DNA from: Novosphingobium sp. CECT 9465
GTDB lineage: Bacteria; Pseudomonadota; Alphaproteobacteria; Sphingomonadales; Sphingomonadaceae
Assembly: GCF_920987055.1 (NCBI RefSeq)
Contig: NZ_CAKLBX010000002.1
Coordinates: 62,001-126,000 of the forward strand
Reading direction: 5' to 3'
DNA: 64,000 bases
The number at the start of each line of letters is the position of its first letter. Positions within the stretch are counted from its first letter, which is position 1. The notes under the pieces are model-generated. The model was not told where the DNA came from, did no database searches, and saw only the letters and a list, made by a program, of their open reading frames with translations. Shown here piece after piece: positions 1-64,000 of this stretch. The position numbers and the translations under genes are program-made.

Positions 1-639
1 GTGACGCACCGCTGCGAACTCGTCTGCCCCTCGCCCCATTGACCTAGAGAACGGTGGGTTCATCAGGATCAGGCTTGGCTGCACAGCCGCGTCGAGATGC
101 GAAGCCAGCATGGCTCCATCGATCCCTGTTGTGGTGGCCTGGGGGAACAGCAGAACCAGCTTCTCACGCCTGCGCGGATCGATTTCGTTGAGGTGCAATG
201 CGCTGATATCGGGTAAAGTTGCCACAAGAGCGCCATGTCCGGCGCTCGGTTCAAGAACGATATCGGTTGCGAGCGGTTGCGCCAAAATCACGGCCAGGCT
301 TGCGAGGTCTGCGGGCGTCGAGAATTGCTGGTACTTGATCTGGTCTTCACTTCTGACCGTATGCGTCGGCAGTGCATCGATAAGCGCACTGATCTCCGAA
401 ATCTGGGTCAGCATCTGAGGTTTGTTCAGCAGTCCGGCCATGTGGCGCGTCAAGGCTGCCTCGAGCAGGTCAAAAGCGTCCCTCTGGCTCCAGGTGCCGT
501 TTGCGGAGCCCTCCCCGTAGAGCTGGCGCATTGTCTCAAACAGGCGTTGCTTGTTCGCTAGTCCGGTGGCGATGGCGTGCTGGATTTCAGTGATTGCTGC
601 GTCCAGCTTCTGGCTGGATTGCTCAAAAAGGTCGGTCAC
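1..639 (-). CDS. Adenine-methyltransferase-domain protein, 3' end outside window (partial)
   Basis: The leftward reading frame is open from 639 to the window edge (213 residues). The GTG start at 639 has AGGAG six bases upstream; an in-frame ATG at 708 would add 23 residues but has no clear ribosome site. Residues 131-136 (PSAGHG) fit the SAM-binding motif of class I methyltransferases, and residues 194-197 (NPPF) are the catalytic motif of N6-adenine DNA methyltransferases. Large plasmid proteins joining such a domain to a helicase (strawberry-notch type) start this way, so I infer that family; the helicase part would lie outside the window. It could also be a stand-alone methyltransferase. 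It is divergent from the partition genes. Confidence 0.75.
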   Translation of the reverse strand, partial: MTDLFEQSSQKLDAAITEIQHAIATGLANKQRLFETMRQLYGEGSANGTWSQRDAFDLLEAALTRHMAGLLNKPQMLTQISEISALIDALPTHTVRSEDQIKYQQFSTPADLASLAVILAQPLATDIVLEPSAGHGALVATLPDISALHLNEIDPRRREKLVLLFPQATTTGIDGAMLASHLDAAVQPSLILMNPPFSRSMGRGADEFAAVRH

Positions 640-868
640 GGTCTGCTCCTGATGCTGAACCGCATCAGGCCTTCCCCCTCCCCTTTCGTTTGGGCGGGAC
701 GGGTTCATGATCGTTCCCAAGCTCTGCAAGGACAGCGCCAACCACTTTCCGTGCGCAGGCTGTACCGAGTTGGATTGCAGAATAGGAAGCCGCATCTCCA
801 CGACCTACGACAAGATGCGCCTCTCAGTTTTCGGAATTAGGGAATGGTACCAGCTTTGTGATATCGGT

Positions 869-898
869 TTGACTTTTACGGATGGAAATGGTCATAAA
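869..898 (+). promoter_or_regulatory. Candidate parAB promoter
   Basis: TTGACT at 869-874 and CATAAA at 893-898 are 18 bases apart. The start would fall about 40 bases before the parA ATG. This is pattern matching only. Confidence 0.4.
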
Positions 899-943
899 AC
901 GCTAACTGGGTCGCGGAATTGTGATTCATCGAAAGGCTGGCGC

Positions 944-2143
944 ATGACCTATACCGTGAACACACTGCGAAACATGACTAGATCGTGCGAGATGATGCGT
1001 GATCGGGTCAAGGCCGTAGTGTTCAAACCGGATGATCGGAAGGTGCTCGACATCACCTTTGGGCCAACGGCGGCGGCGGAATTGGTCGGAAGAACGCCTG
1101 AAGCGCTTGCCAAGGCAGAGAAGGAAGGACGTCTCGCGCCTCCCAAGCAGCTCACCAATGGCCGCCGCTATTACACACTTGAAGACCTTACTCATATTCG
1201 CAAGGCGCTGAACATTCATCCGGGCAAGCTCGCCCATGAAAACGCGGTCGTAGTTGCAGTGCAGAATTTCAAGGGTGGCGTTGGCAAGAGTACTATTACC
1301 AAGCATTTTGCCGATTTTCTTGCCCTCAATGGGTACAGCGTGCTCGTGATCGATTGTGATCCGCAGGCCTCAACGACCACGATGTTCGACATTCAGCCCG
1401 AAACGTTAATTGATGACCAAGAATCATTGGGCAACTTTTTGTCGCCCCGCAGCACTTTCGATGATTTCAGCAAGGCTATCCGGGACACGGCATGGCCCAC
1501 AATCAAAATAGTGCCATCAAGCCTTGGCCTGCAGGATGCAGAGTGGGACCTCACGGCGACGCTCACGGAGGGCGGGCAAGCGGTGCGCGAGGGACTTCAG
1601 CGTCTGCGGATTGGCATCGACAGTATTATCAAGGACTTCGATGTCGTTTTGCTCGATCCGCCGCCGGCGATGGGGTTTTTGGGTCTCAATGTAATGGCGG
1701 CCGCAACAGGCATGCTCATTCCTGTTCCTGCCCGGCAGCTCGACTACCTCTCGACCATCCACTTCATGGACACGATCGCCGAGAACATCGAGATCCTTGA
1801 GGCGCACGGAACACCCGTTGATTATGGGTTCATTCGTGTTGTCTGCTCAGCTTACACCCCGAGCAAGCCCGGTGAGGCCGACATGTGGAAGATGATGAAG
1901 GCCACCTATGCCAATTATCTTCTGAATCAGCCCATCCTTGCCTCGGAAGAAATCAAGAATGCGACTCAAGCCTTCCGATCAATCTACGAAAGCAAGCCAT
2001 CGGCAGCTCACGCAACTTATCAGCGCTGCAGGGACAATCTCAATGCAGTCTTTGGCGAAATTCTGAACGAGATACACGAACAGTGGCCGTCCAAAAGCAT
2101 TTCGCGACGGTCATCTAACACGGCGGGGAGTGTTGCAGCATGA
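944..2143 (+). CDS. parA: ParA plasmid partition ATPase
   Basis: A 399-residue partition ATPase that, with ParB and a centromere, distributes plasmid copies along the nucleoid. The N-terminal ~90 residues form a helix-turn-helix region typical of the longer type Ia ParA/RepA proteins that also repress their own operon. The deviant Walker A motif KGGVGKST is at residues 110-117, and a Walker B-like segment VLLDPPP follows at about 230. The frame is open further upstream, but ATG 944 lies just after a plausible promoter and matches the family length. The stop overlaps the parB start by four bases, so the two are translationally coupled. Confidence 0.93.
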   Translation: MTYTVNTLRNMTRSCEMMRDRVKAVVFKPDDRKVLDITFGPTAAAELVGRTPEALAKAEKEGRLAPPKQLTNGRRYYTLEDLTHIRKALNIHPGKLAHENAVVVAVQNFKGGVGKSTITKHFADFLALNGYSVLVIDCDPQASTTTMFDIQPETLIDDQESLGNFLSPRSTFDDFSKAIRDTAWPTIKIVPSSLGLQDAEWDLTATLTEGGQAVREGLQRLRIGIDSIIKDFDVVLLDPPPAMGFLGLNVMAAATGMLIPVPARQLDYLSTIHFMDTIAENIEILEAHGTPVDYGFIRVVCSAYTPSKPGEADMWKMMKATYANYLLNQPILASEEIKNATQAFRSIYESKPSAAHATYQRCRDNLNAVFGEILNEIHEQWPSKSISRRSSNTAGSVAA

Positions 2144-3156
2144 GCCGTCGTTCATTGATTGGCGAGGCCCTCGCCTCCCCTGCCCCAGACCAACCCTCTG
2201 CCCCCGAAGCAAAAGAAGCTACAGGGGCAGCTGCATCGCGCAATTTCACAACACGTCGGCTTGAAGGCTTCACGGAAGCAGCGCGGATGGTCAAGCGCCC
2301 TACCATCCGGCTCAAGCCAGCAGAATGTTTGATCTGGCCGGGGAACGCCCGTGACTACGAACGGCTCACCGAGCCCCGTTTGCGTTCTCTGATTGAATCG
2401 ATCCAGGCAGAGAATGGGAACCGCATCCCAGTAGTCGTGCGTCGAAAGCAGCAAGGTGAGCAGCAATATGAGCTGATCATCGGCACCAGGCGCCACTGGG
2501 CTGTCGCGTGGCTCAACGCGAATCACTATCCGGACATCGAACTCGTCGCGATCATCGAAGATCTCGATGACGAAGCTGCGTTCCGCCTTGCTGACATCGA
2601 GAACCGCGAAAGGGAAGACATCTCAGACCTGGAGCGCGGTTTGAACTACAAGGCGGCAGTCGATACTTATTACGATGGCCTTCAGGCCCGGCTTGCCGAA
2701 CGCGTGAAGATTTCGAAATCCACTCTCGCTCGGTACATTGGCCTAACAGAGATTCCGCAAACAATCGTAAGCGCATTTGCCTCGCCAATGGAACTTCAGG
2801 TCCGGTACGGTGACAAGCTTCTTCCAGCCATACGCAACCCATCGCTGCGCCCCAGAATGGAGGAAGCAGCAAAGCAAATCGCTGCGGAACAAAGTTTCCG
2901 GCAATCGGGAGACGAAGAGCCAATTTCCGGCCCTCAGGTTGTTATCCGTCTGCTCAAGGCAGTTTCAGGCAGGCCTGGCCGTGTCCAGAAAGCCGTAATT
3001 GAAGCCGCAGGATCGTCCATTGGTGTCATCGAAAAAGATCGTGCACGAGGACTCACGATAACGATCAACCCCACTGATTTGAGCGCTGACGAAATCCTCG
3101 ATGCATTGCGCCCTCTGATTGAGAAGGCGAAGATTCTAAAAAGGCCTGCCCGATGA
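2140..3156 (+). CDS. parB: ParB plasmid partition protein
   Basis: A 338-residue centromere-binding partition protein and partner of ParA. The ParB/sulfiredoxin-like nuclease-fold domain spans about residues 50-150 and contains GTRRHW, the family's GERR-type nucleotide-binding box. A helix-turn-helix region follows (about 165-215) and the C-terminal ~80 residues probably dimerise. It overlaps parA by ATGA. I did not find a convincing parS nearby; the perfect inverted repeat at 5419-5470 is one candidate. Confidence 0.93.
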   Translation: MSRRSLIGEALASPAPDQPSAPEAKEATGAAASRNFTTRRLEGFTEAARMVKRPTIRLKPAECLIWPGNARDYERLTEPRLRSLIESIQAENGNRIPVVVRRKQQGEQQYELIIGTRRHWAVAWLNANHYPDIELVAIIEDLDDEAAFRLADIENREREDISDLERGLNYKAAVDTYYDGLQARLAERVKISKSTLARYIGLTEIPQTIVSAFASPMELQVRYGDKLLPAIRNPSLRPRMEEAAKQIAAEQSFRQSGDEEPISGPQVVIRLLKAVSGRPGRVQKAVIEAAGSSIGVIEKDRARGLTITINPTDLSADEILDALRPLIEKAKILKRPAR

Positions 3157-3228
3157 AGGAGGGTTGCGAACCCACCTATGGCCATGTCTTCACCACTCTA
3201 AAAATGTGGTTTTTATCGTTTTTTTACA

Positions 3229-3259
3229 TATACTTAACTAACCCCTCCCACATGTGGGA
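3229..3259 (+). promoter_or_regulatory. Promoter/operator of the replication initiator gene
   Basis: A TATACT -10-like hexamer at 3229-3234 is followed by a perfect 14-bp palindrome, TCCCACATGTGGGA, at 3246-3259. This sits 28 bases before the initiator start codon. The position suggests an autoregulatory operator for the initiator or a ParA/ParB site. Upstream, 3157-3228 is AT-rich and has no gene. Confidence 0.5.
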
Positions 3260-3286
3260 CAGTGGCAGATTTAATGGGCGAAGAAC

Positions 3287-4588
3287 GTGAGCGAGCCAGA
3301 GCAGTCCTCCTCTGGCCGCCGAGTGCAGTTCGAGATGTTCTTCACGCTGCCTGATTTCAGCGATATCTCGCTGCGGGACTATCAGGAGACCATGCAGCGC
3401 CCTTTCTTCAGTCTTTCGAAGAAGAAACGCCTGAAACCCATTGAGTACCTCAGTCCGGATAAGTCCGTCACCGTGCATGTGTCAGCCAACCCAGCCTATG
3501 GCATGGCGACCATCTGGGATGCAGATATCATGATCTATCTGGCGTCCCACCTCAACGAACTGCGCGAGCGGGGAGACAACGACCTGTCGCCGACCATTAG
3601 GGTTCAACCTGGCGATCTTCTCAAGCGAATCTGCTGGGGTGTAAGTGGGCGCGCCTATGAGCGTCTGATCGCAGCCCTTGATCGTCTTCAGGCCACGACG
3701 ATCAAGACGAACATCCGAGCGAACTCTAAATCCCGCGAGACCACATTTTCGTGGATCGATAGCTATACTCATCTCGTTGATGAACGAACCCAGCGTTCGC
3801 TCGGAATGGAAATCACGCTTTCCAAGTGGTTCTTCGACGGCGTCATGGACAAGCGAAATGTCCTTGCGATCTCGCCTTTGTATTTCGAGATAACGAGTGG
3901 ACTCGGGAAATGGCTCTACCGCGCAGCTCGCAAGCACGCTGGTGGCAATGGTCCGGAAGGTTTCACGATTGGCTTCGAAACTCTTCATCAGAAAAGTGGT
4001 AGCGAGAGCTCCCTGCCCTCGTTCAAGAATAAAATTCTCGAACTGGCGCGAGCCAATAACCTCCCGGATATCAGTCTGGAAGTCATTGGGGCAGAGACAC
4101 CGCGTCCAAAGCTGAAGATGGTGATGCGTCGCCATCTCGAAAAGCCTTCCGGGAAAACCGGCGAAAGTGGCTCTGTCACCACGGAGAGCAGAGCACAGCG
4201 CAGTCAGCAGGCATCTCTCCCAAAGGCCTCCAAGGTCAGCCCTCCGCAGGAATTCGTTGATCCTGCCCTCGTGCGCAAACTCCTTGCAACAACGAGTGCG
4301 AGCCTGCGCCCCGAACAACAAGCCGATGCTTCAGCAGAAATGGCCAACAACGCAAGCCAATCTCAGTCACGACGAAGGGGAGGGGGGGCTCAGGACACAC
4401 TCGATCCCGAAATCTATCAGGCCATCCGTGCTGAATGTCCTGGTTGGGATCTCGATGCCCTGATGCGGCAATTCGATTCCTTTCTGAACAGCAATCCGCA
4501 TGAGTTGCCAAGGAACTACTCGAAACGGTTCTACGGCTTCATTAAGAAGCACCATGAGCGCAATAAGCATACGCTTCCCGGCTTTTAA
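3287..4588 (+). CDS. RPA-family plasmid replication initiator
   Basis: A 433-residue protein of the replication initiator protein A (RPA) family, expected to bind iterons and open the plasmid origin. Residues 20-260 carry the family features: the PFFSLSKKKR and YLSPDKSVTVHV segments, AYGMATIWDADIMIYLAS, and a winged-helix core. The C-terminal ~150 residues are low-complexity and then a conserved tail ending in YGFIKKHHE. The start is GTG 3287; no ATG in this frame lies close by. It follows parAB by 130 bases and precedes the iteron region, the usual par-rep-ori order in sphingomonad plasmids. Confidence 0.88.
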   Translation: MSEPEQSSSGRRVQFEMFFTLPDFSDISLRDYQETMQRPFFSLSKKKRLKPIEYLSPDKSVTVHVSANPAYGMATIWDADIMIYLASHLNELRERGDNDLSPTIRVQPGDLLKRICWGVSGRAYERLIAALDRLQATTIKTNIRANSKSRETTFSWIDSYTHLVDERTQRSLGMEITLSKWFFDGVMDKRNVLAISPLYFEITSGLGKWLYRAARKHAGGNGPEGFTIGFETLHQKSGSESSLPSFKNKILELARANNLPDISLEVIGAETPRPKLKMVMRRHLEKPSGKTGESGSVTTESRAQRSQQASLPKASKVSPPQEFVDPALVRKLLATTSASLRPEQQADASAEMANNASQSQSRRRGGGAQDTLDPEIYQAIRAECPGWDLDALMRQFDSFLNSNPHELPRNYSKRFYGFIKKHHERNKHTLPGF

Positions 4589-4729
4589 AGGGCGCGCACT
4601 TCTGCAGGACCGGTTATGAGCGCCCGGGGCTAGTGCAGCTGCCGCTCTGCTAGACCTGGTGACGGTCTACGGCGGGCATCGCGATTTATCGTAAAGATAA
4701 GAACAGCGCCGTGAAGCGCCACCGCTAAC

Positions 4730-5053
4730 GAACGTGTTTTCGGGAATCACTTCGCTTCGCCTATCCAATCAGCAAACTATGTCTGCGTTCGGCACCTGCT
4801 GAGGAATCGCTAACAAGGCCAAGAGCACCGGCTTTGAAACTCCGACCATGCTTCAGCTGGTCATCTTTGACCGAAATCAGCCATCTAACGTGCAAATGTC
4901 GAACCTACTGGCAGATTGCCTAAGCCTCCACTTCGGGCACTGCTTCCAAGAAGCGCGACGGGTCAGCCGACAAGCCGGGGGAAAATAACCCCTCCAAAGC
5001 CATTCCCGAAAACACGTTCGACCGGAGATACCGCATTTCCGAAAACACGTTCG
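4730..5053. repeat. Inverted 18-bp repeats in the origin region
   Basis: GAACGTGTTTTCGGGAAT occurs on the plus strand at 4730-4747 and as an exact copy on the minus strand at 5002-5019. A third minus-strand copy with one mismatch is at 5036-5053. The core CGTGTTTTC resembles the core of the 22-bp iterons further right, so these are probably inverted initiator-binding sites involved in copy control. No gene is visible in 4589-5600. Confidence 0.7.
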
Positions 5054-5163
5054 TTTCAGCCTAAGGCCAAATGGCGATCAGAAAGTTTGGGATCGGCGCA
5101 TCATATATGAATCGGAACGCTAACTGATCCTCTGGCCTCACGCTCTGAGCCGCGCTTTCAAAG

Positions 5164-5172
5164 TTATCAACA
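5164..5172 (+). promoter_or_regulatory. DnaA-box-like site
   Basis: TTATCAACA differs by one base from the DnaA consensus TTATCCACA. It lies 17 bases before the first iteron, a common arrangement in iteron origins. Confidence 0.5.
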
Positions 5173-5189
5173 GGGCGGGAGGGTGGCGA

Positions 5190-5277
5190 ACGTGTGATCG
5201 GGCATCAGATGACGTGTTATTAGAATCTGGCTGTCGTGCTATCAGAAACCGAACGTCGTGTTTTCAGATTCGGCATA
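5190..5277 (+). repeat. Four 22-bp-phased iterons (candidate oriV)
   Basis: Four units begin at 5190, 5212, 5234 and 5256, exactly 22 bp apart, with cores ACGTGTGAT, ACGTGTTAT, TCGTGCTAT and TCGTGTTTT; the last three continue as (T/C)AGA. The 22-bp phase puts all sites on one DNA face, as expected for initiator-binding iterons. An AT-rich stretch lies just right (about 5320-5410). With the RPA gene to the left and the DnaA-like box, this is the best candidate origin. Confidence 0.75.
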
Positions 5278-5418
5278 GCCACCCCGACTCGCGAGAAATC
5301 AGGAGTTTGCATGCTAATCGCGAGCAGGTAACCTCTTAACCTTAGAATCTAAATCCCCTAACGTTTCGCCTGCGGCGGATTTGTTATTGATTTGATTCAG
5401 GATTAAGGAAGGCCGACA

Positions 5419-5470
5419 TATCCCTGTGGAATGACCGCTTTGCGTGCGACGCGGTCATTCCACAGGGATA
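5419..5470. repeat. Perfect 20-bp inverted repeat with 12-base loop
   Basis: The arm at 5419-5438, TATCCCTGTGGAATGACCGC, is repeated perfectly inverted at 5451-5470, around a 12-base spacer (5439-5450). There is no T-run, so it is not a standard terminator. It directly follows the AT-rich part of the origin. It could be a single-strand initiation site, a partition centromere or a resolution site. Confidence 0.8.
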
Positions 5471-5899
5471 GCGGCTCCGCAGATTAGCGCTGGTCAGAGC
5501 CTCAAGATCGATTCCCTGAATCACGATAGGGACCTGTGATTCAAAATTCCGATTGGCCTAACTCCCCGTGGCTATCGCATACTCCTCCGCATGTTAGAGG
5601 ATGAACAAAGGGAATGTTAGATTTGGCTAGAAGCCAAATATCCTGCTCTCAATGTTGCAAGGCGCTACGTTATATCTCGAAGCCAGGACCTGTTCGGGGT
5701 TTCGATCGTCGAACTGACTTGGGGCAGGATAGGCACGCGAGGGCAGGGCAAGCGGTTGTCGTTTGCGGACGCTGCTGACGCTGCTGACGCAGAACACTTT
5801 ATCGCTGGCCTCCTGCGCCGCCGGGCAAGCGCAACACGACGGATTGGTGTTCCCTACCGCGAAGTGCATCGTACCTAAGGCTTGGTATCTCCATTCTCG
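5471..5899. other. No gene seen; end of the origin region
   Basis: This stretch separates the origin from the recombination island. It holds a short run of GACGCTGCT units near 5769-5792. No reading frame looks like a protein and no transposon end could be fixed here. Confidence 0.4.
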
Positions 5900-6595
5900 T
5901 CAGTGGCGTACCGGAAAGATCGAGTTGTCGGCGGGTCGCAAACGTACGAGATCCAGTTGCTCAAGAGTTGACACTGCCAACGACGCAGTGCGTTTTGTTA
6001 CACCAAGCGCACGCGCCAGTTCTGCGCGGGTGAGGGGACCAAGTCCCCTGATGACAAGCCAGGCCTGTGGCGCAGTCGACGAAGCATTTCGATCAGCGAG
6101 CACTGCATCACCCCGCGCCAATGCGCCATGCAAAGTGTAGAGATCATCCGCGGCATGATCGCAGGCAGTCCCGAGTGCCGACTGCAGTAGGGCGGGAAGG
6201 GGATCTTCCTGTATCTCCCGAAACAGCGCACACGGCAGAACCCCTGCGAGCGCGATGGGGGGCGAACCAAGCCCGAACAGGTGTGGGCGCATGGCGACGG
6301 CCAGCGATGCGGCCCACGCAGCTCCACGCGGCGCTGGGCGGGTGATTGCGATCCCCTCGAACTCGACGATCTCGCTGCCGCCTTCCAGAAAATCGATCTC
6401 CTTGGTCCGCAACACTGCGATCAAGTCGAGCAGGGTGGCCACGGGGTCATCGCTGGGAAGCAGTGCATCAAGGCGGTCCAGCGCGACATCGGCGGGGGCA
6501 AAGGCGCTGGAGAAACTCTCTGTGCTGTTTTTGGCGGCAAGTGCCATTCGGGCAGCTGCAGCAAGGGCAGGGGATGCGCGCCGGACGATTGTCAC
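5900..6595 (-). CDS. Recombinase-associated winged-helix protein 1
   Basis: A 231-residue protein of unknown function. The C-terminal ~65 residues read as a winged helix (RAELARALGVTKRTASLAV is the likely recognition region). It is homologous to the larger product of 10224-11192: both share a WAxxLA block, an ACD block and the C-terminal DNA-binding domain. I place the start at GTG 6595, with GGAAA upstream; longer frames run into the regulatory region shared with tniA. It is divergent from tniA, so it is probably a local regulator of transposition. The family is not recognised by name. Confidence 0.6.
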   Translation of the reverse strand: MTIVRRASPALAAAARMALAAKNSTESFSSAFAPADVALDRLDALLPSDDPVATLLDLIAVLRTKEIDFLEGGSEIVEFEGIAITRPAPRGAAWAASLAVAMRPHLFGLGSPPIALAGVLPCALFREIQEDPLPALLQSALGTACDHAADDLYTLHGALARGDAVLADRNASSTAPQAWLVIRGLGPLTRAELARALGVTKRTASLAVSTLEQLDLVRLRPADNSIFPVRH

Positions 6596-6750
6596 GCGAC
6601 AAAGTTTCCAACATCGGGTGTAAACTATTGAATTAAAGTCATATTCTCGCGATAAAGTGACAGTCAAATATGACGCACAAAAGATTCTGCTTTCAACGGT
6701 GGTCAAAACAAACGACAGTCTGCGCGGCCGAAAGAGAGGGAAATTTCCCT
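6592..6750. promoter_or_regulatory. Divergent regulatory region between winged-helix gene and tniA
   Basis: Two direct repeats, TCACGCGACAAAGT (6592-6605) and TCTCGCGATAAAGT (6645-6658), lie 53 bp apart. A perfect 14-bp palindrome, AGGGAAATTTCCCT, occupies 6737-6750 and abuts the tniA start codon, where bound protein or an RNA fold would cover the ribosome site. The repeats may be operator sites or part of a transposon end; no matching right end was found. Confidence 0.45.
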
Positions 6751-8418
6751 ATGATCGAACGCAAACCGCCAAGAATGGCAGCGTATTCGGAAGCTGCGCT
6801 AACGCGCGGCGCGGACCTCTATCAAACTTTCCGCAAATTGGTTCCGCTGGACGCGCCGCTGGCGGCCGACGTTGTTTCTGTCATTGCCCGGGAAACTGGC
6901 TTGGGCGAGCGGCGAATTCGGGAGTTGGCGCGGCGCTATCGCAGCAAGCCCATTGCCGAGAGCCTGGCCTCACGGCCGCGCGGTCCAAAGCCAGGAAGTA
7001 GACAAGCGCCGCCAGAGGTCCTCGTGGCGATCGATGGCCTCATTGAAGAAATCGTTCTGACGAAAGTGCCGCTCAGTGTTCGGGAAGCGGCGCAGCAGGT
7101 GCGTTATTTGCTGATCGCCGATAATGGCGACTACGGCTTCGATCCCGGGATCGTTCCAAGTTTTCGAACGATCGAGCGGATAATCGGGGAGATAAGCGAG
7201 CCGCAGAAGGCTCGTTTCATGGGTTCGAAACGGCGTACCGCCCACGAGGCGCACCCGGGGGAATACCACAGCGATGGTTTGCTCGATGTGGTCCAGATGG
7301 ATCACACCCCCGCCGACGTCATACTTGTCGACAGCACACACCGTATGGCTCTGGGCCGACCGTGGGTGACCTTGCTCATCGACGTCTGGAGCCGATGCAT
7401 TCTCGGCTTCTACGTGAGTTTTGGGGCACCTTCGATTTTTCGATGCGGACGGGCAATCGCCAATGCTCTGTTGCCGAAACAGCCGTTGCTCGAGAGTCTC
7501 GGTCTCGAAATCGAATATCCAATGCATGGTTTTTTCAGGAAGTTGCATGCCGATCACGCCGGATCTCATCGCGCGGAAGTTTTTAGAAGCGCTTGCAAGA
7601 CTTATGGCATCGATCCGGACGTCCGCCCACGTGGTCCGGCGCATTATGGCACGCATATCGAGCGTCTGATCGGCACCATGACGCGTAGAATGCGGCTTCT
7701 TCCGGGGGCGACCGGAGGTAATGTTACGGCGCGAGACGGCCATGATGCGGAAGCGGACGCGGCGATGACGCTTGAGGAATTCGAGCGGTGGTTGGTCCGG
7801 GAGATTTGCCGCTATCATCATACACCTCACGAAGGACTGGGTCGCGTCGCACCTGCGCAAATGTGGTCCACGGGTGTCGAGAGCCACGGGCCGCTGGCGC
7901 CGCCAGGTGTCGATATCGAGCAGCTAACCCGCCGATTTCTGCCGTGGGTCGAGCGGACCGTTCAATCGGGCGGCGTGAAGATTGATCATATTCGCTATTG
8001 GCACGAAAGTTTGGCGCCGCGCCTGGGTCTCAAGGTCATGATCCATTACGACGACAGGACTATCCAGGAGGTCTATCCTGTCATCGATGGAGTTCTTGTC
8101 GCTGCTGCTGCGGTGGGCAATTATCCGAACGTGACCAGGCCTGAATGGGATGTTGCGGTCGCTGCACGGCGCCATTCCGGCGTGGTTTACCAGCATGCTG
8201 GGGGTCAGGCTGAAATTGCGCGGCTTGTGCATGCCAACAGGCAGGAAGTTCTCAACGCGAAATCCCGGACGCGGGGCTTGCGAGACGCGCGAAAAAGGCT
8301 GGAAAGGGAAGGTGTATCCCACGCCGCTCAGCCGGCAAATCAGGAGGTTTCCAATGTACCCAGTTGGGTATCGGTGGCCGACTTACACGATGAAGGGTGG
8401 CTCAAATGGAGGGATTAG
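6751..8418 (+). CDS. tniA: TniA-type DDE transposase
   Basis: A 555-residue transposase of the TniA/TnsB/MuA type that cuts and joins transposon ends. An N-terminal helix-turn-helix region (about residues 30-150) precedes an RNase H-like core. The catalytic triad reads D184 (QMDHT), D268 (HADHAG) and E304 (HIERLIG); the 35-residue spacing between the last two is the DD35E pattern. A Mu-type beta-barrel region follows. The ATG at 6751 is preferred over longer frames because of GAGAGGG upstream. It overlaps tniB by 13 bases. Confidence 0.9.
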   Translation: MIERKPPRMAAYSEAALTRGADLYQTFRKLVPLDAPLAADVVSVIARETGLGERRIRELARRYRSKPIAESLASRPRGPKPGSRQAPPEVLVAIDGLIEEIVLTKVPLSVREAAQQVRYLLIADNGDYGFDPGIVPSFRTIERIIGEISEPQKARFMGSKRRTAHEAHPGEYHSDGLLDVVQMDHTPADVILVDSTHRMALGRPWVTLLIDVWSRCILGFYVSFGAPSIFRCGRAIANALLPKQPLLESLGLEIEYPMHGFFRKLHADHAGSHRAEVFRSACKTYGIDPDVRPRGPAHYGTHIERLIGTMTRRMRLLPGATGGNVTARDGHDAEADAAMTLEEFERWLVREICRYHHTPHEGLGRVAPAQMWSTGVESHGPLAPPGVDIEQLTRRFLPWVERTVQSGGVKIDHIRYWHESLAPRLGLKVMIHYDDRTIQEVYPVIDGVLVAAAAVGNYPNVTRPEWDVAVAARRHSGVVYQHAGGQAEIARLVHANRQEVLNAKSRTRGLRDARKRLEREGVSHAAQPANQEVSNVPSWVSVADLHDEGWLKWRD

Positions 8419-9230
8419 GTCAGCCGCACAGTTCCGCTTTCTGGATCGACTTCGACGAAGCGCGTTTTGCCGTGGAAACGCTGGTTGATATCGCACATGA
8501 CGAGCCTGATGAACGGCCGCCCTGCGTCATTCTCGTGGGTCAATCCGGTATGGGGAAGACATCGATCCTGCGCGAAGCCCAGCGGCGTATCGAATGCGAC
8601 TTTCCAGAGCCTGAAGGGTGGCGGGATGCCCGGTATGCTCCCGTCCTCAGGACCGTGATCCCAGCTAGTCCGACGTCGCTCAAGATCAACCTGACCTTGT
8701 TGTGGAAGCAGGGTTGGCCGATCACCACCAGTATCCACCGGATTGCCGACCTGAAAGTCGTTGAATTGCTCGGCAGACAGCGGACGCGGTTAGTGGCGGT
8801 CGACAATGTTCACGCCATTCTCACCGCGGGCGGCAGGGCGAGGCGTGACACCCTCGATGCATTCCGGTTTCTGATGAGCGAAGGCAATGTGTCTATGGTT
8901 GTCGCCGGTCTCGAAATCGCCGCAGACATCTTTGCCGAGGACGTCGAGCTGGCCTATCGCTCGATCGTCCTGCGATTGCCGCTCTGGCCGCCTGGAGAGC
9001 CATCCCAGCGCCTGATCCTTGCGCTGGCGCGGGGATTGCGCATCATCGAGCCGGAACGCTTCGCTGAGCCCGAGATGGCCGAATTCATCTGGCGCACCAG
9101 CCATGGCGTGACAGGGAATTTCAAACGGCTTTTGCATTGGGGCCATAAGATTGCCTCTCGCGACGGTCGTCAGCGTGTTGAATTTGCAGATTTGCGCGCA
9201 GCAGCAGCGATGCTCCCGGCTTCAGCTTGA
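8406..9230 (+). CDS. tniB: TniB AAA+ transposition ATPase
   Basis: A 274-residue ATPase that helps the transposase choose and activate target DNA, comparable to TnsC and TniB. The Walker A motif GQSGMGKTS is near residues 46-54; Walker B reads LVAVDNVHAI around 135, followed by the sensor region VVAGLE. The C-terminal part has the helical lid seen in the AAA_22 group. The ATG at 8406 has GAAGGG eight bases upstream. It overlaps tniA and its stop shares a base with the tniQ start. Confidence 0.88.
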   Translation: MEGLGQPHSSAFWIDFDEARFAVETLVDIAHDEPDERPPCVILVGQSGMGKTSILREAQRRIECDFPEPEGWRDARYAPVLRTVIPASPTSLKINLTLLWKQGWPITTSIHRIADLKVVELLGRQRTRLVAVDNVHAILTAGGRARRDTLDAFRFLMSEGNVSMVVAGLEIAADIFAEDVELAYRSIVLRLPLWPPGEPSQRLILALARGLRIIEPERFAEPEMAEFIWRTSHGVTGNFKRLLHWGHKIASRDGRQRVEFADLRAAAAMLPASA

Positions 9231-10273
9231 TGGCCGCCAAGTGGTCGCCCAATCTTGAGCCTGAGACGCTGGCGTTCCCGATCAAGCCACGCAGAGATGA
9301 AGCGTTTGATTCGTGGTTGAGCCGCTTGACCGCCGCCCACCGGGTGAGCCGGGCACAATTGTTCCGCCATCTGGAGATCGCGCCGGGTCTTTCGCGCTTG
9401 GACCTGGCGCGAGGGAAGGGCGGTCTCGATCCGGCGCTGCATGCGGCCTGCGATGCGATGGTGGAACGGCTTGCATGGGCGGTCGAAATCGATCCCGAGC
9501 AGATCAATGCGACCTTTCTCGCGTGTGAGGCGGAGGCGCTCCTGCCCTCTGCGCACCGCCATTACGTCTGTGCGCTATGCTGTTACGAGGCGCATCTGGC
9601 TGGCGGGCCTATAATCGTGCGCCGCGAATGGATTTTTCGGGCGACCTGGCTATGCAGCCTGCACGGGTTGCCGCTCACCGACATGCGGAGCCTTCCATTG
9701 GAGGACACGGGGCGGCAATTGCAGGCGTTCTTGGCGCATGCCGTGATGCGATCTCGCAGAATTCAATGGAAAATCAAACCGACTTCTGCCGCGCTTGCGC
9801 GAAACAAGACAGTGATCGACTGCCTGATGCGCCCTAGCGATTGGGTGGGGCTTGCGCCGCCATACCAGCGTTATCAGGAGCAGTTCGTAGCCAATCAGTA
9901 CCATTTTGCGCGCGAACGGATCGGCATGCTGGCGCTGGCGCACAGCCCACGTACGAAAGCCGCGCACCGCTTTGAGCGTATGATCGCAACCAGACTGGCC
10001 GAGAGGCCGCTGACTGAAGGTAGAATTGAAACGCCGGTTCGAGGTGCATTGCGTCTGCGGACCTGCAAGCTCCCCAAGCCCAGATCCAAATGGACCTGCG
10101 ACATCTTTGCGCTGATCGCCACATACGGCACTGTGCGCCAACGCCAGGAGAAAGAAAGGGAGCTGGCGGCGGAATTCGCGCGCTACGAGGGTCTTCCTCT
10201 CCCGCCGACGGCAGCCTGGCCGTCTAGAAGCTTGCTTGATGCCGCCAATCTGGCAGTGCCAGGGTTGGCGTAA
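9230..10273 (+). CDS. tniQ: TniQ-family target selector
   Basis: A 347-residue TniQ/TnsD-type protein that connects the transposition machinery to target sites. The N-terminal TniQ domain opens with PIKPRRDEAFDSWLSRL. A zinc-ribbon follows near residues 110-145 (CALCCYEAH then CSLHGLPL), with pairs of Cys/His ligands. The C-terminal third is variable, as expected for target recognition. The ATG at 9230 overlaps the tniB stop. Its 3' end overlaps the end of the opposite-strand winged-helix gene by 50 bases. Confidence 0.85.
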   Translation: MAAKWSPNLEPETLAFPIKPRRDEAFDSWLSRLTAAHRVSRAQLFRHLEIAPGLSRLDLARGKGGLDPALHAACDAMVERLAWAVEIDPEQINATFLACEAEALLPSAHRHYVCALCCYEAHLAGGPIIVRREWIFRATWLCSLHGLPLTDMRSLPLEDTGRQLQAFLAHAVMRSRRIQWKIKPTSAALARNKTVIDCLMRPSDWVGLAPPYQRYQEQFVANQYHFARERIGMLALAHSPRTKAAHRFERMIATRLAERPLTEGRIETPVRGALRLRTCKLPKPRSKWTCDIFALIATYGTVRQRQEKERELAAEFARYEGLPLPPTAAWPSRSLLDAANLAVPGLA

Positions 10274-11192
10274 TGGCGCAGACAAAGGTCGTGAACGGGC
10301 CTTGAGCGTAGGCCATGCGTGTTGCCTCCAGCTGGCGCAGGAGTTTGGCAGCACCGGCCTTGGTCGCGCCAAGCGCGCGGGCAAGTTGGGCGGGGGTGAG
10401 GGTGCCAAGGCCGAACAGCAGCATCCAGGCATGATAGAGGCGCGAGTTCGAACGCTGGCTCGGAAACTCGCGCGCAAAAACATCGGCGCCGCGCGGGAAA
10501 CGGGCGATATCGCAGGCAGTAGCATAGAGTGCATCGTGCAGACTCTCGCGGGCTTGGGCGCGGCGCTGGCTGGGGTCGCGGTCGGCCCTGAACAGTCGGC
10601 GCTGGACAAGGCCGGGGAAGGGGAGGGGGGTCTCGCTCAGCCGAAAGGCATGCCCGCGCGCGCTCGCCGCCAGGTTGATTGCCCAGCACGGGGTTCGGGC
10701 GGTTGCCGTCAGGGCATCGGGCTCGTTCCCGCGCGAATAGCGGAAGCGCTCGACGAGGGAAAGCAGCCGCTCGAGTGGATCGCCGGGCAGCTTGGCGTGA
10801 CCCAGCGCGTCGAGTACGGCACTGAGTTCGGGAAGGCTGGCAGCGACGATGGTTTCGGTCTCTCGGGCTTCGCTGGCCATCGGCAGGATTGCGATCTTGC
10901 GCACTGTCCGGATGGCCTCGGCGATCACCTTTTCGGGGGTTGGCAGGGCGTGCTCGAAGAGGGCGAGGAAGGCGTTACGCTCGCCCATGCATTCGGCGCC
11001 GATCAGCGAGGCCCCGAGGGTAATCGCCCGGTCCTGGCGGTATTGCTCCCAGGCACGGCTGAGCCAGTGGAGGGCGAGTGCGGCGCGCATTTCTGCGGAA
11101 TAGCAGGTGTCGGAGGCCAGCAGGCATTTGGCCAGAGCATCGATCTGGCCGATACGGAAGGCGATAGGGCCGGCGTCGATCGTGCTGCTCAA
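10224..11192 (-). CDS. Recombinase-associated winged-helix protein 2
   Basis: A 322-residue protein of unknown function, homologous to the product of 5900-6595. Shared features are the WAINLAA/WAASLA block, the segment ending ACDIARF, and a C-terminal winged helix (PAQLARALGATKAGAAKLL). The start is uncertain: the longest frame opens at TTG 11192, and a later ATG lies about 33 codons in. It is divergent from the tyrosine recombinase at 11410, just as its paralogue is divergent from tniA. I infer a local regulator or accessory DNA-binding factor of recombination; the family name is not known to me. Confidence 0.6.
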   Translation of the reverse strand: MSSTIDAGPIAFRIGQIDALAKCLLASDTCYSAEMRAALALHWLSRAWEQYRQDRAITLGASLIGAECMGERNAFLALFEHALPTPEKVIAEAIRTVRKIAILPMASEARETETIVAASLPELSAVLDALGHAKLPGDPLERLLSLVERFRYSRGNEPDALTATARTPCWAINLAASARGHAFRLSETPLPFPGLVQRRLFRADRDPSQRRAQARESLHDALYATACDIARFPRGADVFAREFPSQRSNSRLYHAWMLLFGLGTLTPAQLARALGATKAGAAKLLRQLEATRMAYAQGPFTTFVCAITPTLALPDWRHQASF

Positions 11193-11257
11193 TTCAAGGC
11201 TTTCGCTCTGGAGGCTGCGAACTGGCTAACGGGACAGGGAATCGTCGTCAACACAGA

Positions 11258-11270
11258 GTTTACTAAACCT
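11258..11270. promoter_or_regulatory. Operator-like element before the first tyrosine recombinase
   Basis: GTTTACTAAACCT contains the 11-bp dyad GTTTA-C-TAAAC. Almost the same element (GTATACTAAACCT, 12 of 13 bases) precedes the second tyrosine recombinase at 12888. Each is followed about eight bases later by GTATCC or GTATAC. Probably a shared operator or promoter element. Confidence 0.45.
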
Positions 11271-11409
11271 ACGCTTTGGTATCCTATCCATAGCATCGTA
11301 AATCGGCGGTATTTCCATAATCTAATATTATGGTAAAATCAGCATTGCCCAGAGTGCCGATTTTGGCCCATAAAGTGCCCATGAAATCCACCCAAAACGA
11401 TCCTTCCGC

Positions 11410-12552
11410 ATGACAACCGATCGTCCGTTCCCGTCATCGGTGGAACTGGTGCTCGGCGGCCACGGGATGCTGATCGATACCCGCGCCGCCAGTCCGCTGG
11501 CGCTTGAGGCCGCAGTCGCGGCGATGGCGCCGGCGACCAAGGCGGCCATCACGGCCGATCTCAAATGCTTTCTAGGGTGGTGCAAGGCGCGACGGCCTGT
11601 CGCCACGGCTGTTCCCGCCGAACCGGAAACGCTGGTCCACTACTTGCACTGGTTGTCTAAAGGATCGGACACGCGCGCGGGTGCCAAGCCCGCCACCCTT
11701 GCCCGCCGGATCGCCTCGATCGCGCGCATTCACCGCATCCTGGGTTTTGGCGACACAGAGCCGCTGCCCACCCAGGCTGGAATGGTGCGCGATACGCTGA
11801 AAGCCATCCGCCGCAAAAAGCGTGAACGGCAAAAGCAGGCTGCGCCGCTACGGCTCGGCGAGGCGATGCAGGAGGGTCAGGCACCGCCCGAGGGGGTAAC
11901 CGTCAACGCACTGCTGGCCTCGTGCGGCAGCGACATCATCGGTCTGCGTGACGCAGCGCTGATCAGTCTCGCCTATGACGCGGGCTTAAGAGTCTCCGAA
12001 CTGGTCGGCACCACGGTTTCCGATCTGCGCCAAGTCGGCGATGGCAGCGGACGGCTCGACATCGCGCATTCCAAGACTGACCAGTTGGGGGAGGGGGCTC
12101 TGGCCTGGCTGTCGGGCGACACCATGGCGCGCCTATCGACCTGGTTGCTCGCAAGCGGCATCGGCGAGGGTCCGGTGTTTCGGCGCATCAATGTTCTGAG
12201 CGGTCCGCCAGACGCCTCCGGGCAGCGAATTGTGCGGCACTACATCGGGGCCAGGCCGCTCACGCGTCAGGGGGTGGTTGCGATCCTGCGTCGCCGGGTG
12301 CTGGAGGCGGTCGATTGCGGTCTCGTCGAAGTCGAGCCCGGGATGGAAGGTGACACCGTGCGTGGGCTGAGCGCGCACTCGTTCCGGGTCGGGTTAACAC
12401 AGGACCTGTTCGCAGCGGGCGAGGACGGCGCAGGGATCGCGCTGGCGCTGCGCTGGTCCTCGCCGACCACCGCGCTGCGATATGCCCGCGAGCTTGCCGT
12501 AGGCAATAATGCGGCCGCACGGGTGCTGGGCAAGTTGCGAGGGAGCGGCTGA
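11410..12552 (+). CDS. Tyrosine recombinase 1 (phage-integrase family)
   Basis: A 380-residue site-specific recombinase that would cut and rejoin DNA through a phosphotyrosine. The N-terminal SAM-like core-binding domain spans about residues 35-150. The catalytic domain has the first Arg in AGLRVSELVG, the HxxR box in SAHSFRVG, a Trp in LRWSSPTT and the nucleophile Tyr in ALRYAREL. It is XerC/XerD-like in layout. The ribosome site at ATG 11410 is weak. Its substrate sites are unknown; it could excise or integrate the surrounding island or resolve plasmid dimers. Confidence 0.85.
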   Translation: MTTDRPFPSSVELVLGGHGMLIDTRAASPLALEAAVAAMAPATKAAITADLKCFLGWCKARRPVATAVPAEPETLVHYLHWLSKGSDTRAGAKPATLARRIASIARIHRILGFGDTEPLPTQAGMVRDTLKAIRRKKRERQKQAAPLRLGEAMQEGQAPPEGVTVNALLASCGSDIIGLRDAALISLAYDAGLRVSELVGTTVSDLRQVGDGSGRLDIAHSKTDQLGEGALAWLSGDTMARLSTWLLASGIGEGPVFRRINVLSGPPDASGQRIVRHYIGARPLTRQGVVAILRRRVLEAVDCGLVEVEPGMEGDTVRGLSAHSFRVGLTQDLFAAGEDGAGIALALRWSSPTTALRYARELAVGNNAAARVLGKLRGSG

Positions 12553-12617
12553 GGCAGAAGCAGGCCAATGTCACTATTGTTGAAGCGCTAAAGGCTCCGC
12601 TTGGACCCGGCATGACG

Positions 12618-12965
12618 TCAATTATGGTGCGTCACAACGATCCACGACAAAAAGTCGCGTCGCTCGGCCGCATACCACGAGCGCACCAGTTCGTCGGCGT
12701 CGAGGCCTGGATTGTGCTCAAGTCCCGCATTTTCAAAGGCAAAGTCGCGAACATGGAGTCGCCAAAGCCGCCGCAGCGAGGCCAAAGCAAGGGCTTGACC
12801 GAGTTGCGGCGACACGAAGGGCAGCGCGCCTGCGATGCGGGAAAGCGTCAATTGCCAGGGGGCAGGGGAGGCGGGCACAAACAGATGGTATACTAAACCT
12901 GCAAAAAGTATACTCTGCTTGTACGGTTTGTTTGCTGTCCGATAAGAGCCCTTCACGGACATCAT
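12618..12965 (-). CDS. Hypothetical protein, possible remnant
   Basis: A 115-residue leftward frame, not recognised. The C-terminal two thirds have natural-looking composition (SLRRLWRLHVRDFAFENAG), while the N-terminal part is unconvincing. It sits in the position, divergent from a tyrosine recombinase, that a winged-helix gene occupies upstream of the other two recombination modules. I see no similarity to those proteins. It may be a decayed gene or a chance frame. Confidence 0.25.
   Translation of the reverse strand: MMSVKGSYRTANKPYKQSILFAGLVYHLFVPASPAPWQLTLSRIAGALPFVSPQLGQALALASLRRLWRLHVRDFAFENAGLEHNPGLDADELVRSWYAAERRDFLSWIVVTHHN
12888..12914. promoter_or_regulatory. Operator-like element before the second tyrosine recombinase
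   Basis: GTATACTAAACCT at 12888-12900 matches the element at 11258 in 12 of 13 bases. GTATACT is repeated exactly 20 bp downstream (12908-12914). Phased copies of a palindromic hexamer suggest a repressor or recombinase-control site. Confidence 0.45.
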
Positions 12966-13025
12966 GTTTATCTATAAGAGGTGCATGAGATCGCGGGCGA
13001 AATCGCGAACGGCAAAGGCGCGACG

Positions 13026-14036
13026 ATGACCAGAGACCCTCGTGATACTGCGCTGATCCCAGAGACTGAGGATTCAGCCCTGGCCATTCGCGGCATTGCG
13101 CCGCGCCTTGCAGACGAGATTGAAGCGGCGCGATCGTATCGTGCACGCTCGAAGGCGGCAAACACCGTGCGCGCCTACGACAGCGACTGGCAACAATTTG
13201 AAGGATGGTGCTGGCAGCGGGAATTGGAGCCGCTGCCTGCGGTGTCTGAGGCGGTAGCCACCTATCTTGCGGCGCTGGCCCAAGCGGGCAGGGCAGATAG
13301 CACCATCGCCAGGCATCTGGCCGCCATCGCTTGGCGACATCGACAAGCAGGGGAGGTGGCGCCGCAGCACCGTGACCCGCGCGATGTTATTGCCGATACG
13401 CTGGCCGGCATTCGTCGTGAGCAGCGTGCACGGCCGACCCGCAAGAAGACCGCGATCCTTGCCGCCGATCTGGCGCGGATGATTGCAGCGGCTGAGGGGC
13501 AAAGTAGTCGTGCCGTCCGAGATCGCGCGGTGATGGCTCTGGGGTTAGCCGCCGCTTTGCGCCGTTCTGAGCTGGTCGCGCTACAGTTGGCAGACCTCGA
13601 ACTGGTGCGCGAAGGCCTGAAGTTGACGATCCGGCATTCGAAAACGGATCAAGAGGGACAGGGGCAAGTCATCGCGGTGCCGTCTGGCAAAGTGCTCAAG
13701 CCGGTTGCCCGGCTCAATGCGTGGCTGGCTATCCGGGGAGGTGAGGCAGGGCCATTGTTCTACGGGACCGATGCGCAGGGCAAAATGACTGACCAACCCA
13801 TGTCGGATCGTGCGGTTGCCCGGTTAATCCAGCGTTATGCCGAGAAGGTTGGGCTCGACCCTGCAGTTGTCGGCGCGCACTCGCTGCGGTCCGGGTTCCT
13901 CACCGAGGCGGCCAAGGCTGGCGCATCACTGCCCAAGATGCAGGAGGTATCGCGGCAAAAGAAGGTTGAGGTGCTGCTTGGCTATGTCCGCGACGCTGCG
14001 TTGTTCGAAAACCACGCCGGCGACAGCTTTCTGTAG
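13026..14036 (+). CDS. Tyrosine recombinase 2 (phage-integrase family)
   Basis: A 336-residue XerC/D-like recombinase. The N-terminal core-binding domain covers about residues 35-130. Catalytic residues visible are Arg in ALRRSELVAL, HxxR in GAHSLRSG, and Tyr in LLGYVRDAALF near the C terminus, preceded by the conserved KK.EVL turn. I choose ATG 13026 (AAAGG upstream); the frame is open to 12981. It is distinct in sequence from the recombinase at 11410, so this is not a recent duplication. Confidence 0.83.
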   Translation: MTRDPRDTALIPETEDSALAIRGIAPRLADEIEAARSYRARSKAANTVRAYDSDWQQFEGWCWQRELEPLPAVSEAVATYLAALAQAGRADSTIARHLAAIAWRHRQAGEVAPQHRDPRDVIADTLAGIRREQRARPTRKKTAILAADLARMIAAAEGQSSRAVRDRAVMALGLAAALRRSELVALQLADLELVREGLKLTIRHSKTDQEGQGQVIAVPSGKVLKPVARLNAWLAIRGGEAGPLFYGTDAQGKMTDQPMSDRAVARLIQRYAEKVGLDPAVVGAHSLRSGFLTEAAKAGASLPKMQEVSRQKKVEVLLGYVRDAALFENHAGDSFL

Positions 14037-14334
14037 CGGTAGTGTCGGAATCCCCGGGAAGTATTCTTCTCCCACGACGACTGGCGCTGTTGCGCAATGC
14101 CTTCAAGTGGGACATTTGTGCCGTTCGTGGGCTACCCGCTGAACGTCAATTTTCGCCGAAATTTGCCATTCCCAATCGGGGCAGTAGACTGGCACATTCC
14201 ACCAAAAAAGGCGACGCTCGTATAGCCTTTGAATATCTCCGATACCCGCTATTCGTTCATTCGGGCGCGCATGCGTAATGCTGCCTCGCAAGCGTGACAT
14301 CACTGGTTGGTTATCCAACACATCAGTTCAGGAA
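14037..14334. other. No gene seen
   Basis: A gene-free gap between the recombination island and the convergent exporter operon. No plausible protein, strong terminator or recombination-site pair is visible. Confidence 0.4.
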
Positions 14335-15717
14335 CTAGAGCCGCAACTGATCGCGGTCGGCCATGGCGGCGACCAATTCGGCGCGGGCTGCGGCGCTGCG
14401 ATAGATCGCGTCAATCTCGCGGATCGTGGCATCGGCCAGTGCTTCTTCGCGCAAGTTGACGACAAGGAAATCGCTGGCCCCCAAGGCATAGCGGCGGCGT
14501 TCAGCCTCGGCCATGCGGCGGGCAAGGGCTGCTTCATCGGTTGCGAGGGCTGCAAGGCGTTGCGCCCCATCCATTTGCGTGCGCAAATTGGTAATTTCCA
14601 CGCCCACTTGTTCCTCCAGAAAGCGCAAGCGGATCGATAGCGCATCTTGTTCGGCGGCCACTTCGGCAATGCGGCCCCGCGCGGCGCGCTGTTCCAGCGG
14701 CAGCGAGAAACGCAGACCAAACAGCGCCTCAGGCTGGGTGCGCACAGGTGATCCGGGGCCGATATCCTGAGATGCTTCGGCGCGCAGATCAAGCCGGGGG
14801 CGCTGTTCGTTTTCCGCCATGCGCACACGGATGGAATTCTGATCGATCCGGGCCAGCAGCGCCTGAATATCCGGGCGGCCTGACATGGCTTCTTGCCGAT
14901 CGACCAAGCGGGGGTTCACGCCTTCGGGCATACGCGCGGGCAGGCGCGCGGCATCGGGCACGATAGGCTGGCCCAGATCATCGCGCAAAAACAGCGACAG
15001 CGCGTTGCCAAACAGGGTGAGGTCTTGTTCGGCGCGCACCAGCAAGGCTTGGCGGCGGACGATGTTCTGGCGGTTTTCCACGCTGAGGATGGCAGGCCGG
15101 GCACCCAGTTCAATCTGCCGATCAATCGAGGCCTGACGCTGCTGCGCCAGATCGAATAGTTCGCGCAATGTTGCCACACGCTGCCCTGCGGCAACCCACT
15201 GCTGATAGGCCTCAATGGCACGGCGCTGCACGCCAATGGCCACCATATCCCGGTCCAGCGCGGCAAGGTCGATCTCGGATTCGGCCAATTCACGTCGCCC
15301 GCGCCGCTCATCAATCAATCGGTCCCGCAATAGCGAGAACACCGCCCCGACGCGGACCTCGCCCAGTTGATTGGTGACCGATTTGCCTTCGTAGCTAGGG
15401 AAGCTGCCGCTCGACAAGCGGTAGCCGGTATAGATATTGCCGCCGTTGTTTTCCAACGGACGGCTTGCTTTTACATCGGCAAACGTGCCGCTATAAAAGC
15501 CTGTCGCGCGGCTTTGCGCATCGGCATCGAACACCAGATCAAACTGGCCCTGCGCCGATAGTGCGCGTGCACCCGCCTGCCGCTGCCGCGCCATCGCTTC
15601 AAGGATTTGCGGGGCGTGGGTTGCGGAAGATCGCAGGACGTCATCCAGCGTCAGTTCGGCGGCGTGGGCCATGGGCGTAACCAGAACCGCCAGCGCCATA
15701 ACCAGACGGCGGATCAT
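14335..15717 (-). CDS. TolC-family outer membrane efflux protein
   Basis: A 460-residue outer-membrane channel protein of the TolC/OEP family, which forms the exit duct of type I exporters. The signal peptide is MIRRLVMALAVLVTPMAHA, cleaved before AELTLDDVL. Two OEP repeats of long helices follow, rich in Arg, Gln, Ala and Glu (about 150-250 and 330-455). The ATG at 15717 overlaps the stop of the upstream membrane-fusion gene (ATGA), giving an ABC-MFP-OMP operon. The cargo is unknown; no obvious RTX-type substrate gene is in the window. Confidence 0.85.
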   Translation of the reverse strand: MIRRLVMALAVLVTPMAHAAELTLDDVLRSSATHAPQILEAMARQRQAGARALSAQGQFDLVFDADAQSRATGFYSGTFADVKASRPLENNGGNIYTGYRLSSGSFPSYEGKSVTNQLGEVRVGAVFSLLRDRLIDERRGRRELAESEIDLAALDRDMVAIGVQRRAIEAYQQWVAAGQRVATLRELFDLAQQRQASIDRQIELGARPAILSVENRQNIVRRQALLVRAEQDLTLFGNALSLFLRDDLGQPIVPDAARLPARMPEGVNPRLVDRQEAMSGRPDIQALLARIDQNSIRVRMAENEQRPRLDLRAEASQDIGPGSPVRTQPEALFGLRFSLPLEQRAARGRIAEVAAEQDALSIRLRFLEEQVGVEITNLRTQMDGAQRLAALATDEAALARRMAEAERRRYALGASDFLVVNLREEALADATIREIDAIYRSAAARAELVAAMADRDQLRL

Positions 15718-16826
15718 TTCTCGTCCTCGGCGTAACCATCGGCCTTGGGCTTGCCTTTGGCCGCGTCCTTGTCGGCCAGTGCCTTGGCCGCAGTGCCCTT
15801 GCGCGGGCCAGTGTCGACAGGCTGCGGGAATTCGAGCGGGAAGTCGTTCAACTGGCGCCACAATTCATAGCCAATGGTCACGGTTTCCATCTGAATCCAG
15901 CCCCGCACTTTCGATCCAAGCCGCACGAAGTTGTCTTCCGGCCAGACAGGCTTGCCGGGCATGGGTTCCACCAGCACCCGGAACAGGCCCGATGTCTGCG
16001 ACGATGGATCGATGGAGCGCACGCGGCCATCAAACATGCCTTGGGCAACCGAGGGCCACCCGCTGAACTGGATCGCGGGCCAGCCTTCAAAGTGCAGGCG
16101 CACCGGCTGTCCTTGGCGCACCAGTGCCACATCGCGGCCATCAACCATCAGTTCAACCACGCGCCGCGCTTGATCCGGGGCAAGCGTGGCCAGCCAATCG
16201 CCTGCGCTGATCAAAGTGCCACCGGCGGCGGTGTTAAGCGCCTGAATCCGCCCATCGCGCGGCGCGCGCACCAATTGTACCGACTGCCGGCCCAGCGCGA
16301 TATCGACCTTGCTCAGCTTGGCGCGCGCTTCGGCCAGCTTGGCTGCGTGATCGGACACCTTGATTTGGGCGTTTTCCAGATCGCGCCGCGCTGCAAGGCC
16401 TTCTGACAGCAATTCGCCTGATCGCCCGACATCGATCCGCGCCACTGCCATCGCCTGATCGGCAGCGGCAATCTGTGCCAGAACTTGCGCGCGTTCTGCA
16501 GCAAGGCTGGTGAGCAGCGCAGGATCGTTGTCGATAATCCGGGCGATGGGATCACCCTGTTTCACCGATTGGCCATCGGCCACATACCACTTCTCAACCC
16601 GTCCCGGCACCAGCGCGGTGACTTGCTGGACGCGGTCTTCGGGGTTCAATGCGATGACCTCGCCCCGGCCCGGCGCTGTTTGCACCCACTGCACCAAGAA
16701 CAGGAACACGGCGATCACCGGGATCGACGTTGCAATCATCCAGCCAAGCGCGCGGGTCAGGCGGGGGACGCGCAAGCTGGACAGGGTAGCGAATGCGCCG
16801 AAATTGCGTTTTGCAGGAGCGGGCAT
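15714..16826 (-). CDS. HlyD-family membrane fusion protein
   Basis: A 370-residue periplasmic adaptor. A membrane segment lies at about residues 27-47 (ALGWMIATSIPVIAVFLFLV), followed by a lipoyl/barrel-sandwich domain (VPGRVEKWYVADGQSVKQGD and later RAPRDGRIQAL) around a coiled-coil hairpin at about 105-170. The tail is charged and lysine-rich. It begins three bases after the ABC gene stops, with AGGAG inside the end of that gene, and it overlaps the TolC gene. It would connect the ABC subunit to the outer-membrane channel. Confidence 0.85.
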   Translation of the reverse strand: MPAPAKRNFGAFATLSSLRVPRLTRALGWMIATSIPVIAVFLFLVQWVQTAPGRGEVIALNPEDRVQQVTALVPGRVEKWYVADGQSVKQGDPIARIIDNDPALLTSLAAERAQVLAQIAAADQAMAVARIDVGRSGELLSEGLAARRDLENAQIKVSDHAAKLAEARAKLSKVDIALGRQSVQLVRAPRDGRIQALNTAAGGTLISAGDWLATLAPDQARRVVELMVDGRDVALVRQGQPVRLHFEGWPAIQFSGWPSVAQGMFDGRVRSIDPSSQTSGLFRVLVEPMPGKPVWPEDNFVRLGSKVRGWIQMETVTIGYELWRQLNDFPLEFPQPVDTGPRKGTAAKALADKDAAKGKPKADGYAEDEK

Positions 16827-16829
16827 GGC

Positions 16830-18521
16830 TTAACGCTCCTCTGGGTTCGAGATCAGCGGCAGGATTTGCGCCGGATCATCCGCGCGGCGCTGTTCGCGCT
16901 TGCCGATCCACAGCCACGCATCGCGCGCCAAGCCTTCGGGCCGCGCGGTGAATTGCAGGATCGTTGTGCCGTGGGGGCGCAAGTGCTTCAGAACGGCGTC
17001 AAGGCGGACGGGGGGAAGCATATCGAACAGCGGGGACAGCATCAGCACGCGCGGCCGGGCAAGCAATGCGCCAGCCAGCTTGAGCGCCATCGTTTCGCCC
17101 ACCGACAGCGGCCAGCCTGACGAGGAGAGTTTGGCATCCAAGCCGCCGGGCAAATCGCCGATCCGGTGCGCAAGGCCAACCAGTTCCAGCGCGTCGAGCA
17201 TCGCTTCAGGCCGGCCCGGCGCGCTGAGGCCAAGGTATTCGCGCACGGTCATTTCTATGATGGTGGGGCGATCAAGCACGATCACATCGGAACGCAGGCG
17301 ATACATGTCGAACGTGCCAAGATCGGCCCCGCCAACGCTGACAAAGCCATTTTCGGGCAGTTCCAGACGTTTGAGCAAGGCCGCAAGGCTGCGTTCGACG
17401 CCGGGCGCAGCGATAACGCCCACTTGCGCTCCGCTTTCCAATGCAAAGTCAAAGACGTGGCCTGCGTGACGCACATCGCGCAGGCGGATGGCCCCATCGG
17501 GCGGCGCGGGCGCATCGCCATCGGGCGCGGCCTCTTGCGGCACGTCCCAGAACAGCGAAAGTTCCTCAAGGCTGGCGGCAAGATCGTAGAATATTTCAAG
17601 ATAAGTGCCCAATTGTGCGATGCCATAGAACACGCCGGACAGGATCAGTTCGGCGGCGACCAGTTGCCCGATCGACAATTCACCTTGCAGGATTAGCCAG
17701 CCACCCAGCGCCAGGAGGCCTGCACTTGCCAGCGCATAAAGCAGCAGCAACGCAATGGTCTGGCCAAAAGTATGGCGGAAGTGGCGGCGGTGGCAATCGA
17801 CATATCTGGCGGTCATCGCTTCGGATCGATCAATCGCAAAAGCCATGTGGCGGCTTGATTTATAAATGCCGTTCGAACCGCCAACACTATCAAGCCAATG
17901 CGCGGTCGCGTGCTTGGCGTGGCTTTTGGTAACGGCGGTGCGCAAACTGGCATGTGCCCACACCCGCCAGATCACCACGACCATCAGCACCAGCACAGTA
18001 TTGAATGCCAAAAAGAACGGGTGGTAAAAGCTGGTCACGATCAGCCCCACAAGGCTTTGCAACACGATGGCAAAACCGCCGATCAGCAAGCTCGTCAGCG
18101 ATTTTTGCACAACGACTGTATCAAAGAAGCGATTGAACAGATCGCCGCGGCGTGAATCCACAAAGAACGGGTTTTGCGCATGGACCGCGCGCAGGGTAAT
18201 CTCCGCAACAAGCCGCGCGAAAAAGCGCCGCTCAAACAGCGCCAGCAAATGCACACGAAATGCGCTGAGCACGCCAGAAATGACCAATAGCGTGAACAAG
18301 ATGGCCGCCAGCGTGATCAAGGGGGCGGGCAAGGCGGTGTTGGCGACCGAATTGATCAGCAATTGCACCGAGATTGGCGTGGCCAATGACAGCAGCGAGA
18401 TCGCGGTGCCATAGAGCAGCGCAAGTCGGATGAAACCGGCGTCTGGGCCAAGAACTTCGCGCGTCCAGCGGGCAAAGTCGCGGAATGTCGGCATGTGCTG
18501 GTCGGCAGCGGGGTCGGCCAT
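16830..18521 (-). CDS. ABC exporter-like protein with degenerate ATPase domain
   Basis: A 563-residue half-transporter: six-helix type I exporter domain (about residues 20-310) followed by a nucleotide-binding domain in which every catalytic motif is altered. Walker A reads AAPGVERS instead of GxxGxGKS/T, the Q-loop Gln is missing, the signature is LSVGE, Walker B plus glutamate reads LMLSPLFD, and the H-loop His is replaced (QFTARP). ATP hydrolysis is therefore unlikely by known mechanism. The frame is intact, so it looks maintained rather than decayed. The start is uncertain: ATG 18521 is preferred, while a TTG at 18569 would add 16 residues. Confidence 0.8.
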   Translation of the reverse strand: MADPAADQHMPTFRDFARWTREVLGPDAGFIRLALLYGTAISLLSLATPISVQLLINSVANTALPAPLITLAAILFTLLVISGVLSAFRVHLLALFERRFFARLVAEITLRAVHAQNPFFVDSRRGDLFNRFFDTVVVQKSLTSLLIGGFAIVLQSLVGLIVTSFYHPFFLAFNTVLVLMVVVIWRVWAHASLRTAVTKSHAKHATAHWLDSVGGSNGIYKSSRHMAFAIDRSEAMTARYVDCHRRHFRHTFGQTIALLLLYALASAGLLALGGWLILQGELSIGQLVAAELILSGVFYGIAQLGTYLEIFYDLAASLEELSLFWDVPQEAAPDGDAPAPPDGAIRLRDVRHAGHVFDFALESGAQVGVIAAPGVERSLAALLKRLELPENGFVSVGGADLGTFDMYRLRSDVIVLDRPTIIEMTVREYLGLSAPGRPEAMLDALELVGLAHRIGDLPGGLDAKLSSSGWPLSVGETMALKLAGALLARPRVLMLSPLFDMLPPVRLDAVLKHLRPHGTTILQFTARPEGLARDAWLWIGKREQRRADDPAQILPLISNPEER

Positions 18522-18955
18522 CGGGATAAGGGTTCCATTTTTTCGCACGTGCAGCACAATTGAGCGCAAAATTTAACTTCAACGTCAGTTTATGGCACAA
18601 ATTTTTCGCTCGGGCAGTCTTTGTCCGCTTGACCAGCGAACGGCACTACAATTTTCTGCTTAGAAGGACCTAATGCGCAGTACGATTTCGCTTCTGCCCA
18701 TGAAGCCGCTGCGGGCTTCTTTCCTCCAGGTCGCACACCAAGCCGCGTATTCCAATGTAAGCTTCGAACTGTCTTACAAACTGAACCTGATGGGAGGAAT
18801 GTTGCGTAGGCACTCCACCCGGTTTCGTGTTTATCAGAGCAATTAGGCAGGTGTTTCAGATGCAGAGGGCACTCACGAAATTGGCTTCTCCGATAGACAG
18901 AAGCAATTGTGCGAGTGCCCAAAGAGATGTTTTGCCTCCACCACCCAAGCTACGG
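18522..18955. other. Gene-free gap between exporter operon and dabA
   Basis: About 430 bases without a convincing gene. It is long enough to hold a promoter for the exporter trio, so that trio may be transcribed apart from dabAB although all lie on the same strand. No hairpin with a T-run is evident. Confidence 0.35.
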
Positions 18956-21481
18956 TTAGATATGGCGTGCTATCCAGTCACCACGAACCCAACTGTGCGC
19001 CTGGTGCTTCCAAGGATCAATCACAACGAGGTTGATCCAGCCATGTTCAACTAAGCAGCCCACCGTATCGTTCCCTAGAACTATCTCTTGCACGCGTTGC
19101 AGCGGGGAGGACACGATCACCGTCAGGCGGCGTGGAGTGTGATAGGGTACGCCATCATCCCGGAAAAGCGATTGGCGCGGTAGCCCGGTGCACAAATCGC
19201 CACCGCTACCCTGAACTACGCCAAACCCGCCGACGACGTTCTGTGTGGTCTTATCGCCGGCGCCATAAGCCTCATTATCTATAGTGGAGAACAGGTACTG
19301 GTTGTTTATCCATTGGCCTACGATCATCGGCGCGGTCATGATCGATGTCAGCGCACTCCCATCTTCATCGTGCTGCCAATCGTAGCTGTGGAGGAATGCA
19401 CTTCCGGCAAGATCAATGTCCTTGGTCATCGCGCGTGGTGCAATGATGAAGGCGGCATTGCCCGAAAGGCCCCATTCGGGCCGTACTTCGCCCCAATGTG
19501 CCGCTCCGGTCAATAGATCATCGGCACCGCGACCCAGTGCTTTTGCCCGCTCTTCGCGCGAGACTGTTCCGGCGCGCGCGAGCGCGCGTTCAAGCTGTTC
19601 GAGATCATCCTTATGGCTGGCAGGAACCGAATGCCGGTCAAAGATGCTGACGATATCCTGCGTGGTATCGTGCTGGGCGGCAATGAACCAGGTGTTATCG
19701 GGCAAGACGATGCCTTTTGTAGCCAACCCCTGACGCACGGAAGCATCATTGAGAATGTCGGCCATCAACCGCGCGTTTGGCCCACCGGGGTGGCCGCCAC
19801 ATGCGCCACAATCAAGGCTGGCGGCGAAGGCATTGTTGGTGGTGCAACCACCGTGGCCGACGAGCGCCACCAAACGTGCGGTGGATGGGCCCAACCCAGT
19901 CAGTGCAAACATACCTTTGGCATAGGCGATCTTTTGATCGAGGCTGAACGCCGGATCGCGATCGTTGCAGGCCGTGGGGGTGAGCACGCTGCCACGTTCC
20001 CCGACCACGGCGCGCCGGACTCGGTCTGTCAGGCGGGGGGCCAACGTGCGGGCGAGCATGGTGATGGCGGCCAGCGGGCCTGTTGCCTCTGCCGTGGCAA
20101 AGCCAGTTGCGCCACCCTTAGTTGCATCAAGCATGGTTTGGGCATCGCCGAACGCGGCATGGCGTGAGAGCATCGCAGTAGCATCAGCCTCACGCCCCGG
20201 TATAGCGCGTTCGGTCACGAAATGGGCAGGCGATAGTAGAACCGGCAATTGATTGCGCGCAGGCGCATCGCAAGCGGGGTTAATAGCGATGGGCAGCCCG
20301 AAAAAGCCGGCATAGCCAAGCGTTGCATAGGCACCCTGTGCCTCCAACGCACGGCGCATGGGCTCCGAACGCACGTCGATGCAGAACACCAATTGCGCGA
20401 CGGGTTGCTGGACATTCAATTCCCGCCATTGCGATGCCTTTTCAAGCTTAGGCGCGATAGTGGACATATAGCTCGCTTCTGCAGCCTTCAGAAACACGAG
20501 GCCAAGCGCGGTTTGGTCCATTGCGGTAATCGCGGCCAGTTGTTCGCGCGCTTCGTCGCTCCATCCATCGGCAGCATCCGAGGGCAAACCGAAGTGGCCC
20601 AGAAGCGCGGCTTGTACGTTGGTTGCCGGTGCTGAATTGAGCTCGGGGAGCGTCGCATTCGTGGCACTCTGCGCTAGGGCGATCAATGCGATGAGATCAG
20701 TCATCGTGGCGGGAGCGCCGGCAGAGGCAGTCACGCCGGCGTGTTCATTGCGCCAACGTAAGTGTCCTGCCCACCCTGGTAAGGTGGCGACGAGACCGCG
20801 CAGCCACGCCATACGATCATCGCTGGCAATATTGGCGCGCCGCATGGCAATGGCGATCAGCTCCAATGGATCAGCAGGGGCCTTGTGGATCAAGGTTGCG
20901 CCGGGCTTGTCTGTCAGGCGGAGCATCGCGGGATCGTGGCGAAGGCTTTCGGTCACGCAGGCATAGAGCCCACGTTCACGGCCACGAAGGGGTAATGCTG
21001 CCTTGCGGTCAAAGAACCCTGCGATCCAGCGGGTGAGCACGGCCACGGCCGGAGTAAGCTGGCGGCGGGCGGGCGCTTTATCTTCAACAGGCATTGCCTC
21101 AAGCCGCGCCAACAGCAGGTTGTACGCAGTCAAGTCAGGCCCGAGCGAGGAGAAGGCGGTGTCTACCCCGCCGAGCGTTGATACGACCGTTTTGCGCAGG
21201 TTAATGTCGTCGATCCGGCCTTCAGCCTTTAACGCACGCCATTGCCCCAAGGATAGCGATCCGCGTGCGCCAAACAGCGCGCCAGCTTCACCGATCGCCT
21301 GTTCAAAAGGCAGATCTTCAAAACCCGAGAGCGGGTTCACTGCTATCGCGCTATAGAGCGGCCAAAGCGGCGCGACGGTTTGCGCGGCGACATCGATCAG
21401 CGCGCTCAGTGTTGCGCGGTCATCCGCATGGTTGAGGAACATGGTGGTATGGGCGGCGAGGTTTCCGGTCTTGGCATGCAT
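18956..21481 (-). CDS. dabA: DabA, inorganic-carbon accumulation subunit (DUF2309)
   Basis: An 841-residue DUF2309 protein. DabA is the zinc-containing, carbonic-anhydrase-like subunit of the DAB system, which hydrates CO2 to bicarbonate unidirectionally, driven by the ion gradient through DabB. The active-site ligands are visible: C367 and D369 in VFCIDVRSE, H543 in VGHGG and C558 in LDCGACGG. The spacing H-N14-C equals that of the characterised Halothiobacillus protein. It starts five bases after the dabB stop, with GAAGGA upstream. Length is typical. Confidence 0.92.
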   Translation of the reverse strand: MHAKTGNLAAHTTMFLNHADDRATLSALIDVAAQTVAPLWPLYSAIAVNPLSGFEDLPFEQAIGEAGALFGARGSLSLGQWRALKAEGRIDDINLRKTVVSTLGGVDTAFSSLGPDLTAYNLLLARLEAMPVEDKAPARRQLTPAVAVLTRWIAGFFDRKAALPLRGRERGLYACVTESLRHDPAMLRLTDKPGATLIHKAPADPLELIAIAMRRANIASDDRMAWLRGLVATLPGWAGHLRWRNEHAGVTASAGAPATMTDLIALIALAQSATNATLPELNSAPATNVQAALLGHFGLPSDAADGWSDEAREQLAAITAMDQTALGLVFLKAAEASYMSTIAPKLEKASQWRELNVQQPVAQLVFCIDVRSEPMRRALEAQGAYATLGYAGFFGLPIAINPACDAPARNQLPVLLSPAHFVTERAIPGREADATAMLSRHAAFGDAQTMLDATKGGATGFATAEATGPLAAITMLARTLAPRLTDRVRRAVVGERGSVLTPTACNDRDPAFSLDQKIAYAKGMFALTGLGPSTARLVALVGHGGCTTNNAFAASLDCGACGGHPGGPNARLMADILNDASVRQGLATKGIVLPDNTWFIAAQHDTTQDIVSIFDRHSVPASHKDDLEQLERALARAGTVSREERAKALGRGADDLLTGAAHWGEVRPEWGLSGNAAFIIAPRAMTKDIDLAGSAFLHSYDWQHDEDGSALTSIMTAPMIVGQWINNQYLFSTIDNEAYGAGDKTTQNVVGGFGVVQGSGGDLCTGLPRQSLFRDDGVPYHTPRRLTVIVSSPLQRVQEIVLGNDTVGCLVEHGWINLVVIDPWKHQAHSWVRGDWIARHI

Positions 21482-21485
21482 CGGG

Positions 21486-22886
21486 TCAGTCCTTCAGGCC
21501 AGATGTGGGTACGGCGGTGAGTGCGGCGGCAGGGGTGCCGACTTGGAGTAAGCGGGCAACAATTGCGGGATGCAGCGTGCGTTCAACAGATCCGATGCGC
21601 TGCTGGGCAACCCAAAGGCCCAAAAACATTGAAAGCAGGGAAAATTGGGCCAGCGGTGGCAAGAGGGGAGCAGCGGCATCGCTTTGCACTTTGCCAAACG
21701 CAGCCAGTATTGCAGCGTTCAGCGCGATGAGCAGCGCCGGCATCGCCAAGAGCCCTACGCTATGCAGATTGCGGCCCGCACGGCGTGCCGCCACCGTCAG
21801 TGCACCGAGCACGGCTGCGAGTGCTAGGCCGAGCGGCAGGAGGGCGGGAGCAAAGCTTGTGAACATGGACAAGCCCATGACAATCAGCACAGCAAGTGCG
21901 ATCATGGCGGCTATCGGGCGGTCAAGGCCTTTGGGGCAAACCGGCGCGGTAGAGACAGTGCCCGATGAACCAAGGAACAACCACGCTTTAAACAAGCCAT
22001 GGGCAATCATGTGCCAGAGTGCGGCCGCATAAGCGCCGAGCGCAATAGTAAGCAGCATAAAGCCCATTTGCGCCACGGTGGAGGCTGCCAGCGCACCTTT
22101 CACATCGCTGCGCACAATCATGATCGCACTGCCGATCAACGCTGCAACGACGCCCGCAGCAAACAAGGCATATCCGGCAATTGGCGCCGCTTCTAGCACT
22201 GGGGCAAAACGGACCAAGAGGAAGCCACCGGCATTCACAAATCCCGCATGCATCAGCGCCGAAACCGGAGTTGGCGCGGCGAGCGAGCCGACCAACCAGC
22301 CAGAGAAAGGCGGAGCGGCGCAGCGAGCCATAGCGGCCGCCGCGAGCAGTAGCCCGGCGGCGAGCGTCGTGGCGAATGGCATGACGGGGATCATTGTGAC
22401 GATCGTGGTGATCTGGGTTGATCTGGCGGTAAGAGCAAGCGCGATGACCGCACAGGTCAACGCAAGATCGCTAATGGTGAAGGCCAGCGTGGCGCGGCGA
22501 GCGGCGTCTTGCGCCTCGTTCCAGTCACCGACATGGCCGATCAGGCCGACCATCATCCGTCCAATGACAATCCAGCCAGCGGCCAGCAGCAGCGCGTCAG
22601 ACGCAAAGGCCATCAGCAGCGTGCCCAGCGCAAGTCCTGCGGCAAGGCGATTAAAGGCTGCGCGACGCGGGTCCGCGCGAAGCTGGCGACGGGCAAAGAC
22701 GACGACTACCAGCGTTACGAGCAAGCTGAGTCCTGCCAGCGCCACTCCGGGCGTAGTTAGTGAGACGTTTCCAGTGATGAAGGTAGCGAAAAGCAAGGTA
22801 GCCATTGCGCCAAGCGCCACGTCGGCACGGGTGACCCGCACCTTCGGTTTCGGGGCGGATTTACGGGAAGTCGTGGTCTCGTTCAT
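21486..22886 (-). CDS. dabB: DabB, membrane subunit of the DAB carbon-uptake system
   Basis: A 466-residue membrane protein of the NADH dehydrogenase subunit L/MrpA (proton_antipo_M) family, the cation-conducting partner of DabA. Around 12-13 hydrophobic segments are visible, with the conserved central block near PPFSGWLVGSLAAPTPVSALMH. The ATG at 22886 is chosen over longer frames because AAAGG precedes it by eight bases. It lies directly upstream of dabA and is divergent from a LysR regulator gene, so the three probably form one functional unit. Confidence 0.88.
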   Translation of the reverse strand: MNETTTSRKSAPKPKVRVTRADVALGAMATLLFATFITGNVSLTTPGVALAGLSLLVTLVVVVFARRQLRADPRRAAFNRLAAGLALGTLLMAFASDALLLAAGWIVIGRMMVGLIGHVGDWNEAQDAARRATLAFTISDLALTCAVIALALTARSTQITTIVTMIPVMPFATTLAAGLLLAAAAMARCAAPPFSGWLVGSLAAPTPVSALMHAGFVNAGGFLLVRFAPVLEAAPIAGYALFAAGVVAALIGSAIMIVRSDVKGALAASTVAQMGFMLLTIALGAYAAALWHMIAHGLFKAWLFLGSSGTVSTAPVCPKGLDRPIAAMIALAVLIVMGLSMFTSFAPALLPLGLALAAVLGALTVAARRAGRNLHSVGLLAMPALLIALNAAILAAFGKVQSDAAAPLLPPLAQFSLLSMFLGLWVAQQRIGSVERTLHPAIVARLLQVGTPAAALTAVPTSGLKD

Positions 22887-22991
22887 GCGTTCAACCTTTC
22901 GTCGATTGAGCAAGTGCAGCATGATTAGAGATTTGTGAAACGAATAACTGAAATATTGAACATTGCATTTGTAAATGATAGAAGTGCACAC
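22887..22991. promoter_or_regulatory. Divergent dabB/lysR promoter region
   Basis: An AT-rich 105-bp interval. ATTTGTGAAA (22931-22940) and ATTTGTAAAT (22968-22977) form imperfect direct repeats, and TTA...TGA...TAA triplets near 22925-22947 are loosely like a CbbR-type site. Likely bound by the LysR protein; the exact site is not certain. Confidence 0.35.
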
Positions 22992-23873
22992 ATGGCTTTG
23001 CGAAACCTTGATATCGACCTATTGCGCTGCTTCGTGACGATTTCCGATACTGGCAGTTTCACCCGTGCCGGGGCACGGCTGGGGCGAACGCAATCAGGAA
23101 TTTCTCTGCAATTGAAGCGGTTGGAAGAGCAGGTAGGGCGGGCGCTATTTGTGCGATCACCGCGCAGCCTTGCGATGACATTTGAAGGGGAGCGGCTTAT
23201 TGGCCCCGCCCGCCAGATCTTGCGGCTGCACGACGCCACGTTGGCTGAAATGTTTGAGCCTGACATTGCAGGCTCGGTGCGGATAGGAGTGCCCGAAGAC
23301 TTTGCTACGGCCCATTTGCCCGGCGTGCTGGCCGCCTTTGCCGAAGCGCACCCCTTGGTGGAACTGGAAGTAGCCTGCGATCTGACGCTCAATCTGTTCG
23401 AGCGGTTTCACGCTGGCGATTTCGATCTGGTTCTGGTGAAGCGTCAGCCCGCGCAAGAGCGGCAAGAAGGGGTGCGTGTGTGGCGCGAACCCTTGGTTTG
23501 GGTTGCGCGCGACCGTCAGGCGGTGGCAGACCGGTTACGCATTCCTCTGGTGGTCTCCCCCGAACCTTGCGTTTATCGCAAACGCGCGACCGAGGCGCTG
23601 GATGCGATTGGGCGAGCATGGAGAATCGCCTATACCTCAACCAGCCTTGCCGGCAGCCTTTCGGCGGTTCGGGCAGGGTTGGGGATTACCGTTCTACCGC
23701 TGGAAATGGTGCCACCAGGGCTGATGGCGGTGGGAGGGAACGCCGGTCCGGAAGTGGCCAGCCTGCCACCGCTTTACGATACTGAAATTGCGTTGATCGA
23801 GGCCCCGGGCCTATCGGATACTGCACACCTCCTGGCTCAGCACATTATCGCGGCACTCGAGCGCGGCGCCTAA
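22992..23873 (+). CDS. LysR-family regulator beside dabAB
   Basis: A 293-residue LysR-type regulator. The N-terminal winged helix covers residues 1-60 (DLLRCFVTISDTGSFTRAGARLG, then QLKRLEEQVGRALFVR), and the effector-binding domain follows from about 90. I place the start at ATG 22992, at MALRNLDID; the frame is open further upstream but would cover the shared promoter. Divergent placement next to dabB suggests it senses carbon status or a metabolite and controls dabBA, as CbbR-type proteins do. That role is inferred from position. Confidence 0.82.
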   Translation: MALRNLDIDLLRCFVTISDTGSFTRAGARLGRTQSGISLQLKRLEEQVGRALFVRSPRSLAMTFEGERLIGPARQILRLHDATLAEMFEPDIAGSVRIGVPEDFATAHLPGVLAAFAEAHPLVELEVACDLTLNLFERFHAGDFDLVLVKRQPAQERQEGVRVWREPLVWVARDRQAVADRLRIPLVVSPEPCVYRKRATEALDAIGRAWRIAYTSTSLAGSLSAVRAGLGITVLPLEMVPPGLMAVGGNAGPEVASLPPLYDTEIALIEAPGLSDTAHLLAQHIIAALERGA

Positions 23874-24202
23874 TCTCCGATGATGAAATTGGCCAATGCG
23901 GTGGGACGGACCGACCTGATGCCATCTTCAACCGGGTTGGCAGAGCGTAGCTGCGGCTGGCGCATAGCATTGACGTTCTGGCCGTGCGCTGTGTCCTGCG
24001 GCGTGAGGCGATCATTGCTGATCCGCCAGCGCCGTTGCTCATCGGCCCGGTTGGCACAAACTGTCATGCCGTGTGATGGTCGGCACCCTTTTTCCTGCTG
24101 GCTGACATGCGGTGCGATGTCGTGCGTCAGTCGATAATCGTGATGCGTTTCCAGCGAATGCGGTGCCAGCGAGAGTGCCGCGGCGGTCAGCAGGCTTAAC
24201 AT
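23870..24202 (-). CDS. Small secreted protein
   Basis: A 110-residue protein with a signal peptide (MLSLLTAAALSLAPHS). The mature part holds GMTVCANRADEQRRWRI, resembling the VCG-R-(n)-RYR motif common in small secreted proteins of sphingomonads. The function is not known. The ATG at 24202 has AAAGG upstream. Its stop overlaps the end of the LysR gene by four bases on the opposite strand. Confidence 0.5.
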   Translation of the reverse strand: MLSLLTAAALSLAPHSLETHHDYRLTHDIAPHVSQQEKGCRPSHGMTVCANRADEQRRWRISNDRLTPQDTAHGQNVNAMRQPQLRSANPVEDGIRSVRPTALANFIIGD

Positions 24203-24608
24203 GACAATTGTACCTTTCAGGCGGGAGAAAACGTACTTCAGCAGTTGGTCTGACAGTGCGCGCCACCAGGGCAAATGACGCGCACTGTCAGTAGTCCACG
24301 GGTGCCGGCAGTGGCGTTGCGCCATCGCTGTTCAGGCATCCGGTCCGTGGCACACCGCGCGCCAGGGTTCGGGGTCATTCGGCGCGCGGTATCTTCAAAA
24401 TCTTGACGGAGACGGCGCGGATTGGCAGCGCGCCGCCCCCGGCAAGGGTAGTGGTTGGATCGTCCAGCGTTGTTTGGCCTGCAACGAGGTGTGTTGGGAC
24501 CGAACTGCTGGAAATCGACCACCGCTTGGGGGCGTCCTCTCTTATCCCTTGCAAACCCGCGATGGCGTGGAATGTTTGTTGCGTCCAATCGAAAAGATTG
24601 GCACTAAT
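24203..24608. other. Gene-free region before the OxyR-like gene
   Basis: About 400 bases without a convincing gene. The inverted repeat CCAATC-N5-GATTGG at 24585-24601 lies near its right end and may be an accessory site for the OxyR-like regulator. Confidence 0.35.
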
Positions 24609-24627
24609 CGATAGAATTTATCTATCG
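24609..24627. promoter_or_regulatory. OxyR/LysR-type operator
   Basis: CGATAGAATTTATCTATCG has perfect 6-bp arms and contains ATAG-N7-CTAT, the core of the OxyR half-site consensus. It ends eight bases before the start codon of the OxyR-like gene, so it probably mediates autoregulation. Confidence 0.65.
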
Positions 24628-24635
24628 GAGCAATC

Positions 24636-25538
24636 ATGCCGACCTTACGACAGCTCGAATATTTCCTTGCTGTTGCTGAGTTGAAACATTTTGGGCATGC
24701 AGCTCAGCTGTGCAACATTTCGCAACCCACGCTTAGTCATCAGTTACGGACGCTAGAGGAGCGCCTAGGCACGATTTTGATTGATCGCGGATCAAGTCTG
24801 CCGGAATTGACTCCCGTAGGCCGCGAAATTGCCGAGCGAGCAAAGCGAGTCATGCTGGAGATTCGCGATATTCGCGGGCTGGCCTCTCGGTCACGCAATC
24901 AACTGGCGGGAATTGTCAGACTCGGCGTGACGCCAACACTGGGGCCATATCTTATGCCCGCGATCATCGGCGCGCTTCATGTTGAGCAGCCTGAACTGCG
25001 TCTTTATATACGCGAGGGCATTCCAGTAGATCAAGCGCGCGATCTGGTGGCAGGTCGATTGGACATGCTTGTGGGCCCACAACCGATTGCAGGTGAGGGA
25101 TTAGAGATCCTATCGCTGTTCAATGAGCCGTTATCCGTGGTGGCACCTAATCATCACCCGCTGGTGGGCAAAGCGCGGTTGGAGTGTACAGATCTGGCTG
25201 GCGCACACTTCTTGACGTTGGATCACCGCCACCACTTCCACCAAATCGTGCAGACGGCGTGCGCGCGGTTTGGCGCAGAAATTCTGCACGATTATGAAGG
25301 AACCAGCCTTGATTCAATTCATCAAATGGTTGGCAGCGGGGTGGGTTTAGCGATTCTGCCTGAATTATATCTACGATCCGATGTGGGCGGTGAGGCGATG
25401 GTAGTGCGGTTGCCTGTCAGCGATTGGTCAAGTAGCCGCCAGATTGCCGCTGCATGGCGCGCGCGATCGGCCAATGCCGAAGATTATCGCGCGCTTTCGA
25501 TGCGTATCCGCGATAAGGCGCGTAATTTGCTCATATAG
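24636..25538 (+). CDS. OxyR-like LysR regulator lacking the peroxidatic cysteine
   Basis: A 300-residue LysR protein closest in layout to OxyR: LEYFLAVAELKHFGHAAQLCNISQPTLSHQLRTLE at the start, then PTLGPYLMPAIIGALH. Aligning the sensor loop with E. coli OxyR puts His200 where the peroxidatic Cys199 should be, while Cys209 matches the resolving Cys208. Direct disulfide switching as in OxyR is therefore unlikely. It may respond to another ligand or to oxidation at Cys209. It converges on the peroxiredoxin-oxygenase fusion gene and has a matching operator upstream. Confidence 0.82.
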   Translation: MPTLRQLEYFLAVAELKHFGHAAQLCNISQPTLSHQLRTLEERLGTILIDRGSSLPELTPVGREIAERAKRVMLEIRDIRGLASRSRNQLAGIVRLGVTPTLGPYLMPAIIGALHVEQPELRLYIREGIPVDQARDLVAGRLDMLVGPQPIAGEGLEILSLFNEPLSVVAPNHHPLVGKARLECTDLAGAHFLTLDHRHHFHQIVQTACARFGAEILHDYEGTSLDSIHQMVGSGVGLAILPELYLRSDVGGEAMVVRLPVSDWSSSRQIAAAWRARSANAEDYRALSMRIRDKARNLLI

Positions 25539-25707
25539 ATAAAGAAGACACATTCTTTCACGCGACGTTCGGTTAGCTGCCCGTCAACTGTTGACCCCAT
25601 GGATGACGGGTTCCAACGCTAGCCGACATTCCCGATGCTGCATCCGAACGGCATGAGTTGGTCGTGTGCTGCCGGTTGCCCTGAAGGGAAATTCGCGTCG
25701 TTTCCGT

Positions 25708-26859
25708 TTAGGCTGCGCTTTGTTTTGAGAAGTAGCCGGGCGTGTTTAGAACGGACGCTACCACATCTTGTGCAAGCTGCTTATCGGCGAAATGGGCTGC
25801 GTTGTTCAGCCTTACTTGCGCGGCGGCTTCATCATAGACGAACGGCAAGAGGCACAAGCGGCGGCCCGAAGTAACTGGTACCGCCTCATGCAAGAGCGAG
25901 CATGAAAATACGACAGCACCGCCCACTGGAGCATTGTAAATGCGGCGTCCAAATTCAGGGAAACGAACGCCGCCGCCTTCGTAATCGTCGTTGAGCGCGA
26001 TTGAAATCGCAAAGCGGCGATGGGCTGTGCCCATGGTGGTGTTGTCCTTGTGCGGACGAAACCAACCACCGCCTTCAGATTCATAGCAAGCAACCAGATA
26101 CCGCTCCATACGGCTCAGCTTAAACTGATATGCCTTCTCAATCTGGGGGGCTAGCCTGCGCAAAACCCGTGCTTGCAACGCAAGCCGCAGCCTTTCATCC
26201 TCGATCAGGCAATCGAACCGGCGCTTGTGCCGGTGATCGATCACACCGATGGTTTTTCCGGTTGCCGGATCAGTGGTCATATAGCCGCTATCTTCCAGCC
26301 CGTGCTCTTCTGCATAAGCAATAAAATCTCGGCACAACTCAGGTTCAAGCATCTTTGGAATGATCAAAACAGGAGCAAAGCCGTCCTGATCCGAAACAGG
26401 ATCGGGCAAAGCTTCCACGATTTTCTGTACCGCGTAAAAATGCGTTCGTAAGTCTTTAACCGGAATCGTTTCAATCACGCGCTGGCAAGGATCAAGCACA
26501 AAGGTCAAAAGCTTGAGCTCAATGGATCCGCCGTCCTCAGCTTCGCTAAAGTTGCCGATCTTGCGTGCTAATGCGTGGGTGTGATCCCAGATCACCCTGA
26601 TCCCTGGCGCACGATCCGCAAGGCGGCCCTGCGCTTCATCTGCAGGATCGCTTGAAACAACAAAGCAGCACGTCTTGGCATCGTCAAACAGACTTCCGCT
26701 TGCGTAAAGCGACTGCAAGTATTCCGGGCAGCCGTTAAAGTTGGTACCGGCCATGAAAGTGATAACGACATAGCGCCCTCCTGTGCTGTCGAGCGCGAAA
26801 GTAGGGTTCGCTGTCGTGCGAACAGTTACTGTGGGAAAGGGATCACCGGGGCTGAGCAT
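25708..26859 (-). CDS. Peroxiredoxin-like / 2OG-Fe(II) oxygenase fusion protein
   Basis: A 383-residue two-domain protein. Residues 1-150 form a thioredoxin-fold, peroxiredoxin-like domain; GTNFNGCPEY places a Cys near the peroxidatic position. Residues 165-350 form a prolyl-4-hydroxylase-like jelly roll with iron ligands HKD (in RPHKDNTT) and a distal His (LLHEAVPV), followed by the Arg (GRRL) that binds 2-oxoglutarate. Such fusions could couple redox sensing to hydroxylation of a protein target. The ribosome site at ATG 26859 is weak. It is convergent with the OxyR-like gene. Confidence 0.8.
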   Translation of the reverse strand: MLSPGDPFPTVTVRTTANPTFALDSTGGRYVVITFMAGTNFNGCPEYLQSLYASGSLFDDAKTCCFVVSSDPADEAQGRLADRAPGIRVIWDHTHALARKIGNFSEAEDGGSIELKLLTFVLDPCQRVIETIPVKDLRTHFYAVQKIVEALPDPVSDQDGFAPVLIIPKMLEPELCRDFIAYAEEHGLEDSGYMTTDPATGKTIGVIDHRHKRRFDCLIEDERLRLALQARVLRRLAPQIEKAYQFKLSRMERYLVACYESEGGGWFRPHKDNTTMGTAHRRFAISIALNDDYEGGGVRFPEFGRRIYNAPVGGAVVFSCSLLHEAVPVTSGRRLCLLPFVYDEAAAQVRLNNAAHFADKQLAQDVVASVLNTPGYFSKQSAA

Positions 26860-27126
26860 GACTGAGGCGTAAATTGGTGTGGTTAATGCGCAGTTACCGC
26901 TTGCGTCAGCATTTGCCAGTACTGCGCCACTTAGGGCGCATGCGCGAACACGCGCCTAAGGACAGAGCTTATTGATCCGCGGAAAGTTGGCGGGGCGTAA
27001 CCAGGCGCTCCTAATCGATCCGCAGAGGTTCGAACTTTGTGTAAGCAGCAGATTGTTTGGCTGGAGGGGTGCTCTGCGGTAATGAAGTGTTGCTACACCC
27101 GCCTGACTGCATCATCCCAGAAATTA
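26860..27126. other. Intergenic region between fusion gene and stress operon
   Basis: Divergent promoter interval. It contains imperfect direct repeats of GATCCGC(G/A)GA near 26972 and 27018. No gene is seen here. Confidence 0.35.
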
Positions 27127-27140
27127 TTGATTTATCTCAA
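27127..27140. promoter_or_regulatory. FNR/FixK-type site before the stress operon
   Basis: TTGATTTATCTCAA has the perfect TTGA-N6-TCAA core and matches the FNR consensus TTGAT-N4-ATCAA at nine of ten positions. It lies 80 bases before the universal-stress-protein start, so it probably activates the operon under low oxygen. Confidence 0.65.
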
Positions 27141-27220
27141 TATCCTGCAGTCCATCCGTGCCAGAATGCTGTATCAACCGTTCTATCCGAGGTTGATCAT
27201 TACAGCACGAGGAGCACGAG

Positions 27221-28075
27221 ATGACGAGCGCCGTTTCAAGCTGCAATTCACGGTCGATCCTGACCTATGCAACAGTTGATAGCTTTGAGGCAGAGCGGGG
27301 CGCAATGGCGTTGGCTCTTTCGGTTTGCACAGCGATGCAGGCTTGCCTGACTGGCGTGCTGCTTGATCTGGAAGCCAACATGCCGCCCAGTGTCACAAGC
27401 CTCAACTTTGCGCAAATGTGTGAACAGTCGGAACTGCGCGAGAAACGAAACACGCAGAATGCGCAAGCGCTAGAGGCGAAGGCTGCCGAACGTGGCATTC
27501 CGATTGAGACGCTGACAGGTATCGATCATTCGCGCGGGGTGATAGGGTTTCTGGCAGATCATGCCCGGCTGCACGATCTGCTGGTTATCGGTGCTGATGG
27601 CGCAGGCCTTATGTCGGACCGTATGATTGCCGAGAATGTTCTGTTCGAGTCCGGCAGGCCAATGCTGGTTGCGCCATCAGATTTTGCTGGCCCCTTTTCT
27701 GGCAGGAAAATCGCGGTCGCTTGGGACAACAGTCGGGTGGCCGCCCGCGCTATGGGTGATGCTTTGGCATTGTTCCCGCAGGTGCAGGAGATCGTAATGA
27801 TCGTTGTGGGCGACGAGAAGACAATCCAAAGCAGCCTTACTGCCAGTGATGTCGAGCACACGCTTGCGAGGCGCGGTATCTCTGCAAAAGTGCATAATGT
27901 TTTAGCTCAGGCCAAGCCGGTAGGTGATGTCCTGCAGGCGCAGGCAGAAGCTGTCGAAGCAGATTTGCTGGTGATGGGAGGCTTTGCCCATTCGCGACTG
28001 CGCGATGTCATTCTCGGCGGTGCAACGCTGTCTGTGCTCAAGGCGCCCCGCATGCCCGTTTTGCTTTCTCATTAA
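27221..28075 (+). CDS. Tandem-domain universal stress protein
   Basis: A 284-residue UspA-family protein with two Usp domains (about 10-145 and 150-284). The second domain keeps an ATP-binding-like G-x2-G-x9-G-type loop (GGFAHSRLRDVILGGATLSVL). The first has a similar but weaker loop (GADGAGLMSDRMIAENVLFESG). GAGGAG lies six bases before ATG 27221. It heads an operon with a P-type ATPase and an alcohol dehydrogenase, downstream of an FNR-type site. Such proteins usually support survival during energy or oxygen limitation. Confidence 0.87.
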   Translation: MTSAVSSCNSRSILTYATVDSFEAERGAMALALSVCTAMQACLTGVLLDLEANMPPSVTSLNFAQMCEQSELREKRNTQNAQALEAKAAERGIPIETLTGIDHSRGVIGFLADHARLHDLLVIGADGAGLMSDRMIAENVLFESGRPMLVAPSDFAGPFSGRKIAVAWDNSRVAARAMGDALALFPQVQEIVMIVVGDEKTIQSSLTASDVEHTLARRGISAKVHNVLAQAKPVGDVLQAQAEAVEADLLVMGGFAHSRLRDVILGGATLSVLKAPRMPVLLSH

Positions 28076-28090
28076 CATTGGGCATTGGCC

Positions 28091-30811
28091 ATGATCGCTT
28101 CGCAGCACCGATTCCACGCAAGTACAACGCAGGATGTTCTGCAGGCGCTTGATGCTGCGCCCGGTGGACTGGACGAAGCAACTGCCGCGGAGCGACTGCA
28201 CAAGTTCGGGGCCAACAGCCTGCCGCAGGCGCGGCAGCGCAACGCGCTCGTGCGTTTCGTGCAGCACTTCCACAACATCCTGATCTACGTTCTCATGGCT
28301 TCGGCGCTAACCACAGCAATGCTGGGGCACTGGATCGATACCGGGGTCATTCTGGCCGTGGTGATCGCCAATGCGGTAATCGGCTTCATCCAGGAAGGAC
28401 GGGCCGAGAATGCGATGGCGGCAATTCGCGATATGCTGGCTCCCCACACTGCCGTGCTCAGAGAAGGGGCGCGTCGAACCATCGCGGCAACGGACCTGGT
28501 GCCCGGCGACATCGTGCTCCTGGAAGCGGGGGACAAGGTTCCTGCCGACTTGCGTCTGATTGAAGCGCGCGCGCTGCGAATTGAAGAGGCGATATTGACG
28601 GGCGAGTCTGTCCCCACGGACAAGGACACGCCCCCGGTCGCAAGCGATGCAGCACTCGGCGACCGATCCTCCATGGCGTTCAGTGGCACACTGGTGGTGG
28701 CAGGAACGGGGAAGGGCGTGGTCGCTGCGACGGGATTGCAAAGCGAAATCGGGCAGATCAGCGGCATGCTGGCACGGGTCGAGACGCTGACCACACCGCT
28801 GGTGCGGCAAATGGACATGTTTGCCCGCTGGCTGACCGCCTTCATTCTTGTCGTAGGGGCAGGGCTGCTGGTGTTCGGCGTATTCGTGCGGCAGATGCCC
28901 TTTGCCGAGATATTCATGATCGTTGTAGGCCTGTCGGTCGCAGCAATTCCAGAAGGTCTGCCTGCGGTGCTGACGATAACGTTGGCCGTGGGCGTGCAGG
29001 CCATGGCGCGTCGCAATGCGATCGTGCGGCGCTTGCCCGCAATCGAAACGCTGGGGTCTGTTTCGGTCATCTGCACCGACAAGACCGGTACGCTAACGCG
29101 CAACGAGATGGTTGTGGGATCGCTGGCCACCGGAGCCGGACACTTCAGTGTGGATGGTCAAGGCTATGCCCCGATTGGGGCCATTCGGTTGAATGGGGCT
29201 GAAGAAGGTTCGGCTCGCTATCCAGTTCTGACCGAGTTCGCGCTTTGCGCCAGACTTTGCAACGATGCCGCACTGGTGTGCAGGGGGGATACCTGGTGCG
29301 CCGAGGGCGACCCGATGGAAGGTGCGCTGCTGGCGCTGGCGGGCAAGATCGAGGCAGAGGAGGGTGACAATGCGGCGGTCTTTACCCGCATCGATGCGAT
29401 TCCGTTCGATGCAATGTGGCGCTATATGGCGGTGTTAAGCCACGATTCTGCAGGCAGGACCTTGGTTCATGTAAAAGGTGCGCCCGAAGCTGTGCTGCCC
29501 ATGTGTGCAGACCAGTTCACGCATGGCTTGGGAACCGCTCCGCTCGACACCCCGTATTGGCAGTCCATGATCGGGCACATGGCGGCGCAAGGGCAGCGGG
29601 TTATCGCGCTTGCAATGCGGGCCGTTCCGCAGCAGCAAACCGTGCTTGGCGCGAGCGATCTTGACAGCACGCTGACGCTGATCGGCCTTGTCGGACTGAT
29701 TGATCCGCCACGCACCGAAGCAATAGCGGCCGTAGCCGAATGCCACCGTGCGGGAATCTCGGTTAAGATGATCACCGGCGATCACGGTGCTACCGCCCGC
29801 GCTATTGCCGCCATGATCGGGTTGCGCAACACCGATGACGTGTTGACCGGCGCTGATATTGCCGGACTTTCCGATGCGGATCTGGCACTGGCGGTGATGC
29901 GGGTGGATGTTTTTGCGCGCACATCGCCTGCTGACAAGTTGCGCCTGGTGACCGCCCTGCAATCGCGCGGATTGGTGGTGGCGATGACGGGCGACGGGGT
30001 GAATGATGCTCCGGCGCTCAAGCGTGCCGATGCCGGGACAGCCATGGGCATCAAAGGCAGCGAAGCCGCCAAGGAAGCGGCGGAACTCGTGCTGGCAGAC
30101 GACAATTTTGCCTCGATTGCGGCAGCCGTTCGCGAGGGGCGCACTGTCTATGACAATATCCAAAAGGTCATCAGTTGGACTTTGCCGACCAATGCAGGTG
30201 AGGCACTGACCGTCATGGTTGCGCTGCTGGCGGGTATGACCCTGCCAGTCAGCGCGGTGCAGATCCTTTGGATCAACCTTATCACCGCAACCACGCTGGG
30301 CATCGCACTGGCCTTCGAGCCGAGCGAGAGGGGCACGATGCAGCGCCCGCCACGCCCGCGTGATGCACCGCTGCTCAGCGGTGAACTGGTGTGGCACATC
30401 CTGCTGGTATCATTGCTGTTTGTGGCGTTCGTGTTCGGCATCTTCGCCTATGCCCGGGCACAGGGCTATTCCGTAGCTCTGGCGCAGACCATGGCGGTAA
30501 ACATGCTGGTGGTTCTCGAAATCTTCCACTTGTTCTTTATACGCAATATCTACGGTACGTCGCTGACGTGGAAGGCTGTTCGTGGCACGCCTGCGGTGTG
30601 GTTGTCCGTAATGGTCGTGACTGTTGGGCAATTCGCCATCACCTATGTACCGGTGTTGCAGAAGGTGTTCGGGACGGAGGCTGTGTCTCTGGCTGATGGT
30701 GTGCTGATCGTGGCGGCAGGGGCTGCGTTCTTCGCGTTGGTCGAAATCGAAAAGCAGATGCGCCTTGCATTTCGGCAAGGTCCGACGCGGCAATCTGAGC
30801 TGCTTAGATGA
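28091..30811 (+). CDS. P2-type cation-transporting ATPase
   Basis: A 906-residue P-type ATPase. Features in order: N-terminal cation-ATPase domain, first membrane hairpin, actuator motif LTGES, PEGLP in membrane segment 4 (typical of P2A calcium pumps), phosphorylation site D330 in DKTGTLT, nucleotide-binding domain, TGDGVNDAPALK hinge motif, and six C-terminal membrane segments. The likely substrate is Ca2+ or another divalent or monovalent cation; the exact ion cannot be told. I prefer ATG 28091 over TTG 28085. It follows the usp gene by 15 bases. Confidence 0.9.
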   Translation: MIASQHRFHASTTQDVLQALDAAPGGLDEATAAERLHKFGANSLPQARQRNALVRFVQHFHNILIYVLMASALTTAMLGHWIDTGVILAVVIANAVIGFIQEGRAENAMAAIRDMLAPHTAVLREGARRTIAATDLVPGDIVLLEAGDKVPADLRLIEARALRIEEAILTGESVPTDKDTPPVASDAALGDRSSMAFSGTLVVAGTGKGVVAATGLQSEIGQISGMLARVETLTTPLVRQMDMFARWLTAFILVVGAGLLVFGVFVRQMPFAEIFMIVVGLSVAAIPEGLPAVLTITLAVGVQAMARRNAIVRRLPAIETLGSVSVICTDKTGTLTRNEMVVGSLATGAGHFSVDGQGYAPIGAIRLNGAEEGSARYPVLTEFALCARLCNDAALVCRGDTWCAEGDPMEGALLALAGKIEAEEGDNAAVFTRIDAIPFDAMWRYMAVLSHDSAGRTLVHVKGAPEAVLPMCADQFTHGLGTAPLDTPYWQSMIGHMAAQGQRVIALAMRAVPQQQTVLGASDLDSTLTLIGLVGLIDPPRTEAIAAVAECHRAGISVKMITGDHGATARAIAAMIGLRNTDDVLTGADIAGLSDADLALAVMRVDVFARTSPADKLRLVTALQSRGLVVAMTGDGVNDAPALKRADAGTAMGIKGSEAAKEAAELVLADDNFASIAAAVREGRTVYDNIQKVISWTLPTNAGEALTVMVALLAGMTLPVSAVQILWINLITATTLGIALAFEPSERGTMQRPPRPRDAPLLSGELVWHILLVSLLFVAFVFGIFAYARAQGYSVALAQTMAVNMLVVLEIFHLFFIRNIYGTSLTWKAVRGTPAVWLSVMVVTVGQFAITYVPVLQKVFGTEAVSLADGVLIVAAGAAFFALVEIEKQMRLAFRQGPTRQSELLR

Positions 30812-30851
30812 CTGCCCGCCCAATTGCGGGATCAACACAAGGACCTGACCT

Positions 30852-31925
30852 ATGGCAAAAATGAAAGCTGCAATTTTCGTCGAGCCGGGGCGCATTGTCC
30901 TTGACGAAAAACCGATCCCCGAAGTCGGCCCGCTTGATGCGCTGGTGCGGATAACGACGACGACGATCTGCGGAACCGATGTCCACATTCTGAAAGGGGA
31001 ATATACGGTTGAGAAAGGGCTAACCATCGGACATGAGCCAGTAGGCATAATTGAGAAGCTGGGTTCGGCAGTGCAGGGCCTCGCCGAAGGTCAGCGTGTC
31101 GTGGCAGGAGCCATCTGCACGTCGGGGCACAGTCATGCCGCCTTGTGCGGATGCCATGCGCAGGACGGACCCGGCACGCCGCACGGATGGAAGCCGTTAG
31201 GCGGGTGGAAGTTCGGCAACACGATTGACGGATCGCAGGCAGAATACCTTCTTGTTCCTGATGCGATGGCCAATCTTGCCCTCGTTCCAGAAGGCCTGAC
31301 CGACGAACAGGTCTTGATGTGCCCTGACATCATGTCGACCGGTTTCTCCGGCGCGGAAAGCGGCAAAATCCAGATTGGCGATACAGTAGTTGTCTTTGCG
31401 CAAGGCCCGATTGGTCTTTGTGCCACGGCGGGCGCACGTATGATGGGAGCAACGACGATCATCGCGGTCGACAGTGTGCCCGCGCGCATGGAGATGGCGA
31501 GGCGCATGGGCGCCGATCACGTGATCGATTTCAATGCACACGATCCCGTTGCGGAAATCATGCGTTTGACCAAAGGACGCGGCGTCGACGTTGCGATCGA
31601 GGCGCTGGGACGGCAATCGACGTTCGAAGGTGCACTGCGTGTCCTGCGTCCGGGCGGCACGCTCTCTTCTCTCGGCGTCTATTCAGAAGATTTGAAGATT
31701 CCGCTGGATGCCTTTCTGGCAGGCCTTGGCGATCACACTATCCGCACAACGCTCTGTCCCGGCGGCAAAGAGCGAATGCGCCGCCTGATGGATGTGATCG
31801 CCTCGGGGCGCATCGATACACGCCCGCTGGTCACGCACCGCTTCTCGCTGGATCAGATCGAGGCGGCCTATGATCTGTTTGCCAACCAGCGCGATGGTGT
31901 GCTGAAAATCGCTATAACGCCCTGA
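30852..31925 (+). CDS. Zinc-dependent alcohol dehydrogenase
   Basis: A 357-residue medium-chain dehydrogenase. The catalytic zinc region has CGTDVHI and GHEPVG; the Rossmann fold shows AQGPIGL near 185. GWKFGNTIDGSQAEYLLV and CPGGKERMRRL resemble the secondary-alcohol (isopropanol) dehydrogenase group of Thermoanaerobacter and Clostridium, so a secondary-alcohol or aldehyde/ketone substrate is likely. It is the third gene of the operon and converges on the acyl-CoA hydrolase gene, 16 bases away. In low oxygen it could regenerate NAD(P)+. Confidence 0.87.
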   Translation: MAKMKAAIFVEPGRIVLDEKPIPEVGPLDALVRITTTTICGTDVHILKGEYTVEKGLTIGHEPVGIIEKLGSAVQGLAEGQRVVAGAICTSGHSHAALCGCHAQDGPGTPHGWKPLGGWKFGNTIDGSQAEYLLVPDAMANLALVPEGLTDEQVLMCPDIMSTGFSGAESGKIQIGDTVVVFAQGPIGLCATAGARMMGATTIIAVDSVPARMEMARRMGADHVIDFNAHDPVAEIMRLTKGRGVDVAIEALGRQSTFEGALRVLRPGGTLSSLGVYSEDLKIPLDAFLAGLGDHTIRTTLCPGGKERMRRLMDVIASGRIDTRPLVTHRFSLDQIEAAYDLFANQRDGVLKIAITP

Positions 31926-31941
31926 GTTCGTGACGCGCAGC

Positions 31942-33246
31942 TTAGCCGAGTGAATTGGCGAGCTCGTCCCGGAATTTGGGATGCGCCAGCCCGATTAGCG
32001 CATCAGCGCGCTGATGGACGGACTTTCCGCGCAAATCAGCCCAGCCATGTTCGGTCACGACGATATGTGTATCATTGCGAGGCGTGGTGACAGGACCATC
32101 GAGCATGGGGACGATCCGCGATACTGTGCCATCGCAAGCAGTCGACTGGCAGGCGATGATTGACTTGCCCCCGCGCGAGGCAGATGCCCCGCGCACAAAA
32201 TCAAGCTGGCCACCCGAACCGCTATATTGCCGACCAAGCAAATGTTCCGAATTGCAGGCACCACCCAGATCGATCTGCAAGGTGCCGTTCACCGAGACCA
32301 CATTGTTGTTCTTGGCAATGTGGCGCGGATCGTTCACCAGATTGACCGGCAGCGAATGGAATGCCGGATTGTCGTCTATGAAGGCGTAGAATGGTGCGTC
32401 GCCCATTGCAAAAGTGAATACACTGCGGCCTCGATAGGTGGTTTTTGCCTGATTGGTCACAGCGCCACACTGCACAAGGCGCGCCATAGCCGGTGTCATC
32501 AGTTCGGTGTGGATGCCGAGATCGCGGCGATTTTCCAGTTGGTTGCAAACCGCCGTCGGCAAAGTGCCCACGCCCATCTGAAGACATGCGCGATCATCGA
32601 TCATGCCGGCAATGATCTCCGCAATCGCCAGCTCTTCGGGACTTGGTTGGCCGCCGGTAACTTCAGGCAGCGGCACTGTGTTTTCGACGATCGCATCGAC
32701 CTCGCTCACATGCAGCAAAGAGTCCCCAAAGACACGGGGCATATTGGGATTGACCTCGACGATCAGTCGTTGCGCACTGCGTGCGGCCGAAGAGGTATAG
32801 TCATTGCTCGTGCCGAAAGTGAAGTATCCGTGCCGATCCATCGGCGATACGGTGGTGATGCAGGCAACGAGCGCAAGGCGGCGCGTGAGCAGTGCAACCG
32901 AAGCGCTGAAAGCGACAGGCACGAATTCAATCGGGCCAGGCGTGCGCCCTTTGGGCCATTCGCGGATAAGGGTACGTTCAACATGACTGAGAAACATGCA
33001 GTGCGGGCGCACGCGATCGAGCAGTTCAGGGCGCAGGACGGTTTTACCAGCGGCATCAAGCGAGTGGAAATACCAAAGGCGCAGATTCTCGATGTGTGCG
33101 CTTTCGACCTTTCCTGCCAGTGCTGCAAGGAGCGCTGGCGGTTCAGCCACAGCCATACCCATCGCGACATCCATATCACTGCGAATAAATGCGATTGCAT
33201 CGTCAGCATTCGCCAGACGACTGCGATAGAGGTCCTGCAATGTCAT
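31942..33246 (-). CDS. Acetyl-CoA hydrolase/transferase family protein
   Basis: A 434-residue enzyme of the acetyl-CoA hydrolase / acetate or 4-hydroxybutyrate CoA-transferase family. The catalytic Glu is in GIHTELMTP, the glycine-rich CoA loop in GSGGQLDFVRGA, and the C-terminal motif TEHGWADLRGK is conserved. The start is ATG 33246, seven bases after the upstream usp stop; longer frames overlap that gene. It would recycle CoA and acetate-type acids, fitting fermentative energy metabolism beside the alcohol dehydrogenase. Hydrolase and transferase activity cannot be separated from sequence alone. Confidence 0.85.
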   Translation of the reverse strand: MTLQDLYRSRLANADDAIAFIRSDMDVAMGMAVAEPPALLAALAGKVESAHIENLRLWYFHSLDAAGKTVLRPELLDRVRPHCMFLSHVERTLIREWPKGRTPGPIEFVPVAFSASVALLTRRLALVACITTVSPMDRHGYFTFGTSNDYTSSAARSAQRLIVEVNPNMPRVFGDSLLHVSEVDAIVENTVPLPEVTGGQPSPEELAIAEIIAGMIDDRACLQMGVGTLPTAVCNQLENRRDLGIHTELMTPAMARLVQCGAVTNQAKTTYRGRSVFTFAMGDAPFYAFIDDNPAFHSLPVNLVNDPRHIAKNNNVVSVNGTLQIDLGGACNSEHLLGRQYSGSGGQLDFVRGASASRGGKSIIACQSTACDGTVSRIVPMLDGPVTTPRNDTHIVVTEHGWADLRGKSVHQRADALIGLAHPKFRDELANSLG

Positions 33247-33253
33247 GTGCAAA

Positions 33254-34096
33254 TCAGCAATCTTCCCGGACCAACAAGGTATCAACCGACACACAGCGCA
33301 ACAGTTCCTCGGCCCGGCTGCCAATCATTGCGCGCACGAAACCGTTCCGGCCATGTGTTCCCAGAACAATCAGGTCCGCATCGAGCGTTTCGGCAGCCGC
33401 GCAGATCACTTGATCCACTTCACCATAATCGAGATGAAGCTCCACCCGCTTACGAAGCGTGTCGGCTATGGCCGGATCGGCAAGGAACTCGGTGAGGCAT
33501 ACATGAGCCGCCTCTGTAACTTCATCGCGTGTTTCGTCCGAGCGTAACCAGGCTTCGTAGGGAACATGAAATGCGTGAACCACGTGCAGCCGTGCATCAG
33601 GAAACAACGCTGCGGCTGTCAAGAGCGCTTCACGTGAGCAAGGCGAACAGTCGGTTGCGACAAGGATCGAGCGATAGGCATGGTGTGGTCTTTGCTTGAC
33701 CACCAGCACGGGCATCGCGGCATTGCGGATCACATGATCGACAGCGGTGCCGATGAAATAGTCACCGATGTGGTTCATTCGTGCAACTCCGGTCACGATC
33801 AGCCTGCAACCGGTTGATTGGGCCGCCGAGCAAATGGTGGAAGGTGCAGGGCCTATGGCCGGCAGGATGTCCACGTCGGCATCGGGCTTGGCCAGCGCGT
33901 TGCGAATTTCGCGTTCAATCCGTGTCTGGTCAGATGTGAGAACATTGTCGGCATCAAGCGCATGGAGTACGATCAGGCGTTCCTGCAAGCTGTTTGCGAG
34001 CATCATGGCGCGGTCAACCGCGCGGTCAGAGCGGGCGCTAAGATCTGTGCCAACCAACACGGGAGCAACGTTTTTGTGCGCAGCTGTTTCGTTCAT
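33254..34096 (-). CDS. Tandem-domain universal stress protein
   Basis: A 280-residue protein with two UspA domains. The first opens with VLVGTDLSARSDRAVDRAM; the second has SILVATDCSPCSREAL and ends in the ATP-binding loop LGTHGRNGFVRAMIGSRAEELL. ATG 34096 has GGAGAG six bases upstream; an earlier in-frame ATG lacks one. It is the middle gene of the leftward operon (antiporter, usp, acyl-CoA hydrolase). It differs from the other Usp protein in this window in keeping the canonical nucleotide loop. Confidence 0.87.
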   Translation of the reverse strand: MNETAAHKNVAPVLVGTDLSARSDRAVDRAMMLANSLQERLIVLHALDADNVLTSDQTRIEREIRNALAKPDADVDILPAIGPAPSTICSAAQSTGCRLIVTGVARMNHIGDYFIGTAVDHVIRNAAMPVLVVKQRPHHAYRSILVATDCSPCSREALLTAAALFPDARLHVVHAFHVPYEAWLRSDETRDEVTEAAHVCLTEFLADPAIADTLRKRVELHLDYGEVDQVICAAAETLDADLIVLGTHGRNGFVRAMIGSRAEELLRCVSVDTLLVREDC

Positions 34097-34152
34097 ATCC
34101 ATCTCTCCATGCAATGTTCATTCGTGGACTAGCCAGCAGCCGTTTTAAGGCG

Positions 34153-35880
34153 TTAGCCGTTCTCTTGCAGGCGCTGGTCTGCGATTTTCCTTTCGGTGGT
34201 TTCGGCATTGACCCCTGCATCTACCAGCACGTTGGCAGCAAGCTGGAGGCTCGCCTCAATCGCCTCAGGCGTAGAATAGACAGCGCCCAGTTCGCGCAGG
34301 CTACGCGCGTGCTCGCTGTCGCGCGCGCGCGCGTGAATGAGAACTTCAGGCCAACGGCGATGGATTTCCCGTACGATCTTCGTCACCGCGCGGGCATCGT
34401 TCATGGTGACAGCGACCACTGCCGCGCGTTCGATGCCTGCCTTGACGAGAATCTCCATACGCAGGGCATCGCCAAAGAAAATGTGTCCGCGCTTGTCCTT
34501 TTCGCGCCCGATCAGCCCTGCATCTGTATCGAGTGCAAGGAAGGAGAGCCCCGCACTTTCGAGGACTTTCGCCAATGTCTGTCCGACGCGTCCATACCCT
34601 GCGATAATCACATGGTCCGCCCAATCTCCGAAATCATCGGGCTGCCCTGCGTGCCTCGCTTCGGCTTGGCGATGCTCGATCATGCCAGACACCCGCCGGG
34701 CCGCCTGTACGACAAGGGGCGTCAATAGCATGCTCAGACCTGCGATCAGCAATACTTGCTGTTCCAGTGCGCCGCCAATAAGGCCAAGGCTCCCGGCGGC
34801 TGCCATGATGACGAACGCGAATTCGCCGCCTTGGCCCAAGATCACACCGGTTTCGAAAGCGACAGGCAAAGGACGGCGGAACAAGAGCGCCAGTGTTGCA
34901 ATCACGCTCGATTTCAGCAGCCACAACCCGCCGACTGCTGCCAAGATGGTCCACGGGTTTCCGGCAACCACGCTCCAGTCAATGCCCATGCCGACAGACA
35001 TGAAGAACAGGCCGAGCAGCAGGCCCTTGAAGGGTTCGATATCCACTTCGATCTGGTGGCGATATTCCGTCTCAGCAAGAAGCAGTCCTGCCAGTACAGC
35101 CCCCAGCGCCATTGACAGGCCAAATGCAGCGGTGAGTGCAGAAACGCCGACAACCGCAAGCAGAACCGCGGCGGTGAACATCTCGGCATTGCGCGTGGCT
35201 GCAACTTGTCGCAACGCAGGGCGCAGAACGACCCTGCCGATGCCATAGATCAGGCAGATAACCACAGCAGCTTTGCCAAGCGCTGCAGCCAGCCCAATCG
35301 CGAGGCCGCGCTCGCCCGGTTCAGCCAGAACGCCGACCATGAACAGGATTGGCACGACTGCAAGATCTTGCATGAGCAGGATGGCAAAACCAGCCTTTCC
35401 AACTGGCGTGGCCTGCCTCCTGCCATTCATCAACAGTTGCATGACGATGGCCGTCGATGAAAGCGACAGCGCCGCGCCCACAACCAGTGCGGTATTGGGT
35501 GCGATGCCCAATAGCGTGGCAATCCAGGCAACCACGGCGCCAGTCACGAGGATTTGCAGGCTGCCCATTCCGAAAACGAGCTGTCTTGAGGACCATAGCC
35601 GATCGAGTGAAAGCTCCAGCCCGATCATGAACATCAGGAAAACGACCCCGATTTCGGCAAGCTGGCGCACGCCTTCGGTATCAGCGACGACAAAGTGCGA
35701 AAGGAAAGGAAGCTCCGTCACGAGGCGGCCCAATCCGAAGGGACCGATTAATCCCCCCATCAGCAAGTATCCCAGTACCGGACTGACTTTTATCCGGCTG
35801 AGCAACGGGACAGCAAGGCCAGCAACGGCCAGAAAGATCAACGCCTCGCGCAGGAACGGGATGGTGCCATGGTTTTCCAT
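34153..35880 (-). CDS. KefC/CPA2-type cation:proton antiporter
   Basis: A 575-residue monovalent cation:proton antiporter. Twelve to thirteen membrane segments fill residues 1-390 (FLMFMIGLELS and GLFFMSVGM are typical CPA2 motifs). A TrkA-N/RCK domain follows (VIIAGYGRVGQTLAKVLE, then ALDTDAGLI), where NAD(H) or glutathione adducts control gating in Kef systems. The tail is short. GGAG precedes ATG 35880 by six bases. It heads the leftward stress operon, 120 bases downstream of a second FNR-type site. Confidence 0.87.
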   Translation of the reverse strand: MENHGTIPFLREALIFLAVAGLAVPLLSRIKVSPVLGYLLMGGLIGPFGLGRLVTELPFLSHFVVADTEGVRQLAEIGVVFLMFMIGLELSLDRLWSSRQLVFGMGSLQILVTGAVVAWIATLLGIAPNTALVVGAALSLSSTAIVMQLLMNGRRQATPVGKAGFAILLMQDLAVVPILFMVGVLAEPGERGLAIGLAAALGKAAVVICLIYGIGRVVLRPALRQVAATRNAEMFTAAVLLAVVGVSALTAAFGLSMALGAVLAGLLLAETEYRHQIEVDIEPFKGLLLGLFFMSVGMGIDWSVVAGNPWTILAAVGGLWLLKSSVIATLALLFRRPLPVAFETGVILGQGGEFAFVIMAAAGSLGLIGGALEQQVLLIAGLSMLLTPLVVQAARRVSGMIEHRQAEARHAGQPDDFGDWADHVIIAGYGRVGQTLAKVLESAGLSFLALDTDAGLIGREKDKRGHIFFGDALRMEILVKAGIERAAVVAVTMNDARAVTKIVREIHRRWPEVLIHARARDSEHARSLRELGAVYSTPEAIEASLQLAANVLVDAGVNAETTERKIADQRLQENG

Positions 35881-36002
35881 CAGTTCTCCCCTAGCAGGGT
35901 AGCAGTCAAGGGTTTGTCGAGGCAATATTCGTCGTTCAAATGGTGCATTTCCAAGATGATAAGATCTTGGCAGGACAATGCACGGGGAAACTTCTCCAGA
36001 TA

Positions 36003-36016
36003 TTGAGCAGCGTCAA
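36003..36016. promoter_or_regulatory. FNR/FixK-type site before the antiporter operon
   Basis: TTGAGCAGCGTCAA carries the perfect TTGA-N6-TCAA core. It is 120 bases before the antiporter start. Together with 27127-27140 it flanks the two convergent stress operons. Confidence 0.55.
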
Positions 36017-36201
36017 TCGAACGGATTAAATTTGAGAGGTTGGATGGGCATCGGACCCATCAGGTACACGTTGACGCCGCCCTCACGCTAGCTGAGATGT
36101 AATCATCCGGTCTGTGGTGTCAGGCCCGAAGGTGAAATGGAGATCAGCCGTCGTTGCAGACGTCGCTGAAGGTGCTAGGCTGATCTGAGGAGGATCAGTT
36201 C

Positions 36202-36567
36202 ATGGCCGTGATCGTCGTTATTGTTTGTGCGATTTTCGGTATGCTCATGGTGGGGCTGTCTGTCCGGGCTAATGCGCGGTTCCAGCATGAAGAGACCTTG
36301 CCTTTCCAGTGGCTGATTTCCAGATCACAGCCGCTTTCCCAAACAGTCATTCGGTCCGGGCCTCGTGTTTTCGTCCTGAGTTTTGTGCCCGGCCTTGCGA
36401 TCTGCACCTTGGTATTGATTGCGATCGGCGCATCGACGCTGACGCCGCGTCCTGGGCAAGAGGGCATGCTATTGCCTTCCGTGCTTTTCATTGGCGGCAT
36501 ATTTGTTGCTGTCTATGTATTGCACATTTGGCTGATCGAGCAAACTCTGCGCCAAGATAGAAGCTAG
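36202..36567 (+). CDS. Small membrane protein
   Basis: A 121-residue protein with three hydrophobic segments (about 1-20, 55-78, 90-110) and a short charged tail. AGGAGG lies nine bases before ATG 36202, a strong ribosome site. No family is recognised. It is divergent from the antiporter operon and may share its regulatory region. Its stop overlaps the end of the broken IS66 gene on the other strand. Confidence 0.6.
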   Translation: MAVIVVIVCAIFGMLMVGLSVRANARFQHEETLPFQWLISRSQPLSQTVIRSGPRVFVLSFVPGLAICTLVLIAIGASTLTPRPGQEGMLLPSVLFIGGIFVAVYVLHIWLIEQTLRQDRS

Positions 36568-37212
36568 GAACCCGCAAGTGGCGTGGCCGCGTTCCATGGC
36601 AGCAACTCATCGATCCGATTGATCGGATGCCCCTTACCGATCCGGTTGAGCACATCACTCAGCCACCGTTCCGGGTTCACACCGTTAAGCTTGGCGGTCT
36701 CGAGCAGAGAATACATGGCGGCGCCATGTGCCCAGCACGCCACGGGTGAGATCACGCCGGCAGTCCGTTTGGGATCATAGAGCCGATCGAAACCGGCATA
36801 GGCATCGGCCTGCAGAAAGCCCGCGAACGTCTTGAGGTGTTCGCGCGGGCGCTCGCCCTTGCGATCGGGACTGTAGCGGAACAGCGCTGCGGGCATGTCG
36901 CTCGGTCGCCATCGTCGGTTATCGCGCAGGGAAACCCATAGCCGACCCGTTTTGGTCTTGCCGGTACCCGCTGCCAAGACAGGCACCGGCGTGTCGTCGG
37001 CGCGGAGCTTGGGGGAATCCATCACGTGATCGGCGATCCGATCTACCAATTGCTGTAGCAGTCACGCCACCTGGCCGAGCCAATCGGCAAGCGGTGATCG
37101 ACTGAGATCAATGCCTTCGCGCGCATAGATCTGCGACTGCCGGGAAAGCGGAAGATGGTCCGCGAACTTGGAGACCACGACGTGGGCAAGCAGACCTGCG
37201 CCGGCCTTGCCT
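36564..37212 (-). pseudogene. Broken IS66-family transposase (tnpC) fragment
   Basis: The leftward frame encodes the C-terminal part of an IS66 transposase: LLAHVVVSKFADHLPLSRQS, LADWLGQVA, then VDRIADHVM, DDTPVPVLA, FAGFLQADAYAGFDRLY and the terminal HPINRIDELLPWN. A TGA at 37064-37062 interrupts it after QVA. The N-terminal portion and the partner genes tnpA and tnpB are missing, so this is a dead remnant. Confidence 0.85.
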
Positions 37213-37237
37213 CGCTACTCTCCTTAGACAGTGCCAA

Positions 37238-37540
37238 AGGACACTCCTGAAGGAAAGCTCATCGCGGGTACCAAGAATCTGCGCAACACGCCGGAGGCCG
37301 GACCCTTACGCTGAGATATGAGCAGGATCGTGACGCGCCTGCTGATCCGATGTCGGTATGCAACTGATGAGCATTGGGCAGAAATTGGTAAGTTCGTCCA
37401 GACGTGGGAACGACTGGTCAAAAGGCGGATTTCTTCGCAGTAACGCTGCGAAACGAATTTTTCATGATCAGTAGTAGTCGTGTCAGGTCATTTCTGATCG
37501 TGTTCTGCGGACCCGTCACCAAACCAATCGATTAGCTTAG
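37238..37540. other. No gene seen
   Basis: A 300-base gap between the IS66 remnant and the DUF3037 gene. It probably holds old insertion-sequence debris; no coding region or structured element is evident. Confidence 0.35.
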
Positions 37541-38344
37541 CTAATGGCGGCCATGCACCTGTGCCTGAAGTTGGATGTCGTCATAAAGTGGTCGCATGTC
37601 GTCAAGGCGATAGAGACCTACGTGGGCCTGAGCGAACTGGTCCTTTACGGCATTATAGAAGCCATTCGACTGACGAGAAAAATCACCAACTACTACCAGT
37701 TTTTTGCGAGGGCCGTTCTCGAAGTGCTTCCAGATCAGATTGCCTTCAATTGCGCGCTTGCCAGCCTCTTTGAAGCCCTCAGCTGCCTGAGGCGGCAGGC
37801 GCATGCCGTCGATTAAGTTATAACATCCATTTTGATAACCGAATGGCACACTCAGCGACAGGTCGTACTCAGGCAAGTCGATCTCGTCGGGCTTTTCTAG
37901 CAGGTTGTCGACGCCATGCTTGATAAATGCTTCTCTAAGCTTGCGGCGAATTTGGGGCTCGCGCTGGATCGGTTCCTGATCGCCAACCAACGACCCGAAG
38001 AGCTCGTTGAAATCGGCAACAACATCCGACACGAGGATTGGCTGAAGCGGTGACAAACGAATTTCATTTGCACGGCGAGCGGCAAAGTTGTCGAAATATT
38101 TTCCCTGTGGATCGACCTTAAACTGATCGAGAAGCCGCGAGCGGAATGAAGCCTTCAGTGCATCGAGATATGCTTTCGACTGCTTGCCAAAAAGCCTATC
38201 CACTCGCGATTGTCCCGTGGCGAAACGGATTTCGAGATATGGCTGGTCGGGCACCACCAGCATTAGGCCGATGTTGACGAACTCCAGTCGCTCCGGGACC
38301 GGACAATACTGGACGAGGGCGTATTTCCCCTGAAATTTCGACAT
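37541..38344 (-). CDS. DUF3037-domain protein
   Basis: A 267-residue protein of the DUF3037 family (starts with KYALVQYCPVPERLEFVNIGLMLVV). DUF3037 genes are often found next to HipA-like kinase genes, as here: the kinase gene ends ten bases upstream, so both are in one operon. A toxin-antitoxin-like or kinase-substrate relationship is possible but unproven. The start is ATG 38344. No membrane segment or signal peptide is seen. Confidence 0.75.
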   Translation of the reverse strand: MSKFQGKYALVQYCPVPERLEFVNIGLMLVVPDQPYLEIRFATGQSRVDRLFGKQSKAYLDALKASFRSRLLDQFKVDPQGKYFDNFAARRANEIRLSPLQPILVSDVVADFNELFGSLVGDQEPIQREPQIRRKLREAFIKHGVDNLLEKPDEIDLPEYDLSLSVPFGYQNGCYNLIDGMRLPPQAAEGFKEAGKRAIEGNLIWKHFENGPRKKLVVVGDFSRQSNGFYNAVKDQFAQAHVGLYRLDDMRPLYDDIQLQAQVHGRH

Positions 38345-38354
38345 GTCCGGCCTC

Positions 38355-39167
38355 CTAAAGTCCCAGCTGCCCTTGGTTGATGAGCGTCGGAATCACGATA
38401 TCCTCCACTCGGGCAGCCCGGTTAATAATTTGCTGTGCCCATCGGGTCCGGATTGCCTGCGAAGGCCCCCAAGGCTGAGGGACCGCAGCGACTATCTCTA
38501 ACACCTGTTCTCCGTCAATGTCAGCAATAGTTTTGCAGGCAGCTCTTAAGTCTGCTTCGTCGACGTGCGGCAAGAACTCTGGAAAGGCCCCGTAGACATT
38601 TGGGTCGTCGACGAAAAAATCCCCTGCAAGACCTGTTTCTAAATCTGTCTCGGTAAAACAATGGGTGTGATCGAAAGCCAGGAGTTCGAACCAACCACCG
38701 ACTGAACGAAACATGACGTTATCCCGATTTGGTTCGGGAATGAGATGGTCGGATGGCGGGCAGCGATCAGGGTTCCGGACCCAAGTGTCAAAGACGATCA
38801 TCAGAGCCAAGTCGCTTCGATTGCGGAGCCGACCGAGGCATCTGCCTTCGGCGTCTCCGGTGATAGTCTTTTCCTGTGCCTGCGATAGGAAGGCCGGGCC
38901 CTTGGTCAGGAGACGGCCGCTGACCGTCACGATTTCAAGCTCCTGCAGTTCCACTACTGCAAAGGGAGGTACCGTTAACCCGACAAGAGCCGCCAATTCT
39001 GAGCCGACGAATTCGCAGGCAAGAGATTCGTCACCTTGGCGGTTTCCCATGCCCTTTAGATATGCATTGCCGACATCGGTCGCGACCTGAACGACCTCAG
39101 TGCTGCTCGCGTAGCGGTCTATCACGCGCTTTATTATAGTTGGTTGCCAGTTATGTCCGCATCGCAT
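38355..39167 (-). CDS. HipA-like kinase
   Basis: A 270-residue HipA-family protein. YLKGMGNRQGDESLACEFVGSELAALVGL fits the ATP-binding lysine segment; FDTWVRNPDRCPP with EPNRDNVMF matches the catalytic Asp/Asn loop; AFDHTHCF is the metal-binding DFG-like segment. It is much shorter than E. coli HipA and lacks the HipA_N module. The start is uncertain (ATG 39167 or 39230). The insertion sequence at 39289-40513 lies about 120 bases upstream and may have replaced its native promoter. Confidence 0.75.
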   Translation of the reverse strand: MRCGHNWQPTIIKRVIDRYASSTEVVQVATDVGNAYLKGMGNRQGDESLACEFVGSELAALVGLTVPPFAVVELQELEIVTVSGRLLTKGPAFLSQAQEKTITGDAEGRCLGRLRNRSDLALMIVFDTWVRNPDRCPPSDHLIPEPNRDNVMFRSVGGWFELLAFDHTHCFTETDLETGLAGDFFVDDPNVYGAFPEFLPHVDEADLRAACKTIADIDGEQVLEIVAAVPQPWGPSQAIRTRWAQQIINRAARVEDIVIPTLINQGQLGL

Positions 39168-39285
39168 GGCACCATAGGTGAAACAGTGGCTCAAGATGTC
39201 AATGGCAATAAGAAATGCCATTTTACGCATCGTTGGCGGCTCGGTGCTCAGTGAATGCCAGTAGGGCCGATTATTAAGCAAATGG

Positions 39286-40097
39286 CTAGGCAGCGTGGAC
39301 AAATTTGAGCCAGTATCTGGCGGTAGCGAGATGGACCATGCCGAGGAAACTGTTGGCCAACTGATCGTAGCGGGTTGCGATGGCACGGTTGATCTTGAGC
39401 TGGCCGAACATGCGCTCGATGCGATTGCGCTGCATGTAGAGCGCTCTGTCGTATTCGATCTTCACGCGCCGGTTTGACCGGCCGGGAATAACGGCCTTGA
39501 TCTCCCGTTCGACAAGGTCGGCACGGATGGCGTCGGCGTCATAGCCCTTGTCGGCAAGCAAGGCGTCCGGTTTGCGTTCAGGCAGCCCGATCAAGGCATC
39601 ATACGCCTTGCAATCTGCCGCCTCCCCAACCGTCAGGTGGAAGGCGAGTGGTCGTCCGAGGGCATCGGCCAGGCAGTGAAGCTTACTGGTGAACCCGCCC
39701 CGCGAGCGGCCAAGAGCGCGTCGATGAGTCCCCCTTTTCCGCCCGCTGCCGACACATGGGCGCGAACGGTGGTGCTATCGATGCTGTAGTGGCCGTTGTC
39801 TGCCATGACTTCGGCGAGTGTCACGGCAACGGTCTCCCAGACCCCAGCCTCGGTCCATCGTCGGAACCGGCGATAGATGGTATTCCAGCTGCCGTACTTG
39901 GGCGGCACGTCGCGCCAAGGTGCACCACAGCGAAGCCGCCAGAGTATCCCGTTGATGATTGAGCGGTTCTGTTCGGGCGGCCTGCCTCGACCACGGTTCT
40001 CACGCTCGATGGGCAACAAACCCTTCAGAACGCGCCATTCCGCTTCGGTAAGATCGCCCCTGCTCAAGCCTGCCTCCAAAAAGCAGCCTTGAATCAA
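39286..40097 (-). CDS. IS5-family transposase made by -1 frameshift (orfA/orfB)
   Basis: The transposase is split in two frames. orfA (40097-39633) has RGDLTEAEWRVLKGLLP, then RCGAPWRDVPPKYG and the first catalytic Asp in SIDSTTVRAH. A slippery run AAAAGGGGG (minus strand, 39738-39730) allows a -1 shift into orfB, which contains the second Asp in DALLADKGYDADAIR and Glu in RNRIERMFGQLK. The TAG stop at 39288-39286 is completed by the flanking TA duplication. This is the known orfAB arrangement of the IS427 group, so it is probably functional. Confidence 0.85.
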
Positions 40098-40513
40098 TCC
40101 TGCGCGGGCAGGTCAATCAGGTAGCGAATAGAATTTCGATGGGGGTGGGTGTCCGAAGCCATCGCTGACGATCTCAGTGAAGTTCTGCTCCGCAGGTTTT
40201 GTGACGGCACATGTCCCAGGTCACAACGCCGGTTCTGCAATACTCGATATGCGAACCGCCGTCTTTCAGCAGCCTTTCACCGCAATTCCAGCATCGAAGG
40301 CGAGCGAGTGGGATCAAAGATAGAAGTACGAATACGATCCAACCAATGAACGTCTCACGGGGATAAAACGGGGTCAGGACGAACATGAGCAACGCAGCGC
40401 CCGTGAACGCGATGCGTAAGCGTTTTGACCGCCGAACGAAGTTGAATTTATCGACCATACGCCTGAATTTATCCTGGCCCCCTTCAACCGCAATCGAATT
40501 TGTCCACGCCGCC
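39289..40513 (-). mobile_element. IS5-family (IS427-like) insertion sequence with passenger gene
   Basis: A 1225-bp element. The ends begin GGCAGCGTGGACAAATTTGA (39289) and, inverted from 40513, GGCGGCGTGGACAAATTCGA, matching 18 of 20. A TA dinucleotide flanks both sides (39287-39288 and 40514-40515), the short target duplication usual for this group. The transposase occupies 39286-40097; the remaining 415 bp before the right end hold a separate 94-codon gene. Typical members are about 0.8-0.9 kb, so the extra gene appears to be a passenger. Confidence 0.75.
40174..40458 (-). CDS. Small membrane protein with zinc-ribbon-like tail, IS passenger
   Basis: A 94-residue protein lying inside the IS5-family element. 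Two hydrophobic segments (about 16-32 and 36-52) are followed by CWNCGERLLKDGG, EYC and CRHKTCGAELH, giving Cys pairs like a zinc ribbon. It is not recognised. It points the same way as the transposase and lies between its start and the IS end. The ribosome site is weak. It could be a genuine passenger or a host gene captured by an end-like sequence. Confidence 0.5.
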   Translation of the reverse strand: MVDKFNFVRRSKRLRIAFTGAALLMFVLTPFYPRETFIGWIVFVLLSLIPLARLRCWNCGERLLKDGGSHIEYCRTGVVTWDMCRHKTCGAELH

Positions 40514-40628
40514 TAAGCCACCGAGTAGGTCAACGAGTAGACAAGTGGGAGATTTGGAGACCGCGTCTAGGGCTTGGCAGGAACGGTATAAATGCCATTT
40601 TGACTAACGCTTTTGAACCTCTCCGTCC

Positions 40629-41462
40629 TTAGATGTCCGTGCCTGTCTCTGCCCAGTCCCGGTATTTGCTCGGCGGCGGATCCCTATTAATGCACCGCCC
40701 CGGCACGACGTGAGCGTCAACAGCTGCCATGGCCGCGGTTCGTCCTGGTCCGTCATTGTCTTCAGCCAGGTACAACTCTGTAACGCGCGACGGCACTGTG
40801 ATCAGGGCGAGGCGCTCATTCCCAAGCGCTGCCCAGCATGGACGTCCCCTGATCAGGGTGTAGCTTGCCGCGTCTTCCATACCTTCAGCAATGGCCAGTA
40901 CAGTGCCCTCGAACTCCGGCGCCCAAGCACCCTGTCCGGGTTTGCCGAGCATGAACTTGCCATCATGCCATGTTCCGTCGTCCGTCAGCCTGATCCGCTG
41001 GATAGCAGAAAGCTTGTCCCCGGTTCTGACTGCGACCAGCACCGCGGGCTGGAAGGTGGTTTTGGGCTTGCGGCCGAACGGGCACCTTGGATGAAAGCGT
41101 AAGTCGGGGAGATCGACTGGTAGTCGACGCGATCGAAGGTAGACTTCGCCGAGCGTCCCGCGGATTTTTGTGCCCTGATCCCAGATCCTTCGGACATTGG
41201 GCGCGGTTCCTTCTGGCCGGTAGCTCGGCGAAGGGGAATTCAGGATCGGTTTGGTCCGACTGATTTCACGCAAGACATCCTCGCTGCGGCAGCCCGCGAA
41301 ACAATGAACCAGAATACCCCGCTCGCCCTGCCTGACAGAAAGGGAAGGGGTTCTGTCTGCGTGCGCGGGGCAGACGCACATTGCATAGGAACCGTGCCAA
41401 CGGCCCTTCAGTGCAGCAACGATGTCGATGGTCTCCTGGGTGGGTTTGAGCGCAATCAGCAT
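40629..41462 (-). CDS. CHC2 zinc-finger/Toprim primase-like protein
   Basis: A 277-residue primase-like protein. The N-terminal zinc finger has CVCPAHADRTPSLSV and HCFAGC (CHC2 type). The Toprim domain has the catalytic Glu in IAEGMEDAAS and the acidic pair in YLAEDNDGPG. No helicase domain follows. Plasmid-borne proteins of this type prime lagging-strand or post-transfer synthesis. It is divergent from the lytic transglycosylase gene and close to the transfer region, which fits a role in conjugation or plasmid replication. Confidence 0.82.
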   Translation of the reverse strand: MLIALKPTQETIDIVAALKGRWHGSYAMCVCPAHADRTPSLSVRQGERGILVHCFAGCRSEDVLREISRTKPILNSPSPSYRPEGTAPNVRRIWDQGTKIRGTLGEVYLRSRRLPVDLPDLRFHPRCPFGRKPKTTFQPAVLVAVRTGDKLSAIQRIRLTDDGTWHDGKFMLGKPGQGAWAPEFEGTVLAIAEGMEDAASYTLIRGRPCWAALGNERLALITVPSRVTELYLAEDNDGPGRTAAMAAVDAHVVPGRCINRDPPPSKYRDWAETGTDI

Positions 41463-41649
41463 AAACTCGCTCCTCTCAGCTAAGCCTCACCATCTTTCCC
41501 CTTTGGATCGACCCGACCTTCTCCGGCACGGCTCGCGATGGCCAACGCCCCTTTCGTCTGTGCGATGCCAGATTGTGGGCGATTGCCATGCGCCGCCTGT
41601 TCATTTAGAAACGTGGAGCGATATCCGAACCACGCCGAAAGGTGTGGTC

Positions 41650-42531
41650 ATGAAAAATCTTCTATTTTTGCTGGTCGCTTTGACGCCGACGCCATCATCG
41701 GCGCGCGAAGCCATTCTCGACTTGTTTTCGCCAGAGGCAAAACCGGACTTCGCTGTGCTCGCCCCACAGTTGCGCGGTGCGGTCGATCTCGAGCAATCAG
41801 TGGAACCGCCTCCGGCTCCAGTGGATGCGTTTTCACCCGAGTTGAACGGCGACTTTGAGTTGATCCCTCACAGCTTCACGATCAATCCCCATGCCGCGCG
41901 TCCCGCTGTTCCTTCGTGGATGCGGGCAGGTGCATCATTCATGGGCCCTGCTTCTTCACCCTTCCGCCCTTCGCAGGATGACCCACTCTGCCAGTCCCGG
42001 AGCTTCTTCCCGCGATTTGCTATCAGCAGGGATGCCCAGGCTCGCCGGACAGCCTATTTCAACCTGATCGTCGACGTCGCTTGCGATGCCGGCGTGCCCG
42101 TTGTTCTGTTTGACGCCTTACTGGCGCAGGAAAGCAGATATCGTCCCTTCGCCCGCAGCAGCGCCGGTGCGATGGGCATGGCTCAGCTGATGCCCGGCAC
42201 GGCCCAATATCTGCGTGTCACCGACCCTTGGGATGTTCGGCAAAACCTTGTGGGCGGTGCGCGGTATCTGCGCGAGCAGCTGGATCGCTTCGGGACATGG
42301 GAGCTTGCACTGGCTGCCTACAATGCAGGCCCGGGCCGTGTGGACCAGTTTGTCGGCATCCCGCCGTTTCGTGAGACCCGCAACTATGTGCGCACGATCA
42401 TGGGTTCGATTGCCACCCCGAATTCGACCGGCGGCGTGTCGCTTGCCTCGGCGGCACTTCCCGCTCCCAATGCGTTTCGCCGGGTGATGCTTGCCTCGTT
42501 CGAAGGACGATCAGACGTTCCAGAACACTGA
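41650..42531 (+). CDS. Conjugation lytic transglycosylase
   Basis: A 293-residue secreted muramidase with a signal peptide (MKNLLFLLVALTPTPSSA). The SLT domain covers about residues 135-250: the catalytic Glu is in ALLAQESRYRP, followed by GAMGMAQLMPGTAQ and LALAAYNAGPGRVDQF. Such enzymes open the peptidoglycan for the transfer apparatus (VirB1-like). ATG 41650 has AAGG upstream; the frame extends further but precedes the signal peptide. It converges on a small membrane protein gene with a 21-base overlap. Confidence 0.87.
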   Translation: MKNLLFLLVALTPTPSSAREAILDLFSPEAKPDFAVLAPQLRGAVDLEQSVEPPPAPVDAFSPELNGDFELIPHSFTINPHAARPAVPSWMRAGASFMGPASSPFRPSQDDPLCQSRSFFPRFAISRDAQARRTAYFNLIVDVACDAGVPVVLFDALLAQESRYRPFARSSAGAMGMAQLMPGTAQYLRVTDPWDVRQNLVGGARYLREQLDRFGTWELALAAYNAGPGRVDQFVGIPPFRETRNYVRTIMGSIATPNSTGGVSLASAALPAPNAFRRVMLASFEGRSDVPEH

Positions 42532-42786
42532 GAACCCAGTAGCCCAAGCATAGTACACACTGATCGCCAGGATGACGGGCGCGCCCTTGAGGTAGTTGAG
42601 TTGCCAGCGAAGCCAGAGCTTCGGGATGACCAGAGCTTTCTGGATTCCCGTTTGGTGGGCGGGTCGCCACCTGCCGGTGCGCCAGTCGTCGGCCGTCACT
42701 ACTACCGCGAGCACTGCGCAGATCAGCGCCATCATTCCCACGCCGATGTAGAGCGATGTCCAAGCGATAAGGGCTTCCTGCTTCAT
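42511..42786 (-). CDS. Small membrane protein
   Basis: A 91-residue protein with two hydrophobic segments (about 8-30 and 68-90) around a basic central loop (DDWRTGRWRPAHQTG). It is not recognised. It lies nine bases after the repC-like stop and may be cotranscribed with it. The AGG eight bases before ATG 42786 is a modest ribosome site. It overlaps the 3' end of the transglycosylase gene. Confidence 0.5.
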   Translation of the reverse strand: MKQEALIAWTSLYIGVGMMALICAVLAVVVTADDWRTGRWRPAHQTGIQKALVIPKLWLRWQLNYLKGAPVILAISVYYAWATGFSVFWNV

Positions 42787-42795
42787 GAGTCGGAC

Positions 42796-44274
42796 CTAGT
42801 GCAGCGATGATCGAAGAGAGATACGCATATTCGACGCCCTTGTATCCCCCTGGCCGAATACTGCCTTTCTGCGGCCGAGCAGCGTGTGGCCGAGATTGAG
42901 CTCACCGCTGCGGGCGCGCCGCACCAGCGCCTGCATGTATGCATCGGGCGTCTTGCGGATTTGTCCGTTGGCCAGGTGATGCCCGGTGATCAGCGCGCAC
43001 AGGAGTGCGATCCCTGTGCCCAGTGTCGCACTTGCCCGCGCGGCCGTAGCCTGGCCTATCTGGCAGACGCGAGCGACCTCGTGGAGCTCGTTCAGGCCCG
43101 GTCGGGCTCCAATTTCGACCATGCCATCGATGAAAGGGAAGAGGGCAGGGGCTTCGGCCCAAACGAACCCCGATCGCTGGATGCCGTAGACATCATTCGT
43201 GTCGGCAGAGACCAGCGCGTTGTGGTGGGCCTCGACTGTCTCTTCCTTCAGCCTGTCGGCATCAGGCGTGGTTCGAATGTCATCAGGTTCCTGGCGGCAG
43301 GCGCCCTCTGCCAAGCCGTATACGGATTCAAGAGCTTCTTCAGGGCTGTATTGATGGTGGTCATCCCAGCGCACCCTAGTGTCCTTGGAAGGTGTCAGCG
43401 ACGCAATGTCGTCGAGCGATATGCGCTCTGACAACCGATCAAGCAGCCGGGTCGCGACCTCGGCGAGGCGGCCAAGCACTGCGATCGCGTCCATGGATCC
43501 TTTCCGCCTCTGGTATGTGCGCCGCGCCGCAGCGATCGCATCGAGCTTCTTTCTAGCCTTGTCAGCCCAAAGGTGGCCCATCTCGAACGGCCGCAGCAGC
43601 CGGTACGCGCTGCTTGTTGTCCTTCGAATTTGGTTGGGCAGGATCAGGTTTTGCGCGGCCAGGGCCTTCTCGGTGGCGGCCAGCTGTGTGAGGTAATCCA
43701 CAAGGAGGAGTAGCGGCGCCAGCGACCATCCTGATGCGTCGGAGCGATCCTCGCTGTTTCGTGACCCAAGAAATCGCTTGCCGTTGCCGGCGAGGCAATG
43801 GGGGATGATCAGGCCGTATTCGGCAAGGCGCCTGATGTTCTTGCGCGCGGCGGTCCATCCGATCCGGCATTTGAGATGGTCGTTCGAGGCGGCAATGAGC
43901 GGGCCGCAGCGGCTGTCCCAGTCGATATTCATGGCCGCGATGCTCGCGGCGGCATCGTAAAGATCGCGCCAGACGATTCTCGGAACATCGATCGTCACGG
44001 GCGGCATTCTCGCGAAGGTCTCGATGATATCGAGCAGTTTGCGCCGACGCTGCCTGCCTGCGTTTTCGGTCCCGGTATGTTCGAACCCTCGCATCATCTT
44101 GCTGACGCGCGCTGCATGTCTTGCCCGATCTGCCGGGTCTTCCATGAAAGTGATCATGGTCAGCTGTTCTGTCTCGAGCATCCCCAGTTTTGGCAGACAG
44201 GCGCCGATCGCTGCTGGCCCTCCCCGGCGTCGGCTATTCACCTCCCAGGCTGCCTGATTCTGGACAATAGTCAT
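42796..44274 (-). CDS. repC: RepC-family plasmid replication protein
   Basis: A replication initiator of the RepC type known from rhizobial repABC plasmids. The N-terminal half reads as a DNA-binding replication-C domain (RLAEYGLIIPHCLAGNGKRF); the C-terminal part ends with ALITGHHLANGQIRKTPDAYM and RARSGELNLGHTL, matching the RepC C-terminal domain. The longest frame has 492 residues from ATG 44274, but AAAGG directly abuts that codon, so ATG 44181 or 44157 may be used. There is no repA or repB beside it; parAB lies 40 kb away. Confidence 0.75.
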   Translation of the reverse strand: MTIVQNQAAWEVNSRRRGGPAAIGACLPKLGMLETEQLTMITFMEDPADRARHAARVSKMMRGFEHTGTENAGRQRRRKLLDIIETFARMPPVTIDVPRIVWRDLYDAAASIAAMNIDWDSRCGPLIAASNDHLKCRIGWTAARKNIRRLAEYGLIIPHCLAGNGKRFLGSRNSEDRSDASGWSLAPLLLLVDYLTQLAATEKALAAQNLILPNQIRRTTSSAYRLLRPFEMGHLWADKARKKLDAIAAARRTYQRRKGSMDAIAVLGRLAEVATRLLDRLSERISLDDIASLTPSKDTRVRWDDHHQYSPEEALESVYGLAEGACRQEPDDIRTTPDADRLKEETVEAHHNALVSADTNDVYGIQRSGFVWAEAPALFPFIDGMVEIGARPGLNELHEVARVCQIGQATAARASATLGTGIALLCALITGHHLANGQIRKTPDAYMQALVRRARSGELNLGHTLLGRRKAVFGQGDTRASNMRISLRSSLH

Positions 44275-44426
44275 CCTTTCGCTCCCTCAGTCCTGAGGTG
44301 CGGCACAGACAAAGAACATTGCCCGCAAAATTTGCGAAAAATGCTTGCAAGTTGTCAGGGAGCAGGTAGCTTGCCGGTGTCTCTCGCCACGCTTTGGCGC
44401 GGCAAATTACAGCTTCCTTCGAAAGG

Positions 44427-44447
44427 CCCGGGCGCTGCCCGGGTTTT
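44427..44447 (+). terminator. Rho-independent terminator upstream of repC, plus strand
   Basis: CCCGGGC-GCT-GCCCGGG followed by TTTT. It ends a rightward transcript antisense to the repC leader. In repABC plasmids a short antisense RNA in this position controls repC, so a counter-transcribed RNA is plausible here; its promoter was not identified. Confidence 0.6.
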
Positions 44448-44606
44448 CATGTCTGCGTCGCTGACCTCCCTTTCATATGCACCAGCTGGTGCGGCGATCC
44501 CTGGCAGCGTTCGGGCGCGTTTCATCGCGCGCAGAAGCGCTTGTTTGCCATTCGGTCTGTTGCTAAGAAGCGAGGTGAACTTGGCGCTCTGGCAACAGGA
44601 TGCGTT

Positions 44607-44638
44607 AAAGGGGGTCCCGTTGGCGCGGGGCCCCCTTT
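44607..44638. terminator. Hairpin between repC leader and regulator genes
   Basis: AAAGGGGGTCCC and GGGGCCCCCTTT pair over twelve positions with one wobble, around an 8-base loop. It lies five bases after the stop of the small regulator at 44644, so it probably terminates that leftward transcript; it could act in both directions. Confidence 0.6.
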
Positions 44639-44643
44639 CAATT

Positions 44644-44859
44644 TCAGAGCATCATCGGTTGTCCTTCTGATGGTTCAGGCGATCTGACGCTGAGCGTTGT
44701 CGCCACAATCGCTGCGATGACCGCTTCCCTGGACGAGAGATCATCCCTTTTCAGCTGGTCAATCAATTCGATCGTGGCTGCTGGCAGCCAGATTTCGAGG
44801 GGGCGCAAACCATCCTGACGGCGTTTGCGTCTTTGCTCCGCTTTCCGGTGCTGCGCCAT
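44644..44859 (-). CDS. Small basic protein, possible ribbon-helix-helix regulator
   Basis: A 71-residue basic protein (MAQHRKAEQRRKRRQDGL) whose middle, LEIWLPAATIELIDQLKRDDLSSREAVIAAIV, fits a beta strand plus two helices of the ribbon-helix-helix fold. I choose ATG 44859; the frame is open further upstream. It is the last of three small leftward genes facing the transfer operon. A role in copy control or transfer regulation is inferred from fold and place only. Confidence 0.5.
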   Translation of the reverse strand: MAQHRKAEQRRKRRQDGLRPLEIWLPAATIELIDQLKRDDLSSREAVIAAIVATTLSVRSPEPSEGQPMML

Positions 44860-44949
44860 ATTTGCGCTTCGCTGTGCGGTACAGGACGTCTGCCCGTGAC
44901 CAGTCACGCGGTTCGTCATGCAGCGCGGGCTCGTTTCGCCGTACAAGGC

Positions 44950-45441
44950 TCAAGCATACGCATGTTCAAAACCGCCGCCGTTATGCCGGCTTTCAAGCGA
45001 CATGTGGTGTTTGGCGATGGCCGACGATGTCTTACGGGCGATCGTGTCACACAGGCTTTGACGAATGGTCTCGAACTGCCCTTCGCAGGCTGCGAGTTCG
45101 CTTGGTAGCCGGGCGGCCAGTGCGACCGCGACCAATGCCGTCGTCTCGCAGCATGGGTCTTCGTAGGAGCTAGCGCTTTCATAGCACAGCAGAACGAGGC
45201 CTGCTCGGATAGGGTCGATTTTCAGATGGAGCAGGACGCGTTGGAATTCGTCGATCGTCAGATTTCCATCTTCGACCTTGTCGAAGAACTTTTTACGCCG
45301 ACTTTCTTTGATCACGCCTTCATCGGTCAGTTTGCGCAAGCTTGTGTTCTGCAGCCTCATCTGTTCCTTGATGAGCGCTGCATACAGTTGGTTTACGCTG
45401 TGAGCTCTGCTGGCGACTCCATCTTCCGTCCCTTCGCACAT
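44950..45441 (-). CDS. Small helix-turn-helix-like regulator
   Basis: A 163-residue protein. Residues about 20-75 look like a helix-turn-helix domain (TSLRKLTDEGVIKESRRKKFFDKVEDGNLTIDEFQRVLLHL), an XRE-like arrangement; the rest is helical and of unknown function. GGAGG lies five bases before ATG 45441, fixing the start four codons inside the longer frame. It lies between two other small putative regulators upstream of the transfer operon. Confidence 0.55.
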   Translation of the reverse strand: MCEGTEDGVASRAHSVNQLYAALIKEQMRLQNTSLRKLTDEGVIKESRRKKFFDKVEDGNLTIDEFQRVLLHLKIDPIRAGLVLLCYESASSYEDPCCETTALVAVALAARLPSELAACEGQFETIRQSLCDTIARKTSSAIAKHHMSLESRHNGGGFEHAYA

Positions 45442-45481
45442 GCGTGCCTCCACGATCCCATGTATTCCACTCCATGCAGTT

Positions 45482-45871
45482 TCATAGTTTGACTTTGTCG
45501 ATTTGCATTTTGCAAGCGGAAAATTCGCCTTCTGCTACCAACATTGCGCAGAAAATCAGTGTTTCGCGCACCCCGCAATGAGCCTTGGTAGCGGCGTTCA
45601 GCTCGCCTTTCAGCCGCTCAACAGCCGCATTGTCCGTAGAATTGAGACGGACGTAGATCCGAACGGGTCCGTCCACCGGAAGCAGGGTCTCCAGCGCTGC
45701 GGAATGTCCATCTTTGAGGGCTGGGTACCGCTCCATCGCATGGAGAATGACGTCTTTGAACGTCACAAAGCGCGTCTGCTCAAGGCTGAGTGCTGCGATG
45801 GCCCTGACGATATCTTCGAAGGCGTGTGCGCTGATGGAAATCTCGTGGGCTACATGCGTGCTTTTGCTCAA
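45482..45871 (-). CDS. Putative DNA-binding protein divergent from the transfer operon
   Basis: A 129-residue protein, not recognised. The C-terminal third (VRIYVRLNSTDNAAVERLKGEL then VRETLIFCAML) resembles a ribbon-helix-helix unit. I set the start at TTG 45871 because AAAGGAG lies six bases upstream and because the longer frame (to 46051) would run through the repeat array. It is the nearest gene to that array and is divergent from the pilin gene, so it is the leading candidate for its binding protein, a TraY- or ParR-like role. Confidence 0.5.
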   Translation of the reverse strand: MSKSTHVAHEISISAHAFEDIVRAIAALSLEQTRFVTFKDVILHAMERYPALKDGHSAALETLLPVDGPVRIYVRLNSTDNAAVERLKGELNAATKAHCGVRETLIFCAMLVAEGEFSACKMQIDKVKL

Positions 45872-45964
45872 TTCGATCTCCTTTCTCTCGATGTGGCAGC
45901 GTCTGAACTTGTCATCCTGCAACTGCGCGGTTTCCGGGTCATCCTTTTTGCGCATTTTTACCCG

Positions 45965-46119
45965 TGGGGGCGGATTCCTCTCCACCTTGGGGCTGATTTT
46001 CGCCCGCTGTGGGGCACAAACATCCCCGGTGTGGGTCGCAAATTGGACCACGGTGGGAAATTCTCATTCCCAGGCTGGGAGCGAATCGAATCCTGGGTGG
46101 GGTTCAATTCTGCCCCAAT
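45965..46119. repeat. Array of palindromic units at exact 22-bp spacing
   Basis: Six units start at 45988, 46010, 46032, 46054, 46076 and 46098, each exactly 22 bp after the last; a degenerate seventh at 45965 is 23 bp before. Each begins TGGG, has an AT-rich centre near AATT and ends in a CCCA-like inverse, roughly TGGG-N4-AATT-N4-CCCA. A phase of two helical turns would put all sites on one DNA face. It lies between the divergent regulator at 45871 and the pilin gene at 46229. Likely a cooperative operator array, a transfer-origin accessory site or a centromere. Confidence 0.75.
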
Positions 46120-46140
46120 GTCTCATTTCCTTAGAAATCC

Positions 46141-46169
46141 TGACACTTCGGTGTTGAGAAAAGGTTCTC
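46141..46169 (+). promoter_or_regulatory. Two adjacent hairpins in the pilin leader
   Basis: ACAC-TTCG-GTGT at 46143-46154 forms a small stem closed by a UUCG tetraloop, followed by GAGAA-AAGG-TTCTC at 46156-46169. They lie 60-85 bases before the pilin ATG and may affect mRNA stability or transcription entry. Confidence 0.4.
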
Positions 46170-46228
46170 GTCGGGCGGATTTTGGCTGTGGCGGCAGACG
46201 CCAGCATCCAACCGAAAGGGAAAACTCA

Positions 46229-46546
46229 ATGACAAGTCTCGATCTGAAGAATCGCAGCGGCACGCTTGCTGTTGCGGTTGCGGCGCTCGCGGCCGCCAGC
46301 GTGTTCGGCGCTGATGCCGCAATGGCGGGGGCCGACACGACCTTCAACACCGCTCTCGCCCAGTTCACCGGCTTCCTTGAAGGCTCCGGGGGCCGGATCA
46401 TCACCGTGCTCTCGCTCGCCGGCGGGATCGTGGCGCTTGCGTCGGGCCGCTTTTCGCTCGGTCAGGTCGCAATCCCTGTGGGCGTCGGCGTCGGCGCCGG
46501 GACCGGCATTCCGATCGTCACCGCCTCGGTTACCGGCACGGTCTGA
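46229..46546 (+). CDS. traA: TraA-like conjugative pilin precursor
   Basis: A 105-residue pilin precursor. A long leader (MTSLDLKNRSGTLAVAVAALAAASVFGADAAMA) precedes a short mature part with two hydrophobic helices (about 55-72 and 78-98) and a glycine-rich turn, the TraA/VirB2 pattern. AAAGGG lies eight bases before ATG 46229. It is the first gene of the transfer operon. A gene for an S26 peptidase lies later in the operon, so this pilin may be trimmed further or cyclised. Confidence 0.75.
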   Translation: MTSLDLKNRSGTLAVAVAALAAASVFGADAAMAGADTTFNTALAQFTGFLEGSGGRIITVLSLAGGIVALASGRFSLGQVAIPVGVGVGAGTGIPIVTASVTGTV

Positions 46547-46635
46547 ACGCTGCGCCCTCGCTTCATGATGGCAAGGGTACCGCAGTTCACCTTTTGGGCT
46601 GCCGCTCCTTGTCCTCCCTCTGGCGGAGTTGATCC

Positions 46636-46920
46636 TTGGACCAGTATTCGATCCCAAAACATCTCGACGATCCAGAACTGATCGGGTTCTGGACCCTCGA
46701 TGAATTCCTGGTGATGGTCATACCCTTCACCTGGGGCATCCTCGCTCAGCACGTTGTCATCGGGCTCCTTTTGGCCCTGGCTGCGTGGTTCGGCTATCGC
46801 AAAGTCAAAGCTGGGCGTTCGATGCATTGGGTCCTGCATTTTGCCTATTGGCATTTGCCGGGAGAATTCTTCGGTCTGAAGGTCGCTCCGCCATCTCATC
46901 TTCGTGTGATGGCGGGCTGA
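46636..46920 (+). CDS. traL: TraL pilus assembly protein
   Basis: A 94-residue inner-membrane protein of the TraL family, with one or two hydrophobic segments (about 25-55) and the opening YSIPKHLDDPELIGFWTLDE typical of the family. The start is TTG 46636 with GGAG seven bases upstream. It stands between the pilin and TraE genes as in F. It belongs to the inner-membrane base of the pilus machine. Confidence 0.82.
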   Translation: MDQYSIPKHLDDPELIGFWTLDEFLVMVIPFTWGILAQHVVIGLLLALAAWFGYRKVKAGRSMHWVLHFAYWHLPGEFFGLKVAPPSHLRVMAG

Positions 46921-46921
46921 T

Positions 46922-47488
46922 ATGGAAATCTCTTTTGCTCATGAGGCGTCGCAGCGGACCCTCAAGCAGCGCAACCTGCTTGCGCTCATCTGTGTCGTGC
47001 TCGGCATTCTCGTGGTGGTCATGTTCACCGCAGCATCGACGCGGGACCGCGAGGTCGTGCTGCAGCCCATCCTGCCCAGCCAGATGACGCTGAGCTCTGC
47101 GGCGCTCACGCCCGAATATCTTGAGGCCGTGACGCGCGACACCGCGCAGCTCGCGCTCAACCGCTCGCCCGAAACACTCCAGTACTGGCTTGATGGCATC
47201 GTGGCCATTTCCGCGCCGGAGGCGCGCGGGGCTCTCAAGGCCAAGCTTCTGCGGATCGTGGCTGAGCAGGAGGGGTCGCAGGTGACCCAGTTTGTCACGA
47301 TCAACTGGATCCGCACCGATCCGGAAAACCTCACCAGCCAGGTCGGCGGCGTCCTTCATACCATCGTCGGATCCAAGGACGTGCGCCGCGAGCACAAGAT
47401 CTTCGAATTTCACTGGACCTACACCGGCGTGTCGCTGCGCCTGAAGGGGTTTGGTGTCGTCGTTAAGAAGGAAGGAGCCAACCAATGA
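46922..47488 (+). CDS. traE: TraE transfer protein
   Basis: A 188-residue TraE/VirB8-like protein. One membrane anchor lies near residues 20-40 (NLLALICVVLGILVVVMFTA) and a periplasmic domain follows (ALTPEYLEAVTRDTAQLALNRSPE). It starts one base after the traL stop and overlaps traK. It should link the inner-membrane complex with the periplasmic TraK/TraB/TraV core. Confidence 0.85.
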   Translation: MEISFAHEASQRTLKQRNLLALICVVLGILVVVMFTAASTRDREVVLQPILPSQMTLSSAALTPEYLEAVTRDTAQLALNRSPETLQYWLDGIVAISAPEARGALKAKLLRIVAEQEGSQVTQFVTINWIRTDPENLTSQVGGVLHTIVGSKDVRREHKIFEFHWTYTGVSLRLKGFGVVVKKEGANQ

Positions 47489-48285
47489 CCTTCTCTGTCT
47501 CGACGCTCTGCTTTGCCTCGGGCGCGCCGCTGCTTTTCCGCATCGACAGCCATCTTCTTCGCGGGCTTGGCGCTGCACTTTTCACTGTCGGATTCGTCAT
47601 GGCGGCCACGCCAGCCTTTGCTGACGAAAACATCCTCGCCGTCGATAATGGAGAGGTTCGCTGCCGGGCATCCAAGGCCGACCTGACGCGCATTTCGCTG
47701 AAGGATGACCGGTTCGTGTCGGTATCCAGAGTGCAAACTGGCGTCGAGGGCCAAGACTTCTCGATCGTCCACGAACCCACCCGCGGCGATATCTACATCT
47801 CGGTCCCCGAAGCTTATTCAAAGCCGAACATCTCCTTCTTCGGGACGACGCAAAAGGGCCTTGTCTACAAGTTCGACTGCCAGATTGGCGGTGACAGCGC
47901 CGTGCAGGTTTTCGTGGGCAACGCCGATATCGAAAATCCGTCCGCCAAGCCTGAGGTCCTTACAGCATCGGGTTCGTTGCAGGATCGCGCTGTCGGGCTC
48001 GTCAGGGCGATGTTCGAACAGCGCCCGGTGACCGGCTTTGAGATCCGCGATGCGGCCCGTGCCCCGGTCAACGTGGGCGATATGAAGGTCCAGCTCATCA
48101 CCGAGTACCGCAGCCCGACGATGACCGGGAAGGTCCTGCGCATCGAAAATGCAAGCTCCTCACCGATTGCGCTTCGCGAAGAGCTCATCGCCGGGGACGG
48201 TGCAATCGCCGTCACAATTTCCAACCCCAACCTCGCAAGCGGGCAGGCGACTGCTGCTTACGTGGTCGTGCCTGCAGGAAGGTAA
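47485..48285 (+). CDS. traK: TraK secretin-like core protein
   Basis: A 266-residue periplasmic TraK (VirB9-like) protein of the outer-membrane core complex. A long N-terminal region with a hydrophobic segment ends in AATPAFA, a likely signal-peptidase site near residue 46; a shorter start may be used. The mature domain is rich in beta strands (ISLKDDRFVSVSRVQTG). The start ATG overlaps the traE stop. Confidence 0.82.
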   Translation: MTFSVSTLCFASGAPLLFRIDSHLLRGLGAALFTVGFVMAATPAFADENILAVDNGEVRCRASKADLTRISLKDDRFVSVSRVQTGVEGQDFSIVHEPTRGDIYISVPEAYSKPNISFFGTTQKGLVYKFDCQIGGDSAVQVFVGNADIENPSAKPEVLTASGSLQDRAVGLVRAMFEQRPVTGFEIRDAARAPVNVGDMKVQLITEYRSPTMTGKVLRIENASSSPIALREELIAGDGAIAVTISNPNLASGQATAAYVVVPAGR

Positions 48286-48290
48286 GCCTC

Positions 48291-49580
48291 ATGGATTTTC
48301 TTAAGCGCAAGCCCAAGGATCTGGATGGCGCCGAGGCCGATGGCCGCGATGCGGTCGATGAAACGGGCTCGATCATCGACAATGACAAGGCACAGAAGCG
48401 GCAGAGAATGCTGTTTTTCGGGCTCGGTGGTGTCGCGGTCGTGGCTTCGACCATGTATGTCTTGCGGACCGAAACCGTGGTCGAAGAGGCAACCAAGCCT
48501 GGGCACGAGACCGAGGTGTCAACCGATGCCCTGATGAACCGCCAGCGCGTCGATCAGGAATGGATGGCCATCTACGAAGGCCAGGTCAATTCTCAGGATC
48601 AGCGCCTCAAAGGCGTCGAGGCGCAGGCCGGTCAGGTTGCGCAATTGCAGAGCGAGATTCAGGCATTGCGCGGTGAAAATGCCGCGATGGCGCGCGACGG
48701 GCAGCAGGTGCTCGAGGCTTATGAGCGTGAGAACCAGCAACTGCGCCAGCAGGTCACCAGGGGCAACCCCCGCCTGACTGCCCCCGGGCCGGTCGCGGCT
48801 GCCCGTGAGATGGGCGTGCCTTCGCCGGCTGCGTCCGGCGCACCTTCCGCCGCATTGCCCCGCCGCGGCAACGACGTGCAGATGGTGTCTTTCGCGCAAG
48901 CGGGCGGGACGGGCTCGCGCATTGATCCGGCCAAGGCCCCTGCGGTTTACACCGACTCCCCGAACTACCTTCCGCCCAACTCGATCGCGAATGCCACCGT
49001 GGTGGTCGGCGTTGATGCGACGACCAATACCCGCAGCCAGAGTGACCCGCTGCCGGTTCTTCTGCGCATCACTGGGCCGGCGCGCTCGGTCTATGGTGAC
49101 GGCAAGCTCCTCGCGACCCGCGTTCAGGGCTGCATGGTCAATGGTGCGGCCTATGGCGATCTCTCCAGCGAAAAGGTCTATGTGAAGCTGCAGCGCATGA
49201 CTTGCGCGCAGCCCGGCGGGCGCTTTGCGGTGTCAGAGGTCAAGGGCTTCATTGCCTTTGGCGGCAAAGTCGGCGTTCGCGGACGCGTTGTGAGCCGCGA
49301 AGGCTCGCTCACCACGCAAGCGTTTCTCGCAGGGCTGGTGAGCGGGGTGGGCAACGCCTTTCAGGGTGCCAACCAGATCCCCCGGATTTCCCAAGATCCC
49401 GTGCTCCCGTCAGCTTCCGATGTCGGCATTCAGGCGATTGGCGGCGGCGCGGCCAACGCCGGGAACACCCTCTCCGATTATCTGATCGAACGGGCCGAGC
49501 AATATCAGCCGGTCGTCGAGATGCCCACCGGTGCTGCGGTCGAGGTCGTGTTCCTCGACGGCACTTTCATCAGGAATTGA
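48291..49580 (+). CDS. traB: TraB scaffold protein
   Basis: A 429-residue TraB (VirB10/TrbI-like) protein spanning inner and outer membranes. A cytoplasmic acidic/basic start leads to a membrane segment at about 41-60 (MLFFGLGGVAVVASTMYVL). A coiled coil at about 100-150 (QRLKGVEAQAGQVAQLQSEI) and a Pro/Ala region follow, then the conserved beta-barrel domain from ~220. It follows traK by five bases. Together with TraK and TraV it forms the core channel. Confidence 0.87.
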   Translation: MDFLKRKPKDLDGAEADGRDAVDETGSIIDNDKAQKRQRMLFFGLGGVAVVASTMYVLRTETVVEEATKPGHETEVSTDALMNRQRVDQEWMAIYEGQVNSQDQRLKGVEAQAGQVAQLQSEIQALRGENAAMARDGQQVLEAYERENQQLRQQVTRGNPRLTAPGPVAAAREMGVPSPAASGAPSAALPRRGNDVQMVSFAQAGGTGSRIDPAKAPAVYTDSPNYLPPNSIANATVVVGVDATTNTRSQSDPLPVLLRITGPARSVYGDGKLLATRVQGCMVNGAAYGDLSSEKVYVKLQRMTCAQPGGRFAVSEVKGFIAFGGKVGVRGRVVSREGSLTTQAFLAGLVSGVGNAFQGANQIPRISQDPVLPSASDVGIQAIGGGAANAGNTLSDYLIERAEQYQPVVEMPTGAAVEVVFLDGTFIRN

Positions 49581-49588
49581 GGCCCAAC

Positions 49589-50431
49589 ATGGAATTCAAA
49601 TGGACCACATGGAAGGTGGCAGGGGCCGCCCTTGCGCTCACCGGCTCCCTCGCTGCTATCGCCGCAGCCGCTCATGCCGCGGCGGCAGATGACGCAGCGA
49701 CGATCAAGGCAGCGCTCGTCAAACGTCTTCCCAAGACCGAGATTACCACGATCGACTGCGACAAGATCAAGGGTGTCTGCGAAGTTCAGGCACGCCAGAA
49801 CCTCTTCTACATCGACCGCTCGGCGCGCTACCTCATCATTGGCCGTGTCTACGACATGGAGACCAAGCAGGATCTCACAGCTGCCCGGTTGCTCGAGATG
49901 AACCCGGACATGCTGGTCGGGGCGGGGGGCGCTGGCGAGCAAGAGGACGCGGCCGAACCAACACTGGCACGACAGGCAGGTGCGGGCGGCACGCAGCCAC
50001 TGCCACGTATCGATCCCGCAGCGCTGGCAGCTCTGCCCTCGAGCGGCAGCGTCGTGATGGGCAAGGGTGGCCGGACGATCACCGTCTTCAGCGATTTTCG
50101 GTGCGGGTATTGCAAACGCCTCCACGAAACCCTCGCGACGCTCGACGTCAAGGTCGTTGAGCGCCCGATTTCGGTGCTCGGCACCCGTCCAATCTCCGAG
50201 GCGGTCATCTGTGCGACCGACAAGCGCCGCGCGGTGAACGAGGCCTATGACGGAGGCGCGATCACGAGTGGTCGGCGCTGCGACACCTCGGGCCTCGATG
50301 CCAATGAGGCCTTTGCGAGGAAACATGGGTTCACCGGCACCCCGGTCATTGTGCGCGACGATGGCGCTGTCCTCCACGGCTTCCGCCCTCGCGAGTTCCT
50401 CGAAACCTGGCTGAAGGAGAAGGTGTCATGA
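49589..50431 (+). CDS. dsbC: DsbC-like thiol isomerase of the transfer operon
   Basis: A 280-residue periplasmic disulfide isomerase. The signal peptide spans about residues 1-32 (LALTGSLAAIAAAAHAAAA). The N-terminal dimerisation domain (about 35-110) is followed by a thioredoxin fold with active site CGYC (in DFRCGYCKRLH) and cis-Pro in GTPVIV. It sits between traB and traV, as in several F-like systems, and probably folds the cysteine-rich TraU, TraN and TraH. The start is ATG 49589; it overlaps traV by four bases. Confidence 0.88.
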   Translation: MEFKWTTWKVAGAALALTGSLAAIAAAAHAAAADDAATIKAALVKRLPKTEITTIDCDKIKGVCEVQARQNLFYIDRSARYLIIGRVYDMETKQDLTAARLLEMNPDMLVGAGGAGEQEDAAEPTLARQAGAGGTQPLPRIDPAALAALPSSGSVVMGKGGRTITVFSDFRCGYCKRLHETLATLDVKVVERPISVLGTRPISEAVICATDKRRAVNEAYDGGAITSGRRCDTSGLDANEAFARKHGFTGTPVIVRDDGAVLHGFRPREFLETWLKEKVS

Positions 50432-51150
50432 ACACCAAAGGCGCAATGGCAATCGCGGCGGTGACGTTCTCCCTGTCGGCCTGTACGACGCTCGGTACCA
50501 ATGTCAGCGGCAAGTTCCGCTGCGAGGCTGCAGACGGTATCTGCGCGCCATCGCTGGTGATCGATGACAGTGCAATTGCGCGGATTGAGGAGACCACCTC
50601 GGCGGATCTCCTCAACCCTGCAGGCCCGTTCCGGATGGACGACGGGATTTCGGCGCCTGTGCGCGGCCCGTCGCTCGGTTCCGAAGCACTCGTTGCGCGT
50701 TCGTCGCCGAGTTACGAGTTGTCTGTCGTGTTTCCGGGCTACACGGATGCCGCAGGCACAGCCCATGCCCGCATCGCGGTGCCAGTTAAGGCGATGCTCC
50801 CGGGCCGGGGCGATGCTCTCGAGACAATTGCGCTACGAGGTGCAAAGCCTGCGCGTGCTCAGGGGCTGTTGGCGGCCGCCGAGAGCGCACCGCAATTCAT
50901 GGCGATTGCCCATGGCATCTTGGATGACGGTCAGCCGGGTTCCGTGGGCGCTGAGGTTGCCATGGCGTCCAATCTTCCAAAGACCCCAGCGCCGATCCAG
51001 CAGGCCCCAGCCCAGCAAGCGGCTTCTCAGCCTGCCAACCCGATCGCTGAGATCGAGGCGAAGGTCTCCGAGCGCCTCGCATCACAGCAGCGATTGCCGA
51101 GGCGCGAGGCCGCCTCATTCCCTGCAACGCCCCCTGCAACGCCGGAGTAA
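50428..51150 (+). CDS. traV: TraV outer-membrane lipoprotein
   Basis: A 240-residue lipoprotein of the TraV (VirB7-like) family. The signal sequence ends in the lipobox LSAC, with Cys19 to be lipidated. Two more cysteines (FRCEAADGICAPS) follow, as in F TraV. The middle holds a conserved PGYTDAAGTAH segment and the C terminus is rich in Ala, Gln and Pro. It anchors the TraK/TraB core to the outer membrane. Confidence 0.82.
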   Translation: MNTKGAMAIAAVTFSLSACTTLGTNVSGKFRCEAADGICAPSLVIDDSAIARIEETTSADLLNPAGPFRMDDGISAPVRGPSLGSEALVARSSPSYELSVVFPGYTDAAGTAHARIAVPVKAMLPGRGDALETIALRGAKPARAQGLLAAAESAPQFMAIAHGILDDGQPGSVGAEVAMASNLPKTPAPIQQAPAQQAASQPANPIAEIEAKVSERLASQQRLPRREAASFPATPPATPE

Positions 51151-51156
51151 CGCGCC

Positions 51157-53730
51157 ATGCTGCAGGCCTTCACCAACATCATCGATCTGGTAACCGGCGA
51201 CGCTCGCAAGCCTGAGCAGAACGCCCGGCCTGCCAGCGTGCCAATGCTCTCCCATTTCCTCGGGTATCGCTCGTTCGATGAGGAGAAGCGTATCTTTCAT
51301 CAGGTCCGCTCGAAGGGTTTCATCATCGAGCTCGCGCCGCTTGTCGGTGCAAACGACCGGGTCAATGATGTGATCGGGTCGCTGTTCTCCGACATTCTTC
51401 TGCCCGGCACCAAGTTCTCGGTCACGAACTATTCGAGCCCGCGCGTTGCTGAGAAACTGCAGACCTGGGCGTTGCCGCGCTACAAGGCTTCGGGGGTTTT
51501 CCAGACGCTCGCCCGTCACCGCGTCGACAAGTTGCGCAATGGAGCATGGTCCACTCTTGCGAGCGATGGCCCGTTCTTTGTGCGGAGCTTTCGCGTGCTG
51601 CTCGCGGTCGGGATAAGTGACGGTTCGGGCCTTTCGACCGATGACCTCCTGACCATGCGCGAGGGGATCATTTCCGCGCTCGATTCCATCGATGTCCCGG
51701 TCAAGGAATTCGCTCCGACCGACCTGATCCGCTTCTTCGACGAGATCCTCGCCCCGTCCACTGGCGCTGGCGATGAAGTGCCGGGATACAACCGGTTCGA
51801 TCCCATCAATGAGCAATGCATCAGGCGCGATCTCGTCACCCATGTTGGGCGTGACCGCCTCGTACTTGAGGCACAGTCGTTGCGGCCAACGGGCTCATCA
51901 GTCGATGGCGTGCCCGAGTTAAAGGACTTCGTGCCTGAGCGCTTCGATGTGCGCACCATGGCGGTGCGCAATTTTCCGGATCGCTGGGCGCCCTGGGATA
52001 GCCAGAAGGTGATTGGGGACATCTTCAACCCCAAGCTCTCGCTGCCTTGTCCTGTCTTGCAGACGGCTTGTGGGGTGATCCCCAATCAGGAGTCTTCTGA
52101 AGCGAAGGCCGGCTACAAGTTCGTGCGCACCAGCTCGCTTGCGGAAGGCAAGGGCGTGAAGCTTGTGCCCAAGCTGCGCACCGAAGCGGCTGAGTGGCAG
52201 TTCGTGGCCGACCGGGTCAAGCAGGGCGAGAAGCTCGTGTCCTGCTACTATGCTGTCACAATCATCGCGCCGAAGGGCCGGGGCGAGCCGTGCGAGCGCA
52301 CGCTGAAGGCTCTCTACAAGGCGAGCGGGTGGGATCTGATTGACGAGACCCATATCCAGCTTCCCGCCTTCATGGCGCACTTTCCGCTGCTGCTGGCTGA
52401 CGGGCTCGACAGCGACCTCAAGCGGATGAAGCGCATGCGCACCATGCGCTCGGCGAACCTTGCTGCGATTGCGCCGATCCAGGGCGAATACATCGGCGGC
52501 AACATCCCGCACCTGCTCTTCATCGGACGCCGGGGTCAGCCGCAATTCTGGTCACCCTTCCAGAACAGTGCCGGCAACCACAATGTGGCAATCTCGGGCA
52601 AGTCCGGTTCAGGCAAGTCGGTGCTGCTGCAGGACCTCACGGCAAGCTTTGCAGGGGTTGGGGCCAAGACCATCGTGATCGATGACGGCCGCAGCTTCGA
52701 GCATATGGCCAAGGCGCTGGGCGGGACGTTCACCGAGTTCAAGCTGTCGTCGGGCATTTCGATCAACCCGTTTCGCATGATCGACGAGGCCCTTGCCGAA
52801 GGTGACGACGACTATTTGGTCGACTGCCTTGCGATGCTCAAATCCATCGTGTCGCAGATGGCGCGCAATGAGACCCGGCTCAATGACACCGAACGCGGGC
52901 TTATCGACCAGGCGGTCAATCTTGTTTGGGACACCCATGGGCGGGACGGCACAATCGATCACGTGATGCAGGCCCTCAAGGGCCACGAGCATCCCTTCGC
53001 TTATGATCTGGCGACCTCGCTGCTGCCGTTCGCCGCCAAGGGAACCTACGGGAAGTTCTTCCTTGGCGATGCCAACCTTGACCTGTCGGCCGATCTTACC
53101 GTGTTCGAGCTCTCGGACCTGGCGACCCGGGTGGAGCTGCGCGGCGTCGTGTTGACCTCGATCATGTTCATTGCCTCGCAGGTCATGCGCCGGATGGACC
53201 GCGCGATCCCGAAACCGCTGATCATCGATGAGGCCTGGCAGATGCTGAAGGGCGGGGCGATGGCCGACTTCGTCGAGACCTATTCGCGCACCTGCCGCAA
53301 ATATGGCGGCGCGCTGATCACCGCGACGCAGTCGATCCACGATTACTACAAATCCGAAGGCTCACGGGCCGCCCTCGAAAACTCCGACTGGTTCCTCATC
53401 CTCCAGCAGAAGGGCGAGACTATCTCGGATTTCCGCAATTCGGATCGGTTCGAGATGGACAACATGACCGAGGCTTTGCTGCGGTCACTGAAGCGCAATG
53501 GCACCGACTATTCGGACATCTTCATCCGGGGTCCAGAGACCGAATGCGTCGCTCGGCTCGTCCTCGACCGGTTCTCAGGCACGCTCTATTCGTCGAGCCC
53601 GCATGTCTTCGCCCAGATCGAGGACTATGTGCATCGTGGCTACCGGATGCCCGAAGCGATCGAGGCAGTGGCTTTCCCTGAAGATCATCGAGAGCCTGAA
53701 GAAGTTCCGATGAGGGAGGCTGCGGAATGA
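51157..53730 (+). CDS. traC: TraC transfer ATPase
   Basis: An 857-residue VirB4-type ATPase that powers pilus assembly. The N-terminal TraC/F-type domain covers about 30-430. Walker A is SGKSGSGKSVLLQD at about 485-498, and Walker B is PLIIDEAWQML near 690. TATQSIHDYY and the C-terminal helix-rich end fit the family. Length is close to that of F TraC. It is cytoplasmic, docking to the inner-membrane complex. It begins six bases after traV and overlaps the next gene by four. Confidence 0.92.
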   Translation: MLQAFTNIIDLVTGDARKPEQNARPASVPMLSHFLGYRSFDEEKRIFHQVRSKGFIIELAPLVGANDRVNDVIGSLFSDILLPGTKFSVTNYSSPRVAEKLQTWALPRYKASGVFQTLARHRVDKLRNGAWSTLASDGPFFVRSFRVLLAVGISDGSGLSTDDLLTMREGIISALDSIDVPVKEFAPTDLIRFFDEILAPSTGAGDEVPGYNRFDPINEQCIRRDLVTHVGRDRLVLEAQSLRPTGSSVDGVPELKDFVPERFDVRTMAVRNFPDRWAPWDSQKVIGDIFNPKLSLPCPVLQTACGVIPNQESSEAKAGYKFVRTSSLAEGKGVKLVPKLRTEAAEWQFVADRVKQGEKLVSCYYAVTIIAPKGRGEPCERTLKALYKASGWDLIDETHIQLPAFMAHFPLLLADGLDSDLKRMKRMRTMRSANLAAIAPIQGEYIGGNIPHLLFIGRRGQPQFWSPFQNSAGNHNVAISGKSGSGKSVLLQDLTASFAGVGAKTIVIDDGRSFEHMAKALGGTFTEFKLSSGISINPFRMIDEALAEGDDDYLVDCLAMLKSIVSQMARNETRLNDTERGLIDQAVNLVWDTHGRDGTIDHVMQALKGHEHPFAYDLATSLLPFAAKGTYGKFFLGDANLDLSADLTVFELSDLATRVELRGVVLTSIMFIASQVMRRMDRAIPKPLIIDEAWQMLKGGAMADFVETYSRTCRKYGGALITATQSIHDYYKSEGSRAALENSDWFLILQQKGETISDFRNSDRFEMDNMTEALLRSLKRNGTDYSDIFIRGPETECVARLVLDRFSGTLYSSSPHVFAQIEDYVHRGYRMPEAIEAVAFPEDHREPEEVPMREAAE

Positions 53731-54092
53731 GCACGCCTTCTCGTCCTTTGGTTCGTTCCTGGGCCCGTCGCTCGGCCGCAGCGCGCCGCAAGCAGGCCGC
53801 TCAAGACCTTCTCGCTATTGCCCTCCGGCTCATCGGATGGCTTGCCACCAGCGCGCTAGCGACCCTCGGTATCGCCACGCTGTTCTTCCTTGTCCTTGGC
53901 GGCTTCACTCTCGATGGCCTGATGCTTCATCTGGATAATCTCGCGTCGCGCTTCGTTGCAGCAGACGCTTCGAGACGCGGCCAGTTCGCGGCCATCAGCT
54001 TCGGCGTCATGCTCACGGGCTTTGTGCTGATCGCCTTCTTCCGCCGCGCGAGCCTGATTTCAGCCTTTTCTGTTGCCGGAGATGACCAATGA
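53727..54092 (+). CDS. Small membrane protein between TraC and TrbI
   Basis: A 121-residue protein with a basic N terminus (RSWARRSAAARRKQAAQ) and two hydrophobic segments (about 32-63 and 88-106). It is not recognised and has no counterpart in the canonical F operon order that I know. It overlaps both neighbours by ATGA, so it is made with the transfer proteins and is probably an inner-membrane accessory factor. Confidence 0.65.
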   Translation: MSTPSRPLVRSWARRSAAARRKQAAQDLLAIALRLIGWLATSALATLGIATLFFLVLGGFTLDGLMLHLDNLASRFVAADASRRGQFAAISFGVMLTGFVLIAFFRRASLISAFSVAGDDQ

Positions 54093-54640
54093 CGGACCTT
54101 TTCGACCATATGGCGGCGCCTGCCACACCCGCGTCTGCAAAGGCCTCACAGGTCAGACCTCGCAGTCGCTTTGCCGCGCTGTCGGCTCGCGAAATCCTCC
54201 TGTTCGCGGGCGCGGCGACAACCTTTGTCTGGGGGGCCTGGGTGACCAAGAGCGTTGCCGCACAGGGGTCAGGGCAGCAAGAATTTGTCCAGCTTCAGCT
54301 GCAGGGCATCATTGGGGAGTATCTCCAGGCACAGGCACGCTCGAACGCTGACGAGCAGACCGCAGCACGGCAAACCGCTGTTTTCATGGCTGCGCTGGAT
54401 GAGACGGTCTCCGGCCTGTCGAAGTCCGGGAAAGTCGTGCTCGTTCATGAGGCGATTGTGGGCGGCGAAGTTCCCGACGTCACGCAGAGCGTGAAGACTG
54501 CCGTTTACGCAAAGGTTCCGCGTCCCCAACCGGCGCAGGCGCTCGGCGCTGCTCCTCAGGGGCAGGCGGCCCGCGTTGAACAAGAGATGCAGGCCTTTAT
54601 GGCTGCCAATCAGGGACGTCAGCGCGATGGCAAACCCTGA
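54089..54640 (+). CDS. trbI: TrbI, F-type pilus protein
   Basis: A 183-residue protein of the F-type TrbI family, which affects pilus extension and retraction. One membrane segment lies at about 35-52 (REILLFAGAATTFVWGAWV). The conserved segment VVLVHEAIVGGEVPDVTQSV matches the family core. The C terminus is Ala/Gln-rich. It overlaps the genes on both sides and stands after TraC as in F. Confidence 0.8.
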   Translation: MTDLFDHMAAPATPASAKASQVRPRSRFAALSAREILLFAGAATTFVWGAWVTKSVAAQGSGQQEFVQLQLQGIIGEYLQAQARSNADEQTAARQTAVFMAALDETVSGLSKSGKVVLVHEAIVGGEVPDVTQSVKTAVYAKVPRPQPAQALGAAPQGQAARVEQEMQAFMAANQGRQRDGKP

Positions 54641-55226
54641 TCCGCTCCTTCGTTCGGCTCAGCGCAAGGGGTTCGCTCGGCTTTTGTCGGACGGCGAGCC
54701 TCCGGTTACGACAGGTGGGACCAGACGCCTTTCGACCGGTGGCAGGCTTGTGGCGATCGCTGGTGTCTGTCTCGTTGCAGGCGCCCTCAGCGCAGCTTCG
54801 AAGTGGAGCGAGAACCACGCGCTGATGATCAACGTGACGGACTCGCTCCCGAACTGGGCGTTCGTGGTCGAGGCCAGGCGTTTTCCGGTGCGCGGGGACT
54901 ATGTGGTTTTCCATCCCGGTCATGATCCCATTACGGTGAAGTATTTTGGGGCGAAGCCGGCGGCTTTCACCAAGATCGCTCTTGGTCTGCCAGGCGACAC
55001 GGTGACGCGCATCGGCAATGATGTGCACGTCAACGGCAAGCGCGTGGCGACCATCAAACCGATGACAAAGCGCGGCGACCGTCTTGTCGCCGGCCCGCTC
55101 GGGGTTGTGCCGGAAGGCTGCATTTTTGCAGGAACTCCGCACAAGGACGGGTTCGACAGCCGCTATGCGCATATCGGCTTTGTGTGCCGCGACCGGCTTG
55201 TCGGCACCGGGCAGCCAATCCTGTGA
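54627..55226 (+). CDS. S26 conjugation signal peptidase (RP4 TraF-like)
   Basis: A 199-residue membrane-anchored serine peptidase of the S26 family. After an anchor at about 37-57, VTDSLPNWAF carries the catalytic Ser, and FTKIALGLPGDTVTRIGNDVHVNG carries the general-base Lys and the GD box. RP4 TraF and the IncHI TrhF peptidases of this type mature and cyclise pilins; F itself lacks one. The start ATG 54627 lies inside the end of trbI, and the stop overlaps traW. Confidence 0.83.
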   Translation: MANPDPLLRSAQRKGFARLLSDGEPPVTTGGTRRLSTGGRLVAIAGVCLVAGALSAASKWSENHALMINVTDSLPNWAFVVEARRFPVRGDYVVFHPGHDPITVKYFGAKPAAFTKIALGLPGDTVTRIGNDVHVNGKRVATIKPMTKRGDRLVAGPLGVVPEGCIFAGTPHKDGFDSRYAHIGFVCRDRLVGTGQPIL

Positions 55227-55885
55227 GGGTCGCTTTCTCCTTCCTCGTTGCTGGCGGACTTGCGGTGTCAGCGACGGCTTCGAGCGGCGGGGCAGTGTCG
55301 GGGCAAAGCGTCGACCACGGGCAGATGGGCCAGACATGGTCCATTTCTGAGCCAGATCTCCTGAGCGTTATCAAGGCGCGGCTCGACCATGCGGCTGCGA
55401 CCGGAAAACTCGATCAGATGAATCGCCAGTTCGCCGAGAAGGTGAAGGCGAGGGTGATGCGCCCGGTCCCGGTCTCCGGGATTTCGCTTGCGGAAGAGAC
55501 CCGGAGTTGGGAGTTCGATCCGTCGATCCGGATCGACAAGGACATCCGTGATCACAAGGGCAACCTGATTGCTGTGGCGGGTCAGCGCGTCAATCCTCTT
55601 GCCGCCGCTGCGCTTAGCAAGAAACTTCTCTTTGTTGATGGTGATGACCCGGCAGAAGTCGAATGGGCGATGAAGCACGGGGGCGATGCGCGCGCCAAGA
55701 TCATCTTCGTTGATGGCTCTCCCTTCGAGCTCATGAAGGTTCACCAGCGCCGGTTCTACTTTGATCAGGACGGCCGTCTTACCAGCTATTTCGGGATACG
55801 CCGGACCCCGGCGCTGGTCGAGCAGCGCGGCGACGTCCTCATAGTCACTGAGCAAGCCATTGCGCGCAAGGGGAGGGGGGCATGA
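55223..55885 (+). CDS. traW: TraW pilus assembly protein
   Basis: A 220-residue periplasmic protein of the TraW family. A signal peptide (VRVAFSFLVAGGLAVSATASS) is followed by the conserved core AGQRVNPLAAAALSKKLLFVDGDD and FVDGSPFELMK. The start is GTG 55223, overlapping the peptidase stop as GTGA. In F, TraW works with TrbC in pilus assembly; in some related systems the two are fused, while here they are separate. Confidence 0.87.
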   Translation: MRVAFSFLVAGGLAVSATASSGGAVSGQSVDHGQMGQTWSISEPDLLSVIKARLDHAAATGKLDQMNRQFAEKVKARVMRPVPVSGISLAEETRSWEFDPSIRIDKDIRDHKGNLIAVAGQRVNPLAAAALSKKLLFVDGDDPAEVEWAMKHGGDARAKIIFVDGSPFELMKVHQRRFYFDQDGRLTSYFGIRRTPALVEQRGDVLIVTEQAIARKGRGA

Positions 55886-56154
55886 ACTCCTGGCGCAATC
55901 TGGTTCCGGCACCCCTTGCTGCCCCCGAAACGCGCGCGCTCAAGGCGGCACGTTTGCGCACGATGACAGGGCTCTTTCTGGTCGCTGCCCTCGTCGTCTC
56001 GTTCGGGGCACTTCGGGCGCTAACCGGCATCTTTGCTCTCGCATTGTTCGCAGGCGCTACGACCTTCGCTCTGGTTCAGGGGGTCCTTTGGGTCCGGGCC
56101 AAAAACGCGGCGGATGATGCCTGGCTGATGAGGGAGAGAGACGATGCGCTCTAG
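55882..56154 (+). CDS. Small membrane protein between TraW and TraU
   Basis: A 90-residue protein with two adjacent hydrophobic segments (about 28-46 and 49-70) and charged ends. It is not recognised. It overlaps traW by four bases and traU by eleven, which supports it being translated. Probably a system-specific inner-membrane component. Confidence 0.65.
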   Translation: MNSWRNLVPAPLAAPETRALKAARLRTMTGLFLVAALVVSFGALRALTGIFALALFAGATTFALVQGVLWVRAKNAADDAWLMRERDDAL

Positions 56155-57184
56155 GCTCCTTGCGCTCCTCCTGGGCTTTGCGTCCCTGTTGATGGCGGCA
56201 ACCGTGCTGGCCCCCCCGGTTCTGGCTCAGGGTCTTCCGAGCGGGCCTGGTCGGTGCTCAGGCAGTTTCGTCAATCCGGTGACCGATGTGTGCTGGGGCT
56301 GCATGTTCCCCTTGTCGCTGGGCTCGCTCAAGATTTGGCCATCATCGCGTGCTGACACCGACAATCCGGACCTTCCGATCTGCGCCTGCGGCACGCCTGT
56401 GCCGCGCATCGGCCTGGCGATCGGTTTCTGGGAGCCGGTCCGGCTGATTGATGTCTCGACCAAGCCGTGGTGCTTTCCGAACCTTGGCGGCATCAAGCTC
56501 GACCCCGGCTTTCCGATCGGTAACGGTTATGCCTCCGACGGCGCGCAGCTAGGGGGCCAGTCCCAGCGCACGGCCAAATACCACGTGCACTATTACATCT
56601 ACCCGCTTCTATACTGGCTCGAAGTGGTGACCGATTTCCTGTGTCTCGAGGCGAGCTCGTTCGACGTTGCCTATATGAGCGAGATCGATCCGCTTTGGCA
56701 GGACGACGAGCTGGCATCTCTCCTCAATCCCGAGGCCGCCCTTTTCACCTCAGTCATCGCGCAGGCCGCCTGCTCAGCCGATTGCATCTCGGCCAGCGCA
56801 AGATTGCCAATGGACGAGCTGTTCTGGTGCTCTGGTTGCCAGGGTTCGATGTATCCGATGAACGGCAATGTTGGTGCCAATATCGGCATCAAGCAGTCAG
56901 CGCGGCTCGCGGCCGAGCGCATGGTCTACAAGCTCCACCGTCAGGGGCTCGCCTGGGGCACCAGTGGATCGAAAGCGCTGTGTTCCAAGTACATCATGCC
57001 GATTCTCAAGAAGAGCCAGTACCGGATGCAGCAGGTAAATCCGACGCCCATGGTGAGTGGCCGCGAAGCCTGTTCTCCGATTGGAGCGACCACGATCTTG
57101 CCCAAATCTGGGCAGGTCTATCCCGTCAAAGGCGAGGATGTCGGCTTCCTCCTCTGGCGCAAACGCAATTGTTGCATGCTGTGA
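56144..57184 (+). CDS. traU: TraU pilus/mating protein
   Basis: A 346-residue periplasmic protein of the TraU family, needed for DNA transfer. The signal peptide is about residues 1-27. The mature protein is cysteine-rich: CSGSFVNPVTDVCWGCMFPLS, CACGTPVPRIGL, CSADC and CSGCQGSMYPMNG are family motifs, and it ends KRNCCML. Its many disulfides explain the DsbC gene in the operon. The next gene begins eleven bases downstream. Confidence 0.92.
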   Translation: MRSRLLALLLGFASLLMAATVLAPPVLAQGLPSGPGRCSGSFVNPVTDVCWGCMFPLSLGSLKIWPSSRADTDNPDLPICACGTPVPRIGLAIGFWEPVRLIDVSTKPWCFPNLGGIKLDPGFPIGNGYASDGAQLGGQSQRTAKYHVHYYIYPLLYWLEVVTDFLCLEASSFDVAYMSEIDPLWQDDELASLLNPEAALFTSVIAQAACSADCISASARLPMDELFWCSGCQGSMYPMNGNVGANIGIKQSARLAAERMVYKLHRQGLAWGTSGSKALCSKYIMPILKKSQYRMQQVNPTPMVSGREACSPIGATTILPKSGQVYPVKGEDVGFLLWRKRNCCML

Positions 57185-57194
57185 GGTCGCGCCA

Positions 57195-57932
57195 ATGAAC
57201 CGCAGAGGACTCTTCCCCGCTCTCGCCGCCAGCCTGCTGCTTGGTGTGACCGCCGTCGTTGCTCAGAATTTGACCGACTTCGACCCGAAAGCGATCGAGG
57301 CGCGGGCCGATACATTCAAGGCCGACGCCCAAGCACTCTTCGACTACGCTACCGCCAACGCGCAAACCCAAGCCGAAGAGGCGCAGACGGTTGTCGCGCA
57401 AGGCTATGAGGCAGCCGGCGGCCTCGATGTGTCGCAGATCGCCGGGAAAGATGGCCCGGTCGACTTCGACGAGATGGTGGCTGGCGCCAGGGCCGGCATG
57501 GCCCGCCCCAAGGGTGCGCCGCTATTTGTGGCATTCGCCAGCCTGTCGATGCCCGAAGAGGCGCTTGCACAGATGATCGCCGACACGACCAGAGCAGGCG
57601 GCGTTGTCGTTTTCCGCGGCTTCTCCACCGGAAATCCGCAGACCTTCATCACCGGTATCCGCAAGGTTGTCGACCAGTCTGGCGCAAGCAATGTGGCAAT
57701 CGATCCCCGGTTGTTTCGATCCTTCGGCGTCGACCGAGTTCCCACCTATGTGGCTCTCGCGACCGATTTCGAGCCCTGCGATCAGCTCGATTGTGTGACC
57801 GCGCCGCCGCCGCATGATCGCATCTCAGGCAATACCAGTGTGGCTTATGTGCTTGAGACCTTCGCCGGGGCGGGCGGGCCGGGCGCGCCGGTTGCCCGTC
57901 TCGCTCTTGCCAATCTGAGGGGGAAAAGGTGA
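57195..57932 (+). CDS. trbC: TrbC, F-type pilus assembly protein
   Basis: A 245-residue periplasmic protein of the F-type TrbC family. After a signal peptide (about 1-23) comes a helical stretch, then a thioredoxin-like domain with LFVAFASLSMPEEALAQM, GGVVVFRGFSTG and IDPRLFRSFGVDRVPTYV. It acts with TraW. ATG 57195 is preferred over longer frames that run into traU. It overlaps traN by GTGA. Confidence 0.87.
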   Translation: MNRRGLFPALAASLLLGVTAVVAQNLTDFDPKAIEARADTFKADAQALFDYATANAQTQAEEAQTVVAQGYEAAGGLDVSQIAGKDGPVDFDEMVAGARAGMARPKGAPLFVAFASLSMPEEALAQMIADTTRAGGVVVFRGFSTGNPQTFITGIRKVVDQSGASNVAIDPRLFRSFGVDRVPTYVALATDFEPCDQLDCVTAPPPHDRISGNTSVAYVLETFAGAGGPGAPVARLALANLRGKR

Positions 57933-59665
57933 ATGGCCTGCGCATCCTTGCGGTCTCCCTTGCGCTTGCGGCTTGCGGTCATCTTGCGCACGCTCAGATG
58001 GCAGCCAGTGATGCGAGGGTAGAAGGCGAAGCAATCGCAAAGGGTGTCCGTGACACAACGTCATCGGGCATTCTTGGCAATGGTTCGGCGGCAAACGTGC
58101 CCGGCTTCCAGGGCACTGATGTTCCATCGCGCGACTATGTCGACGATCCTGTCGGGCTGACGGCGGCGGGAGAAGCGCAGCGGTATCGCGATGAGTACCG
58201 CGTGATCGTTGATCCCTACAGGACCCGGTTCGATTCCGACACTGTCGACCTGTCTGCCGGTCGCCTGATTGAAGCTGACCCCGACGCCTATCTAGGCGCT
58301 GGTGGTGGGCCCGGAGGAGCCGCGGGGGCCTGCAACCCCTTGCCTCCGGGAGGGACGGGCACCACGACTTATCTCGAAAGCTGCAATGCCGGCTCGCAGC
58401 CCTTTGCGGAGGCGCGCAGCTGTAATGCGTCGTTGCAGATCCAGACCGAGGGACGACGCACCTGGGAGTATTCTTGCGAAACCGAAGAGTTTGCTGATCG
58501 CAATGAGATGTGTCCGATACTTGCCCAAGCGCAGGGCTCCAGCTCATGCACGCTCGAGCGCAGCGTTCGGGTAGGGCAGAGATGCCTGCAGTGGGTGGAA
58601 GAGGAATTTGGTCGCAGGTGGTGTGCTGAGCCAGGCGAGCCAATCTTCCGCCAGGTCTGGCAATGCCCCTCTCGGCTAAGCGGCGTACCGGGCGGGATTG
58701 AACGCAACACCTCGCGGATCGTCGGCGAGACCGTCGACGAGGCCGCCTGCCAGAGCGCCACGAATGGTGCCACCTGCACGCTTGCAAGCGAGGTCTGCAC
58801 TGCGCCCGGAGAGACGCGGGTCATCAATGGTCTTTCGGTGGCGCGCAGCTGCTGGGAGTGGCAGCGTACCTATCAGTGTGAAGGGGTGGCTCCAGCCAAT
58901 GACTGTGGTGCCCTTGAGGCGCGTGGCGATTGCAGGTTCAGCCATGACGAGTGCCTGAGCTTTGACGCAGATGGTGTGACCTGCAACGTCCATGATCGCT
59001 GGTATCAGTGCGCCATTCCCGGCGCGGGATCGCAGCCGCCACCAGCCTATGTCTGTGCAGGGGATCTCTATTGCATCAATGGGGAATGCACTCAGGTCGA
59101 GCGCGAGGCATCACCTGAGTTCAAGGACGCCATGGTCGCCATGAACGTCATGGGCGAGCTACGGGACGGGTTTGATCCTGATCGGCTGAAGATCTTCAGC
59201 GGCGAGCATTTGCGCTGCACCCGCAAGGTCTTTGGCCTTTCGAACTGCTGCAGCGGCAAGGGCGTGCCGCTTCTCACGCCGTTCCTGTGTGACCGCGAGG
59301 ACCGTGAGGTCGACAAGCGGGATGATGAGGGTCTGTGCCGCTTTATCGGGACCTATTGTTCAGCCCGCGTGCTCGGCGTCTGCGTGACCCGCAAGCAGTC
59401 ATACTGCTGCTACGGCAGTAAGCTCGTCCGGATTCTGAATGAGCAAGGCAAGGCGCAGCTTGGGATGCGGTGGGGGACGCCGCAGCGCCCTGACTGCGAG
59501 GGCTTCCTGATCGCCCAGTTCCAGCAGCTTGACTTGAGCCGCATGGATTTCCGGGAAGTTTATGCCGAGTTCGTTGATGCGGCAAAGCTGCCTGACGAGA
59601 TCGATATGTCGATCCAGATCCAGCAGAAAATCCAAAGCTACTACAACACGAACGGTGGGACCTGA
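57929..59665 (+). CDS. traN: TraN mating-pair stabilisation protein
   Basis: A 578-residue outer-membrane protein of the TraN family, which stabilises contact with the recipient cell. The signal peptide is about residues 1-23. About 40 cysteines are spread over the mature part (for instance CNPLPPGG, CWEWQRTYQC, CSGKGVPLL), as in F TraN. The central variable region would decide receptor specificity. The start is GTG 57929. It ends three bases before the next gene. Confidence 0.88.
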   Translation: MNGLRILAVSLALAACGHLAHAQMAASDARVEGEAIAKGVRDTTSSGILGNGSAANVPGFQGTDVPSRDYVDDPVGLTAAGEAQRYRDEYRVIVDPYRTRFDSDTVDLSAGRLIEADPDAYLGAGGGPGGAAGACNPLPPGGTGTTTYLESCNAGSQPFAEARSCNASLQIQTEGRRTWEYSCETEEFADRNEMCPILAQAQGSSSCTLERSVRVGQRCLQWVEEEFGRRWCAEPGEPIFRQVWQCPSRLSGVPGGIERNTSRIVGETVDEAACQSATNGATCTLASEVCTAPGETRVINGLSVARSCWEWQRTYQCEGVAPANDCGALEARGDCRFSHDECLSFDADGVTCNVHDRWYQCAIPGAGSQPPPAYVCAGDLYCINGECTQVEREASPEFKDAMVAMNVMGELRDGFDPDRLKIFSGEHLRCTRKVFGLSNCCSGKGVPLLTPFLCDREDREVDKRDDEGLCRFIGTYCSARVLGVCVTRKQSYCCYGSKLVRILNEQGKAQLGMRWGTPQRPDCEGFLIAQFQQLDLSRMDFREVYAEFVDAAKLPDEIDMSIQIQQKIQSYYNTNGGT

Positions 59666-59668
59666 CCC

Positions 59669-60046
59669 ATGAGCAGTGCTGAAATTCTTGCCTTCCCGCA
59701 TAGCGAGCCGTTTCCGCCCGCGCAGGTGCTCGATCTCGCAGTCAGCGTCGCCATCGGTCGTGATCTGGCGCGCAGCGAGACCGAGATGTTCGCACTCATC
59801 AAAGACTGGTTCTTGCGGCCTGCGACGGTCGGTGAGCTCGCAGCATCGATCAAGCGTCTTCTTGATCGCGGCTCCATCACTCGGATGAGTGATGGTGATT
59901 TCGACTTTTGCCTCACGCCAGCAGGTGTGGAGGCGGCCACCACCCTGTCGGGGGGAATGATCCGGATGATCGACCGGGGCCGCGGTTATTTCAAGACTGC
60001 CTTCCTCTTGCAGATGCTCGACCTTGAAAAAGGAAAATGCCCATGA
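59669..60046 (+). CDS. Small winged-helix-like protein inside the transfer operon
   Basis: A 125-residue cytoplasmic protein. The segment from about 45 to 95 (MFALIKDWFLRPATVGELAASIKRLLDRGSITRM, then FCLTPAGVEAA) has the helix and wing order of a winged-helix DNA-binding domain. No such gene occupies this place between traN and traF in F, to my knowledge. It overlaps traF by four bases. It may be a regulator made together with the apparatus or a degenerate fold used for protein contacts. Confidence 0.6.
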   Translation: MSSAEILAFPHSEPFPPAQVLDLAVSVAIGRDLARSETEMFALIKDWFLRPATVGELAASIKRLLDRGSITRMSDGDFDFCLTPAGVEAATTLSGGMIRMIDRGRGYFKTAFLLQMLDLEKGKCP

Positions 60047-60846
60047 CGAGATTAGCGCTCCTGAGCCTTGCATCAGCCCTCGGGGCGGCGGCTGTCCCCT
60101 TGCTCGCCCAGCCACCGGCAGATGCCAATCGCGATGTGTTCTACTGCGACGAGCGCAAGCTTGGGAGCTGGTTTTACTGCAACTCGGAGGAAGCCAAGCG
60201 CAAGGCACGCGAGCAGGCAAGGCCCGCATCGCCAGCCATTCCTGCGACCGAGCGCATGGCTCAGATTACGGCGAAGCTCGATGAGCTCAAAGCACGGGCC
60301 ATTCTCGAGCCAACATCAGAAAACATCGTCAGCTATATCCGGTTCCAGCGCGAGCAGCTCGACCGCGCTTCGACATTCGCGGATGTGTGGGGGCGCTCGA
60401 TCTGGCAGAACCCCGATCTCGACTATACGCTCGAACGGCCTGTTTCGACTCTCGCAAAGCAGACTTGGGCAGAGGATCGCAAGGCCCAGCGTGAAGGCTC
60501 GATGGCGGCGCTCACCGAGCGCTACGGGGTCTTCTATTTCTACTCCTCGTCCTGCTCGGCTTGCCGAACCTTTTCGCCGGTAATGCGGGCACTGTCCGAC
60601 ACATACGGGCTAGAGGTGCTCGCGGTCTCGATGGATGGCGGGCCCAACGAAGCGTTCCCCAATTATGTCGTCGATAGCGGCCAATACCAGCGCATGGGCC
60701 TTCAGGGCGGCGCTGTTCCAGCCCTGGTCCTTTTCGACACCCAGACACGCAAGCCGATTCCGATCGGCTACGGCGTGATGGCGGCCGACGATGTGATGCA
60801 GCGCATTTTCTACCTCACCCAGATTGAGCCCGGGAGTGACTACTGA
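60043..60846 (+). CDS. traF: TraF, thioredoxin-fold pilus assembly protein
   Basis: A 267-residue periplasmic protein of the F-type TraF family (unrelated to the RP4 TraF-like peptidase earlier in the operon). The signal peptide is about residues 1-22. FYCDERKLGSWFYC follows. The C-terminal thioredoxin fold contains YSSSCSACRTFSPVM, so a CSAC redox site is kept, and GAVPALVLFD with the cis-Pro. It may assist disulfide formation with DsbC. ATG 60043 overlaps the previous stop. Confidence 0.87.
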   Translation: MTRLALLSLASALGAAAVPLLAQPPADANRDVFYCDERKLGSWFYCNSEEAKRKAREQARPASPAIPATERMAQITAKLDELKARAILEPTSENIVSYIRFQREQLDRASTFADVWGRSIWQNPDLDYTLERPVSTLAKQTWAEDRKAQREGSMAALTERYGVFYFYSSSCSACRTFSPVMRALSDTYGLEVLAVSMDGGPNEAFPNYVVDSGQYQRMGLQGGAVPALVLFDTQTRKPIPIGYGVMAADDVMQRIFYLTQIEPGSDY

Positions 60847-62288
60847 TGGCCCGCCAGACCAAACGCGGCGTTGCCGCCCGCCTCTTCCGCTCGTCGGGGA
60901 CGGCACTTGCCGTATTTGCCGCAGCGAGTTTCGCTGCAGCCCCCGTCAGTGCCAACGTCGGCTCGGAGCTCAATAACTTCTTCGACGATATGGGCGCCGC
61001 TGCCAATGCCACCGGCCCCGTCGCCTATCAGGGCCAGTCGGCAGGCTATTACTCGGGCGGCAACATCTGGACCCGCTTTCCGCAAAAGAACGTGACCCCG
61101 GTCAATCTCCAGTTGCCCGGGGTCAAGGCCGGATGCGGGGGCATCGACGTCTTCTCTGGCAGCTTCTCCTTCATCAACACCGATGAGATCGTGGCGATGC
61201 TCAAAGCGACTGCCAACAACGCGCTGGGCTTTGCCTTCCAGCTCGCGATCAAGTCGATCAGCCCGCAGATCGCCTCGACCATCGAGGAGATGGCACAGAA
61301 GGTTCAGCAGATGAACCAATTCAACATGAACAGCTGCGAAGTGGCGCAGAACCTCGTCGGCGGCTTGTGGGGCAAGTCCGATCGGATGTCCTCGGAGATT
61401 TGCAAGTCGGTCGGCAACAGCCAGGGGTTGTTCTCCGATTGGGCCAAGAGCCGCCATGAATGCGGGACAGGGGGGCAGCGTGCCTCGACGATCGCGGCCA
61501 ACAGCGATCCCGACATTCCTGCACAGAGTTACAACTTCACGTGGGAGATGCTCAAGCAAAGCTACCCCAGTTTCTCGACCGAGTTTCGTGAGTACCTCAT
61601 GACTTTCGTCGGAACGGTGATCTTCTACCAGGATGGGGATGCCAGCGGCAAACGCGGGTTCCAGTTCGTGGGGCAGGGCGACCGCGCCCTTTTGACTGCG
61701 CTTCTGGACGGTACCAGCTCGGTCACGATGCTGAATTGCGATACCAACGACAAGTGCCTCAACCCGACCACGCAGGCCATGTCGATTTCGGCATCGCAGG
61801 CGTTGAAACCTAGGGTCCGGGCGATGATCGAGAGCATGAACGCGAAGGTTCGCAGCAATGCCGCGCTCACCAGTGACGAGATCGGCTTGCTCGGGGCGAC
61901 CACGATTCCGCTCTACAAGATCATGACGGTCAACGCTGCCGCAACCCTCGGCGGCATGACCAGCAACGACATGAATGACCTCGCCGAAATCGTGGCTATG
62001 GATCTCCTCGATGCGCTTGCGCAGCAATACTATGGCTATGCCTCGCGCGGGGTAGGGACCTTCCAGAACGCCAATGAGGAAGCTCTTTCGCAGTGGCGCG
62101 ATCAGATCAATTCGGTGCGTGAGGTCCTCGACACATACTCGCAAGGCATGAAGCTGCGCCTCGACCGGACTCAGCATGTAGTTCAGCGCGCGGTGTTCCT
62201 TGAGGGCACGCTCAGGAACAATCTGTCGCCGCAGATGTCGGCCGCGTTGTCATTCAGCACGTCGCTTTCGCGTCAGGGCATCCAGTAA
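60846..62288 (+). CDS. traH: TraH pilus assembly protein
   Basis: A 480-residue periplasmic/outer-membrane-associated protein of the TraH family. The signal peptide is about residues 1-36. Conserved segments include YQGQSAGYYSGGNIWTRFP, GCGGIDVFSGSFSFIN and NMNSCEVAQNLVGGLW. The C-terminal third is predicted helical and coiled coil. The start codon shares one base with the traF stop. It works with TraF, TraU and TraW in pilus extension and retraction. Confidence 0.92.
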   Translation: MARQTKRGVAARLFRSSGTALAVFAAASFAAAPVSANVGSELNNFFDDMGAAANATGPVAYQGQSAGYYSGGNIWTRFPQKNVTPVNLQLPGVKAGCGGIDVFSGSFSFINTDEIVAMLKATANNALGFAFQLAIKSISPQIASTIEEMAQKVQQMNQFNMNSCEVAQNLVGGLWGKSDRMSSEICKSVGNSQGLFSDWAKSRHECGTGGQRASTIAANSDPDIPAQSYNFTWEMLKQSYPSFSTEFREYLMTFVGTVIFYQDGDASGKRGFQFVGQGDRALLTALLDGTSSVTMLNCDTNDKCLNPTTQAMSISASQALKPRVRAMIESMNAKVRSNAALTSDEIGLLGATTIPLYKIMTVNAAATLGGMTSNDMNDLAEIVAMDLLDALAQQYYGYASRGVGTFQNANEEALSQWRDQINSVREVLDTYSQGMKLRLDRTQHVVQRAVFLEGTLRNNLSPQMSAALSFSTSLSRQGIQ

Positions 62289-62300
62289 GGACCGCGTGCC

Positions 62301-64000
62301 ATGATGGAGATCTTCACGATCGGCGGGGGCGAATACATCGTCAATGTCTTCAACGCGGTATCCGCTTGGACAGGGGGAGGGGGTTTTCGCTCGCTGCTGC
62401 GCGTCGTGATGGTCATGGGCTTGATCTACACGCTGATGGTGGTGGCGTTCAGCCTCAACTGGCGTGCCTGGTTCAACTGGTTTCTGGGGGCGACGCTCAT
62501 GTATGGCGCCCTCATCGTGCCCACGATGACGGTGAGGGTCACCGACCGCCTCAATCCATCCCTGGCACCCGCAACGGTCGCAAACGTCCCTCTGGGGCTG
62601 GCAATGATAGCCTCGGTCAGTTCGACTGCTGGTGATTGGCTCACGCGCACGGCTGAGACGGTTTTTGTGATGCCGGGTTCGCTGCAGATGTCGAGCAACG
62701 GCATGATCTACGGCGCGCGCCTATGGGACCGCACTCAGGACTTCCGGATCCGCGATCCCCGCATCAGCGCCAATCTTGAAGAGTACATGAAGCAGTGCCT
62801 TTTCTACGATATCCTGCTCGGCTTCAAATCCTTCGACACCATCGCTAATTCCAACGATATTCTGACGGAGATGGGGCCGGGCTCGCCTGCGCGAGGGATG
62901 AAGTTCATCCCCGAAAGCGGCTCTCCCACAATCGTCACGTGTCAGGCGGGTTATACGGCGATCGGCACCGGCGTTACGACCTATTCCGACACGGCACTCG
63001 AAGAGGAAGGTCGCAAGATTTTCCCAGGGTTAACCCCAGCGCTGGCGCGCTCGAAGCTGATTGCGGACCTTCCGATTGTCGCCAACCATTTCCATGGCAG
63101 TTCGCAGACCGCACAGCAGATTTTTCAACAGCGCTCGCTCGTCAACGCCTTTCTGCAGGCGCGCGCCAACCTTGGCGCGGCAGATGGTGACACCTTTGCT
63201 GTCCTGCGTGCAGAGGAGCAGGCGCGCAACACCTATACGTCGATAGCGGAGCAGGCCATGACTTGGGTCCCGCTCCTCAACATCGTGCTGACGGTCGTCT
63301 TCTACGCGATGTTCCCAGTGATTTTCCCGCTCTTCCTCATCCCGCGCAGTGGCACGCCTGCGTTGAAGGGATACTTTACCGGCTTCTTCTACCTGGCCGC
63401 CTGGGGACCGCTTTACGTGGTCCTGCACATGTTTATCATGGACCGGACGGCTGATGCGATGAACGCGACCTCGCCGGGCGGGGTGACGATGGCCGGGATG
63501 GCAGGCATCGATGCCGTCAACACGGATACGGCAACGATTGCAGGCTTCCTGATGATGTCGATCCCGTTTCTGGCGGCAGGCATGGCCAAGGGCGCGATGG
63601 CGGTTTCGTCTCAGGCAACGTCGATGTTGGCGCCTGCCCAGTCTGCGGCCGAGGCTGCAGCGGTGGAGCGCACGACCGGGAATTATGCCTACGGCAACGA
63701 GAGCTATATGAATCTCTCGAGCTCCAACCGGCAGTCTGACCAGTGGAACACGGCGCCGTCTTTCTCGGGAGGCGCGCCGATCATGTCGAGCGTAGGTGCG
63801 AATGCCGCGATCACCCGAACAACATCAGATGGGTCTACGGTTTACGATACCTCACCTGCGATCAGCCGCCTCGCGTTTGCATCTTCTGTCAGCCAATTCG
63901 CGAATGCTGAGCGCCAGCAGACGTTGTCCGAACTGGAAACTGCACGCAATACGCTGAGCGAAGAGCGTTCCCGCGCGCTATCATTGGCTGATCGAACGTC
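62301..64000 (+). CDS. traG: TraG mating-pair formation protein, N-terminal part (partial)
   Basis: The frame is open from ATG 62301 to the window edge (566 codons seen). The N-terminal half matches the F-type TraG inner-membrane domain: GGEYIVNVFNAVSAWTG, membrane segments near 33-50, 58-75, 330-350 and 358-380, and a periplasmic loop. In F, this part is needed for pilus assembly, and the C-terminal half for mating-pair stabilisation and entry exclusion. The visible part ends in a coiled-coil-like stretch. It follows traH by twelve bases. Confidence 0.88.
   Translation, partial: MMEIFTIGGGEYIVNVFNAVSAWTGGGGFRSLLRVVMVMGLIYTLMVVAFSLNWRAWFNWFLGATLMYGALIVPTMTVRVTDRLNPSLAPATVANVPLGLAMIASVSSTAGDWLTRTAETVFVMPGSLQMSSNGMIYGARLWDRTQDFRIRDPRISANLEEYMKQCLFYDILLGFKSFDTIANSNDILTEMGPGSPARGMKFIPESGSPTIVTCQAGYTAIGTGVTTYSDTALEEEGRKIFPGLTPALARSKLIADLPIVANHFHGSSQTAQQIFQQRSLVNAFLQARANLGAADGDTFAVLRAEEQARNTYTSIAEQAMTWVPLLNIVLTVVFYAMFPVIFPLFLIPRSGTPALKGYFTGFFYLAAWGPLYVVLHMFIMDRTADAMNATSPGGVTMAGMAGIDAVNTDTATIAGFLMMSIPFLAAGMAKGAMAVSSQATSMLAPAQSAAEAAAVERTTGNYAYGNESYMNLSSSNRQSDQWNTAPSFSGGAPIMSSVGANAAITRTTSDGSTVYDTSPAISRLAFASSVSQFANAERQQTLSELETARNTLSEERSRALSLADRT

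Follow-up and report, generated by a model that had tools for sequence, protein, structure and literature searches.

A phased array of palindromes, seven units long, separates three small regulator genes from an F-type conjugative transfer operon in Novosphingobium sp. CECT 9465. In related plasmids the place and period of the array persist and its palindromic word turns over, and in one lineage the array has been exchanged together with a whole regulator gene and the helix-turn-helix (HTH) half of another. We give an even chance to the explanation that this is a plasmid-specific, exchangeable cooperative operator array that controls the transfer operon and has a Cro/CI-type protein as its main reader. 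The sequence analysed was a 64,000-nucleotide stretch of DNA, called the window below, in whose coordinates the features are as follows.

44644-44946, minus strand: gene for a 100-aa small protein with a weak MazE-like match (E 0.0015, below the cut-off), following on the same strand and not part of the cassette
44950-45453, minus strand: gene for a 167-aa protein of a Cro/CI-type HTH family (163 aa from the ATG at 45441), the favoured candidate reader
45482-45871, minus strand: gene for a 129-aa protein with a predicted TraY-like fold (AlphaFold2 and structural comparison); TTG start chosen by eye from the ribosome site
45207-46166, unstranded: exchangeable cassette comprising the HTH half of the 167-aa gene, the whole 129-aa gene and the array; borders approximate (60-bp steps)
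45966-46119, unstranded: phased array of seven palindromic units starting at 45965/45966, 45988, 46010, 46032, 46054, 46076 and 46098, as judged from phasing, shuffles and relatives in which all steps are 22
45973-45977, unstranded: GANTC (CcrM-type) site at the left array edge
46082-46092, unstranded: two GANTC sites in the fifth 22-bp unit, of which 46082-46088 fits the reverse of YGAKTCG as read from the sequence
46098-46117, unstranded: best unit, TGGGGTTCAATTCTGCCCCA, a near-perfect 20-bp palindrome with the top score in a symmetrised scan
46154-46159, plus strand: TTGAGA, a possible -35 element of the transfer promoter
46229-46546, plus strand: pilin gene (TrbC/TraA type; PF04956 1.5e-5, below the cut-off), the first gene of the transfer operon
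46636-46920, plus strand: traL (profile matches)

The array and its surroundings

TGGG stands at the last six unit starts (45988 to 46098), six consecutive copies in exact 22-bp steps, a spacing of about two helix turns. In 60 Markov-1 versions of the 64-kb window, searched on both strands for periods 8-59, the longest TGGG run was three in 21 and two in 39; since no shuffled window exceeded a run of three, the six-unit phasing proposed in the original prediction stands. The CCCA-like right arm proposed with it holds in part: the right arms are uneven, with CCCA proper only at 46069 and 46114 and, by eye, CCCG, CCCC, GACCA and ATCC at the right ends of the units at 45988, 46010, 46032 and 46076, respectively. 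The seventh unit, at 45965, had been described as one base out of phase, which is true of the window, where the next unit follows after 23 bp, but not of L001, L002 and L015, three relatives with 22 bp at this place and, by eye, G4 where the window has G5. Because of the 22-bp step in these relatives, we take the array to comprise seven units with a one-base insertion local to the window copy.

Neither a repeat search nor Tandem Repeats Finder detected the array in the window, because the likeness between its units is confined to the arms and the AT-rich centre. Scanned singly, the two weakest units score inside the range of shuffled windows, and a symmetrised scan of the array word found no site above this range in the window beyond the array. 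With a looser pattern, 18 matches turned up genome-wide, compared with 8 for the reversed control; three of the 18 lie on the contig of the window, including two that are the last unit of the array read on both strands.

About 110 bp separate the end of the array from the start codon of the pilin gene (46229), which is followed by profile matches to TraL (6.4e-35), TraE (9.5e-48) and F-type TraC (2.2e-177); the operon is thus conjugative and F-type, and the array lies in front of it as had been predicted. To the left of the array, on the opposite strand, are the 129-aa, 167-aa and 100-aa genes, in that order. A RepC-like gene (42796-44274; NCBIfam RepABC_RepC 1.4e-12, below the cut-off) lies between the regulator genes and a 91-aa gene. 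A lytic transglycosylase (SLT) gene is found near the regulator block both in the window (41497-42531) and in F (locus L100, 57-659), its orientation with respect to the pilin gene being reversed between the two.

Conserved period and changing word in related plasmids

Eighty further loci were taken out of 395 confirmed relatives. We scanned 91 regions, i.e. 94 loci minus four without a recognisable pilin motif (L039, L048, L056 and L062) plus the window, over up to 460 bp before the pilin gene at 34 lags. The 77 sequences with both regulator genes and enough downstream DNA were placed into 38 groups by shared array, and two coding slices per group, one lacking length, provided 75 controls. 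Relatives of the 129-aa protein were encoded upstream of the pilin gene in 80 of the 91 regions and those of the 167-aa protein in 86, both on the strand opposite to pilin in 77. Across 11 aligned plasmid relatives, the pilin was 67-99% identical to that of the window; in the aligned relatives other than the closest two (L001 and L003), identities were 13-41% for the 129-aa and 15-57% for the 167-aa protein. At the TTGAGA element, about 35 bp past the array end in the window, TTGAGAAA is common to 9 of the 38 groups. Several clades have, by eye, a small GC-rich inverted repeat before the pilin ribosome site (about -60 to -25), which differs in sequence between clades and is a possible leader hairpin.

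The best lag was 22 in 34 regions, 21 in 23, 44 in 11 and 42 in six, together 74 of 91. A significant period (1 in 100 or better, in a repeat run with a new seed) was found in 58 of the 91 regions, in all 58 at 20-23 or 40-46, these counts coming from related loci and hence not representing independent events. Among the groups, which do not share an array, 23 of 38 were significant, all 23 at the same ranges of lag. The coding controls gave 13 significant slices out of 75, five of these at lag 21, 22, 42 or 44, and the lags of all controls taken together were mostly multiples of three, as expected from codons.

The words found at the same place were TGGG..CCCA (window type), GGTC..GACC (L003 and L017), GGTGC..CACC-like (L027), GTCCC..GGGAC (L004), GCCCCG..CGGGGC (L068), a CACGTG-centred word (L020), TTnCC..GGnAA (pNL1-like groups), CGCAAC..GTTGCG-like (L045) and others, those of weaker arrays being uncertain; half-site spacing also varies between words, by eye. 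The proposed search of related plasmids for the same array therefore recovered the spacing but not the motif, which differs between plasmids. L023 and L025, co-resident on one contig, have different arrays, an observation of low power since most words differ anyway.

Exchange of array and regulator genes

Compared in 60-column steps, the window and L017 are 92-100% identical in 44248-45206 and from 46226 on, versus 43-87% inside 45207-46225, where the step at 46166 (87%) represents the border. Inside the cassette L017 is 88-98% identical to L003, and immediately to its left (44847-45206) these two share 52-88%. On the left, the border lies within the 167-aa gene, where the HTH half ends, and the 167-aa proteins of the window and L017 differ only within residues 1 to about 76, the remainder being identical; the right border is not polarisable, the window, L003 and L017 all being alike downstream. 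Array, 129-aa gene and HTH half have thus been exchanged as a cassette in one lineage. P0021, on another contig, is the same chimera as L017 except for a five-residue gap, and P0019 combines an almost unchanged C-terminal part with yet another, third version of the HTH half.

Candidate readers of the array

The guess that the gene at 45482-45871 encodes a ribbon-helix-helix (RHH) protein was borne out at the level of predicted structure. An AlphaFold2 model built with 30 of the 80 family members (pLDDT 87.5) has strand-helix-helix twice in one chain and, in structural comparison, matches F-plasmid relaxosome entries best. This predicts a single-chain tandem RHH for the 129-aa protein, as in TraY-type proteins. 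The RHH is visible only in this model: the protein has no Pfam or NCBIfam match, a sequence search of its family gave no RHH match, PF05509 (TraY) is absent among the 20 families listed for 30 members, and hhalign of the family against nine TraY proteins gave a probability of 0.4% (E 0.17). MetJ/Arc-type RHH repressors are absent from the structural matches listed, an absence that excludes nothing. In the 167-aa family, 6 of 29 members matched HTH_26 (best 1.7e-5), some matched other HTH models, and there were weak PDB profile matches, e.g. to HigA and SinR. The window's own 163-aa protein matches no HTH model, the Cro/CI-type profile being a property of the family and not of this member alone. 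Its gene is single copy in the genome.

We favour the Cro/CI-type 167-aa protein rather than the 129-aa protein as the reader because four loci with a significant array (L033, L043, L045 and L085) have a 167-aa relative but no detected 129-aa gene. Binding by the 129-residue protein, to which the original prediction had pointed, is not better supported: besides these four arrays, L004 and L040 differ in their arrays with 129-aa proteins 88% identical, the HTH being 76% and the C-terminal part of the 167-aa protein 94% identical. Five of the nine loci with a 167-aa relative but no detected 129-aa gene have no significant array. In L078, a significant array accompanies the 129-aa gene, but no 167-aa relative was detected, only another HTH-like gene judged by eye; L073 and L028 have an array with one or both genes absent, perhaps because the contigs end. 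The L017 swap does not tell the two proteins apart because the 129-aa gene moved too. L010 and L036/L051/L054/L055/L057 keep the GGnAA/TTnCC word despite little alignable array DNA, with HTH 94-95% and 129-aa proteins 76-82% identical; L047 and L057 have the TTnCC word in common, yet identity is only 71% between their HTH parts and 81% between their 129-aa proteins.

Word comparisons used 29 of the 38 groups (406 pairs). The correlation with word similarity was lowest for helix 3 (0.300), followed by the 129-aa protein (0.320), the rest of the HTH (0.364) and the backbone (0.390), and highest for the C-terminal half of the 167-aa protein (0.435; partial 0.246), contrary to the prediction for an HTH reader. 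The partial correlation with helix 3, given the 129-aa protein and the backbone, was 0.099 (92 of 999 permutations at least as high), and that with the 129-aa protein, given helix 3 and the backbone, was 0.110 (44 of 999). Nearest-neighbour prediction, scored as mean word similarity, favours the HTH only slightly (HTH 0.010, helix 3 -0.003, backbone -0.024, C-terminal part -0.033 and 129-aa protein -0.054), and with near relatives excluded the C-terminal part equals the HTH (both -0.008). No sign of positive selection in the HTH was found in 14 pairs (dN/dS at most 0.12, several with saturated dS).

GANTC sites at the array edges

GANTC occurs at 10.6 per kb in the -320 to -60 segment of the 38 groups versus 1.57 per kb elsewhere in the loci, with at least one site in 32 of the 38; the corresponding values for GATC as a control are 4.96 and 8.94. 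Of 16 interrupted palindromes GANTC ranks first by both measures (2.36 over Markov), and composition explains part of the contrast, TANTA and AANTT being 5.1-fold and 4.4-fold above the rest of the loci. The sites are sparser inside arrays than outside (6.3 versus 14.7 per kb). YGAKTCG occurs 52 times in 9,880 bp of the 38 regions (5.26 per kb; Markov expectation 8.2) versus 51 times in 279,529 bp elsewhere (0.18 per kb). In the -120 to -101 bin, 17 of 19 copies face the pilin gene, with no clear preference on the left side (14 versus 10), and the region of the window has one copy only, reverse-facing. GANTC sites, many fitting YGAKTCG, lie at -290 to -240 and -120 to -100 before the pilin gene in L009, L011, L074 and others.

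We infer that these sites may act in transfer control. The window's own genome encodes GcrA, and the available part of one report (PMC7987155) describes YGAKTCG at GcrA-activated promoters in Caulobacter and not as an extended motif in Brevundimonas. The likeness to GcrA/CcrM-controlled promoters lies in the concentration of GANTC and YGAKTCG in the array region and at its edges in a host with GcrA; the difference is that plasmid transfer promoters are not named as targets in that part of the report (PMC7987155) and that the sites described here are sequence matches.

Comparison with known systems and other explanations

The preferred operator reading resembles the RcoLS20 switch of Bacillus plasmid pLS20 as described in the available text (PMC4207663), which has a predicted HTH regulator with its own promoter divergent from the conjugation promoter and many sites there; the window likewise has an HTH gene divergent from the conjugation operon with sites in between, and both regulator families lie on the opposite strand upstream of the pilin gene in 77 of the 91 regions. 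However, pLS20 is described there (PMC4207663) as having two separated operators with a DNA loop and a regulator that also activates its own promoter, whereas here there is one continuous 21-22 bp array, a double-RHH companion and turnover of the word between relatives. Searches of the open-access literature (titles and starts of abstracts, with subscription papers outside) for sphingomonad transfer-operon control, tandem palindromes, related switches and GANTC with conjugation gave no such array and listed no paper that deals with the control of sphingomonad transfer operons, and the word oriT is absent from the accessible portion of a sphingomonad plasmid paper (PMC3877037).

As the main rival to the operator reading, the array may be the accessory part of oriT, where TraY-like 129-aa proteins bound in a train make the DNA ready for the MOBF relaxase, with the cassette changing oriT specificity as in staphylococcal smpO; we consider this unlikely. 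In the oriT-smpO cassettes of the pWBG749 family, as far as the consulted sections of the report go (PMC4652767), conjugation clusters that are otherwise near-identical also differ by a small cassette, which consists of sites and a DNA-binding protein and has diverged mostly in the part that reads DNA. The sites there are a mapped oriT with a conserved core, whereas here no common 12-base core was found and the Cro/CI protein takes part in the swap. TraY of F, in the available text (PMC12117103), is a one-chain double RHH whose gene lies beside the pilin gene and of which several molecules bind DNA as a train, but here no sequence or profile similarity to it was found, the gene is divergent and there is no mapped oriT. 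Consistent with the oriT reading, L001 and L002, which have the array of the window, also have relaxase domains 98.5% identical to that of the window plasmid, versus 70.8% for a B. fulva plasmid (match in two pieces). Against it, no 12-mer is common to more than 5 of the 38 groups in -110 to 0 or more than 6 in -335 to -110, although a shorter core would escape, and this despite relaxase domains 57-98.5% identical to that of the window plasmid in the 40 records listed, which overlap partly with the groups. The profile comparison with F TraY and the significant arrays where the 129-aa gene was not found also count against it. The contig of the window (192,978 bp) also carries the MOBF relaxase gene, about 84 kb away from the pilin gene, a distance that is not in itself an argument against oriT; two further MOBF relaxase genes are present in the genome (C1:1043965 and C4:11509).

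An improbable third reading is a mixed filament, in which the Cro/CI protein would occupy the arms of each palindrome and the double-RHH protein its AT-rich centre or the gaps between units, the filament both controlling the operon and preparing transfer. F TraY has a second role at the transfer promoter, which would fit such a filament. The joint movement of both genes with the array in L017, the presence of both families in 77 of the 91 loci and the action of F TraY at oriT in the text consulted (PMC12117103) are in its favour, but the four significant arrays without a detectable 129-aa gene are not.

That the array is a platform from which the HTH or the double-RHH protein activates the transfer promoter would agree with the distance of about 35 bp from the end of the array to the TTGAGA element; divergent autoregulated layouts are, however, more often repressive, and we regard activation as very improbable. 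Phased repeats with a small RHH protein also resemble parC/ParR, but a role as partition centromere with a small ParR-like protein bound to it, as the original prediction had allowed, is unlikely to the point of being scarcely credible because the contig has its own ParA (C2:63250) and ParB (C2:64359) about 44 kb away and the array is not beside these partition genes.

A model for transfer control and its implications

In the preferred operator reading, the array would be a cooperative operator between two divergent units, the leftward genes for the 129-, 167- and 100-aa regulators, which may form one operon, and the rightward F-type transfer operon. Dimers of the Cro/CI-type 167-aa protein, as the probable binding protein, would occupy one palindrome after the next along a single DNA face, at intervals of 21-22 bp, holding the transfer promoter off, repression being assumed rather than activation, and limiting their own synthesis. 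The 129-aa TraY-fold protein would act as a partner, either helping at the array or connecting the complex with the relaxosome. Palindrome word and reading domain would change in step and be swapped as one cassette, by which related plasmids may keep separate control without cross-reaction, and through the GANTC sites at the edges release may depend on CcrM methylation following replication or transfer.

It is possible, if on balance doubtful, that sphingomonad conjugative plasmids fall into transfer "immunity groups", in which the array, the HTH reading half and the TraY-fold partner form a diversifying cassette that recombination exchanges inside an otherwise conserved transfer backbone, transfer is switched only by the plasmid's own regulator and CcrM/GcrA edge sites time the release. 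Sphingomonad transfer operons spread pollutant-degradation genes. An array of fixed spacing and changing word, with a natural swap at the level of a domain, would offer a set of candidate orthogonal regulator-operator pairs, a direct test of the joint change of DNA-reading domains and their sites, and a way to test whether cell-cycle methylation is linked to plasmid transfer. If the immunity groups are real, their cassette would play the part in conjugation that immunity regions play in temperate phages.
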